DNA from: an uncultured Ruminococcus sp.
GTDB lineage: Bacteria; Bacillota; Clostridia; Oscillospirales; Acutalibacteraceae
Reading direction: 5' to 3'
Assembly: GCA_902761375.1 (NCBI GenBank)
Contig: CACWKB010000013.1
Location: 1 to 38,821 of the forward strand
DNA: 38,821 nucleotides
Part shown: piece by piece, positions 1-38,821 of the stretch
Position numbering within the stretch: position 1 is the stretch's first letter
Layout of the letters: every line of letters starts with the position of its first letter
Program-made: the position numbers and the translations under genes
Notes under the pieces: generated by a model
Told to the model about the DNA's origin: nothing
Database searches by the model: none
The model's input: only the letters and a program-made list of their open reading frames with translations

Positions 1-111
1 CAAAGCTATCCCTACGCGCTCAAGCTCGGCAGCGTCTGCGGCAACGCCACGGCATTTTTGCCCGGACTCGCAACAAAAGAAAAAATCGAAGAGCTCCTCT
101 CCCGTTTTTAA
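1..111 (+). CDS. fruK: 1-phosphofructokinase, C-terminal end (partial)
   Basis: The window opens inside a frame that reads QSYPYALKLGSVCGNATAF and stops with TAA at 109-111. The YAL-LG--CG-ATAF stretch followed by a TKE-IEEL tail matches the C-terminus of PfkB-family 1-phosphofructokinases, which convert fructose-1-phosphate to fructose-1,6-bisphosphate. Only 36 residues are present, so the family call leans on the downstream fructose PTS gene, the usual fruK-fruA arrangement. The two genes are separated here by 483 bp of repeats, so fruA may have a separate promoter or be reached by readthrough. Confidence 0.72.
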   Translation, partial: QSYPYALKLGSVCGNATAFLPGLATKEKIEELLSRF

Positions 112-330
112 AGAAGCTCGGCATAGGCGTTTATCTGTTCGGAAAAGAACATCGACTTTCATACTCTCCATCAGACACCCACGTTTTTTTAGAAGCTCGG
201 CATAAACGTTTAGCTGTTCGGAAAAAACATCGACTTTCATACTCTCCATCAGACACCCACGTTTTTTTAAGAATCTCGGCATAAGCGTTTGGCTGTTCGG
301 AAAAGAACATCGGCTGTCATCTGACACTTG
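112..330. repeat. Three tandem ~78-79 bp degenerate repeats
   Basis: Units begin with AGAAGCTCGGCATA (112-190), AGAAGCTCGGCATA (191-268) and AGAATCTCGGCATA (270 to about 330). Units 1 and 2 are nearly identical through the CTGTTCGGA, ACATCGACTTTCATACTCTC and CAGACACCCACG blocks. Unit 3 diverges after CTGTTCGG and runs into GACACTTGCGTGTC, a small hairpin. A related sequence occurs on the other strand at about 8868-8912. The units have no conserved palindromic core and no variable spacers, so this is not a CRISPR array. Confidence 0.8.
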
Positions 331-335
331 CGTGT

Positions 336-356
336 CAATTAACAATTAACAATTTT
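336..356. repeat. Heptamer short tandem repeat (CAATTAA)
   Basis: Three units with a 7-base period (CAATTAA, CAATTAA, CAATTTT) directly follow the GACACTTGCGTGTC hairpin. A GGCAGAATGC block follows that is shared with the loci at 8800-8855 and 23204-23275. It is one member of the window-wide period-7 set. Confidence 0.7.
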
Positions 357-411
357 GGTTGAGCAGGCAGAATGCTTCTGTTTGTAGAGCTCTGTGCCCG
401 ACCGAGAACTT

Positions 412-569
412 ATTAGTTGAAAATTGAAAGTTGAAAGTTTGAGGATTGAAAATTCCGAATTAATAAGACCCCAAAATGGACGTAATCCATATTAGTTGAA
501 AATTGAAAGTTGAAAGTTTGAGGATTGAAAATTCCGAATTAATAAGACCCCAAAATGGACGTAATCCAT
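412..569. repeat. Perfect 79-bp tandem duplication upstream of fruA
   Basis: Bases 412-490 and 491-569 are identical over 79 positions and abut without a spacer. Each copy starts with heptamer-like GTTGAAA/ATTGAAA units and ends with CAAAATGGACGTAATCCAT. The second copy ends 25 bp before the fruA start codon, so the duplication lies in the fruA leader or control region. I see no clear sigma-A promoter within it. The perfect identity suggests a recent duplication. Confidence 0.9.
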
Positions 570-594
570 TCAAAATAATAAAGGAGGACATTTT

Positions 595-2625
595 ATGCGT
601 ATCACCGATTTGCTAAAACCGCAGGGTATCGCACTCGGCGTTGCGGTCGCCGACAAAAGAGCGGCTATCGACAAGCTGGTCGCGCTGCATGAAAAATGCG
701 GCAATCTGACCGACGTTGCGGCTTACAAGCAAGGCATTATCGCGCGCGAGGACATGGGCACCACCGCCATCGGCATGGAGGTAGCCATCCCCCACGCCAA
801 GAGCGAGGCAGTCAAAAAGCCTGCCCTCACCGCAATCACCGTTCCCGGCGGCGTAGACTACGGCTCACCCGACGGAGCGCCGTGCAAGCTGATCTTCATG
901 ATCGCGGCTACCACGGACGGCGACGTTCACCTCGAGGTGCTGGCGCGCCTGATGCAGATGCTCATGCACGAGGACTTCACCGCGAAGCTCAAGGCGGCAA
1001 AGACCCCCGATGAGTTCCTGAAGATCATCGACGAGCAGGAAACCAAGCAGTTCCCCGACGAGGCAAAGGCTCCCGCCGAGGGCAAGAAGGACGGCTACCG
1101 CGTGCTGGCGGTAACAGCCTGTCCCACCGGTATCGCCCACACCTACATGGCTGCCGAGGCGCTCGCCAAGGCAGGCGACGAGATGGGCATCCCGATCAAG
1201 GTCGAGACCAACGGCTCCGGCGGCGCAAAGAACGTGCTGACCGCCGAGGAGATCGCAAACTGCGAGGGCATCATCATAGCGGCGGACAAGAACGTAGAGA
1301 CCGCGCGCTTTGACGGCAAGCCCGTTTACTCCACCAAGGTCGCCGACGGCATCCACAAGCCCAAGGAGCTCATCAACAAGATAATCAACAAAGAGGCTCC
1401 CGTATTCCATTCCGACAAGAAGGCTGATGCCGGCGCCGGCGGCGGCAAGGACAGCTTCGGCAGACAGCTTTACAAGCACCTGATGAACGGCGTATCGCAC
1501 ATGCTCCCGTTCGTCGTGGCAGGCGGTATCTTCATCGCCATCGCCTTCCTCATCGACACCTTCGCAGGCAACGCGGGCTCCGCAAGCTTCGGCTCGGTCA
1601 ACGTGGTAGCCGCATGGTTCAAGGCTATCGGCAGCGTAGCGTTCGGACTCATGGTACCGATCCTCGCCGGATACATCGCAATGTCGATCGCCGACCGTCC
1701 CGGACTGCTCGTCGGCTTGGTCGGCGGCTTGATGGCGACCACCGGCGTCACCTTCTTCAACCCCGGCAACACCGGCTTCAACGACATTATCAGCGGCTTC
1801 TTTGAGGCTATCAACAACGGCACCATGACGTTCCCCGACGCCTTTGCCCAAGCTACAGACCAAGCCGCGGCTTTGGCTATAGTCCCGTCCGGCTTCCTCG
1901 GCGGCTTGCTCGCGGGCTTTGTCGGCGGCTACTTCATGCTCGCAATCGAAAAGCTCTGCTCCCACTTCCCGAGAGCTCTTGAGGGTATCAAGCCCGTTCT
2001 CGTATTCCCGCTTCTCGGACTCGGCGGAATCGCCGTCTTTATGTGCGCTATCAACCCGGTCATGGGCTGGATCAACACCGCTATGACCAACCTTCTCAAG
2101 TCAATGGCTGATTCGGGTCTTATCATTCCTCTGTGCGCTCTGCTCGCCGGAATGATGGCTATTGATATGGGCGGTCCCTTCAACAAGGCTGCATATGTAT
2201 TCGCTACGGGCATGCTCGCCTCTCAGACCGTGGCAGGCTACATGATCATGGCTGCCGTTATGGTCGGCGGTATGGTTCCTCCGCTCGCTATCGCGCTTTC
2301 CACCCTTATCTTCAGAAACAAGTGGACTAAGGAGGAAAAGAGAAACGCTCCCGTCAACTTCATCATGGGTCTGTGCTTCATCACAGAGGGCGCTATACCC
2401 TACGCTGCGGCTCATCCCTTCCCCGTTATCCCGGGCTGCATCGTCGGCTCCGCGGCTGCGGGCGCGCTTTCGGCGCTCTGGGGCTGCACGCTCAGAGCTC
2501 CTCACGGCGGACTGTTCGTTGTCGCCACTATCGGCAATCCGTTCATGTACATCCTCGCGCTGTTGATCGGCTCTGTCATCGCGGCGCTGCTGATCTCCGT
2601 CCTCAAGAGAAGCGTCAAGGAATAA
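595..2625 (+). CDS. fruA: Fructose-specific PTS transporter IIABC
   Basis: This is a 676-residue membrane permease that imports fructose and phosphorylates it to fructose-1-phosphate. Domain order is IIA, IIB, IIC. The IIA domain has the phosphorylated His67 in AIPHAKS. The IIB domain starts near residue 167 and has the phosphocysteine Cys176 in TACPTGIAHTYMAAEAL. The IIC domain begins near residue 295 and contains the conserved MGGPFNKAAY and TEGAIPYA motifs between several membrane segments. AAAGGAGG 7-8 bases upstream fixes the ATG. ptsH and ptsI follow on the same strand, so the phosphoryl chain PEP, EI, HPr, FruA is encoded together. The IIA domain is of the fructose/mannitol class, and the order fits the fructose subfamily. 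Confidence 0.95.
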   Translation: MRITDLLKPQGIALGVAVADKRAAIDKLVALHEKCGNLTDVAAYKQGIIAREDMGTTAIGMEVAIPHAKSEAVKKPALTAITVPGGVDYGSPDGAPCKLIFMIAATTDGDVHLEVLARLMQMLMHEDFTAKLKAAKTPDEFLKIIDEQETKQFPDEAKAPAEGKKDGYRVLAVTACPTGIAHTYMAAEALAKAGDEMGIPIKVETNGSGGAKNVLTAEEIANCEGIIIAADKNVETARFDGKPVYSTKVADGIHKPKELINKIINKEAPVFHSDKKADAGAGGGKDSFGRQLYKHLMNGVSHMLPFVVAGGIFIAIAFLIDTFAGNAGSASFGSVNVVAAWFKAIGSVAFGLMVPILAGYIAMSIADRPGLLVGLVGGLMATTGVTFFNPGNTGFNDIISGFFEAINNGTMTFPDAFAQATDQAAALAIVPSGFLGGLLAGFVGGYFMLAIEKLCSHFPRALEGIKPVLVFPLLGLGGIAVFMCAINPVMGWINTAMTNLLKSMADSGLIIPLCALLAGMMAIDMGGPFNKAAYVFATGMLASQTVAGYMIMAAVMVGGMVPPLAIALSTLIFRNKWTKEEKRNAPVNFIMGLCFITEGAIPYAAAHPFPVIPGCIVGSAAAGALSALWGCTLRAPHGGLFVVATIGNPFMYILALLIGSVIAALLISVLKRSVKE

Positions 2626-2645
2626 TACACTGACATAAACAAAAA

Positions 2646-2671
2646 ACGGGGGCGGTCTCAGCCGTCCCCGT
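2646..2671 (+). terminator. Intercistronic hairpin between fruA and ptsH
   Basis: ACGGGGGCGGT and GCCGTCCCCGT pair around a CTCA loop. The T-run (ATTTTTT) is about 10 bases further on, not adjacent. It is therefore more likely a weak terminator or an mRNA-end/processing hairpin that adjusts ptsHI expression relative to fruA than a full stop. Confidence 0.4.
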
Positions 2672-2706
2672 GAACGCAATATTTTTTCAGCAAAGGAGTT
2701 TTTATT

Positions 2707-2970
2707 ATGGTATCAAAAAAAGTAACGCTTGTTAACGCACAGGGCTTCCATATGCGTCCGGCTTCGGTATTCGCTCAGGCTATGGGCAAATACGCTTCCT
2801 CGGTCACCCTTCTCTTCAACGGCAACAACGTCAACGCAAAGAGCCTGCTCAACATCATCGCGGCTTGCATCAAGTGCGGCAGCGAGGTCGAGGTCATCTG
2901 CGACGGTCCCGACGAGAACGAGGCTCTGGCTGAGGCTGTCGGCATGATCGAGAGCGGCCTGGGCGAGTGA
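2707..2970 (+). CDS. ptsH: Phosphocarrier protein HPr
   Basis: HPr is an 87-residue cytoplasmic phosphocarrier, normal length for the family, that passes phosphate from enzyme I to PTS permeases. His15 in GFHMRPAS is the catalytic phosphorylation site. Ser46 in NAKSLLNI aligns with the HPr kinase site used by Firmicutes for CcpA-dependent catabolite control. This suggests the host has HprK, which is not in this window. AAAGGAG lies upstream with a suitable gap. ptsI follows after 35 bp, the usual ptsHI pair. Confidence 0.95.
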   Translation: MVSKKVTLVNAQGFHMRPASVFAQAMGKYASSVTLLFNGNNVNAKSLLNIIAACIKCGSEVEVICDGPDENEALAEAVGMIESGLGE

Positions 2971-3005
2971 TCCCCCTCTGAAAATAATCAAAAGAGGTGA
3001 CTGAA

Positions 3006-4706
3006 ATGCTAAAGGGTATCGGCGCTTCCGACGGCTACGGTATCGGCAAGGTCATGCTGATCGTCGAGCAGTCGCTGAGCTACACTCCGCGTGAGATCGC
3101 GGACGTTGACGCGGAGCTTGAGCGCTTCAGAGGCGCGGTAGACGCTTTCTGCGACAACACTATGGAGCAGGCGGACGCCATCAGGAAGTCCACCGGCGAA
3201 AAAGAAGCGGAGATCCTCATGGGTCACATCGCCATCATCCGCGACCCGTTCATGGGCGGCGAAATCGAAAATCTAATCAAGGCGCACCAATGCGCCGAGG
3301 CGGCGGTCGAGCAGATCTGCAAGATGTTCATCGACATGTTCTCGGCTACGGGCGACGACCTCACGATGCAGCGCGCCGCAGACGTCCGCGATATCCGCGA
3401 CGGTCTGCTCGGCATCCTGCTCGGCGTTCAGGAGGTCAAGATCAGCGACGCTCCCGCAGGCACAGTGCTGGTCTGCCGCGAGCTCACTCCCTCGATGACC
3501 GCCGGAATTAACAAAGAAAACATCCTCGGCATCATAACCGAGACAGGCAGCCAGACCTCTCACTCCGCTATCCTTGCGCGCGCGCTCGAGATCCCGGCGG
3601 TGCTCAGCGTTCCCGGCGCGGTCTCGGCGCTTTCGAGCGGCGAGCTGGTAATAGTCGACGGAAACCGCGGCGAGGTCATCACAGCGCCCGACGAGGCTGC
3701 GCTGGACGAATACGGCGCCAAGCGCGAGGCGTTCATCCGCGAGAGACGCGAGCTTGAAAACCTGCGCGGCAAAAAGACCGAGAGCGCGGACGGCACGGAA
3801 TACGAGCTGTTCTGCAACATCGGAACTCCCAAGGACGCGACCAAGGCGGTCGAGGCTGACGGCGAGGGCGTAGGTCTGTTCCGCACCGAGTTCCTGTTCA
3901 TGGACAGGAACGCCCTGCCCACCGAGGACGAGCAGTTCGAGGCGTACAAGCAGGCGTCGCTCATCCTCAAGGGCAAGCCCCTCATCATCCGCACCCTCGA
4001 CATCGGCGGCGACAAAGAGATCCCCTATCTCGGTCTCGCCAAGGAGGAGAATCCCTTTATGGGCTTCCGCGCTATCCGCTACTGCCTGAAAAACCGCGAT
4101 ATGTTCAAGTCGCAGATCAAGGCTATCCTGCGCGCGAGCGCGTTCGGAGATATACGCATAATGTTCCCGCTGATCACGGCGGTCGAGGAGCTTCGAGCCG
4201 GCAAAGAGCTGGTCGAGGAGGCAAAGTCCGATCTTAAAGCGTCCGGCATCGCCTATGACGAAAACATCGCGGTCGGCGTTATGACCGAGACCGCGGCGTC
4301 CGGCGTTATCGCCGACCTGCTCGCCAAGGAAGCGGACTTCTTCAGCATCGGCACCAACGACCTCACGGGCTACACCATGGCGGCGGACAGAGGCAACAGC
4401 GACGTCGCTTACCTCTATTCCCCGTTCCAGCCGAGCGTGCTGCGCATGATAAAGCGCATCATCGAATGCGGCAGAGCCGAGGGCATACCCGTCGGAATGT
4501 GCGGCGAGGCTGCGGCGAATCCCAAGATGATCCCGCTGCTGATGTCGTTCGGTCTGACCGAATTCAGCGTATCGGCTCCCTCGGTGCTCAAGGTGAGAAA
4601 GAACATCGCCAAGTGGACAAAGGCTGAGGCTGACGCCGTAGCCGAAAAGGTCATGGCGATGACCACCGAGGCAGAGGTCACGGCTTATCTTGAAACAGTA
4701 GTATAA
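3006..4706 (+). CDS. ptsI: PTS enzyme I (PEP-protein phosphotransferase)
   Basis: Enzyme I takes phosphate from PEP and gives it to HPr. I take the ATG at 3006 (566 aa, MLKGIGASDGYGIGKV) because the AAGAGGTGA ribosome site is well spaced from it; an in-frame GTG at 2997 overlaps that site. The active His is at about residue 186 in GSQTSHSAILARA. The PEP/Mg-binding motifs GVGLFRTEFLFM and FMGFRAIRYCL, and the C-terminal GMCGEAAANP with its conserved Cys, are all present. Length fits the family. It is the third gene of the fruA-ptsH-ptsI unit. Confidence 0.95.
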   Translation: MLKGIGASDGYGIGKVMLIVEQSLSYTPREIADVDAELERFRGAVDAFCDNTMEQADAIRKSTGEKEAEILMGHIAIIRDPFMGGEIENLIKAHQCAEAAVEQICKMFIDMFSATGDDLTMQRAADVRDIRDGLLGILLGVQEVKISDAPAGTVLVCRELTPSMTAGINKENILGIITETGSQTSHSAILARALEIPAVLSVPGAVSALSSGELVIVDGNRGEVITAPDEAALDEYGAKREAFIRERRELENLRGKKTESADGTEYELFCNIGTPKDATKAVEADGEGVGLFRTEFLFMDRNALPTEDEQFEAYKQASLILKGKPLIIRTLDIGGDKEIPYLGLAKEENPFMGFRAIRYCLKNRDMFKSQIKAILRASAFGDIRIMFPLITAVEELRAGKELVEEAKSDLKASGIAYDENIAVGVMTETAASGVIADLLAKEADFFSIGTNDLTGYTMAADRGNSDVAYLYSPFQPSVLRMIKRIIECGRAEGIPVGMCGEAAANPKMIPLLMSFGLTEFSVSAPSVLKVRKNIAKWTKAEADAVAEKVMAMTTEAEVTAYLETVV

Positions 4707-4802
4707 CGGTCTTTCATTATATCTCTCCTTAATATTTCACACCGGCGCGCAATTGTCGGAAAGATTTAAGGTCAACCAACAGTAATATGTGACAGAAAAC
4801 AA

Positions 4803-4846
4803 GGGCATGGCTCTTACTCAAAAATTGAGTTTTGAGCCTGCCCCTT
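4803..4846 (-). terminator. Long hairpin downstream of ptsI
   Basis: GGGCATGGCTC pairs with GAGCCTGCCC (one bulged T), and the inner ACTCAA/TTGAGT forms a second stem. A usable T-tract (TTGTTTTC) follows only on the minus strand. It may therefore stop mgtE transcripts that read through the small convergent gene, although it could also end ptsI mRNA. Confidence 0.4.
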
Positions 4847-4880
4847 CTTCATTGTCGTGTTTATCGCACACCTTTTTCCG

Positions 4881-4886
4881 TATAAT
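4881..4886 (+). promoter_or_regulatory. Possible -10 box for the small ORF at 4937
   Basis: TATAAT lies about 50 bases before the start codon. No -35 hexamer is visible at 16-18 bp, so only the -10 is supported. Confidence 0.3.
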
Positions 4887-4936
4887 AGAATTATCGAACA
4901 AAGCTCCGAAATTTTATTTATCGGGAGGAAGGTACA

Positions 4937-5215
4937 ATGATCAATTTCTGCGTTTTTACATTCATCATCTACGCCGTGGCGGGCTCAGCCTGCGCCATAC
5001 TCTTTGAGGGTCGCCGCAAAAGGAATCGCCGCTACCGTCAGTCCGTAGCCCACGGAAAGCGGCTGCAGCGCGAAGCGCGCCGCAGATATCTCACCGAGCT
5101 CGAAAGCGGCAAGGTGATACCCTTTGCGATGCACGAAAAAAGACGCGAAGCAAAAGCTCCGCGCCGTGATAAGTATTCTGTTGTCACATCATCGCGTACA
5201 GGACGTTGTGCATAA
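4937..5215 (+). CDS. Small protein with an N-terminal membrane segment and a basic tail
   Basis: I do not recognise this 92-residue protein. Residues 1-22 (MINFCVFTFIIYAVAGSACA) form a hydrophobic segment. Arg/Lys-rich sequence follows (EGRRKRNRRYR, REARRRYL), which suggests a single-pass membrane protein with a positive cytoplasmic tail. The start is supported by a strong GGGAGGAAGG site 6-7 bases upstream. The 3' end overlaps the mgtE 3' end by 32 bp in convergent orientation, so the last residues may be fortuitous. No function is inferred. Confidence 0.6.
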   Translation: MINFCVFTFIIYAVAGSACAILFEGRRKRNRRYRQSVAHGKRLQREARRRYLTELESGKVIPFAMHEKRREAKAPRRDKYSVVTSSRTGRCA

Positions 5216-6569
5216 GCGCAGACGCCACGCCGAAATAGATCAGCAGCGACAGCGAGTCGCAGACAGTTGAGATCAGCGGGTTCGCCATTACCGCCGGGTC
5301 AAAGCCGACCTTGCGCGCCAAAAGCGGAAGGCTCGAGCCCACGATCTTAGCCATGATGATCGTGCCGACCAGCGTCAGCGAAACCACCAGCGCTATCACA
5401 AAAGCGTTGTCGTGGCCGCGAAGGTCGAGGAGCAGCAGCTTGATAAAATTCGCCGCCGCGAGGGTGAGTCCGCAGAGGATCGCCACGCGGAACTCCTTCC
5501 AGATGACCTTGAAGATGCTCTTGAACTCGATCTCGCCTAAGGACAGGGCGCGGATAACGGATACCGACGCCTGAGAACCGGCGTTACCGCCCGAGCCCGT
5601 GATCATCGGGATGAAGGACGAGAGCACGATCACCCTTTCGAGCACGCTGTCGAACGACGAGATTATCATGCTGGTAAAGGTCGCCGAGAGCATCAGTATA
5701 AGCAGCCAGGGCACGCGCTTGCGGTAGATGCCCAGCACGCTGGTTTTCATATAGGGCTTGTCGGAGGGCAAAACCGCCGCCATCTTTTCGATATCCTCGG
5801 TCGCCTCCTCCTGGATTACGTCGATAGCGTCGTCGATGGTGACGATGCCGACGAGCCTCTGCTCGTTGTCTACGACGGGCAGCGCGAGGAAGTTGTATTT
5901 AGAGAACATCTGCGCGACCTGCTCCTGGTCGTCGAGGGTATGAACGGCGATCACGTTCTCCTCCATCATGTCCGCAACGGGCGCGTCGTCCTCGGCAAGC
6001 AGCAGATCCTTTACGGTCGTGATGCCGATAAGCTGCCCCTTGTCGTTGAGCACATAGCAGGTGTAGATGGTCTCCTTGTCAACGCCGGTGCGGCGGATCC
6101 GCTTGATCGCCATCTCGGCGGTCATGTCGCGCCGCAGCGTGATGAACTCGGTCGTCATGATCGAGCCGGCGCTGTCGTCGGGGTATTTTAAAAGCTCGTT
6201 TATTTGCTTGCGCATATCCTTGTCCGCCTGGCGCAGGATGCGCTTGACGACGTTCGCCGGCATCTCCTCGATGATATCTACCGCGTCGTCGATGAACAGC
6301 TCGTCAACGACCTCCTTGAGCTCGTTGTCGCTGAAGCCGTGGATCAGGAACTCCTGAGTCTCCTCGTCCATCTCGACGAAGGTCTCGGCGGCGAGCTCCT
6401 TTGGCAGTATCCTGAACAGGATCGCCAGTTTTTCGTCCTGAAGCTCCTCGAACACCGCCGCGATGTCATAGGGCTTCATCGTTACCAATATATCCCTTAG
6501 GGTGTTGTACTTTTTTTCGTCGAGCAACACCTTGATGGTCTCGGTAAGCGTTACGTTGACCTGAATCAT
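5184..6569 (-). CDS. mgtE: Magnesium transporter MgtE
   Basis: MgtE is a 461-residue, Mg2+-gated Mg2+ channel of the inner membrane. The N-terminal superhelical domain (about 1-125) is followed by paired CBS domains (about 130-250), which sense cytosolic Mg2+, and then by five membrane segments. The conserved SGGNAGSQASVSVIRAL stretch and the last-helix NPLISTVCD, whose Asp (about 438) lines the ion path in the family, are intact. I start at the ATG at 6569 because GGGAGGAG sits just upstream; an in-frame ATG at 6584 would consume that site. A consensus promoter and a roughly 190-nt structured leader precede it. Confidence 0.93.
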   Translation of the reverse strand: MIQVNVTLTETIKVLLDEKKYNTLRDILVTMKPYDIAAVFEELQDEKLAILFRILPKELAAETFVEMDEETQEFLIHGFSDNELKEVVDELFIDDAVDIIEEMPANVVKRILRQADKDMRKQINELLKYPDDSAGSIMTTEFITLRRDMTAEMAIKRIRRTGVDKETIYTCYVLNDKGQLIGITTVKDLLLAEDDAPVADMMEENVIAVHTLDDQEQVAQMFSKYNFLALPVVDNEQRLVGIVTIDDAIDVIQEEATEDIEKMAAVLPSDKPYMKTSVLGIYRKRVPWLLILMLSATFTSMIISSFDSVLERVIVLSSFIPMITGSGGNAGSQASVSVIRALSLGEIEFKSIFKVIWKEFRVAILCGLTLAAANFIKLLLLDLRGHDNAFVIALVVSLTLVGTIIMAKIVGSSLPLLARKVGFDPAVMANPLISTVCDSLSLLIYFGVASALMHNVLYAMM

Positions 6570-6760
6570 TGTCTCTCCTCCCAAATAATATCAGCGGAAA
6601 AAGAAAGACAGGCTCACAGGCAAATCACAGCGCTGACTGCGCGCTGATTCGGTGAAGCACAACGGACACGTGGCACGTCATGCTGCAACTTCGTCCCGGA
6701 GCTCCGCCAATATTTCCGTCTGCGTCCATTAATGCTTCACCTCTCATTATTTTATAATCC
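6570..6760 (-). promoter_or_regulatory. Structured mgtE 5' leader, candidate riboswitch or leader-peptide attenuator
   Basis: From the predicted start of transcription near 6760 to the mgtE ribosome site is about 190 nt. A perfect 9-bp stem (6733-6741 with 6651-6659, GGTGAAGCA/TGCTTCACC) closes a 91-nt domain with an inner GGAC/GTCC helix. A second hairpin lies at 6623-6649 (AATCA-GCGC / GCGC-TGATT). The outer stem hides the ribosome site of the 34-codon ORF at 6729. Long leaders before mgtE are often M-box Mg2+ riboswitches. Here only the GGTGA-GC opening resembles the M-box, so the class is uncertain. Confidence 0.5.
6625..6729 (-). CDS. 34-codon upstream ORF in the mgtE leader
   Basis: The frame begins ATG at 6729 behind AGAGGTGA (7-base gap) and ends TGA at 6625-6627. 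It encodes MDADGNIGGAPGRSC then SMTCHVSVVLHRI and SAQSAL. It contains two Cys four residues apart and a His. It spans the closing stem of the leader, and its ribosome site lies inside that stem, so its translation and the RNA fold must affect each other. This is the layout of a leader peptide such as those upstream of Salmonella mgtA, although the sequence is unrelated. It could also be a chance frame within a structured RNA. Confidence 0.45.
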   Translation of the reverse strand: MDADGNIGGAPGRSCSMTCHVSVVLHRISAQSAL

Positions 6761-6766
6761 TTTTAT

Positions 6767-6795
6767 ATTTTATTCCTTTTAAAGCCCGATGTCAA
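6767..6795 (-). promoter_or_regulatory. Sigma-A promoter of mgtE
   Basis: TTGACA (6790-6795), a 17-bp spacer and TAAAAT (6767-6772) read on the minus strand. The -35 is perfect and the -10 has one mismatch. Confidence 0.75.
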
Positions 6796-6885
6796 TACGG
6801 CAATCTCATAATGACCAACTTTTGAGCCGTATCGCGCCCAAAATCCGTCAAGCTGCGCTATTATTCGCATCAAAGCCCGCGGCAC

Positions 6886-6913
6886 TTGATTTTTCCGAAA
6901 AATAATGTATAAT
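6886..6913 (+). promoter_or_regulatory. Sigma-A promoter of the membrane protein gene at 6955
   Basis: TTGATT (6886-6891), a 16-bp spacer and TATAAT (6908-6913), about 40 bp before the start codon. Confidence 0.65.
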
Positions 6914-6954
6914 GATGTGTGGAAGAATTATGAAAGGAAAAAAGGAGATTCTAT

Positions 6955-7635
6955 ATGAACGGTATGGTCAAAAAATATTTACCGTATGTCCTTATCATCT
7001 TCGCGGTGTTCCTGCTCGTTCCCCTGATCTTCACGATCGGGCCGCTCAAGAACTTTTCCGCGGTCGCTTACTACTTCATCCTGCTGCTCACTCAGGTGGT
7101 CTGCTGCGCCGTCTACTGCGCAAAGCACGGTCTGGATTTTCTGTTCACGCTCATCGCGCCGATAGCGTTTTTGTTCACGATGATCATCTACGCCGGCGGC
7201 TTTGCCAACTTCACCAACATCGTGCTGCTGTTCGTATATCTGGCGGCGGGCATCTTCGGGCTCTTCTTGGGCGACCTCGCCTTCGGAGACGAACGCCGCA
7301 AGCGCGAAAAGCGCGAAAAGCAGGCGGCGGAGGAGGTTCTGCTGCAGGCTAACCGCCGCGACGAGGAGCTCAGAAAGGAGCTCGAGAGCGAGACCGGCAA
7401 AGCCGAGGGCAGCCGCGAAGCCTCGCGTCCCGCGCGCCGTACTCAGCGCGTCCGCTCCGAGGAAAGACCGCGCCGCACAGCAAAGACAGACGATGAAAAA
7501 CGACCCGCGCGCTATTCCGAGCGCCACAACCCCGAGGACGACGACTTCGATTATGACAAGTACCTGTCCGACATCGACCGCATGCTCGACGACGACAAGC
7601 GCGACGACCTCGACGATATCCTGAATTCAAACTGA
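6955..7635 (+). CDS. Four-helix membrane protein with a charged C-terminal tail
   Basis: I do not recognise this 226-residue protein. The first 110 residues hold about four hydrophobic segments (near 7-27, 35-55, 62-82 and 88-106). From residue 110 it becomes a long Arg/Glu-rich stretch (RRKREKREKQAAEE) and then an acidic Asp-rich end (EDDDFDYDKYLSDIDRML, DDILNSN). This suggests a membrane anchor carrying a flexible cytoplasmic tail, perhaps for protein docking. AAAAGGAG precedes the ATG. It is monocistronic between its own promoter and a strong terminator. Confidence 0.75.
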   Translation: MNGMVKKYLPYVLIIFAVFLLVPLIFTIGPLKNFSAVAYYFILLLTQVVCCAVYCAKHGLDFLFTLIAPIAFLFTMIIYAGGFANFTNIVLLFVYLAAGIFGLFLGDLAFGDERRKREKREKQAAEEVLLQANRRDEELRKELESETGKAEGSREASRPARRTQRVRSEERPRRTAKTDDEKRPARYSERHNPEDDDFDYDKYLSDIDRMLDDDKRDDLDDILNSN

Positions 7636-7638
7636 ACG

Positions 7639-7674
7639 AAAGCCCGACCGAGACAACTCACGGTCGGGCTTTTT
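7639..7674. terminator. Intrinsic terminator (bidirectional tendency)
   Basis: AAAGCCCGACCG and CGGTCGGGCTTTTT pair perfectly around a 10-base loop. It ends the membrane protein gene on the plus strand and lies just past the methyltransferase stop on the minus strand. The stem reuses the CCCGACC sequence seen in other terminators here. Confidence 0.9.
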
Positions 7675-7682
7675 CAATGCTG

Positions 7683-8741
7683 TCAAACGCAATACAGATT
7701 CGTGTCCCACGCCGGGATATAGGGATGGTGGCGTAGATAGATCTTATAGTCCGGATTAAGCCGGTGTATCAGGAGCGGCATTTTAAAAATGTCCTCAAAG
7801 CGGTGATAGGCGGCGAAGTTGAGCTTGGGCTTATGGTTTTTGAGGGTCTCGGTCATGCCGAGCAGCGTCTCGGCGTCCGCGCCCTCGACGTCCGCCTTTA
7901 TATAGCTCGCCGCCGCACCGCAGAGGACGGTATCGACCCTTGCGACCCGGGTCTGAACGCCCTTTTCGGAGATCGCGCTGTTTCGCCCCGCCTTATTGTT
8001 GAAGGTCAGCGCGGTGTTTTCGTTCCACGCGCCGAGCTGCCACAGCTCAACGCGCTCCATATCCGCGCAGTGAGCGCTCAGCTTTCCGAAGTTCTTGGCG
8101 TTCGGCTCGAGGGCTACTACCCTTCGGTAGCTGCCGCCCGAGTATTTTAAAAACTCGTCTATCGTGTCGCCGTTATACGCGCCGAGGTCGACGTAAAGCT
8201 CGTTATCGCCGAGGCGCAGGATATCGCCGAACGCCTCTGATTTGTCCGTGGTAATCTCGTCGAGCAGCTCAAGCCTGCCCGTGTGATAAAACCGCAGCAC
8301 GCCGTCATATACGCGCCTTGACTGCCCGTCGGCGAGCAGCCTCCGCGCCGCGTTGATCTCATCCGCGTATTCCTCGGCAAAAGCGCGGTCAAAGAGCCTG
8401 CTGCCGAAGGCGGGAACGCTCGGGACAACTGTCACGTGCGCGGCGGCGACCTGCTTCACGGTCTGCATCACGTCCGGAAGCTGAGTTGCAAAGCAGAGCG
8501 CGACGGTGAATACGCCGAGCTCGCGTTCAAGCTGCGCGCGGGTCTTGACCGTAAAGCCGTGAAAGGACTGACCGCGCACAAAGCCGTCGCTCGCCATCAC
8601 GCCCGCAGCCTCAATCCCGAACCCCTCAAACGCGGCGAGCACCTTATCCGCGCCGTCGCCCATGCCGTAGAGCACGACAGGCTCCCCACAGTTTTTCAAA
8701 TACTCCCAGACCGAGGGAGTTGTTTTTAAAAATTCAAGCAT
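7683..8741 (-). CDS. FkbM-family methyltransferase with an N-terminal nucleotide-binding-like domain
   Basis: This 352-residue protein has a C-terminal FkbM-type SAM-dependent methyltransferase fold. LYVDLGAYNGDTIDEFL (about residues 187-203) is the SAM-binding loop, VVALEPNAKNF is the acidic strand motif, and YIKADVEGADAETLLGM is the conserved DVEG segment. Such enzymes O-methylate sugars or small molecules, often in surface polysaccharide pathways. The first 110 residues carry a Rossmann-like VLYGMGDGADKVLAAF segment resembling sugar-nucleotide or PglD-like domains found fused to FkbM domains in Clostridia. GGAG precedes the ATG. There is no glycan cluster around it, so the substrate is unknown. 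Confidence 0.8.
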   Translation of the reverse strand: MLEFLKTTPSVWEYLKNCGEPVVLYGMGDGADKVLAAFEGFGIEAAGVMASDGFVRGQSFHGFTVKTRAQLERELGVFTVALCFATQLPDVMQTVKQVAAAHVTVVPSVPAFGSRLFDRAFAEEYADEINAARRLLADGQSRRVYDGVLRFYHTGRLELLDEITTDKSEAFGDILRLGDNELYVDLGAYNGDTIDEFLKYSGGSYRRVVALEPNAKNFGKLSAHCADMERVELWQLGAWNENTALTFNNKAGRNSAISEKGVQTRVARVDTVLCGAAASYIKADVEGADAETLLGMTETLKNHKPKLNFAAYHRFEDIFKMPLLIHRLNPDYKIYLRHHPYIPAWDTNLYCV

Positions 8742-8912
8742 ATTATCTCCGTGAATAATCGGCGATCAACAGTTTTTGTCGGGCATAAAACGCAACTCAA
8801 AAATGCATTCCGGCTCGACCGTAACCGTTAATTGTTAATTGTTAATTATTAATTGACACGCAAGTGTCATAAAGGTCGATGAGCTTCTCCGAACAGAAAA
8901 AACTATGTTGAG
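8742..8912 (-). repeat. Dispersed repeat copy with a heptamer array
   Basis: Read on the minus strand this spacer holds TGTTCGGAGAAGCTCATCGA, the GACACTTGCGTGTC hairpin, four period-7 units (plus strand GTTAATT x3 then ATTAATT, 8827-8854) and a GGTCGAGCCGGAATGCATT block. The same order of blocks occurs at about 295-400 and, in part, at 23204-23275. It lies between the 5S gene and the methyltransferase. I see no promoter for the latter. Confidence 0.7.
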
Positions 8913-8920
8913 ATAATTTA

Positions 8921-8949
8921 AAAACGCCCACCCTACTGGGTGGACGCTT
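8921..8949 (-). terminator. Intrinsic terminator of the 5S rRNA gene
   Basis: On the minus strand CGTCCACCC and GGGTGGGCG pair around AGTA and are followed at once by TTTTTA. It begins a few bases after the 5S 3' end. Confidence 0.9.
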
Positions 8950-8952
8950 TAT

Positions 8953-9064
8953 AGTGTTGGCATCTTCCTATTTTCACACCTCGTCGCCAAGGCACTATTT
9001 TCGGCACTACTGAGCTTAACTTCCGTGTTCGGTATGGGAACGGGTGGACCCTTCAACACCAACT
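8953..9064 (-). rRNA. rrf: 5S ribosomal RNA, solitary
   Basis: The minus strand contains the near-universal 5S core CCCGTTCCCATACCGAACAC followed by GGAAGTTAAGCTC, then TGCCTTGGCGACGAGGTGTGAAAATAGG. The ends GTTGGTGT and ATGCCAAC pair to form helix I. The exact ends are good to within a few bases. No 23S, 16S or tRNA sequence lies upstream: transcription starts about 215 nt before the gene from its own promoter and ends at an adjacent terminator, so this is a stand-alone 5S transcription unit. Confidence 0.93.
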
Positions 9065-9286
9065 TTTTAAATCGCTTCACAAGTTCTTCTGTAAGAACAC
9101 TTCTTTGCCCGACCGAAAACATCTTCTATGGTCAAAGCTTCATAAACAACATCAAGAGTTCTTCTATCGGAAAACCATCTCACGAACAAAAACGACTTCT
9201 ATCGGTCAAGAATTGACATTATCGGCACAGACTGAAAAACTATCATATCATGCCGCGCGAAGCTGTATCCTCTCGGAACATTCGCT
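9065..9286 (-). other. 5S rRNA 5' leader with spaced CTTCTATCGG-like repeats
   Basis: This 222-bp stretch between promoter and 5S gene holds four copies of a CTTCTAT-GG-type motif (plus-strand positions 9086, 9123, 9161 and 9196), about 35-38 bp apart, each preceded by A/T-rich sequence. No coding frame with a ribosome site was found. It may be removed during 5S maturation. Confidence 0.45.
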
Positions 9287-9315
9287 ATTATACTACCTGA
9301 AAACCGATTTGTCAA
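9287..9315 (-). promoter_or_regulatory. Consensus promoter of the solitary 5S rRNA
   Basis: TTGACA (9310-9315), exactly 17 bp, TATAAT (9287-9292), both perfect, on the minus strand. This is a very strong rRNA-class sigma-A promoter. Confidence 0.85.
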
Positions 9316-9398
9316 CCTTTTTTTCGCAATATCTCCGAGCAGCTTAATTGCTTGTATTTTATTGTTGTTTTTCGCTGAGTTTCAATAATATTTCACAC

Positions 9399-9436
9399 AA
9401 AAAAGCAGAGGCACCTTACGGTTCGCTCTGCCTTTT
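9399..9436 (-). terminator. Terminator at the end of the arginine operon
   Basis: On the minus strand AAAGGCAGAG and CTCTGCTTTT pair and a T-run (TTTTTT) follows. It lies 40 bp past the argF stop and upstream of the 5S promoter. Confidence 0.8.
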
Positions 9437-9476
9437 ACGCTTTGATGTGTTTTAAAACTATATGTGCAATATACTA

Positions 9477-10406
9477 TCAGTCTGCGTCGTTCTTCTTGTC
9501 GAGCATGCACTCTACAAGCACTGCCTTCTGGGCGTGCAGGCGGTTTTCCGCCTCCTCAAAGATCTCGTTCGCGTGAGCCTCGAACACCTCGGCAGTGATC
9601 TCCTCGCCGCGGTGGGCAGGGAGACAATGCAGCACCATGCACTCGTCGTTGGTGACCGCCATCAGCTCGTCGTTGACCTGATACACTCCGGCAAACGCCG
9701 CCTCGCGCTCCTGCTTCTCCTGCTCCTGACCCATCGACGCCCAGACGTCGGTATAGACCACGTCGGCGCCCTTTGCCGCCTCCAGAGGATCGCGCACAAT
9801 CTGGAACCTGTCGCCGAACTGTTTGCCGAACTCGAGGATATGCTCCGGCGGATCGTAGCCCTCGGGACAAGCCGCCGAGAAGCTCATGCCCATGCGCATC
9901 GCGCCCACGGCGAGAGAATTGAGCATATTGTTGCCGTCGCCGATGAAGCACATCTTCAGACCCTCGAGCTTGCCCTTGAACTCGCGGATGGTCATGAGGT
10001 CGGCGAGCACCTGGCAGGGATGGCAATAATCGGTCAGACCGTTGATGATCGGGATGGAGCCGTACTCGGCGAGAGACTCTACCTCGCTCTGGGCGAAGGT
10101 GCGGATCATGATCGCGTCGATAAAGCGCGAGAGCACGCGCGCGGTGTCCTCGACCGGCTCGCCCCTGCCGATCTGCAGGTCGTTGGAGCTGAGGAACAGC
10201 GGATATCCGCCGAGCTGGGTCATGCCCACCTCGAACGAAACGCGGGTGCGGGTGCTGGATTTCTCAAAGATCATGCCTAAGGTCTTGCCCTTGAGCAGCT
10301 TGTGCTCGATGCCGTGCTTCTGCTCGTATTTGAGCTGATCGGCGAGGTTCAGAGTCGCGGTGATCTCCTCCGTCGACCAATCCTCTAATTTCAAAAGATG
10401 TTTCAT
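9477..10406 (-). CDS. argF: Ornithine carbamoyltransferase
   Basis: This 309-residue cytoplasmic enzyme makes citrulline from ornithine and carbamoyl phosphate, step six of arginine synthesis. The carbamoyl-phosphate site STRTR is at residues 51-55, and the ornithine-site HCLPAHRGEE begins near residue 260. I choose the ATG at 10406 because GGAG lies 8 bases before it; an in-frame ATG at 10412 is only 2 bases from that site and overlaps the argD stop. It is the last gene of the operon, followed by a terminator. Confidence 0.95.
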   Translation of the reverse strand: MKHLLKLEDWSTEEITATLNLADQLKYEQKHGIEHKLLKGKTLGMIFEKSSTRTRVSFEVGMTQLGGYPLFLSSNDLQIGRGEPVEDTARVLSRFIDAIMIRTFAQSEVESLAEYGSIPIINGLTDYCHPCQVLADLMTIREFKGKLEGLKMCFIGDGNNMLNSLAVGAMRMGMSFSAACPEGYDPPEHILEFGKQFGDRFQIVRDPLEAAKGADVVYTDVWASMGQEQEKQEREAAFAGVYQVNDELMAVTNDECMVLHCLPAHRGEEITAEVFEAHANEIFEEAENRLHAQKAVLVECMLDKKNDAD

Positions 10407-10411
10407 TGCCA

Positions 10412-11575
10412 TTACTCCTTTATCGTTTTTGCGAGGAGCTCAACCGCCTCGTCAATTTCTTCCATTGTGATCGTGAGCGGAGGAAGCATTCTGAGCAGCT
10501 CCTTCGCCGTTATTATCAGCAGACCGTTTTCGACGCATTTTACCGCGAGCGCGTGGGCGTCGCCGTCGATCTCGATGCCGATCATCAGTCCCATGCGGCG
10601 CACGTTTTTCACGCCGTCGATCGCGCGCAGCCTTTGCTCAAGATAAGCTCCCTTTTCCTCGACAGCCTCCAAGAATCCGGGCTTCGAGACCGTGTCGAGC
10701 ACATAGTTCGCGCCCGCGCAGACCACGGGATTCGCGCCGAAGGTGGTGCCGTGGGTGGACGGCGACATAACGTCCCTGAGCTTTTCGCCGCACATACACA
10801 GTCCGATGGGCAAGCCGCCGCCGAGTCCCTTGGCGACCGTCACAAGGTCGGGCTTCACGCCGTAATGCTCATAGGCAAAGAGCTTGCCGGTCCTGCCTAC
10901 GCCGGTCTGCACCTCGTCGATGATGACCAGGATATCGCGCGACTGACAGAGCTCGCAGAGCTTTTGGACGTATTCCTTGTCCAAAATGTTCACGCCGCCC
11001 TCGCCCTGGATGACCTCGAGCATGACCGCGCAGGTCTTGTCGCTCAACGCCGCCTCGAGCGCGCCGATATCGTTAGCCTCGACAAACGAGAAGCCCTCCG
11101 TAAACGGGAAAAAGTAGTTGTGGAACACGTCCTGACCCGTCGCCGAAAGGGTGGTCACCGTCCGTCCGTGAAAGGAATTGCGCAGGGTGATTATCCCGTT
11201 CCTGTCGGCTCCGTACTTGTCGAAGCTGTATTTGCGCGCGACCTTGATCGCGCATTCGTTCGCCTCGGCTCCGCTGTTGCCGAAGCAGACCTTAGCCATG
11301 CCGCTGAGGCTGCAGAGCTTCTCGGCGAGGTCGGACGGCTGCTTGCTGTAGAAATAGTTCGACATATGCTGGATCGTCGCCGCCTGAGCGCAGACCGCCT
11401 TGACCCAGCCCTCGTCGCAGTAGCCCAGCGAATTCACGCCGATGCCCGAGGAAACGTCGATGTAGCGCTTTCCGTCCTCATCATACGCCACGGCGCCCTT
11501 TCCGCTTGCCAGCGCTACGTCGTAGCGGCCGTAGGTATGCATTATATATTGGTTGTCCTTTTGCTTAGTATCCAT
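10412..11575 (-). CDS. argD: Acetylornithine aminotransferase
   Basis: This 387-residue PLP enzyme converts N-acetylglutamate semialdehyde plus glutamate to N-acetylornithine and 2-oxoglutarate. The PLP lysine is Lys249 in VTVAKGLGGGLP. The cofactor ring Asp is Asp220 in IIDEVQTGVGRTG, and GNSGAEANECAIKVAR matches the phosphate-binding region. Length is typical. Its stop is within a few bases of the argF start, so the two are probably translationally coupled. The upstream neighbour is the dockerin-CotH gene, 11 bp away, so argD depends on transcription through that gene. Confidence 0.94.
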   Translation of the reverse strand: MDTKQKDNQYIMHTYGRYDVALASGKGAVAYDEDGKRYIDVSSGIGVNSLGYCDEGWVKAVCAQAATIQHMSNYFYSKQPSDLAEKLCSLSGMAKVCFGNSGAEANECAIKVARKYSFDKYGADRNGIITLRNSFHGRTVTTLSATGQDVFHNYFFPFTEGFSFVEANDIGALEAALSDKTCAVMLEVIQGEGGVNILDKEYVQKLCELCQSRDILVIIDEVQTGVGRTGKLFAYEHYGVKPDLVTVAKGLGGGLPIGLCMCGEKLRDVMSPSTHGTTFGANPVVCAGANYVLDTVSKPGFLEAVEEKGAYLEQRLRAIDGVKNVRRMGLMIGIEIDGDAHALAVKCVENGLLIITAKELLRMLPPLTITMEEIDEAVELLAKTIKE

Positions 11576-11586
11576 TTGCTTCTTCC

Positions 11587-13125
11587 TTATCCGAGCTTGC
11601 TCATTCTTTGCGTCGCCTTTTCGCCGATCCCGTACCCGTCATCAAAGCCGACGAGGTACCTCTGCACCTTGGTGGCGTCGGTCACGTCGAGACCGTTTGA
11701 GTCTACGTCGGCGGCTATCTCGTCAAAGGCGTCGCAGGGCAGTCCCACAAGATACTTCTGTATAGCCGTCGCGTCCGGCACAGTGACCGCTCCGTCGCAG
11801 TCCGCGTCGCCTGTGATATACTCGCGCTCAAACGGCTCGAGGTACTCGTCGAACCACTCGTGGCGCTCGGCGAGCCAATTCTTGACAAAGGCGTAGTTTT
11901 CGTCGTATGTTTTGTCGGGCTTGCGCTGGATGTTGATCCACCACTTAGCCACATTCCAGCCCGCGTCGGTGTAATTGCGGTCGATCTGGTCGCGGTAGGT
12001 CGCGCGCAGGGTATCGAGGACGCCGCCGTCGGTGTGGAGACTCGAGAAATAATCGTAGTGCGCGATGTATTCCTCCCTTACCAGCTCCTTGAACCAATCC
12101 TTCTTGGCAAGGTAGATGTAGAGATTCTTATCGGCGTACATGCCCTGAGAGGAATTCGCCTGCTTGCAGCGCTCCGAAAGCTCCGCGTAGCTGTTGCCCA
12201 TGGACAGGTCGTAGTCCCACGGAGGTCCCGCGTACAGCTTGCCGTCCTTATAATAGAAATAAACGGAGGACATATTGAAGTCAAAGGTCTTGAAATACTC
12301 GTTCATCAGGTAGAACTTAACGAACGAGGACATATCTATCTTCTCGCCGATCTTTGCCTCGTCGCCCGCTTTGAGCGTGTTGATGATATCGGTCATAGTG
12401 TCCGTGATGTACGCAAGCTGCTCCTCGGTCGGCTCCTCGGGTTCGCTTGAAATAAATCTGAGCCCGCTGATCTTGAAGTAGGTGACGTCCTCCTCCTCGC
12501 GCGTCGCCTCGTACTCGATCAAAAAGTCCTTTTTGCCGTCGTTGCCCTTGACGTCGATATCGACCCTGTCCGAAGCGACCTGAACGGGCTCAAAGAGCAC
12601 ATAGCAGCCCCTGAAGCTGTCGTCGAGCCAAAGCTCCACGACCTTGCAGCTCGAGGTATAGGGGATCTCGAGCTCGTTCGCCGTGTTGAACACCAGGAGA
12701 TTGCGCAGCAGGGTAGGGTCAAAGGCGTTGGCGATCAGCGCCCATTTTTTGCCCTTGCCCAAGCCGAGCACCTCGGTCTTTTTGCCGAACTTAAAGGTGA
12801 ACGCCTTCTTTTTTACGGTAGTCATGGCGGTCGTGTTGCCGCGCACCTTAAAGGAGATGTCGCCGCTGAGCACCGTGCCGTCGGTGTCGGTGATCGTGAT
12901 GCTTGCGTCAACGTAGCCGTCCGCCTTTTGAAGCTCCGTTCCGTTGCCGTCCTTGGTTTTCACCTCTATCTTAGGTACCTCGACCGCCGCGGTCTCGGCA
13001 GGCTCATCCGGAGCTTCTCCCGATGAGAGCGCAGCGTTCACATCCTCGTATGCCGCCGCGTTGACTGCCGCGCAGCCCGCCGCTATGATAACGGCAGACA
13101 GTAATAATGCCAGAATCCTCTTCAT
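11587..13125 (-). CDS. Secreted CotH-like kinase domain protein with a C-terminal dockerin
   Basis: This is a 512-residue exported protein. Residues 1-24 (MKRILALLLSAVIIAAGCAA) look like a signal peptide, possibly a lipobox with Cys18. The middle (about 55-400) is CotH-like: ISFKVRGNTTAM, LLRNLLVFNTANEL, GCYVLFEPVQV, and the late GPPWDYDLSMGNS, which fits the family's metal/active-site Asp motif. CotH proteins are atypical kinases of spore-coat or extracellular proteins. The last 70 residues are a type I dockerin with two Ca2+-loop repeats (GDADCDGAVTVPDATAIQKY and ADVDSNGLDVTDATKVQRY), which would bind a cohesin. It sits within the arginine operon. Confidence 0.88.
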   Translation of the reverse strand: MKRILALLLSAVIIAAGCAAVNAAAYEDVNAALSSGEAPDEPAETAAVEVPKIEVKTKDGNGTELQKADGYVDASITITDTDGTVLSGDISFKVRGNTTAMTTVKKKAFTFKFGKKTEVLGLGKGKKWALIANAFDPTLLRNLLVFNTANELEIPYTSSCKVVELWLDDSFRGCYVLFEPVQVASDRVDIDVKGNDGKKDFLIEYEATREEEDVTYFKISGLRFISSEPEEPTEEQLAYITDTMTDIINTLKAGDEAKIGEKIDMSSFVKFYLMNEYFKTFDFNMSSVYFYYKDGKLYAGPPWDYDLSMGNSYAELSERCKQANSSQGMYADKNLYIYLAKKDWFKELVREEYIAHYDYFSSLHTDGGVLDTLRATYRDQIDRNYTDAGWNVAKWWINIQRKPDKTYDENYAFVKNWLAERHEWFDEYLEPFEREYITGDADCDGAVTVPDATAIQKYLVGLPCDAFDEIAADVDSNGLDVTDATKVQRYLVGFDDGYGIGEKATQRMSKLG

Positions 13126-13130
13126 TTTCT

Positions 13131-13565
13131 TTACCTCCTGTTTATATTCCGAGTGTTTTCATATGAAAACACAAAAACATCGTCTCGCTTTGCAAAGCCG
13201 AAATCCTTCCAGAATTCCTGTCCGGTCTCGTTGTTCTGATAGCAGAAGATATGCGTTTTGTCGATTCCCTCGGCGGTGATTTTTTCTATTGCCTTTTCGG
13301 CGAGGGCGTGACCGATGCGTCTTCGGCGGTATTCGGGCAGCACAGCCATGTGATGGATGAAGCCGCGCCTGCCGTCGTGACCCGCCAGCACGGTGCCGAC
13401 GATCCTTCCGTCGACCACCGCGACCTGACTCATCCCCTCGTTGCGGCGGATATAGCGCTCAATCTGAGCCCGCTCGTCAGCCGCCGAAAGCGCGCGGCGC
13501 GAGGTGATCTGCCACATCGCGTAAACCTCGTCATAGTCGTCTGTGGTCATTGGTCTTATCAGCAT
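13131..13565 (-). CDS. GNAT-family N-acetyltransferase
   Basis: This 144-residue single-domain protein has the GNAT acetyl-CoA motif A at HHMAVLPEYRRRRIGHALAE (about residues 71-90) and a C-terminal FWKDFGFAKRDD that is typical of the fold. The acceptor is unknown. Its position in the arginine operon between argB and the CotH gene suggests a link to amino-acid or peptide metabolism. An N-acetylglutamate synthase role is not needed because argJ is present, and the protein is short for that. Gaps to both neighbours are under 15 bp. Confidence 0.85.
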   Translation of the reverse strand: MLIRPMTTDDYDEVYAMWQITSRRALSAADERAQIERYIRRNEGMSQVAVVDGRIVGTVLAGHDGRRGFIHHMAVLPEYRRRRIGHALAEKAIEKITAEGIDKTHIFCYQNNETGQEFWKDFGFAKRDDVFVFSYENTRNINRR

Positions 13566-13578
13566 TCCTGTTTCCTTC

Positions 13579-14433
13579 TCAATAGAACATCGTTCCGATA
13601 CCCTCGTCGCTGAACAGCTCGAGGATGATGGAGTGCTCTATCCTTCCGTCTATGATATGGGCGCGGCTGACTCCGTTGCGCACTGCCTCTACGCAGCAGT
13701 CGATCTTTGGGATCATGCCGCCCTTGATTATTCCGTCGCGCTTGAGCATCGGCACCTCGCTGACGTTGACGACCGAGATCAGGCTGTTCTCGTCGTTGAC
13801 GTCGCGCAGCAGACCCCGGATGTCGGTCATGAGGATAAGCTTCTTCGCGCCGAGCTTAGCCGCTATCTGAGCCGCCGCGAGATCGGCGTTGATGTTGTAG
13901 ACGTTGCCGTCGTAGCCGCCGGCTACGGTCGCCACGATCGGGATGTAGCCGTCGTCGAGAACGAGCTTCAGAGGCGCGGGATTGACCTCGCGTATCTCGC
14001 CCACATAGCCCAAGTCCGCCGCGCCGGCGACCAGCTTGTCCGCCATCAGCAGCCTTCCGTCGAGACCGCAGAGACCCAGAGCCTTTCCGCCGTGGCTCTC
14101 AAGGAGCTGAACAAGGCTCTTGTTCACCTTGCCCGCGAGCACCATCTGGACGATGTCGATGGTCTCGCCGTCGGTCACGCGCATCCCGTTCTCGAATTTG
14201 CTCTCCTTGCCGACGGCGTTGAGCATGGCGTTGATCTCGGGGCCGCCGCCGTGAACGAGCACGACGTTGATGCCGACGAGCTGCATCAGCACAAGGTCGT
14301 TCATTACCGCCGACTTGAGCTTATCGTTGATCATGGCGTTGCCGCCGTACTTGACGACGATCGTTTCTCCCGTCCATTTTTTTATGTAAGGCATAGCCTG
14401 AATGAGCACCTTGGCTCTTTTTGCATTGTCCAT
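13579..14433 (-). CDS. argB: Acetylglutamate kinase
   Basis: This 284-residue enzyme phosphorylates N-acetylglutamate with ATP, step two of arginine synthesis. VVKYGGNAM (residues 27-34) is the ATP-phosphate loop and LVHGGGPEIN (59-68) binds the acetylglutamate. AKKLILMTDIRGLL supplies the nucleotide-site Asp. Length and N-terminal helix resemble the arginine-inhibited hexameric type, which would make it the feedback point, though this is inferred. TAGGTGA precedes the ATG. A 161-bp spacer carrying a dispersed repeat separates it from argJ upstream. Confidence 0.95.
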   Translation of the reverse strand: MDNAKRAKVLIQAMPYIKKWTGETIVVKYGGNAMINDKLKSAVMNDLVLMQLVGINVVLVHGGGPEINAMLNAVGKESKFENGMRVTDGETIDIVQMVLAGKVNKSLVQLLESHGGKALGLCGLDGRLLMADKLVAGAADLGYVGEIREVNPAPLKLVLDDGYIPIVATVAGGYDGNVYNINADLAAAQIAAKLGAKKLILMTDIRGLLRDVNDENSLISVVNVSEVPMLKRDGIIKGGMIPKIDCCVEAVRNGVSRAHIIDGRIEHSIILELFSDEGIGTMFY

Positions 14434-14594
14434 AATTTCACCTATATCCGTGGAAACCGGTATTTGTTTATTGTGTGCTTTTTACTTTGAACACACAGCA
14501 TTATAAATCGGGTGCGGGTGATTTCCCTGATAGGGGAAAAGGGTTGCCGTCCGGCTACGGAGCCCGCCCTCAACTCTCAACTCTAAACTCTGTC
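14434..14594. repeat. Dispersed palindromic repeat, short copy, between argJ and argB
   Basis: Positions about 14495-14570 hold GAACACACAGCATTATAAAT, CGGGTGCGGGTG, TTCCCTGATAGGGGAAA and GGGTTGCCGTCCGGCTACGG, ending in GCCCGCCCT. A period-7 array follows (CAACTCT, CAACTCT, AAACTCT; 14571-14591). The same blocks recur reversed near 38540-38635 and partly at 16108-16150. TTCCCTGATAGGGGAA and GCCGTCCGGC can form hairpins. The element lies inside the transcribed operon. Confidence 0.8.
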
Positions 14595-15860
14595 TTAAGT
14601 TCTGTAGTCTCCGTTTATTTTTACGTAATCATAAGTCAGGTCGCAGCCGTAGGCTTCGGCTTCGGCTTCTCCGTCGCCGAGGGTGATATTGACCGTGATC
14701 TCCTTTTCGAGCAGGATCTGCTTTGCGTCCTCCTCAGAGAAATCCACTCCGGCTCCGTTGCGGCAGACCTCGATCTCGCCCTTTGACGAGCTGAAGCTCA
14801 CGCCGACCTTGGTCACGTCGACGTCCGCGCCGCTGTAGCCGATGGCGCAGAGCACGCGCCCCCAGTTTGCGTCCGCGCCGAACATCGCCGCCTTGAAAAG
14901 GCTCGAGCAGATCACGCCCTTTGCGACCTTGACCGCGTCGGGCTTGGTCTTTGCGCCGCGAACCGAGCAGATCAGCAGCTTTGTTGCGCCCTCGCCGTCG
15001 GCGGCGAGCTGCTTGGCGAGGCTCTTGAACGCCGCGGTAAGACCGGCGACGAACACGCGGTAGTCGTCGTTTTTCTCGGTTATCGGCTCGTTGCCGGCAA
15101 GTCCCGACGCCATGATGGCGAGGGTGTCGTTGGTCGAGGTGTCGCCGTCTACGCTGACCATGTTGTAGCTGTCCTCGACCGCCTCGCGCAGCGCGGACTC
15201 GAGCATCTCAGCCGAGACCGCCGCGTCGGTGGTGACAAAGGATAGCATGGTTCCCATATTGATGTGGATCATGCCGCTGCCCTTGGCTATGCCGCCGACG
15301 GTGACTGTCCTGCCGCCGAGCGTCATGCGCATCGCCGTTTCCTTTTTGACGGTGTCGGTGGTCATTATAGCCTCAGCAGCGTTTGTTCCGCCGTCCTTTG
15401 TGAGCGTGCCGCGAAGCCTTTCGACTCCCTTGCGAACGGGCTCGAGCGGAAGCGGAACGCCGATAACGCCGGTCGAAGCGACAATAACATCCTCGGGCTT
15501 TATTCCGAGCGAATCGGCAGCCAGCGCGCACATCGCCTCGGCGACCTCAACGCCGTCAGCGTTGCAGGTGTTGGCGTTGCCGGAATTTACGATAACAGCC
15601 TGTGCCGTGCCGTTGCTCAGATGGTCCGAGGTCACGGCGATGGTGGAGCTTTTAACAAGATTCTTGGTGTATACGGCAGCCGCCGTGCAGGGCACCTCGC
15701 AGCAGATCATCGCAAGGTCGCGCTTGCCCGTGATGTTATCGAGGTCGACGCTCTCGCCCGTGATCGAGGCGGAGGTAGCCGCCTTGATGCCGGAGCAAAC
15801 TCCGCCCGCCGTAAACCCGAGCGGAGAAGTAACGGTGCCGTTAAAAAATTCGTATGTCAT
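14595..15860 (-). CDS. argJ: Bifunctional ornithine acetyltransferase / N-acetylglutamate synthase
   Basis: This 421-residue enzyme moves the acetyl group from N-acetylornithine to glutamate, recycling the acetyl group in arginine synthesis; some members also use acetyl-CoA. It is made as a precursor that self-cleaves before the nucleophile Thr204 in KGSGMIHINMGTMLSFVTTD. The usual Ala-Thr pair is Gly-Thr here. I start at the ATG at 15860 with AGGAC upstream; the open frame extends further but only into repeat DNA. With argJ present no separate argA or argE is needed for the cycle. Confidence 0.94.
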   Translation of the reverse strand: MTYEFFNGTVTSPLGFTAGGVCSGIKAATSASITGESVDLDNITGKRDLAMICCEVPCTAAAVYTKNLVKSSTIAVTSDHLSNGTAQAVIVNSGNANTCNADGVEVAEAMCALAADSLGIKPEDVIVASTGVIGVPLPLEPVRKGVERLRGTLTKDGGTNAAEAIMTTDTVKKETAMRMTLGGRTVTVGGIAKGSGMIHINMGTMLSFVTTDAAVSAEMLESALREAVEDSYNMVSVDGDTSTNDTLAIMASGLAGNEPITEKNDDYRVFVAGLTAAFKSLAKQLAADGEGATKLLICSVRGAKTKPDAVKVAKGVICSSLFKAAMFGADANWGRVLCAIGYSGADVDVTKVGVSFSSSKGEIEVCRNGAGVDFSEEDAKQILLEKEITVNITLGDGEAEAEAYGCDLTYDYVKINGDYRT

Positions 15861-16176
15861 AGCAGTTGTCCTTTTGAGTAAATTAGTGAGAAGCGAGAAG
15901 CGAGAACTGAGAAGCGAGAAGTGAGAAGCGAGAATTGTAGAGGTCGGTCTCGAACGACCCGGAACCGACGTTGCTCGGAAAAACAAACCTATCATTCATC
16001 GCAAAACGGTATCGCAGAAAGATAAAGTTCGTTCCCGTTCCCCCACCCCTCAGTCGCGCTCGGTCGCGCGACAGCTCCCCTCAAGGGGAGCCCAATTGTT
16101 TCTCCGCGAACACGCGGCATTACAAATCGGGTGCGGGTGTCCCGCCCTCAATTTTTCACTCTTCATTCTTCATTAT
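15861..16176. repeat. Dispersed palindromic repeat with heptamer arrays between argC and argJ
   Basis: This 316-bp spacer contains seven period-7 units of GAGAAGC and variants (15888-15936), then an element running from CCGACGTTGCTCGG (about 15965) through GATAAAGTTCGTTCCCGTTC, CCCACCCCTCAGTCGCGCTC and GGTCGCGCGACAGCTCCCCT to CGGCATTACAAATCGGGTGC (about 16125). It ends with three TTCATTC-type heptamers (16155-16175). The GTCGCGC/GCGCGAC and CTCCCCT/AGGGGAG arms can fold. The same element, reversed, lies at 38570-38775. It has no coding frame. Confidence 0.85.
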
Positions 16177-17211
16177 TTAAAACGCCGGCGGCACGATGAC
16201 AAGTCCCGCTTTTTCGTCTATTCCGAAGATGAGGTTCATGTTCTGGATCGCCTGACCCGCTGCGCCCTTGACCATATTGTCGATGGCGGCGCAGGCGATC
16301 AGCTTGCCGGCTCGCTTGTCGTGGTGGAGCGAGATATCGCAGAAGTTTGAGTAGCGCACGTTGTGGATGTCGGCGCACTTGCCGTCGTCGAGCAGTCTGA
16401 CAAAGAACTCGTCCTTGTAGAATTCCTCGTAAGCCGCCCTGATCTGCTCAAAGCTCACGCCGTCGGTGATGTCGGCATAAACCGTGGCGAGGATGCCGCG
16501 GTTAACGGGCAGCAGGTGGGGCACAAAGGTCAGGGTGACCTTCTCGCCGCTGAGCCGCGAAAGCGTCTGCTCGATCTCGGGGGTGTGGCGGTGCGAGGCG
16601 ACCTTGTAGGCGTGGAAGCCCTCGTTGAGCTCAGGGAAGTGGCTGCCCTGAGTGGGCTTTCTGCCGGCGCCGGTCACGCCGCTCTTGCAGTCGCAGATTA
16701 TCCCCTTGGTCGACACCAACCCCTTTGCCACCGCCGGAGCTATCGCGAGAGGCGAGCAGGTGGTGTAGCAGCCGGGGTTCGCGATAAGCCGCTTGCCCTT
16801 TATCTGCTCGCGGAAGAACTCCGGCAGACCGTATACGCTCTGCGCGTGGAGCTCCTTGTCGAGAAAGCTGCCGCCGTACCATTCGGTGTACTCGTCCTCG
16901 CTCTCAAGGCGGAAGTCCGCGCCGAGGTCGATGAACGCTTTTCCCGCCGCCATGCACTGTGCGGCGAGCTCCTGCGAAAGTCCGTGGGGCAGCGCGGCGA
17001 AGATAACATCGCTCTTCTCGACCACGTCGTCCCGGGTTTCGCAGATCATATCGTTAAGAAATTTGTAGGCGGGGTAAACGTCGCTGAGCGCCTGTCCCTC
17101 AAAGGAGACCGAGCTGATCGCCGCGACCTCAGCCTCGGGATGAGCGCTGAGGAGCCGAACGAGCTCCGCGCCCGCATAGCCCGTAGCGCCTACGATTCCT
17201 GCTTTTATCAT
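16177..17211 (-). CDS. argC: N-acetyl-gamma-glutamyl-phosphate reductase
   Basis: This 344-residue NADPH enzyme reduces acetylglutamyl phosphate to the semialdehyde, step three of arginine synthesis. GIVGATGYAGAELVRLL (residues 5-21) is the NADP loop. Cys148 in ANPGCYTT is the catalytic cysteine, and HRHTPEIEQ supplies the conserved catalytic His region. I choose the ATG at 17211, preceded by GAGGAA; an in-frame ATG at 17232 would overlap that site. It directly follows argH. Confidence 0.95.
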   Translation of the reverse strand: MIKAGIVGATGYAGAELVRLLSAHPEAEVAAISSVSFEGQALSDVYPAYKFLNDMICETRDDVVEKSDVIFAALPHGLSQELAAQCMAAGKAFIDLGADFRLESEDEYTEWYGGSFLDKELHAQSVYGLPEFFREQIKGKRLIANPGCYTTCSPLAIAPAVAKGLVSTKGIICDCKSGVTGAGRKPTQGSHFPELNEGFHAYKVASHRHTPEIEQTLSRLSGEKVTLTFVPHLLPVNRGILATVYADITDGVSFEQIRAAYEEFYKDEFFVRLLDDGKCADIHNVRYSNFCDISLHHDKRAGKLIACAAIDNMVKGAAGQAIQNMNLIFGIDEKAGLVIVPPAF

Positions 17212-17232
17212 AATAACGATTCCTCGATTCAA

Positions 17233-18609
17233 TTACAAATTTTCGGCGATTTTTCTGACCCTCTGTGCCTGCACTTTTACGAGCTCGGGGGCGGGACCGC
17301 CGAACGCCCTGCGCTGGGATACGCATTTTTCAAGGGAGATCGCGTCGTAAACGTCCTCCGTGAACACGTCGCAGACCGCCTTGTACTCCTCGAGAGGCAG
17401 GCTCTCGAGGTCCGTGCCCAGCTCGATGCAGCGCGCGACGAGCTCGCCCGTCGCCTTGTAGGCGTCGCGGAACGGCACGCCGTTTTTGGTGAGCCAGTCG
17501 GCGCAGTCGGTGGCGTTGATGAAGCCGCCTGCCGCCGCTTTTCTCATGTTCTGAGGGATAACGCGCATGGTGTCGAGCATCGGCGTGAACGCCGTAAGGC
17601 ACATCTTGACGGTATCGACCGCGTCGAAGATCGCCTCCTTGTCCTCCTGCATATCCTTGTTATAGGCGAGGGCGATGCCCTTCATCACCGTGAGCAGCGT
17701 CATCGTGTCGCCGAAAACACGTCCGCTCTTGCCGCGAACCAGCTCGGCGATGTCGGGGTTCTTCTTCTGGGGCATGATCGACGAGCCGGTCGAGAACGCG
17801 TCGTCGAGCTCGATGAACTTGAACTCCCACGAGCACCACATGATGATCTCCTCGGAAAAGCGGCTGAGGTGAACCATGATTATCGACAGCACCGAGGCGA
17901 ACTCGATGCAGAAATCGCGGTCGCTGACGCCGTCGAGCGAGTTGTTGGTGACGCGCTCAAAGCCGAGCAGCTCAGCCGTTATCGTTCTGTCGATGGGGTA
18001 GGTGGTGCCTGCCAAGGCGCAGGAGCCGAGCGGCATCTCGTCCATTCTTTTCAGGCAGTCCTCAAGGCGCGAGACGTCGCGCAGGAGCATCTCGCCGTAA
18101 GCGAGCAGATGGTGTCCGAAGGTTATCGGCTGAGCCCTTTGAAGGTGGGTGTAGCCCGGCATGACGGTGTCGCTGTATTTCTCCGCCTTGTCGGCGATGA
18201 CCTTGATGAGTCCGATCACAAGCTCTCTGACGTTTTTTACCTCCTTTTTGAGGTAGAGCTTCACGTCGAGCGCGACCTGATCGTTGCGGCTGCGCGAGGT
18301 GTGGAGCCGCTTGCCGTTGTCGCCGATGCGCTTGGTAAGCTCGCCCTCGATGAAGGTGTGGATGTCCTCAGCCTCGGGGTCGATCGTCAGCGCGCCGCTG
18401 TCGAGGTCGGCAAGTATGCCCTTGAGCCCCCGGATGATATCGTCGGCGCTGTCCTCGGAAATTATGCCGCAGCGTCCGAGCATCGTCGCATGGGCGATGC
18501 TGCCCTCGATATCCTCGCGGTACATTCGGCTGTCAAAGGATATCGAGCTGTTGAAGTCGTTGGTGGTTTTTGAAAGCTCCTTTTTGAAGCGTCCCTTCCA
18601 TAACTGCAT
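17233..18609 (-). CDS. argH: Argininosuccinate lyase
   Basis: This 458-residue enzyme splits argininosuccinate into arginine and fumarate, the final step. The fumarase/aspartase-superfamily signature GSSIMPQKKNPD starts at residue 275 and carries the catalytic Ser loop. His155 in THLQRAQP and the N-terminal SRSRNDQVALD match conserved active-site segments. AGGGAG lies upstream of the ATG. The stop codon abuts argC, consistent with one mRNA. Confidence 0.96.
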   Translation of the reverse strand: MQLWKGRFKKELSKTTNDFNSSISFDSRMYREDIEGSIAHATMLGRCGIISEDSADDIIRGLKGILADLDSGALTIDPEAEDIHTFIEGELTKRIGDNGKRLHTSRSRNDQVALDVKLYLKKEVKNVRELVIGLIKVIADKAEKYSDTVMPGYTHLQRAQPITFGHHLLAYGEMLLRDVSRLEDCLKRMDEMPLGSCALAGTTYPIDRTITAELLGFERVTNNSLDGVSDRDFCIEFASVLSIIMVHLSRFSEEIIMWCSWEFKFIELDDAFSTGSSIMPQKKNPDIAELVRGKSGRVFGDTMTLLTVMKGIALAYNKDMQEDKEAIFDAVDTVKMCLTAFTPMLDTMRVIPQNMRKAAAGGFINATDCADWLTKNGVPFRDAYKATGELVARCIELGTDLESLPLEEYKAVCDVFTEDVYDAISLEKCVSQRRAFGGPAPELVKVQAQRVRKIAENL

Positions 18610-18663
18610 AGGTTTTCTCCCTGAAATTCCGGTCGTTTTTATTGCCTCTATAAAACACTTATT

Positions 18664-18686
18664 GGGGCAGAGATATCCCCTGCCCC
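18664..18686 (-). other. Hairpin between argG and argH
   Basis: GGGGCAG and CTGCCCC pair perfectly in the 93-bp spacer, with no following T-run on the minus strand. It is probably an mRNA stability or processing hairpin that separates argG from the rest of the operon. Confidence 0.5.
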
Positions 18687-18702
18687 GAAAAACAAGTTAT
18701 TC

Positions 18703-19926
18703 TTATTTGATAAGACCCTTTTTCGCCCTTACCTTGATGGGAAGACCGAAGAGGTTGATGAAGCCCGCGCTGTCGTTCTGATCGTAGACCTCGTCCTCGT
18801 CAAAGGTGGCGATCTCCTCGTCGTACAGCGAATAGGGGCTGGTCACGCCCGCGTCGATGATGTTGCCCTTGTAGAGCTTGAGCTTTACGTCGCCGGTGAC
18901 ATACTCCTGGGTGCTGTCGACGAAGGCGGACATCGCCTCCCTGAGCGGAGTGTACCACTTGCCGTTGTACACGAGGTCGGCAAAGGTGTTGGCGAGGTTC
19001 ATCTTGTAGTGCAGGGTGTCCTTGTCAAGGCAGATCTCCTCGAGCTTGCTGTGGGCGGCATAGAGGATGGTGCCGCCGGGGGTCTCATAGACGCCGCGCG
19101 CCTTCATACCCACAAGACGGTTCTCGACGATATCGGTGATGCCGATGCCGTTTCTTCCGCCGATCTCGTTGAGCTTCTCGATCATCTCGACGGAGCCGGT
19201 CTCCTCGCCGTTGAGCTTTACGGGGATTCCCTTCTCAAACGAGATCGTGACGTACTCGGGCTTGTCGGGAGCCTGCTCGGGCGACACGCCCATCTCGAGG
19301 AAGCCCTCCTTGTTGTAGGTCGGCTCGTTGGCGGGATCCTCAAGGTCGAGACCCTCGTGGCTGAGGTGCCAGAGGTTCTTGTCCTTGGAATAGTTGGTTT
19401 CGCGGTTTATCTTGAGGGGAATCTTCTTAGCCTCGGCGTATTCGATCTCCTCCTCACGGGACTTGAACTCCCAGACTCTCCAGGGAGCGATGATCTTCAT
19501 GTCGGGAGCGTAAGCCTTGATAGCCAGCTCAAAGCGCACCTGGTCGTTGCCTTTGCCGGTGCAGCCGTGGCAGATGGCGTCAGCGCCCTCAGCCTTGGCG
19601 ATCTCCACGATCCTCTTGGCGATCACGGGACGGGCAAACGAGGTGCCGAGCAGATACTTGCCCTCGTAGACCGCGCCCGCCTTGAGGGTCGGGAACACAT
19701 ATTCCTCAACGAATTCCTTGTTGAGATCCTCAATGTAAAGCTTGGACGCGCCGGTGGCGATAGCCTTCTCCTCAAGTCCGTCAAGCTCGGTGCCCTGACC
19801 TACGTTGCCGGATACCGCGATGACCTCGCAGCCGTCGTAGTTTTCCTTGAGCCAGGGGATTATGATCGAGGTGTCAAGTCCGCCCGAATAGGCGAGTACC
19901 ACTTTTTTGATCTTGTTGTCAGCCAT
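18703..19926 (-). CDS. argG: Argininosuccinate synthase
   Basis: This 407-residue enzyme joins citrulline and aspartate with ATP to argininosuccinate. The N-type ATP pyrophosphatase loop AYSGGLDTS lies at residues 12-20. [13 protein letters not shown] and [18 protein letters not shown] match conserved substrate-binding regions. GGAGG sits 8 bases before the ATG. It is the first gene of the operon and has a clear promoter and ArgR-like sites upstream. Confidence 0.96.
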
Positions 19927-19969
19927 GTTTGATTCCTCCGTTTTTTCGGTGTTTTTGTCGCTGTATATT

Positions 19970-19997
19970 ATTATACACGGGGCAGAAAAAAAATCAA
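19970..19997 (-). promoter_or_regulatory. Sigma-A promoter of the arginine operon
   Basis: TTGATT (19992-19997), 16 bp, TATAAT (19970-19975) on the minus strand, about 45 bp before argG. No other promoter was found in the nine-gene unit. Confidence 0.7.
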
Positions 19998-20016
19998 GAC
20001 TTTTTCTCCGATTTTT

Positions 20017-20030
20017 TGAATATTTATGCA
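20017..20030. promoter_or_regulatory. ArgR-like operator (ARG box)
   Basis: TGAATATTTATGCA matches the bacterial ARG box pattern TGAAT-4-ATTCA at all but one or two positions. It lies 20 bp upstream of the argG -35. No argR gene is in the window. Confidence 0.5.
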
Positions 20031-20155
20031 GTTTTTAGGCTTTGCACAAAAATAATCCTCATACGGTTCAAAATTAGCGCACTTGCCGATAATATCGGCA
20101 TATTTTTACAAGTCAGAGCCCCGACGAGCCGTTCGGGCTCATACCGCAAAAGGTT

Positions 20156-20219
20156 TGAATATGCATGAATTTAGCTGTTTTATGCATATTTGTGAATATT
20201 TACGTGAATATCTTGCATA
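20156..20219. promoter_or_regulatory. Cluster of TGAAT/TGCAT half-sites between argG and the flavin reductase gene
   Basis: The stretch contains TGAATATGCATGAAT, TATGCATATTTGTGAATATT and TGAATATCTTGCATATTC, i.e. repeated TGAAT and TGCAT half-sites in both orientations. These resemble degenerate ARG boxes. They overlap the -35 of the plus-strand promoter at 20213-20241, so a bound regulator could also control the divergent gene. The rest of the 377-bp spacer shows only A/T-rich sequence and a GAGCC/GGCTC inverted repeat (20116-20140). Confidence 0.4.
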
Positions 20220-20241
20220 TTCTTAAGTTTTTTGATATAAT
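20213..20241 (+). promoter_or_regulatory. Sigma-A promoter of the flavin reductase gene
   Basis: TTGCAT (20213-20218), 17 bp, extended -10 TGATATAAT with TATAAT at 20236-20241. Confidence 0.75.
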
Positions 20242-20303
20242 AGAATCAGAAAAGGACGGCGCCGTCCGCACCTCTGATCACACACGGAAAGGACTTGATT
20301 TTT

Positions 20304-20813
20304 ATGGACAGATTCAAGAAGATCTCGCCGCGCGAGATAGCCGAAAACCCCTTCTCTCTGATAGGCGACGACTGGGGTCTGGTGACCGCCGGCGGGCGCG
20401 ACAGCTTCAACACAATGACCGTAAGCTGGGGCGGCGTGGGCATACTCTGGGGCAAGCCCGTGGTATACGCCTTTATCCGTCCTCAGCGCTACACCTATGG
20501 CTTCCTTGAGCGCGAAGAGCGTTTTTCGCTGAGCTTCTATCCCGAGGAGTACCGCAAGGCGCTCGCGCTGTGCGGCTCCAAGAGCGGACGCGACGTCGAC
20601 AAGGTCGCCGCAACCGGACTTATCCCTGCGTTCACAGAGGATAACGTGCCTTATTTCGAGCAGGCAAAGCTTGTGCTTATCTGCAAAAAACTGTATGCCC
20701 AGGATCTGAACGAGCAGAGCGTGATCGACAGCGAAGCCGTGCTGCCCAACTACAAGGGCGACGACTGGCACCGCATGTATGTCGGCGAAATAACCTCTGT
20801 ATTGCGGGTATAG
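20304..20813 (+). CDS. Flavin reductase-like FMN-binding split-barrel protein
   Basis: This 169-residue cytoplasmic protein has the flavin reductase-like fold. WGLVTAGGRDSFNTMTVSWG near the N-terminus matches the flavin-contact segment, and KPVVYAFIRPQRYTYGF and ERFSLSFYPEEYRKAL follow as in the family. Members bind FMN and reduce it or serve as electron-transfer flavoproteins. GGAAAGGA is 10 bases before the ATG at 20304; a TTG at 20295 is too close to that site. The substrate partner is unknown. It faces the arginine operon across shared operator-like DNA. Confidence 0.82.
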   Translation: MDRFKKISPREIAENPFSLIGDDWGLVTAGGRDSFNTMTVSWGGVGILWGKPVVYAFIRPQRYTYGFLEREERFSLSFYPEEYRKALALCGSKSGRDVDKVAATGLIPAFTEDNVPYFEQAKLVLICKKLYAQDLNEQSVIDSEAVLPNYKGDDWHRMYVGEITSVLRV

Positions 20814-20840
20814 CCTTGTTTCGTGGGGAGAGACAAAGCT

Positions 20841-23216
20841 ATGGCTAAGAAACTGATATCTCTTTTTATCTCCGCCGTATTGCTCATCTCGGCGCTTTGC
20901 TGCGGTCCCGTTACGGTATCCGCCGCGGCGCTTGAGGAACTGAGCTTCAACTCGGCTAACAATGTTTTTGAAACCTACACCTGCGCGGACGGCAAGTCCG
21001 TCTGCGTGATAAACAACAGCACGGTATACCGCGTCGCCGCCGAGACCGGCGAGATGACCGCGCTGCACACCTTTGACGAGCCCGAAGTCTACGCCAAGAC
21101 CGCCAACGGAACGCTGTACGGCGTAGACGTCGGACCGCGCGCCTATGTTGACAAGTCCCGGGGACTGCTCTACTTCGCGCGGCAAAAGTACAAATTCTCA
21201 AACGCGGCGGACAACGCCGCGGTGACGGTCTATGTCTATGACCTCGAGGCGGCAAAGCTGCTCAACACCTTCACGGTCAACGGGGTACAGCTCAACTCCG
21301 TGGGTGCCGCCGACGACGGCAGAATACTCGTTGCGACCCGAGCCTGCACCGTGATCGGCACCGAAAACGGCGTCGTAACCCTCGACGGCAGCGGCAACGA
21401 GATCGGCAGGCTGGCGGGCACGGCGGAAACGCCGTTCATGGCGATCGACAGCTTCATCGGCTGCCGCTCGGACGGCGTGTTCTACTGCGTCCTGTCCGAT
21501 GTCGTCGACAGCGGCTACGGCTTCGACATGACCCGAGGCGTGATCGGAGTGGGAACGCTCAAGAGCAACGGCTTCTCGATGCAAAACACCGGAATCGAGG
21601 TCAAGAACATCACCTTTTCCAACTATTACCGTCCGGCGGAGATGCTCGACGACCATCGGGTGATCGCCTCGACAGGGCAGATCGTCGACTTCTCGGCGTT
21701 CACCTACGTCCGGGTCTCGCGCAGCTTCACTCAGGACGGAAAATACGAATTTTTAAATCACGCCGGCGCTAACGCCTTTTTGCGCGACGGCGACCTGTAC
21801 GCGCTCACGGGCGACAGCATCGTTTCGATCATCGACCTTAGCACGCTCGAACAAACGCGCATATATCTGTCCGATACCCCGATATTCGCGCTTGCGCCCT
21901 GCTCCGACGGCATATTGCTGATTTGCAGGGACGGCGACGGTTTTTCGTCGGAGTTCATCGGCTTCGACAGCTTCACCGAGATAACGGAAACGGTTTACGA
22001 TCTGAACGAAACGGAAGCCTACAAGCGCAGCCGCGAGGACATCGTAAAGGCTTATTCCGAGGCTGTGCCTCAGGACTACGACGCCGCCCTCTACGCCGAA
22101 AACGGCTCCGCGTCGGCTCCCTACAAGGAGTATACGATCACGGACGAAACCAAGGACAACGCCCTGCGCTTCACAAACTATATCCGCGGTCTGGGCGGTC
22201 TGACCGGCTTCAAGGCGGCAAACGGCGAGGTCTGGGACAGAGCCGCCAAGGGCGCGCTGCTGTCTCAGGTGAACGTGACGCTGACCCATAAGCTCAGCCA
22301 CTATCCCGAAAAACCCGAGGATATGGACGAGGATTTCTATAACGAGGGCTACGCCGCCACAACCTCCAGCAACCTCGCAAGCGCCTACTTCAGCAACCAG
22401 ACGGCGGTATTGACCGCGGTCAGGATGTTTATGGACGACCGCAACCACCCTATGCCCGGTCACCGCAACACGATAATGACGCGCAACGGAACGACCTTTG
22501 CGATAGGCTATGCCCCTGCGGGAGCCGCGCAGACCATCGGCTACACGGGCGATCCCAATCCCTCGGGCACGGCGCTTTACAACAATGACGCCGCCTACAC
22601 CTGGCCTGCTCCCGGCTGGTTCCCCGCCGAAGAGCTCGCGACCTACGCCTACTGGACGATCACGCTCAACACCGACAGGGTGAAGCTCCACGGCAACGCA
22701 CTGAAGATCACGATCACCGATCTCGACACCGGCGAGGAGTTCGTCCGCGAGGCGACCGACGTGCTCTATACCACGAGCTGGGGCACTACGCTCAGCTTTG
22801 CGCCGCCGACCGCCGAAAGCTACGAAGGCAAGCGCTACAAGGTGCGCGCGTCCGGACTGCGCGACGGCATCAACCAGCCCGCCTCGATCGAATACACGGT
22901 CAGCTTCTTCAGCTATGCGGGCGACTGGGTGATCGACGGCAAGGAATGCACCTGTGACAGCATGGGCAGGCTTACATATCCCGTTTCCGACGATATCCTT
23001 ATCGGCGACGCCAACCTCGACGGTCAGATCGACGTCACCGACGCGACCTATATCCAGATGTTCTCCGCAGGGCTGCGCGGACTTTCAAAGGAACAGCTCT
23101 ACGCCGCTGACGTAAACGCGGACGGCAACGTCGACGTCACCGACGCCACGCAGATACAAAAATACTGCGCGGGACTGATATCGGAGTTTCCGCGAAAAAA
23201 AACGATTAACAATTAA
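20841..23216 (+). CDS. Secreted CAP-domain protein with a C-terminal type I dockerin
   Basis: This is a 791-residue exported protein. Residues 1-28 (KKLISLFISAVLLISALCC core, ending VSAAA) form a signal peptide. Residues about 35-385 look like a beta-propeller (repeated strands such as GTLYGVDVGPRAYVD and DGILLICRDGDG). Residues about 435-565 are a CAP/SCP domain with DNALRFTNYIRGLGGL, LTHKLSHYP and MPGHRNTIM. Residues about 723-785 are a dockerin with two calcium loops (GDANLDGQIDVTDATYIQ and ADVNADGNVDVTDATQIQKY). It probably docks onto a cohesin scaffold at the cell surface; the CAP activity is unknown. The ATG at 20841 follows GGGGAGAG; a GTG 18 bp upstream is less likely. Confidence 0.88.
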   Translation: MAKKLISLFISAVLLISALCCGPVTVSAAALEELSFNSANNVFETYTCADGKSVCVINNSTVYRVAAETGEMTALHTFDEPEVYAKTANGTLYGVDVGPRAYVDKSRGLLYFARQKYKFSNAADNAAVTVYVYDLEAAKLLNTFTVNGVQLNSVGAADDGRILVATRACTVIGTENGVVTLDGSGNEIGRLAGTAETPFMAIDSFIGCRSDGVFYCVLSDVVDSGYGFDMTRGVIGVGTLKSNGFSMQNTGIEVKNITFSNYYRPAEMLDDHRVIASTGQIVDFSAFTYVRVSRSFTQDGKYEFLNHAGANAFLRDGDLYALTGDSIVSIIDLSTLEQTRIYLSDTPIFALAPCSDGILLICRDGDGFSSEFIGFDSFTEITETVYDLNETEAYKRSREDIVKAYSEAVPQDYDAALYAENGSASAPYKEYTITDETKDNALRFTNYIRGLGGLTGFKAANGEVWDRAAKGALLSQVNVTLTHKLSHYPEKPEDMDEDFYNEGYAATTSSNLASAYFSNQTAVLTAVRMFMDDRNHPMPGHRNTIMTRNGTTFAIGYAPAGAAQTIGYTGDPNPSGTALYNNDAAYTWPAPGWFPAEELATYAYWTITLNTDRVKLHGNALKITITDLDTGEEFVREATDVLYTTSWGTTLSFAPPTAESYEGKRYKVRASGLRDGINQPASIEYTVSFFSYAGDWVIDGKECTCDSMGRLTYPVSDDILIGDANLDGQIDVTDATYIQMFSAGLRGLSKEQLYAADVNADGNVDVTDATQIQKYCAGLISEFPRKKTINN

Positions 23217-23217
23217 C
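23204..23217. repeat. Heptamer repeat (GATTAAC/AATTAAC)
   Basis: Two period-7 units overlap the last codons of the CAP-dockerin gene (its final residues are KTINN) and run into the terminator. This shows that a dispersed element has landed at, and perhaps altered, the gene end. Confidence 0.6.
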
Positions 23218-23223
23218 AGTTTC

Positions 23224-23277
23224 GGTCGGGCAGACAGAATGCATTTTTTTAAAAGCGTTCTGCGCCCGACCTTTTTT
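23224..23277 (+). terminator. Intrinsic terminator made from a dispersed repeat block
   Basis: GGTCGGGC/GCCCGACC form the base and CAGAATGC/GCGTTCTG the upper stem, followed by TTTTTT. Related CAGAATGC blocks without a full T-run occur at 361-402 and 8800-8825. Confidence 0.85.
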
Positions 23278-23629
23278 AGTTGAAAGTTGAAAATGGAAAG
23301 TTGAAAATTTCGGGTCGCTCCGCTCCGGATTTGTAATGCTGTGTGTTCACAGCCATACGCAAGCCTTATCCCGAGCACAGTCAATAATCTCCCTCCGAGG
23401 AAATAAGGGGATCCTTCGCTGCGCTCAGAATGCTCCGGCGTTCGGTCGGGAGCAGCAGAGATTTAAAGCCCCCGTTTTCTGTTCTCGGTTCAAAACGTAG
23501 GAAAGGATGCATAAGATATAGAATGCTCAAACATCGGTTAGGAGCAGAATTGAGTCGGGTGCTGTATTTAAAATAGAATGCTCAAACGCAGGTTAGGAGC
23601 AGAATTGAGTCGGGTACTAAATTTAAAAG
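23278..23629. repeat. Repeat-filled spacer upstream of citrate synthase
   Basis: It holds period-7 units GTTGAAA, GTTGAAA, ATGGAAA, GTTGAAA (23279-23306). A short copy of the dispersed element follows (GGATTTGTAATGCTGTGTGT at about 23321-23345). Last is a 55-bp tandem duplication, units 23519-23573 and 23574-23628, both starting TAGAATGCTCAAAC and ending ATTTAAAA with about six differences. I found no gene in this stretch. Confidence 0.8.
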
Positions 23630-23658
23630 TTGCATTATTTTATTGGGTATGGTATAAT
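23630..23658 (+). promoter_or_regulatory. Sigma-A promoter of citrate synthase
   Basis: TTGCAT (23630-23635), 17 bp, extended -10 TGGTATAAT with TATAAT at 23653-23658. The promoter starts one base after the second 55-bp repeat unit and shows that the open frame upstream of it is not translated. Confidence 0.8.
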
Positions 23659-23691
23659 AAAATTCTAAGTATTTTGGAAGGAAGTGATTGT

Positions 23692-25065
23692 GTGACGCAA
23701 GAAACCACATGGGAATACTCGGATATTATTCCCGAGATCAACGAGCTTGCCGAAAAGATGCAGGCGAATTCGGTGATCGACCCCGGTCTTTACAACAAAT
23801 TCGACGTAAAAAGAGGTCTGCGCGACCTTGACGGCAAGGGCGTGCTGACGGGTCTGACCGACATCTCCACCATCAAGCAGAACAAGCTGGTGGACGGAAA
23901 GCTGGTTCCCTGCGACGGCGAGCTCTACTACAGAGGCTACAACGTCAACGATATCGTAGGAGGTATCCTCGAGGACAATCGCTTCGGCTTTGAGGAGGTC
24001 GTTTACCTGCTGCTCTTCGGCGAGATGCCCACGGCGCAGCAGCTCAAGGATTTCCGCGAGCTTCTTGTGCTCTACCGCACGCTTCCCCAGAACTTTGTGC
24101 GCGACGTTATCCTGAAGGCTCCGAGCGAGGACATGATGAACTCCATCGCCCGCAGCGTGCTCACGCTGTTCTGCTACGACAAAAACCCCAACGACACCTC
24201 GATCAGCAACGTGCTGCGCCAGTGCGTGCAGCTCATCTCGGTATTTCCGCTGCTATCGGTCTACGGCTACCACGCCTATAACCACTATCTGCGCGACAAG
24301 AGCCTTTACATCCACTACGCCGAGCCGACCATGTCGACCGCCGAGGTGCTGCTCTCGCTGCTGCGCCCCGACAGAAAATACACCGAGCTCGAGGCAAAGG
24401 TGCTCGACATGGCGCTGATCCTGCACATGGAGCACGGCGGCGGCAACAACTCCACCTTCACGACCCACGTCGTGACCTCCTCCGGCACTGACACCTACTC
24501 CGCTATGGCGGCGGCGCTCGCCTCGCTCAAGGGTCCCAAGCACGGCGGCGCGAACGTCAAGGTCTTTGAGATGTTCGAGGATCTCAAGCAGAACGTCTCC
24601 GACTGGAAGGACGACGATGAGATCTCGCGCTATCTCGAGAAGCTGCTCGACAAGGAGGCGTTTGACCGCCAGGGACTGATCTACGGCATGGGTCACGCGG
24701 TCTATACGATCAGCGATCCGCGCCAGGTCATCCTCAGAGGCGCGGTACAGAGGCTCGCCGAGGCAGAGGGCTACACCAGGGAATACGACCTCTACGCGCG
24801 CGTCGAGGAGCTCGCTCCCAAGGTGATCGGCAGAAAGCGCAGGATATACAAGGGCGTCGCCTCGAACGTCGACTTCTACAGCGGCCTGCTCTACAGTATG
24901 CTCGACATCCCCTGCGAGCTCTACACTCCGCTGTTCGCTACCGCAAGGATCGCCGGCTGGAGCGCCCATCGCCTCGAGGAGCTGATAAACGCGGGCAAGA
25001 TCATCCGTCCCGCCTACATGAGCATCTCGACGGAAAGGCATTATGTCAATCTGAACGAAAGATAA
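23692..25065 (+). CDS. gltA: Citrate synthase
   Basis: This 457-residue enzyme condenses acetyl-CoA and oxaloacetate to citrate. Conserved catalytic regions are visible: LILHMEHGGGNNSTFTTHVV (first His region), SLKGPKHGGANVKV (second His region) and LIYGMGHAVYTISDPR with the CoA-side residues. I start at the GTG at 23692 (MTQETTWEYS) because GGAAGGAAG is 7 bases upstream and the promoter lies just before; the frame is open further upstream but only through repeat and promoter sequence. In an anaerobe it probably supplies 2-oxoglutarate for glutamate, and hence arginine made by the neighbouring operon. It has its own terminator. Confidence 0.93.
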   Translation: MTQETTWEYSDIIPEINELAEKMQANSVIDPGLYNKFDVKRGLRDLDGKGVLTGLTDISTIKQNKLVDGKLVPCDGELYYRGYNVNDIVGGILEDNRFGFEEVVYLLLFGEMPTAQQLKDFRELLVLYRTLPQNFVRDVILKAPSEDMMNSIARSVLTLFCYDKNPNDTSISNVLRQCVQLISVFPLLSVYGYHAYNHYLRDKSLYIHYAEPTMSTAEVLLSLLRPDRKYTELEAKVLDMALILHMEHGGGNNSTFTTHVVTSSGTDTYSAMAAALASLKGPKHGGANVKVFEMFEDLKQNVSDWKDDDEISRYLEKLLDKEAFDRQGLIYGMGHAVYTISDPRQVILRGAVQRLAEAEGYTREYDLYARVEELAPKVIGRKRRIYKGVASNVDFYSGLLYSMLDIPCELYTPLFATARIAGWSAHRLEELINAGKIIRPAYMSISTERHYVNLNER

Positions 25066-25072
25066 AAACTCA

Positions 25073-25101
25073 GCGCGCGCACAGAGGGTGCGCGCGCTTT
25101 T
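25073..25101 (+). terminator. Terminator of citrate synthase
   Basis: GCGCGCGCAC and GTGCGCGCGC pair around AGAGG and TTTT follows. Confidence 0.85.
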
Positions 25102-25125
25102 CGACGCAAAAGAGGTTCTTGGAAA

Positions 25126-25779
25126 ATGGCGGTAAAAAGTCAATTGAGGCTTCACCATGCCGTAAGCGTTATCGGCGGTTTTTGGGGCGGCTACACTATA
25201 TTCAACCACAGCGATATCTTCGGCAACGCCCAAACGGGCAACCTGATACACCTTGTGCTCGACGCCTTCAGCGGAAAGCTCGGGAGCATCGGGTATATGG
25301 CGCTGATGTTTTTCGTTTACGCGGCGGGCAACGCCTTCTATGCGGTGATGCGGAAAAAGCAGAGGCTGAGCATGAAGATAATCAGCTTCATAGTCAGCGC
25401 GGCGGCGATCACTCTCGTCGGCGTGCTCTCGCTGACGGGACAGCACTATCTCGCGGTGCTGCCGATCGCCTTTGCCGCTCCGGTGCAGTGGAACGCCTTC
25501 AAGACCGCCGGAGGTCACTCGAGCTCGACGATCTTCTCCTCGAACAACGTCAGGCAGGCAGTCATGCTGCTGACCGACTACGCGCTTGAGCGCGACAAAA
25601 GGCAGCTCTTGGGCGCGAGGTTCTACTGGGCGACGCTGCTGTTTTTCCATATCGGCGTGGCGGCGAGCTGTCTGCTCAGCCTGCCCTTCGGCGTGCACAG
25701 CATCTGGTTCTGCTTCGTGCCGCTCGGGATATCGGTGGTTTTTTACTGCTTATATCAAAAGGCAAAGGCGAAATTTTAA
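25126..25779 (+). CDS. DUF1275 (YoaK-like) membrane protein
   Basis: This 217-residue protein has about six hydrophobic segments. The N-terminal FNHSDIFGNAQTGNLIHLVL fits the DUF1275 pattern (aromatic/Asp, then QTGN or MTGN), and the mid-protein PVQWNAFKTAGGHSSSTIFS corresponds to the family's QNA-F motif. DUF1275 proteins are widespread transporters of unknown substrate. The ATG follows AGAGG. It starts 60 bp after citrate synthase but across a terminator, so it may have weak readthrough expression or an unseen promoter. Confidence 0.8.
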   Translation: MAVKSQLRLHHAVSVIGGFWGGYTIFNHSDIFGNAQTGNLIHLVLDAFSGKLGSIGYMALMFFVYAAGNAFYAVMRKKQRLSMKIISFIVSAAAITLVGVLSLTGQHYLAVLPIAFAAPVQWNAFKTAGGHSSSTIFSSNNVRQAVMLLTDYALERDKRQLLGARFYWATLLFFHIGVAASCLLSLPFGVHSIWFCFVPLGISVVFYCLYQKAKAKF

Positions 25780-25794
25780 AATTACAGACAAAAA

Positions 25795-25852
25795 CGGTCG
25801 GGATGACGGACTGCGTTTGAAAAAACGCTCCGTTCCCGACCGTGAATTTTTT
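25795..25852. terminator. Bidirectional terminator
   Basis: ACGGTCGGGA and TCCCGACCGT enclose an inner GCGTTT/AAACGC stem. A T-run follows on both strands (AATTTTTT and GTTTTTG). It separates the convergent DUF1275 and SleB-like genes. Confidence 0.85.
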
Positions 25853-25862
25853 ATGATTCGGC

Positions 25863-26666
25863 TCAGTAGCCCCAGCGGTCAAAAAAGCGCACGCCCTGGT
25901 AGCTGAGAATAAAATTCTGGCTCTCGTGGAAGGCGCTCTGCACCATGTAGGGGTTATACATATACATAATGCGGTGCTGCACCGCGTCGCGGTTATCGTC
26001 AAAGACATACCTGACCGCCTGGCGGCAGGCGTCGTTTGTTCCGATGTCGGTGCTGCCCGTATAGCGGCACTCGACGATAACGTCGGCGACCGTCGGGTAG
26101 CCGTCAAAGCACATCGCGTCCTTTACCGACTGGGCGATCAGCGCCGCGCCGATAAAGCCTCCCGAGCCGAACTCGCCCATGCACAGCCGCTCGAGCAGAT
26201 CTCTGTCCTCGTCGGTGAGGTTGACCTTTGAGCAGGAGTAGGTGTAGTCCGGGTTGTCGATCGCCACAAGATAGCCGCTGTTCCACTGCGCGTTGTAATC
26301 GGCAGGGGTCTGCGGAGGGATAGCCGTGGCAAAGGGGACAGTGCCGTCGACCGCGGTCGAGCCCACGGGAACCGTGGTGACGCCGGTCGATGAGACCGTC
26401 ACCTTGATCTTGCGGTCGGGCGTTGAGGTCGTGACCGTGTTATTCGTATTGTCTGCGGTGTCGTCCGAGAGCGCGATGGCGCCCTTCTTCATGATCTCCT
26501 CGTAGTGGGGATTGATGCCCGAGGGATCGGTCGCCTTGACTGCTTCGCCGGTGCTGAGCATGCTGTTGGTAAGTACCGTATGTACCACAAGCAGAACGGC
26601 GATAACCAGCACGGACGTAAACATCACCGATTTTTTGTGTTTTGAAAGAAATTCGTTTATTTTCAC
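25863..26666 (-). CDS. Exported SleB/CwlJ-like cell wall hydrolase domain protein
   Basis: This 267-residue protein has a membrane anchor or signal at residues 13-32 (VMFTSVLVIAVLLVVHTVLT). A Thr/Val/Pro-rich linker follows to about 125, then a C-terminal domain. DRDLLERLCMGEFGSGGFIGAA matches the start of the hydrolase-2 (SleB/CwlJ) domain, with Glu in the catalytic position. VADVI, the YMYNPYMVQSAF region and the final GVRFFDRWGY fit its later strands. The usual A-A-V-LNR segment is altered (AALIAQSVKDAM), so the match is distant. It may remodel peptidoglycan. TAGGTG precedes the ATG and a promoter lies upstream. Confidence 0.6.
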   Translation of the reverse strand: MKINEFLSKHKKSVMFTSVLVIAVLLVVHTVLTNSMLSTGEAVKATDPSGINPHYEEIMKKGAIALSDDTADNTNNTVTTSTPDRKIKVTVSSTGVTTVPVGSTAVDGTVPFATAIPPQTPADYNAQWNSGYLVAIDNPDYTYSCSKVNLTDEDRDLLERLCMGEFGSGGFIGAALIAQSVKDAMCFDGYPTVADVIVECRYTGSTDIGTNDACRQAVRYVFDDNRDAVQHRIMYMYNPYMVQSAFHESQNFILSYQGVRFFDRWGY

Positions 26667-26728
26667 CTATAAACCATCCAAATCTGTTTATTTGATTCTC
26701 AGGATATACAGCCATACTATATAACATA

Positions 26729-26757
26729 ATTGTAACACATTCGTAACCAAAACGCAA
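26729..26757 (-). promoter_or_regulatory. Sigma-A promoter of the SleB-like gene
   Basis: TTGCGT (26752-26757), 17 bp, TACAAT (26729-26734) on the minus strand. Confidence 0.6.
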
Positions 26758-26828
26758 GACTTTTTTAAAATATTGCTGCACGGTCAAAAGCAAAAGCCGC
26801 ATGAGCTGTATCTCTCATTATAAAATGA

Positions 26829-27032
26829 ATGTTGCTTTGCTGCTGTTATGAGGGTTCGGATAAGGTCATAGGCTCCTTTACGTGGCAGGGCTTTGAGTAC
26901 AAGAATCTCGGCGAGTGGACTTCGATTTGGACTCAGAACGGCGACTGCGGTTATCGCGTTTCCGTCAGCCGCGAGGAAAACGTCACGCTTGACTATGAAG
27001 ATGTACAGGCAATTATTTGCAGTCTTAAATGA
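26829..27032 (+). pseudogene. Short frame, possible C-terminal gene remnant
   Basis: The frame encodes 67 residues ending in GEWTSIWTQNGDCGYRVSVS and EENVTLDYEDVQAIICSLK, with normal-looking codon use. There is no ribosome site before its ATG, and the first dozen residues (MLLCCCYEG) look random. It may be the tail of a lost gene or a short real protein with an unrecognised start. The flanking 26667-26828 and 27033-27103 hold only the minus-strand promoter and A/T-rich sequence. No family is recognised. Confidence 0.3.
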
Positions 27033-27103
27033 CCGGCGAGAAGCACAGCGCCGGCAAATTCGGTTTCCCGAACGGCATGACCCTATGCCGAGAGCATTGA
27101 CAT

Positions 27104-27142
27104 AAAACCGCCGCTCCCTAAGTGGAGCGGCGGTTCCGGTTT
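27104..27142. terminator. Bidirectional terminator
   Basis: AACCGCCGCTCC and GGAGCGGCGGTT pair perfectly. TTTTAT follows on the minus strand, serving the AraC-type gene, and CGGTTTTAC on the plus strand. Confidence 0.85.
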
Positions 27143-27145
27143 TAC

Positions 27146-27988
27146 TCAGGACTTCCGATAGACGGACGGCGTCTTATCGAAATGCATCTTGAACGCGCGG
27201 TTAAAGTTGGATAGGTTGTTGAAGCCCGACATCGACGCGATCTCGATGATCGGACGGTCGGTCGTCAGCAGCAGCATAGCGGCGCGGTTGAGCCTGAGCT
27301 CGTTCACGTAGCCGACGAACGTGGTGCTCATCAGCTCCTTGAACAGATGAGAAACGTAATAGCGGCTGATTCCCGTAGCCTCGGCGACCTCCTCAAGCGA
27401 CACGCCCTCGCTGTAATGGTCGTCAATGTAGCGGGTGACGCGCATCAGCGCACGGTACTTCTTGCTCTTGTTCTCGACGTCAACGATCTTGACGTGCTTG
27501 TTTGAGAACAGTTCATAGAACAGCTCGTACATCTTGGCGTAAACCTGAAGCTGAAAATAGCTTGACTTATCGTTTTCCGCTTTTTTCACCACCTGTAGGC
27601 AGGACAGCATGTTCTGATAACCGCTGTCTCCGGATGTGATTTTGGCAAACTCTGTACAGTTGCCGTTGATCATCGCACGCACGATGCTCTGAGGCAGGTA
27701 GTCCTGCGTTACCGCGGCAGGATTGTCGAGATTGAGCGTTACCACGTCGATGACAGCGTTATTGCTGTCGGTAACACGGTGCTTGACGCTCGGAGCGACA
27801 AAGAAGATGTCATCCGATTTAAGCGGAGTTTTTGTGTCCCCGTGTTCGACCGTCGCGGTACCCTTACGCAGTAAACCGAACACCGCCTCCTCGTGCGTCC
27901 TGTAGTTGTCATCGATCTTCAGCTCACCGCAAACAACGCGAAAAGCCGAGTTCGACGCGGATGTGGCATGCATTAAATCCATGGCCAT
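27146..27988 (-). CDS. AraC-family transcriptional regulator
   Basis: This 280-residue DNA-binding regulator has a cupin-like sensor domain at about 10-110 (EEAVFGLLRKGTATVEHGD, FVAPSVKHRV). A linker helix region (residues about 120-180) follows, then two helix-turn-helix motifs in the last 100 residues: VSLEEVAEATGISRYYVSHL and IIEIASMSGFNNLSNFNRAF, with the signature ending FDKTPSVYRKS. The architecture is typical of sugar-responsive AraC proteins. No sugar gene adjoins it, so its target is unknown. GGGGGAG is 6 bases before the ATG. Confidence 0.92.
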   Translation of the reverse strand: MAMDLMHATSASNSAFRVVCGELKIDDNYRTHEEAVFGLLRKGTATVEHGDTKTPLKSDDIFFVAPSVKHRVTDSNNAVIDVVTLNLDNPAAVTQDYLPQSIVRAMINGNCTEFAKITSGDSGYQNMLSCLQVVKKAENDKSSYFQLQVYAKMYELFYELFSNKHVKIVDVENKSKKYRALMRVTRYIDDHYSEGVSLEEVAEATGISRYYVSHLFKELMSTTFVGYVNELRLNRAAMLLLTTDRPIIEIASMSGFNNLSNFNRAFKMHFDKTPSVYRKS

Positions 27989-28048
27989 AGATACTCCCCC
28001 AATATCTATTTATTTAAAGAAGGATATGCTCCTCCTTTATTATAAAAT

Positions 28049-28077
28049 ATTATAGCAAAAAAATACCTTTTTGTCAA
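28049..28077 (-). promoter_or_regulatory. Consensus promoter of the AraC-family gene
   Basis: TTGACA (28072-28077), 17 bp, TATAAT (28049-28054), both perfect. About 60 nt of leader follows and includes an extra AAGGAGGAG that can pair with CCTTCTT. Confidence 0.85.
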
Positions 28078-28164
28078 TGATATATTGTTTAACATCGAGC
28101 AATATTTCGCAGGTTTTTTCGCTACCTAAACAAATTTTTTGCCATTTTAAAAAAATTTTTCATT

Positions 28165-29166
28165 TTACTCGGCAAATTCCGCGAGACGCGCCCTAAAACC
28201 TTCAACCGCTGCCTCGGGTGATATGATCCTCACGCCCCTTCCCATGCCGAAAACCCACGCGTAAAACTGCGGGCTCAGCACCACCGGGACAGTGATCCGG
28301 AAGCGGTCGCCGCTGTCCTCGCGCGTTATGAAAACGTCGGAGCCGAAGCGGTCAACGATGACCCCGATCAGCCTGTTGTCCACGCTCAGCGTCACCTGAG
28401 CCTCCTCCCCGCCGAACATCGAGAAAACGCTCTTGGCGTAGCGCGCGGGATTGAAGCTCTCGAACTGCCTGCCACCGTCGCGCACCTCGTCGAGCAGGCT
28501 GATACTCTCCATCTTGTCGACGCGGTAATGCTTTATGATCTGCGCCTCGCTGTCGAAGGCGATCAGGTAGTAGTTCTCGTCGTCCCAGCACAGCGCCCAC
28601 GGCGACACGCGGTACAGCGCGCCCGAGCGCCGCGCGGTTTTGATTATCTTCCTGCCTCCGAGCTCGGGATTGATCTCCCAGCGGTAATAGCGAAACGATA
28701 TCCTTTTGTTGCCCGAGATCGCGTTGTAGAGCTTGTCGACGTTGTAGTAGATCTGCTCGTTCGGCGTTTTGACGCGGTTCGTGACGTAGACCTCGCGCCT
28801 GAGCTGCGCCGCCTCGTTGACGCTCACGAGATGCCCTATCTTCTCGATCAGCTCAAGGCTTTTCTTGCGCGTTATGAACTTGGAGCTCTGGATGGCGTCG
28901 ACCAGCAGCTTGAGCTCGGCGATCTGGAAATCGCGGCTGCCCACATAGTAGCGCACCGTATTGGTGCGTATCTTGCAGATATCCAGCCCGAAGGCGCCGA
29001 GGATCTCGAGATCCTCATAGATAGAGCGCCGTTCGGCGCTGATATCGTCCTTTGCGAGCTCCTCGATGATCTCGTTTACGGTCAGCCCGTGCTCCTCGTC
29101 GGTCTTTTCGAGCATGAGCTTCTGCAAATATAAGAGCTTTTGCTTTTGCTTTGAGCTGCGCGGCAT
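28165..29166 (-). CDS. WYL-domain transcriptional regulator
   Basis: This 333-residue protein has an N-terminal winged-helix region (about 5-60, with HGLTVNEIIEELA and SAERRSIYEDLEIL, the DeoR/YafY-type HTH). A WYL sensor domain follows (about 140-225), with ISFRYYRWEINPELGG and RVSPWALCWDDENYYLIAFD, the latter holding the W-Y-L-type ligand segment. A WCX C-terminal domain ends in GVRIISPEAAVEGFRARLAE. WYL regulators respond to small ligands or nucleic acids and control diverse stress genes. It overlaps no neighbour. GGGAGG lies before the ATG. Confidence 0.88.
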   Translation of the reverse strand: MPRSSKQKQKLLYLQKLMLEKTDEEHGLTVNEIIEELAKDDISAERRSIYEDLEILGAFGLDICKIRTNTVRYYVGSRDFQIAELKLLVDAIQSSKFITRKKSLELIEKIGHLVSVNEAAQLRREVYVTNRVKTPNEQIYYNVDKLYNAISGNKRISFRYYRWEINPELGGRKIIKTARRSGALYRVSPWALCWDDENYYLIAFDSEAQIIKHYRVDKMESISLLDEVRDGGRQFESFNPARYAKSVFSMFGGEEAQVTLSVDNRLIGVIVDRFGSDVFITREDSGDRFRITVPVVLSPQFYAWVFGMGRGVRIISPEAAVEGFRARLAEFAE

Positions 29167-29299
29167 GGCTCTGCCTCCCTTCGGCTTCCGCGGAAAACGG
29201 ACGGTTGCCCGCCCGCGTTTTATGGTAAGATATAGTCTTTCACAACATTTCAGCTAATACATGAATTATTGTGCTCATGGAAAATTGCGCGGCTGCGCC

Positions 29300-29998
29300 T
29301 CACTCCTTGAGCTTGTTGAGCCGCTCGATCTGCTTTGCGCGCTTGTAGCGGTAGAGGATATTCTCAGCCCACTCGCCGTCGATCTTGATGAAGCCCTTGA
29401 GCTTTCTGTCCTTAACGGCGAACTGCTCCACGATCTCCTTCGACTTGCCGTAGATCTCAAGCCGCGCGGTCTGGACGTAAGGCCTGCGATCCTCGCCGGT
29501 GAAATAGGTGAAGCCCATGGTGTTGCTCTCGCGGTCGTACATCGACAGATAGCCCTCATATACCTTTTCGCCGTCGAGCTTTTTGGAGACCGTCTGGCTG
29601 ATGGCGACCTTTGTCAGCTCCACCGCCATATCGTCGAGCCCGGATTCAAGGATGAAGATCTTCTCCTTGAAGGAATTGAAGTCCGGCGCCACGCGCTTTG
29701 TGATATTGCGCAGATTGGCGTACTTTTCCTCGAGCTCGCTGTCGCACAGCCTGAAGCGGTCGATTTTGGGGATGAGGTAGACCATGAAGCGGTTCTTCAT
29801 GTCGTTGTAAAGGATCGGGTATGTGAGCCTCGCGCTGTATCCGCAGGAGGGACAGCTCCAGACGAACAGACTGCCGTCGAGCACCCTGTCGCGGAGGCCG
29901 CGGTCGGTCGTGGCGTTGACGCTGGTGTAGATCTCCGCCTTGGCCATCTCGCCGCACATGGGACAAACTACCGCCTTATTTAGCTTTTTCTCAGGCAT
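29300..29998 (-). CDS. CpXC-domain zinc-binding protein
   Basis: This 232-residue protein begins with a zinc ribbon of two CXXC pairs, Cys12/Cys15 (VCPMCGEM) and Cys49/Cys52 (SCPSCGYS), flanking SVNATTD and DGSLFVW, and continues with TYPILYNDMKNRFMVYLIP. This is the pattern of the CpXC domain family, whose function is unknown. The C-terminal half is charged and helical without a known motif. AGAGGTGA precedes the ATG. It has its own promoter, divergent from the gene at 30137. Confidence 0.75.
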   Translation of the reverse strand: MPEKKLNKAVVCPMCGEMAKAEIYTSVNATTDRGLRDRVLDGSLFVWSCPSCGYSARLTYPILYNDMKNRFMVYLIPKIDRFRLCDSELEEKYANLRNITKRVAPDFNSFKEKIFILESGLDDMAVELTKVAISQTVSKKLDGEKVYEGYLSMYDRESNTMGFTYFTGEDRRPYVQTARLEIYGKSKEIVEQFAVKDRKLKGFIKIDGEWAENILYRYKRAKQIERLNKLKE

Positions 29999-30018
29999 AT
30001 TATCACCTCTGTAGATAC

Positions 30019-30047
30019 ATTATATCAATTTGTCGTGATTTTAACAA
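30019..30047 (-). promoter_or_regulatory. Sigma-A promoter of the CpXC gene
   Basis: TTGTTA (30042-30047), 17 bp, extended -10 TGATATAAT with TATAAT at 30019-30024. Confidence 0.7.
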
Positions 30048-30065
30048 GTAATTTTCAAAAAAATG

Positions 30066-30094
30066 TTGATTTTATTGAAAGAATCTGTCATAAT
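30066..30094 (+). promoter_or_regulatory. Sigma-A promoter of the gene at 30137
   Basis: TTGATT (30066-30071), 17 bp, CATAAT (30089-30094). An alternative TATAAT at 30094-30099 has a poorer spacing. Confidence 0.55.
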
Positions 30095-30136
30095 ATAATA
30101 AGAATATTGGCGCGCCGCGCTTAAAGGAGAGTTATT

Positions 30137-30958
30137 ATGGAAGTATTAGATACAGTAAAAGGCACTTTTAACACCGCAGTTGAAGCCCTTACGAACGTCG
30201 CACAGGATTTTGTTGAGAAAAACCGCACCAAGGCAAAGCTCAACCGCCTCAGAATGGTGATGAAGAGCGAGAGCGAGCTGATGAACCGCGCCTACATCGC
30301 GCTGGGCAAGGAGTACTATGACCGCATCAAGAACGGCGACTGCGCCGATACCGCCAAGCGGGAAAAGCTGCTTGAGGTCATCGACAACTGCAAGGCGAAG
30401 ATCGCACGCGCACGCGACTGCTACCGCACTATCCTCGAGAGCCAGAACGAGTTCGTCTACTCGTCTCCCTCAAAGTCGGGCGGCTACAACGCCGACGACG
30501 TGGTGGACATCACCGTAGCCTGCTCCAACGAGAGCGATTATCCCAACAGCCCGTTCCAGAACGCACCCGAGGGCGCCGAGCGCCGCTTTGAGGAAGCTGC
30601 CGAGGCAGCAGGCGAAAAAGCGGAGTCCGCCAAGGAGCGCTTCAACGAGCGTATGCAGAAGGCGAAGGATACCGTAGAGGAGAAGGTCGAGCAGGTCAAG
30701 GACGCCGTCGAGGAAAAGGTCGGCAAGGCAAAAACCGCCGTCGGTGAAAAGGTCGCCAAGGCAGCCGAGACCGTGAAGGAAAAAGCGGAGAAATTCGCCG
30801 AGTCCGCGCCCGCCGCAAAAGCCGAGGAAGCCGCCGAAGCCGTTGAGGAAAAGGTCGAGGACGTCAAAGAAGCCGTCGAGGAAAAGGCGGAGGAAGTCAA
30901 GGAAGCCGTCGAGGAAGCTGCCCCCGACACCGAGTCGGACGACGACGAGCTTTTCTGA
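30137..30958 (+). CDS. Helical protein with LEA/apolipoprotein-like Glu-Lys-Ala-Val repeats
   Basis: This is a 273-residue soluble protein. Residues 1-105 form a helical domain (KAKLNRLRMVMKSESELMNR, YIALGKEYYDRIKNG) that I recognise only loosely as a conserved Clostridia type. From about 150 to 262 the sequence is built of 11-residue-like amphipathic repeats (VEEKVEQVKDA, VEEKVGKAKTA, VGEKVAKAAET, VKEKAEKF, VEEKVEDVKEA, VEEKAEEVKEA) and ends in an acidic DDDELF. Such repeats resemble LEA and apolipoprotein helices that protect or coat proteins and membranes. AAAGGAGAG precedes the ATG. No enzyme motif is seen. Confidence 0.75.
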   Translation: MEVLDTVKGTFNTAVEALTNVAQDFVEKNRTKAKLNRLRMVMKSESELMNRAYIALGKEYYDRIKNGDCADTAKREKLLEVIDNCKAKIARARDCYRTILESQNEFVYSSPSKSGGYNADDVVDITVACSNESDYPNSPFQNAPEGAERRFEEAAEAAGEKAESAKERFNERMQKAKDTVEEKVEQVKDAVEEKVGKAKTAVGEKVAKAAETVKEKAEKFAESAPAAKAEEAAEAVEEKVEDVKEAVEEKAEEVKEAVEEAAPDTESDDDELF

Positions 30959-30975
30959 TAAGTTAGGATCAAGAT

Positions 30976-31014
30976 AAAAAACAGGGCTGATCACACGATC
31001 AGCCCTTATTTTTT
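30976..31014. terminator. Bidirectional terminator between two convergent repeat-protein genes
   Basis: AGGGCTGATC and GATCAGCCCT pair perfectly around ACAC. T-runs follow on both strands (TTATTTTTT and GTTTTTT). Confidence 0.85.
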
Positions 31015-31056
31015 GAAATTGTGGTTTTATATATGATATTTCCGCCTGTCGAAAGA

Positions 31057-31437
31057 TCAGCAGAAGTATACATCCATTTCCATCTCTTCGCCGTCAGCTA
31101 CAAAGTAAGCCTTGCTCTCTTCGGGCTTGAGATATACGGAGATCTCCTTGGCATCCTTGCCATAGGTAGCCTTTACGTTGGCAACAACCTCGTCGATTGA
31201 AACCTGAACGCCGCCGAACTCTACAAAGAAGTTCACCTTGGTCTCAGCGGGCTTCTTGGGAGCGGTTTTCTTGGGAGCAGCCTTCTTGGCGGGAGCTTTC
31301 TTGGCGGGAGCCTTCTTCTCCTCTACAGCCTCAGCCTTGGGCTCTGCCTTGACCTCGGCAGCCTTCTCGGCTGTTTTCTTAACAGTTTCCTTTACTTCCT
31401 TCTCGGCTGCCTTAGCAGCGGTCTTTTTTGTTGCCAT
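31057..31437 (-). CDS. DUF6465-like protein with a histone H1-like Lys/Ala N-terminus
   Basis: This is a 126-residue protein. Residues 1-68 are Lys/Ala/Glu/Pro-rich with KAPAKKAPAKKAAPKK and TAPKKPAET, like the tails of bacterial histone H1-type proteins. Residues 69-126 form a compact domain (NFFVEFGGVQVSIDEVV, KEISVYLKPEESKAYFVADG, EMEMDVYFC) matching the short DUF6465-type domain of Clostridia. DNA or RNA binding by the tail is plausible but inferred. AGAGGG precedes the ATG and a perfect promoter lies upstream, so it is probably abundant. Confidence 0.75.
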   Translation of the reverse strand: MATKKTAAKAAEKEVKETVKKTAEKAAEVKAEPKAEAVEEKKAPAKKAPAKKAAPKKTAPKKPAETKVNFFVEFGGVQVSIDEVVANVKATYGKDAKEISVYLKPEESKAYFVADGEEMEMDVYFC

Positions 31438-31505
31438 TTGTAATTCCCTCTTTCGATAGATTTATGGTTGATATTTGATAATACCTTGTTTTTGCCTATA
31501 ATTGT

Positions 31506-31534
31506 ATTATACATAAGGGTTTATTATTTGTCAA
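31506..31534 (-). promoter_or_regulatory. Consensus promoter of the DUF6465-like gene
   Basis: TTGACA (31529-31534), 17 bp, TATAAT (31506-31511), both perfect. Confidence 0.85.
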
Positions 31535-31678
31535 TAAATACAAATTATTTTTGTCGGTTAGTACATATTTTAAGATAATCCAAATTTTCATTAGGCAGTT
31601 TTCACAATATAAAAAAGCATATTTTGTAGATAATATTGTCTTGACAGCTCCGCGCCGTGAAAAACCGCCGTTTTTGCG

Positions 31679-31707
31679 TTGCATTCCGCGTTCAAATATG
31701 ATAGAAT
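31679..31707 (+). promoter_or_regulatory. Sigma-A promoter of the AEC transporter gene
   Basis: TTGCAT (31679-31684), 17 bp, TAGAAT (31702-31707) with an extended TGA element. It shows that the transporter cannot start at the upstream in-frame ATG that lies inside this promoter. Confidence 0.65.
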
Positions 31708-31735
31708 ACATCTATCTGAATTGGGGGGAAGCCGC

Positions 31736-32671
31736 GTGTTTTTTGACAATCTTTTCATCATCGGTCAGCAGGTGCTGGTGCTTTTTCTGCTGATCGCCGT
31801 AGGCTTTGTCTGCGGCAGGCTCGGGGTCATCACCGAACACGCCTCAAAGAAAATGACCGATCTCGTGCTGTACGTCGTCACGCCCTGCGTGATGATCTCG
31901 GCGTTCCAGCGCGATTTCAGCATTGAGATGCTCGGAAAGGTGCTCATCGCCGCCCTGACCGCCGCCGTGATACTCGCCGCGTCGATCGGGCTCGCCAAGC
32001 TCGTACTGCACGATAAAAACGAGAGCCGCAAAAAAGTGCTGCAATTCGCGGTGATCTTCTCAAACTGCGGCTTCATGTCGCTGCCGCTGCAGAAGCAGCT
32101 CCTCGGCGAGGACGGCTGGTTCTTCGGCTCGATCTTCGTCGCGGTTTTCAACATCTTCGTCTGGAGCTACGGCCTCGCGGACATGAGCGGCAGCCTGCGC
32201 TCGTTCTCGCCCAAAAAGCTTCTGCTCAACCCCGGGATCCTCGGCGTAGCGGCGGCGATACTCCTCTTTGTGTGCCGCGTCCGCCTGCCCGAGATCATCT
32301 CTCAGCCCATCGGACATCTCGCAAACCTCAACACTCCGCTGCCCATGCTCATCATCGGCTTCTATCTCTCTCAGGCTAAGCTCAAACGCGCCTTCACCGA
32401 CGCCGGAGCCTACCTTGCGATGGCGCTCAGGCTGGCTGTGATCCCCGTCGCGGCGATATTCGCGATGGCGGCGCTGAGGCTCGACCGCACTATGACCATC
32501 GCCTTTGTCATCGCCTGCTCCGCTCCTACGGCGGCGACCACCACGATGTTCGCGTCGAAGTTCGACCGCGACGTTGAGCTTTCCGTCAGCACGGTGGCAT
32601 CGAGCACGCTTGTCTCCGTCGTAACCATGCCCTTGGTCGTGTCGCTGGCGTATCTTGTCTGCGGCGCGTGA
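31736..32671 (+). CDS. AEC (auxin efflux carrier)-family transporter
   Basis: This 311-residue membrane protein has about ten helices. The N-terminal GFVCGRLGVITEHASKKMTDLVLYVVTPCVMISAF and the mid-protein VIFSNCGFMSLPLQKQLLGEDG carry the discontinuous-helix motifs (TPC, NCGFM-LPL) of the AEC/bile-acid-sodium-symporter superfamily. LNTPLPMLIIGFYLSQ and CSAPTAATTTMFASKF are also typical. Members export or import organic acids such as malate; the substrate cannot be read here. I start at the GTG at 31736 because GGGGGGAAG lies 5-6 bases upstream and a promoter sits just before. Confidence 0.85.
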   Translation: MFFDNLFIIGQQVLVLFLLIAVGFVCGRLGVITEHASKKMTDLVLYVVTPCVMISAFQRDFSIEMLGKVLIAALTAAVILAASIGLAKLVLHDKNESRKKVLQFAVIFSNCGFMSLPLQKQLLGEDGWFFGSIFVAVFNIFVWSYGLADMSGSLRSFSPKKLLLNPGILGVAAAILLFVCRVRLPEIISQPIGHLANLNTPLPMLIIGFYLSQAKLKRAFTDAGAYLAMALRLAVIPVAAIFAMAALRLDRTMTIAFVIACSAPTAATTTMFASKFDRDVELSVSTVASSTLVSVVTMPLVVSLAYLVCGA

Positions 32672-32686
32672 ATCCCCAAATACCCG

Positions 32687-32721
32687 AAAAGGCTGACCCG
32701 ATACAGGTCAGCCTTTGTTTT
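32687..32721. terminator. Bidirectional terminator
   Basis: AAGGCTGACC and GGTCAGCCTT pair around a 7-base loop. TTTGTTTT follows on the plus strand and CCTTTTCG on the minus strand. It separates the AEC and plsY genes. Confidence 0.8.
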
Positions 32722-33427
32722 ATGCCTTTGTATTGACTTTTTCGGCTTTTTCGGTTTTATCCTTCAGGTGGGCGTTGAGCTCCGCCTGCTTTTTTGAGCT
32801 CAGCGAGAACTTCGACTCCTTGCCCTTTACGAGCTTTTTGAAGTTCGGGAGGTGGCGCAGGATAACCAGCAGCGCCGCGGCGATAGCCATAAGCTCGACC
32901 CAGATATTCTGGGGGCTCAGGCAAGCCAGCGCTATTGGACAGAACAGCGCAGCCGAGCAGGACGCGACCGACATATACTTTCCGATGAACAGCACGAGGA
33001 AGAACACGGCTGTAGCCACGAGCGCCATGCGCCAGTCTACGAACCATATCGTCGAAAAGCCCGCGATGAACGCCTTGCCGCCCTTGAAGCGGTACCATAC
33101 GGGGAAGCAGTGACCGATCATTGCGAACAGACCTGCGAACTGCGCGCCCGTCTGCCAGAGATCAAAGAGCTTCCACATAACGAACGCCGTCGCAAAAACC
33201 GGCAGCGCCGCCTTGAGTATGTCGATGATGAGCACCAGCCAGGTCACAAAGCCGTTGCCGTAAACGCGCTTGAAGTTGGTAAAGCCGGGGTTGTTGCTGC
33301 CGTGCTCGCGGATATCCTGGTGATACACCAGCTTCGAGAGCATGATCGCGCCGTTGAGTCCGCCGAGCAGATATGAGATTATCGCGGCGGGGATCAGTAC
33401 GGCGGGCAAAAATTCGAGCGGTATCAT
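32720..33427 (-). CDS. plsY: Glycerol-3-phosphate acyltransferase PlsY
   Basis: This 235-residue membrane enzyme transfers an acyl group from acyl-phosphate to glycerol-3-phosphate to make lysophosphatidate. Motif 1 ISYLLGGLNGAIMLSK, motif 2 DIREHGSNNPGFTNFKRVYG and motif 3 HCFPVWYRFKGGKAFIAG are present; the last is usually GGKGVAT or GGKAVAT, so Phe in that loop is a variant. The C-terminus extends beyond the usual length into a Lys-rich tail (KDKTEKAEKVNTKA). It overlaps the DegV stop by ATGA, so it is coupled to the fatty-acid kinase genes that generate its acyl-phosphate donor. Confidence 0.9.
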   Translation of the reverse strand: MIPLEFLPAVLIPAAIISYLLGGLNGAIMLSKLVYHQDIREHGSNNPGFTNFKRVYGNGFVTWLVLIIDILKAALPVFATAFVMWKLFDLWQTGAQFAGLFAMIGHCFPVWYRFKGGKAFIAGFSTIWFVDWRMALVATAVFFLVLFIGKYMSVASCSAALFCPIALACLSPQNIWVELMAIAAALLVILRHLPNFKKLVKGKESKFSLSSKKQAELNAHLKDKTEKAEKVNTKA

Positions 33428-34311
33428 ACGGGGAACCTGTCTACGTTCTTGCCCCAGCAGAAAATGCCGATAGCGTCGGCGCCGATGGACGCGCCGATGA
33501 TGGGTCCGATGTAACCGATATAGATGTTTGCGCCGGGGATCTTCTCCTCAACAAGCTCCTTGAGCTCGAGAGCGTCCTCCTCGCAGTCGGCGTGAGCGAT
33601 CAGGATCTCCTGATCCTCGGGGTCGAGGATAGCGTCGACGGTGAGCTGAGCCAGCTCCTCGAGCATCTTCACTCTGCCCTTTACCTTCTTGATCGGCACG
33701 TTGTCGCCCACGGTATTAGAGATGATGATGGGCTTTACTCCGAGCAGGTTTCCGAAATAGGAATCGTCGCCCTGAACTCTGCCCGCAGCCTTGAGCATAT
33801 TGAGGCTGTCGACGGCTACGAACTGGTTGACGTTGTTGCGGACGGCGTTGACCTGATCCGCTATCTCCTCGGCTGAGAGTCCCTGATCTCTGAGCTTAGC
33901 CGCCTTGATAGCGACCTGAGCCTCGCCCATGCAGGCGTTGATGGCGTCGACAACGACGATCTTTCCGTCGGGATAGTCATTGAGCAGCTCCTTGGCGATA
34001 ACGGAGGCGGTGTTGACGGAGCCCGAAAGCTTGCTCGAGCAGCCGACGTATACTACGTCCCAGCCCTCCTCGAGATACTCGCGGAACTTCTTGTCGAAGG
34101 TCTGCGCGGGCACCTGGGTGGTGGTGACGCGGTTGCCGTCGCGGAGGGTATCATACAGATCCTGAGGGCTGTAGAATTCCCAGTCAAGGCTGGCAGGGGT
34201 CTCCTTGCCGTCTCTGACGGTGTTCATCATAAGATAATCGATGCTGTATTTGTCGCGGAGCTCCTTGATCATATCGGAGCAGGAATCGGTTACGACCTTT
34301 ACCTTTCTCAT
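33424..34311 (-). CDS. fakB: DegV-family fatty-acid-binding protein (FakB type)
   Basis: This is a 295-residue DegV-fold protein. VTDSCSDMIKELRDKYSIDY (N-terminus), TTQVPAQTFDKKFREYLEEG, and CSSKLSGSVNTASVIA, whose Ser contacts the fatty-acid carboxyl in known FakB structures, are all present. It presents a fatty acid to the kinase FakA to make acyl-phosphate. The neighbouring FakA gene 17 bp upstream and the overlapping plsY gene support the role. The ATG at 34311 is 9 bases from AAGGAG; a TTG at 34317 is less likely. Confidence 0.85.
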   Translation of the reverse strand: MRKVKVVTDSCSDMIKELRDKYSIDYLMMNTVRDGKETPASLDWEFYSPQDLYDTLRDGNRVTTTQVPAQTFDKKFREYLEEGWDVVYVGCSSKLSGSVNTASVIAKELLNDYPDGKIVVVDAINACMGEAQVAIKAAKLRDQGLSAEEIADQVNAVRNNVNQFVAVDSLNMLKAAGRVQGDDSYFGNLLGVKPIIISNTVGDNVPIKKVKGRVKMLEELAQLTVDAILDPEDQEILIAHADCEEDALELKELVEEKIPGANIYIGYIGPIIGASIGADAIGIFCWGKNVDRFPV

Positions 34312-34328
34312 TGGCAAAATCTCCTTAC

Positions 34329-35975
34329 TTATTCTAAAATTATTATATAATCATAAACGGGCTGTCCGCCGTCTATCATTACCACTTCGGTGCGCCTGTA
34401 CTGACGGCGCAGGGTCTTGCGGATCGCGTCGGCTTCCTCCTTGGGAACGTCCGAGCCGCAGATTACGAGCATTATATCGTAGCGCGACGCCTTGAGCGCC
34501 TCGGCAAGTCCGAGCGCCGCCTGAGTCCTGTCGGGGTCGTCGACGTAGATCCTGTCGTCGACAAAGCCGATGTAATCGTCCTTGACCACCTTTACGCCGT
34601 CGCGTTCGGTGTCGCGCACAGCCTGGGAAACCAAGCCGGTGACGACCCCCGATATGACCTCCTCGGCATAGGCGACGATCTGATCCGCGTCGTTTGAGGA
34701 GGTGTCGAGCATGGATATCGCGGCATAGCCCTCGCCGATGGTCTTGCTGGGAACCACCCTGACCTCCGCCTTGTCATAGAGCGAAGCCGCCTGCTGAGCT
34801 GTGAGGATGATGTTGGAGTTGTTGGGGAACACGAAGATCGTGTCCGCGTTGACCTCGCCGAACGCCTCGATAAGATCCTCTGCGGAGGGATTCATGCTCT
34901 GACCGCCGTCCACCACCGCGTCGCAGCCGAGGGATACGAAGGTTTTCTTTATGCCCTCGCCCGCGGCGACGCTGACAACGCCGAAGGGCTTGTGGGGCTT
35001 TTTCTTTTTGGTCTTGGCGCCGCCCTTGTGGGTCTCGTTGTGCTGGAGGGTCATGTTCTCGATCTTCATGGTGAGGAACTCGCCGTACTTCTGAACATGA
35101 TTGAAGATATCGCCGGGCTTCTTGGTGTGAACGTGCACCTTGACTATGGTGCCCTCGCGGAAGGCTACGACCGAATCGCCGTTGGCGTTCAGCCAGTCGA
35201 TCAGCTCGTTAAGGTCGAAGGCGTCGAGGTCGATCTTGCATTTCTGCAGTCGAAGCAGGAACTCGGTGCAGTAGCCGAATTCCAGCACGCTGTTCTCGGT
35301 GAAGGCGTTGAGATCGACGTTCTTGCGCGAGGAGCCGCCCTCCTGTCCGAGCTCGCCGAGCTCGCCCGTCAGGGTCGCCTTCATGCCCTCGGCGATGCAG
35401 ATGAAGCCCGCGCCGCCGCTGTCGACCACGCCCGCGTCCTTGAGCACCTGAAGCAGATCGGGAGTGCGCTCGAGCGAGCGGTTGAGCTCCCATAGCATAT
35501 CGTCAAGATAGCTCTCGAGCGTGCTCGAGGCGACAAGGCGCGAGTTGGCGTAGACCACGCCGTCCTTGTACACTGTCAGGATGGTGCCCTCAACGGGAAC
35601 CGAAACCGCGCTGTAGCTCTCCTTGATGCCGCTCTCGAGCGCCTTGCCAAAGGCGGCGATATCCGCCTTCTCAACGCCCGAAAGCCCCTTGGCTATTCCG
35701 GCGAAGATGCGCGAGAGGATTACGCCCGAGTTTCCGCGCGCTCCGAGCAGCATGCCCTGAGCGACCTTTGCGGCGGCCTCGCCGAGATGCGCAGTCTCCG
35801 TGCCTGTCGAGGATACGCCCGAGTCGATCGTCAAAAACATATTGTCACCCGTGTCGCCGTCGGGTATCGGGAACACGTTGAGGTCGTTTATAGTCTTTAT
35901 ATTCGCGCGCAGCCGCGCGGCGCCGCCCCTGAGGAGCTCGGCGTACAAAATTCCGTCAATGCTTACAGTACCCAT
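34329..35975 (-). CDS. fakA: Fatty acid kinase catalytic subunit FakA (DAK2/YloV family)
   Basis: This is a 548-residue cytoplasmic kinase. The N-terminal DhaL-like ATP domain (about 1-200) has NDLNVFPIPDGDTGDNMFLT, the Asp cluster that binds two Mg2+, and LLGARGNSGVILSRIFAGIAKG. A middle linker domain and a C-terminal DegV-like domain follow. Together with FakB it phosphorylates exogenous fatty acids for phospholipid synthesis by PlsY. Length fits the family (about 550). AGGAAG precedes the ATG. It is the first gene of the fakA-fakB-plsY operon; no clear promoter was found in the spacer upstream. Confidence 0.9.
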   Translation of the reverse strand: MGTVSIDGILYAELLRGGAARLRANIKTINDLNVFPIPDGDTGDNMFLTIDSGVSSTGTETAHLGEAAAKVAQGMLLGARGNSGVILSRIFAGIAKGLSGVEKADIAAFGKALESGIKESYSAVSVPVEGTILTVYKDGVVYANSRLVASSTLESYLDDMLWELNRSLERTPDLLQVLKDAGVVDSGGAGFICIAEGMKATLTGELGELGQEGGSSRKNVDLNAFTENSVLEFGYCTEFLLRLQKCKIDLDAFDLNELIDWLNANGDSVVAFREGTIVKVHVHTKKPGDIFNHVQKYGEFLTMKIENMTLQHNETHKGGAKTKKKKPHKPFGVVSVAAGEGIKKTFVSLGCDAVVDGGQSMNPSAEDLIEAFGEVNADTIFVFPNNSNIILTAQQAASLYDKAEVRVVPSKTIGEGYAAISMLDTSSNDADQIVAYAEEVISGVVTGLVSQAVRDTERDGVKVVKDDYIGFVDDRIYVDDPDRTQAALGLAEALKASRYDIMLVICGSDVPKEEADAIRKTLRRQYRRTEVVMIDGGQPVYDYIIILE

Positions 35976-36191
35976 ATCATCTTCCTATCTTTCGCTTATT
36001 GTCGCGTTTTATCAGAAAACAGTATAAAAACACGATTATTTCCCAATATGTATATTATAATAAACAGAGGCGTTTGATAAGGGGCATTATTTACGGTTAG
36101 TATAGCTTTTTACTCACAATTTATTCATTTTGTGGTATTTTGGGCAAAATAGTCAAATAATGTAGAATCATTGTGAGCTATAAAGTATCAT

Positions 36192-36222
36192 AAAAAAACG
36201 GGCTGCGCAATGACAGCCCGTT
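36192..36222 (-). terminator. Terminator of the aquaporin gene
   Basis: AACGGGCTG and CAGCCCGTT pair and TTTTTTA follows on the minus strand, just past the aquaporin stop. Confidence 0.9.
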
Positions 36223-36237
36223 GAAATCTATTCAGGA

Positions 36238-36951
36238 TCAAGCCTGCTTTTTGTCCTCGAGGACCTTGTAAACCACAGCCGCGAGCGCCGCGCCTACGAA
36301 GGGACCTACGATGAACACCCACAGTGAGCCCAGAGGAGCCATGTTGCCGTTGAAGGCGGCTACCAGAGCGGGGCCGAAGCTGCGCGCGGGGTTGACGGAG
36401 GTACCGGTGAGACCGATGCCGAGGATGTGTACGAGGGTGAGGGTCAGACCGATGATCAGTCCGCCGAAGGAGCCGTGCTTCTGGTTCTTGGAGGTAACGC
36501 CGAGGATGGTCAGCACGAACACGAAGGTCAGGAAGCACTCGACGAGCAGACCGGCAACGGGGTTTCCGCCTACGCCGTCAAGACCGTTGGAGCCGAAGCC
36601 GCCGGTGGTATCCTTGACGCCGCCGAGCGAGAAGATGCCGGCGAGGATGCCTGCGCCCGCGAAAGCGCCGAGGCACTGGGAAACGATGTAGCCGAAGAAA
36701 TCGGCAACGCTCATGCCGCCGCTGATGAGAACGCCGAGGGAAACCGCGGGGTTGATGTGGCAGCCCGAAATATTGCCGACGCAGTATGCCATGCCGACGA
36801 TGACCAGACCGAACGCAAGCGCGGTCAGGATGTAACCGGGACCGAAGCCGACTTTTTCGTCGTTAAGAACAAGCATTGCGGTGCCGCAGCCGAGAACCAC
36901 GAGAACCATTGTGCCGATGAACTCGGCAATGTACTTTTTAAGTGATGCCAT
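36238..36951 (-). CDS. Aquaporin (MIP family)
   Basis: This 237-residue membrane channel has six helices. Both half-helix motifs are present, NPA in CHINPAVSLG and NPAR in GTSVNPARSFGPAL, giving the typical water-channel signature. Its pore Arg is in NPARS. By rough alignment with E. coli AqpZ (VIHGATDK versus TILGVTSK) the histidine of the selectivity filter is Leu here, so the pore may be less strictly water-selective. I start at the ATG at 36951 with AAAGGAGG upstream; the frame extends further only into leader sequence. Confidence 0.9.
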   Translation of the reverse strand: MASLKKYIAEFIGTMVLVVLGCGTAMLVLNDEKVGFGPGYILTALAFGLVIVGMAYCVGNISGCHINPAVSLGVLISGGMSVADFFGYIVSQCLGAFAGAGILAGIFSLGGVKDTTGGFGSNGLDGVGGNPVAGLLVECFLTFVFVLTILGVTSKNQKHGSFGGLIIGLTLTLVHILGIGLTGTSVNPARSFGPALVAAFNGNMAPLGSLWVFIVGPFVGAALAAVVYKVLEDKKQA

Positions 36952-37008
36952 AGATATTCCTCCTTTATTTTGCGGAATTGCCCTTCCGCCTTTCATGTCA
37001 TCGGTTTA

Positions 37009-37037
37009 AATATACCACAATTATTCTTTCAAAGCAA
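37009..37037 (-). promoter_or_regulatory. Sigma-A promoter of the aquaporin gene
   Basis: TTGCTT (37032-37037), 17 bp, extended -10 TGGTATATT with TATATT at 37009-37014. Confidence 0.6.
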
Positions 37038-37105
37038 GATAATTTGCACAATTTTTTATGAAAGTTTTGTAATAAATAAGAGGATATCACAATTACTCAG
37101 GGTAC

Positions 37106-38113
37106 CTAAACGATTTTTCGAGCCTGCGCGTCAAGCAGCGTGATCAGCCTCTCGGAGGAAAAAGCCTCGTCCGCGGCAAAGGCGAAGGTCAGCTCCTCGC
37201 TGTTTTCGTAGGAGTGCTCGACCTCCTTGGAGTACCTTTGAAACAACGCGGTCAGGTCGGATGTGTTCCGCGCCATGACGCCCAGCACAAGGCAGGCGCA
37301 GACCGCCCTTTTCACCGTGGAGAGCACGTCGTATGAATCCACAGCGTTCAGGTAATAACGGAAAAGCATATACAGAAAAAGCCGCTCCAAGGCTTTGGCG
37401 GTCTCTCCCTCAAAAAGTGGGGTCAAGCCGCTATCGCCCGCCTCCGCGACAAGGCGCGCAAAATCCGCGCTCATGTAGTCGAGGCGCTTGTGAAGCTCAA
37501 ACACAGCCGACAGATCGCCGTCCTCGGGTATATCGAGCGCCGCAGGCTCGCCGCCGTTGAGGACTGCCTGGATCTGAGCGTTGTACTCGAGGCAGTCGCC
37601 GAGCCTGAGCCCAAGCGGTTTGCCGCTGCCGCACAGCAGAAGCGCGGTCTGTTTTCTGGCGCGCAGCAGGGAGCTCAGCAGCTCGTCGTCCCCGTGATAA
37701 CGAGCCTCGAGCAGATCGGAATATGCGTTGTCCTCGGCTAAAATCAGCCTCGCCGCCTCGGGGCAGGCGAACGACAGCGTGTGCTCGCAGAAGCCGTCGT
37801 ATTCCTGGGTTATGCGCGGAAACTCGGCGCAGGTGCGGCAGAGCCTGTCCTCGCCCAGCTCGATGTAAATATCGCAGAGCATATCGGCGTTCCAGAAGGG
37901 ACAGCGGCCGTTTTGAGAGACGAACACCCGGTCGCCGTCGCCGTCGGTCACGGTCAGGGCTCGCAGCTTGTCGCCGAGCGGCGACTGCACGGTGTTGTAA
38001 AACGCCTCGGTCTCGCTGTCCACCACAACGTCCCAGTCCTTGCAGCAGGAGTCGGGGCAGCGCGCGGCTATGCATTTGAATTTTTTGAAGTAGGAAGGGT
38101 AATAATGTCTCAT
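37106..38113 (-). CDS. FliB-family protein (lysine-N-methylase-like, Cys-rich)
   Basis: This is a 335-residue protein. The N-terminal 120 residues carry the FliB-type cysteine pattern, roughly C-x4-C-x3-CC (KCIAARCPDSCCKDWD), then C at about 71 and 80, the RLCRTCAEFPR pair, and two more near 109 and 117, likely ligating a metal or Fe-S cluster. FliB in Salmonella methylates flagellin lysines, but there are no flagellar genes here. The rest is helical. The ATG at 38113 overlaps the TGA of the upstream Nif11-like gene (ATGA), giving translational coupling; an ATG at 38119 is an alternative. No terminator was found after it. Confidence 0.8.
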   Translation of the reverse strand: MRHYYPSYFKKFKCIAARCPDSCCKDWDVVVDSETEAFYNTVQSPLGDKLRALTVTDGDGDRVFVSQNGRCPFWNADMLCDIYIELGEDRLCRTCAEFPRITQEYDGFCEHTLSFACPEAARLILAEDNAYSDLLEARYHGDDELLSSLLRARKQTALLLCGSGKPLGLRLGDCLEYNAQIQAVLNGGEPAALDIPEDGDLSAVFELHKRLDYMSADFARLVAEAGDSGLTPLFEGETAKALERLFLYMLFRYYLNAVDSYDVLSTVKRAVCACLVLGVMARNTSDLTALFQRYSKEVEHSYENSEELTFAFAADEAFSSERLITLLDAQARKIV

Positions 38114-38388
38114 GTCCATATCAGTTGTGAAAAAAATTGCTCATACGCGTCGTCCCAGCCGTCGATGGCGTTGACTCCGCCTCCGTTTACGCTGCGCAGC
38201 ATGGCGTCGCCGGCGGTCATGCCGACCGTGAACAGCTCGCCTGCGGTCACGCTGTAGCCGAGGCTGCGGCAAAGCGCGCAGAAATCCTCCACGGGCTCTT
38301 CGCTGTCGCGCGTGGCAAGCAGCCGTGATTTGAGTTTTTCGTCCTGTTTAGCGGCAAATAACAGCCGCTCCAATTCAAGCTCGATCAT
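38110..38388 (-). CDS. Nif11-like leader peptide (candidate RiPP precursor)
   Basis: This 92-residue protein resembles Nif11-type leader peptides. The helical leader ERLLFAAKQDEKLKSRLLAT, then DFCALCRSLGYSVTAGELF, ends in SVNGGG at about 66-71, where a double-glycine protease would cut. The remaining 21 residues (VNAIDGWDDAYEQFF then SQLIWT) would be the core. They are acidic and aromatic, with two Trp and no Lys or Cys. AAAAGGTGA precedes the ATG. It is coupled by ATGA to the FliB-family gene. I see no transporter, protease or cyclase in the window, so RiPP maturation is inferred from the leader alone. Confidence 0.7.
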   Translation of the reverse strand: MIELELERLLFAAKQDEKLKSRLLATRDSEEPVEDFCALCRSLGYSVTAGELFTVGMTAGDAMLRSVNGGGVNAIDGWDDAYEQFFSQLIWT

Positions 38389-38399
38389 ATTATCACCTT

Positions 38400-38476
38400 T
38401 TAGGGGTTAGGGGTTAGGGGTTAGGGATTAGGGATTAGGGATTAGGGATTAGGGATTAGGGGTTAGGGGTTAGGGG
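38400..38476. repeat. Telomere-like heptamer array, 11 units of TTAGGG(G/A)
   Basis: Eleven contiguous 7-mers run from 38400 to 38476. The seventh base is G in units 1-3, A in units 4-8 and G in units 9-11, a symmetrical pattern. The array ends 11 bp before the Nif11-like start codon, so on the minus strand it would form a CCCTAA-rich 5' UTR or lie in the promoter. The plus strand has runs of three or four G and could form quadruplexes. Confidence 0.95.
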
Positions 38477-38821
38477 ATAATTTAGGGCGGGACACCCGCA
38501 TTCTAATGGAAAATTGAAAATGGAAAATGGACAATTTAGGGCGGGATCCGTAGCCGGACGGCAACCCTTTTGTCGCTGCGCGACATTTCCCCATCAGGGG
38601 AATCACCCGCACCCGATTTGTAATGCTGCGTGTTCGGGGATAAAAATCGGGCTCCACTTGAGGGGAGCTGTCGCGCGACCAAGCGCGACTGAGGGGTGGG
38701 GGAACGGGAACGAACTTTATCTTTCCGTGATACCGTTTTGCGATGAACTATAGGTTTGCTTTACCGAGCAACGTCGGATTGTAAGGAAAATGCGGCGCAA
38801 GCCACCCCTCAGTCAATCCTT
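38477..38821 (-). repeat. Full-length copy of the dispersed palindromic element
   Basis: Heptamers ATGGAAA, ATTGAAA, ATGGAAA, ATGGACA (38506-38533) are flanked by two AATTTAGGGCGGGA-type blocks. The element then runs, reversed, through GGATCCGTAGCCGGACGGCA, CACCCGCACCCGATTTGTAA, GAGGGGAGCTGTCGCGCGAC and GAACGGGAACGAACTTTATC to CCGAGCAACGTCGG (about 38775). It joins in one piece the blocks split between 14495-14570 and 15965-16150. The last bases (CCACCCCTCAGTCAATCC) begin another related motif that leaves the window. No gene was found here. Confidence 0.85.

Follow-up and report, generated by a model that had tools for sequence, protein, structure and literature searches.

A gene for a Nif11-domain small protein beside a gene of a predicted non-flagellar FliB branch in relatives of Ruminococcus bromii

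To our knowledge, FliB has been described only as acting on flagellin, as a proposed Fe-S protein methyltransferase. In Salmonella FliB a CX4CX3CC motif holds a [4Fe-4S] cluster, according to the sections of the source used here (PMC8598068). For N11P precursors, the corresponding sections of a second source describe sequence similarity that stops at a Gly-Gly motif, beyond which the core is of low complexity and rich in Cys, Gly and Ser (PMC2887384). Among open-licence papers we found none that joins Nif11 with FliB, or Nif11 with Ruminococcus bromii.

The locus described here lies at the end of a 38.8-kb contig of an uncultured Ruminococcus (genome of 1.59 Mb, 79% complete), which was analysed in its full length of 38,821 nucleotides and is referred to as the window. 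A preliminary description of this DNA had reported a gene for a 92-aa Nif11-like protein overlapping that of a FliB-family protein, and had proposed that the FliB homologue modifies the Nif11-like peptide. Both open reading frames were found at the coordinates claimed, on the minus strand, and the features of the locus are as follows.

38110..38388, minus strand: Nif11-domain small protein, 92 aa (MIELELERLL...LRSVNGGGVNAIDGWDDAYEQFFSQLIWT); Pfam Nif11 match; 68 of the 120 genus genomes carry the family
37106..38113, minus strand: non-flagellar FliB-like protein, a predicted [4Fe-4S]/SAM protein methyltransferase, 335 aa; assigned from NF038110, M3, the profile start and the tree
38110..38113, minus strand: ATGA stop/start overlap of the Nif11-like and FliB-like genes, read from the sequence
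38042..38074, minus strand: CX4CX3CC cysteine motif, codons 16-26 of the 337-aa ORF; C16, C21, C25 and C26 invariant in 36 aligned sequences
38176..38184, minus strand: GGG, residues 69-71, within the conserved block DxKLRSVNGGG, from the alignment
38113..38175, minus strand: C-terminal tail of the Nif11-like protein, the 21 residues that follow GGG; conserved in the genus, with 0.60 mean pairwise identity

Gene calls were made with a simple longest-ORF script, and the longest ORF of the FliB-like gene starts at 38119, encodes 337 aa and overlaps the Nif11-like gene by 10 nt. The genus FliB profile match begins at the second ATG, 38113, and the corresponding M3 is nearly invariant in the alignment; this second ATG is our preferred candidate start over 38119. 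With it, the two genes share the ATGA at the Nif11-like stop that had been claimed for them. The first ATG comes from a Trp codon that is conserved at the C-terminal end of the Nif11-like protein, and it is probably not the true start.

Several other features of the window were recorded. Eleven copies of the 7-mer TTAGGGG (97% match) occupy positions 38400-38476, immediately upstream of the ribosome-binding region of the Nif11-like gene, and a search of 292 loci with TTAGGGNTTAGGGNTTAGGG matched three copies of this same place and no other. The aquaporin of the window matched TIGR00861 at 177 bits. Genes for YloV/DAK2, DegV and PlsY are consecutive on the minus strand at 32720-35975 and perhaps form a lipid-related set, and near the window start there are two differing 79-bp tandem repeats, at 103-320 and 411-569.

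The FliB-like protein matched NF038110 with 187.6 bits against an equivalog cut-off of 85, the match being best over the N-terminal half. Ten cysteines lie within its first 120 residues, in line with the approximately ten N-terminal cysteines first noticed, and eight are invariant in the alignment of 36 sequences, including the four of CX4CX3CC. Flagellar genes had been described as absent; a search for flagellin gave no match in the window's own 79%-complete genome nor in any of the 120 genus genomes. In the class, flagellin was matched in 13 of the 59 FliB-positive genomes and 46 were without it. A tree of 42 FliB sequences was computed from the best FliB of 30 of these 59 genomes (those for which loci were returned), one FliB from a Pantoea plasmid and 11 sequences of the genus set. 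In this tree the flagellar label of the Pantoea row was assigned without testing for flagellin, and the 11 rows of the genus set were called flagellin-less on grounds of kinship; labels and lists for both tree and co-occurrence analyses were transcribed by hand from the result tables. A 100/100 branch splits an 8-row flagellar clade, made up of the Pantoea sequence and seven from genomes with a flagellin match, from a 34-row clade. The latter contains the window protein, the remaining genus-set rows, 18 sequences from class genomes in which flagellin was not matched and five from flagellin-positive genomes. By eye, the sequences on the 34-row side carry, close to the C terminus, a block resembling YSKEVEHSYEN that is absent from the 8-row side. 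The structure predicted for the FliB-like protein had a mean pLDDT of 90.9; Foldseek with this model returned no PDB match at E<=0.001, and phmmer in the same fold comparison returned nothing below E 0.68. FliB relatives were also seen on eight plasmid records, from Salmonella, Pantoea, Erwinia and Selenomonas.

The firmer finding from these data concerns the name: "flagellin methylase" is wrong for the protein encoded here. We read it as a member of a putative non-flagellar branch of the FliB family that would have a substrate other than flagellin, and homology and motif point to a predicted Fe-S protein methyltransferase. Since this separate branch is common in flagellin-less Clostridia, relatives of R. 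bromii included, automatic annotation as "flagellin lysine-N-methylase" is misleading for many genomes, and a further substrate may await discovery.

The small protein encoded in front of it had been described as a Nif11-like leader followed, after GGG, by a short acidic tail that contains Trp. A profile search did return Pfam Nif11 above cut-off (26.1 versus 23.8 bits), and the RiPP-precursor model TIGR03798 scored 17.2 bits, below its cut-off of 32.3. The tail, VNAIDGWDDAYEQFFSQLIWT, is acidic, contains Trp and lacks Lys, and the leader has three Lys, all as first noted; the tail also has no Cys and few Ser/Thr. Mean pairwise identity across 69 genus loci was 0.88 for residues 61-71, 0.60 for residues 72-92 and 0.51 for residues 1-60, and it reached 0.86 for residues 72-92 among the 13 FliB-adjacent loci. 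Alignment of the tails, from which a variable core would be expected for a RiPP, hence returned conserved and not hypervariable residues within the genus. The predicted structure (mean pLDDT 72.9) is helical at residues 81-91 and falls below 50 at residues 56-79.

It is highly improbable, in our estimation, that this protein is a RiPP precursor which is cleaved at GGG and tailored by FliB, with the tail as product. Such a role would fit the presence of a Nif11 domain and the alignment of the family's VNGG with the VAGG that ends the solved Nif11-domain protein 9zn4_A; when the Gly-Gly motif was compared with the ELSDEELEAVAGG-like N11P motif, as given in the sections used of PMC2887384, the acidic LSDEEL pattern was absent. 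It is at odds with the sub-cut-off TIGR03798 score and with the composition and conservation of the tail. Nor does the presence of C39 peptidases follow that of the gene: there was no match in the window's own 79%-complete genome, and across the 120 genus genomes they were matched in 14 of 68 carriers of the Nif11-like gene and in 17 of 52 non-carriers. The division into leader and core was accordingly rejected, with a qualification. At 14 loci outside the genus, the identities were 0.56 for residues 61-71, 0.33 for residues 72-92 and 0.35 for residues 1-60, so the tail is kept no better than the leader beyond the genus, and the precursor role is best called disfavoured. When neighbouring proteins were scanned singly, eight of ten matched mostly housekeeping families and two matched none. 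For the outside loci, 91 neighbours were listed at 13 of the 14 and 86 of them were scanned against Pfam; a radical SAM domain was found in four of the 86, and the other 24 of the 25 commonest families (of 178) each occurred in three or fewer. We consider that the Nif11-like protein, which is conserved and free-standing, probably works as an intact small protein. A relative with 38.5% identity is encoded at 2436-2705 of an unverified and unannotated "Bacteriophage sp." record from human faeces (L292, MT836210.1).

Named relatives include R. bromii, uncultured Ruminococcus and uncultured Clostridia, and FliB directly follows the Nif11-like gene in R. bromii ATCC 27255, 5AMG and YE282. Among the 120 genus genomes the Nif11-like gene was found in 68, FliB in 97 and both in 55; of these 55, 13 have the two genes adjacent (within about 135 nt) and three have them 1.5-3.8 kb apart. 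As many of these genomes are incomplete MAGs, absences are soft. Counted by sequence, 17 of 61 distinct FliB sequences adjoin a Nif11-like gene. The pair recurs in genomes where flagellin is not matched. Under a first-ATG rule 14 of the 17 adjacent rows overlap; measured from the profile start in the 13 adjacent genomes, four pairs overlap by 1-4 nt, seven are separated by 2-21 nt and two by 86 and about 131 nt. Three points go beyond the preliminary description: the pair occupies part of the genus, its two genes are mostly placed end to end and do not overlap, and the tail sequence is conserved among genus members.

On the 61-row FliB tree adjacency required five changes, against a mean of 14.9 when shuffled, which indicates that the pair is inherited and not random. 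One part of the genus preserves the gene order, whereas outside that part it is not preserved; random order, which had been named as grounds for dismissing the pair, was therefore found in part. Next to the 83 Nif11 loci (69 from the genus and 14 from outside), the following gene was FliB at 13, all of them among the genus loci, aquaporin-like at 11 and antiporter-like at nine, and rpsT lay upstream at many; the aquaporin-like, antiporter-like and rpsT neighbours were named from their sequences. Across 291 genomes of the class, the Nif11-like family was found in 15, FliB in 59 and both in five including the window's own, and in the other four the two genes are on different contigs. In the 61-row tree the rows with adjacency are early branches of the genus clade, with a Nif11-less clade nested among them; in a 33-row tree the Nif11-less clade is the first to split off (89/61 on the other side). 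The two trees, each midpoint-rooted, disagree, and the pair may either be ancestral to the genus or have arisen in its Nif11-carrying part.

The preliminary description went further and suggested that FliB acts on the peptide. Its expectation that the pair recurs in relatives was borne out; the proposed action on the peptide was not. Each gene also occurs alone and FliB has other upstream neighbours. FliB of any score was matched in 55 of 68 Nif11 carriers and in 42 of 52 non-carriers (p=1.0), leaving 13 of the 68 carriers without any FliB match and 22 of the 68 without a strong-scoring one. With cuts chosen after the table had been seen, co-occurrence gave p=0.015 for FliB at E<1e-99 and p=7e-14 at E<1e-119, where 46 of 48 genomes carry Nif11; an earlier count on 60 genomes had given p=0.76 and 0.20. 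A YEQF tail type accompanies the strongest-FliB genomes at 38 of 41 loci. A 10-row FliB clade comes from genomes without Nif11, which is likewise missing from 21 genomes whose FliB scores fall in the range of that clade, and Nif11 presence amounts to one change on the 33-row FliB tree. Because of this single change, and because the profile derives mostly from relatives of the Nif11-carrying type, the co-occurrence p-values were not counted; common descent would produce both the 46 of 48 and the 38 of 41.

Methylation of the Nif11-like protein by FliB, at leader lysines such as K14 or K20, with a regulatory, non-RiPP role and in trans where the genes lie apart, is in our judgement unlikely. It would be in keeping with the clustered and partly conserved adjacency, with the 46 of 48 strongest-FliB genomes that carry Nif11, and with K14 and K20, both of which are Lys at 13 of 13 adjacent loci; the co-occurrence is not independent evidence, however, given the single change on the FliB tree, and the association with any FliB is nil. 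With the three loci that have FliB 1.5-3.8 kb away left out, Lys was found at position 20 in 37 of 53 non-adjacent loci (p=0.028) and at position 14 in 39 of 53 (p=0.055). Within the same tail type, non-adjacent loci keep K20 at 25 of 25 and K14 at 21 of 25, and Lys retention was rejected as a sign of methylation for want of a clear excess. Lys63 speaks against methylation as well: Met in the window protein, it is Lys at 12 of 13 adjacent loci, at all 53 of the non-adjacent loci in the genus and at 0 of 14 outside the genus. Alternatively, the Nif11-like protein might serve FliB as an adaptor, chaperone or regulator that helps it to find or reach its substrate, for which the close spacing of the genes, the conserved acidic tail with its modelled helix, and the same 46 of 48 genomes would speak. 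We regard such a partnership as improbable in view of the FliB clade without Nif11, the 22 Nif11 carriers without strong-scoring FliB, the separate contigs in the four class genomes and the adjacent pairs, most of which do not overlap from the profile start.

FliB was also found close behind other genes. A small TSCPD-domain (PF12637) gene, named from the Pfam match of the L047 protein, precedes it at eight loci in seven distinct places, and forms a second recurrent pair of a small gene with FliB (L036, L037/L278, L038, L047, L054, L274 and L285). Named from their sequences, an amidohydrolase-like gene precedes it at three loci and a peroxiredoxin-like gene at one place seen twice. FliB also overlaps a FolB/K-like fusion gene, likewise named from sequence, in two genomes of another family (L267 and L268).

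The Nif11-like and FliB genes are not obligate partners. On balance we hold it probable, by a modest measure, that they form a two-gene unit in part of the R. bromii group, in which an intact Nif11-domain protein and a non-flagellar FliB with another substrate are connected through expression. The first gene would encode the conserved free-standing protein, probably working intact, and the second a protein methyltransferase of the non-flagellar branch, predicted from homology to be [4Fe-4S]-dependent and to use SAM. Its substrate may be some other cell protein, as the independent occurrence of the two genes suggests. Shared expression is suggested by gene spacing: FliB would draw on the promoter of the gene in front and, in the window, also on the ribosomes terminating there, and FliB relatives seemingly exploit other front genes in the same manner. 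Counting against this two-gene unit are the 46 of 48 genomes and the 38 of 41 YEQF loci, which a functional link in trans would equally give, the adjacency clustered on the FliB tree, which is long-lived for a chance neighbour, and the activity of a non-flagellar FliB member, of which no report was found in the open-licence literature. It is rather unlikely that in the R. bromii group a non-flagellar FliB took the Nif11-domain protein as substrate or obligate partner, which would make a new protein-modification pair that is neither flagellar nor antibiotic. In the search for a substrate of the FliB-like enzyme, the Nif11-like neighbour offers a concrete candidate to begin with, and its case suggests that some Gly-Gly-bearing Nif11 proteins are not RiPP precursors.

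Compared with the closest described systems, the cysteine cluster of the FliB-like protein is similar to that of the PF03692 CxxCxxCC family, which is named in the sections used of PMC8598068, whereas PF03692 was not among the Pfam matches of the window up to E 10, where filters can drop weak matches. With N11P (TIGR03798), as far as the sections used of PMC2887384 describe it, the window protein shares a Nif11 domain and, around residue 70, a motif of the Gly-Gly type. In contrast to N11P as presented there, similarity in the window family runs past Gly-Gly within the genus, the tail lacks Cys, no recurrent maturase or exporter was found beside the family among the neighbours scanned, and the score lies below the TIGR03798 cut-off. 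The FliB-like protein differs from Salmonella FliB, within what the same sections of PMC8598068 cover, in belonging to a genus without a flagellin match and to a separate clade, in its YSKEVEHSYEN-like block near the C terminus and in matching the FliB model (NF038110) mainly over the N-terminal half; the two proteins have in common the CX4CX3CC motif and eight conserved cysteines.
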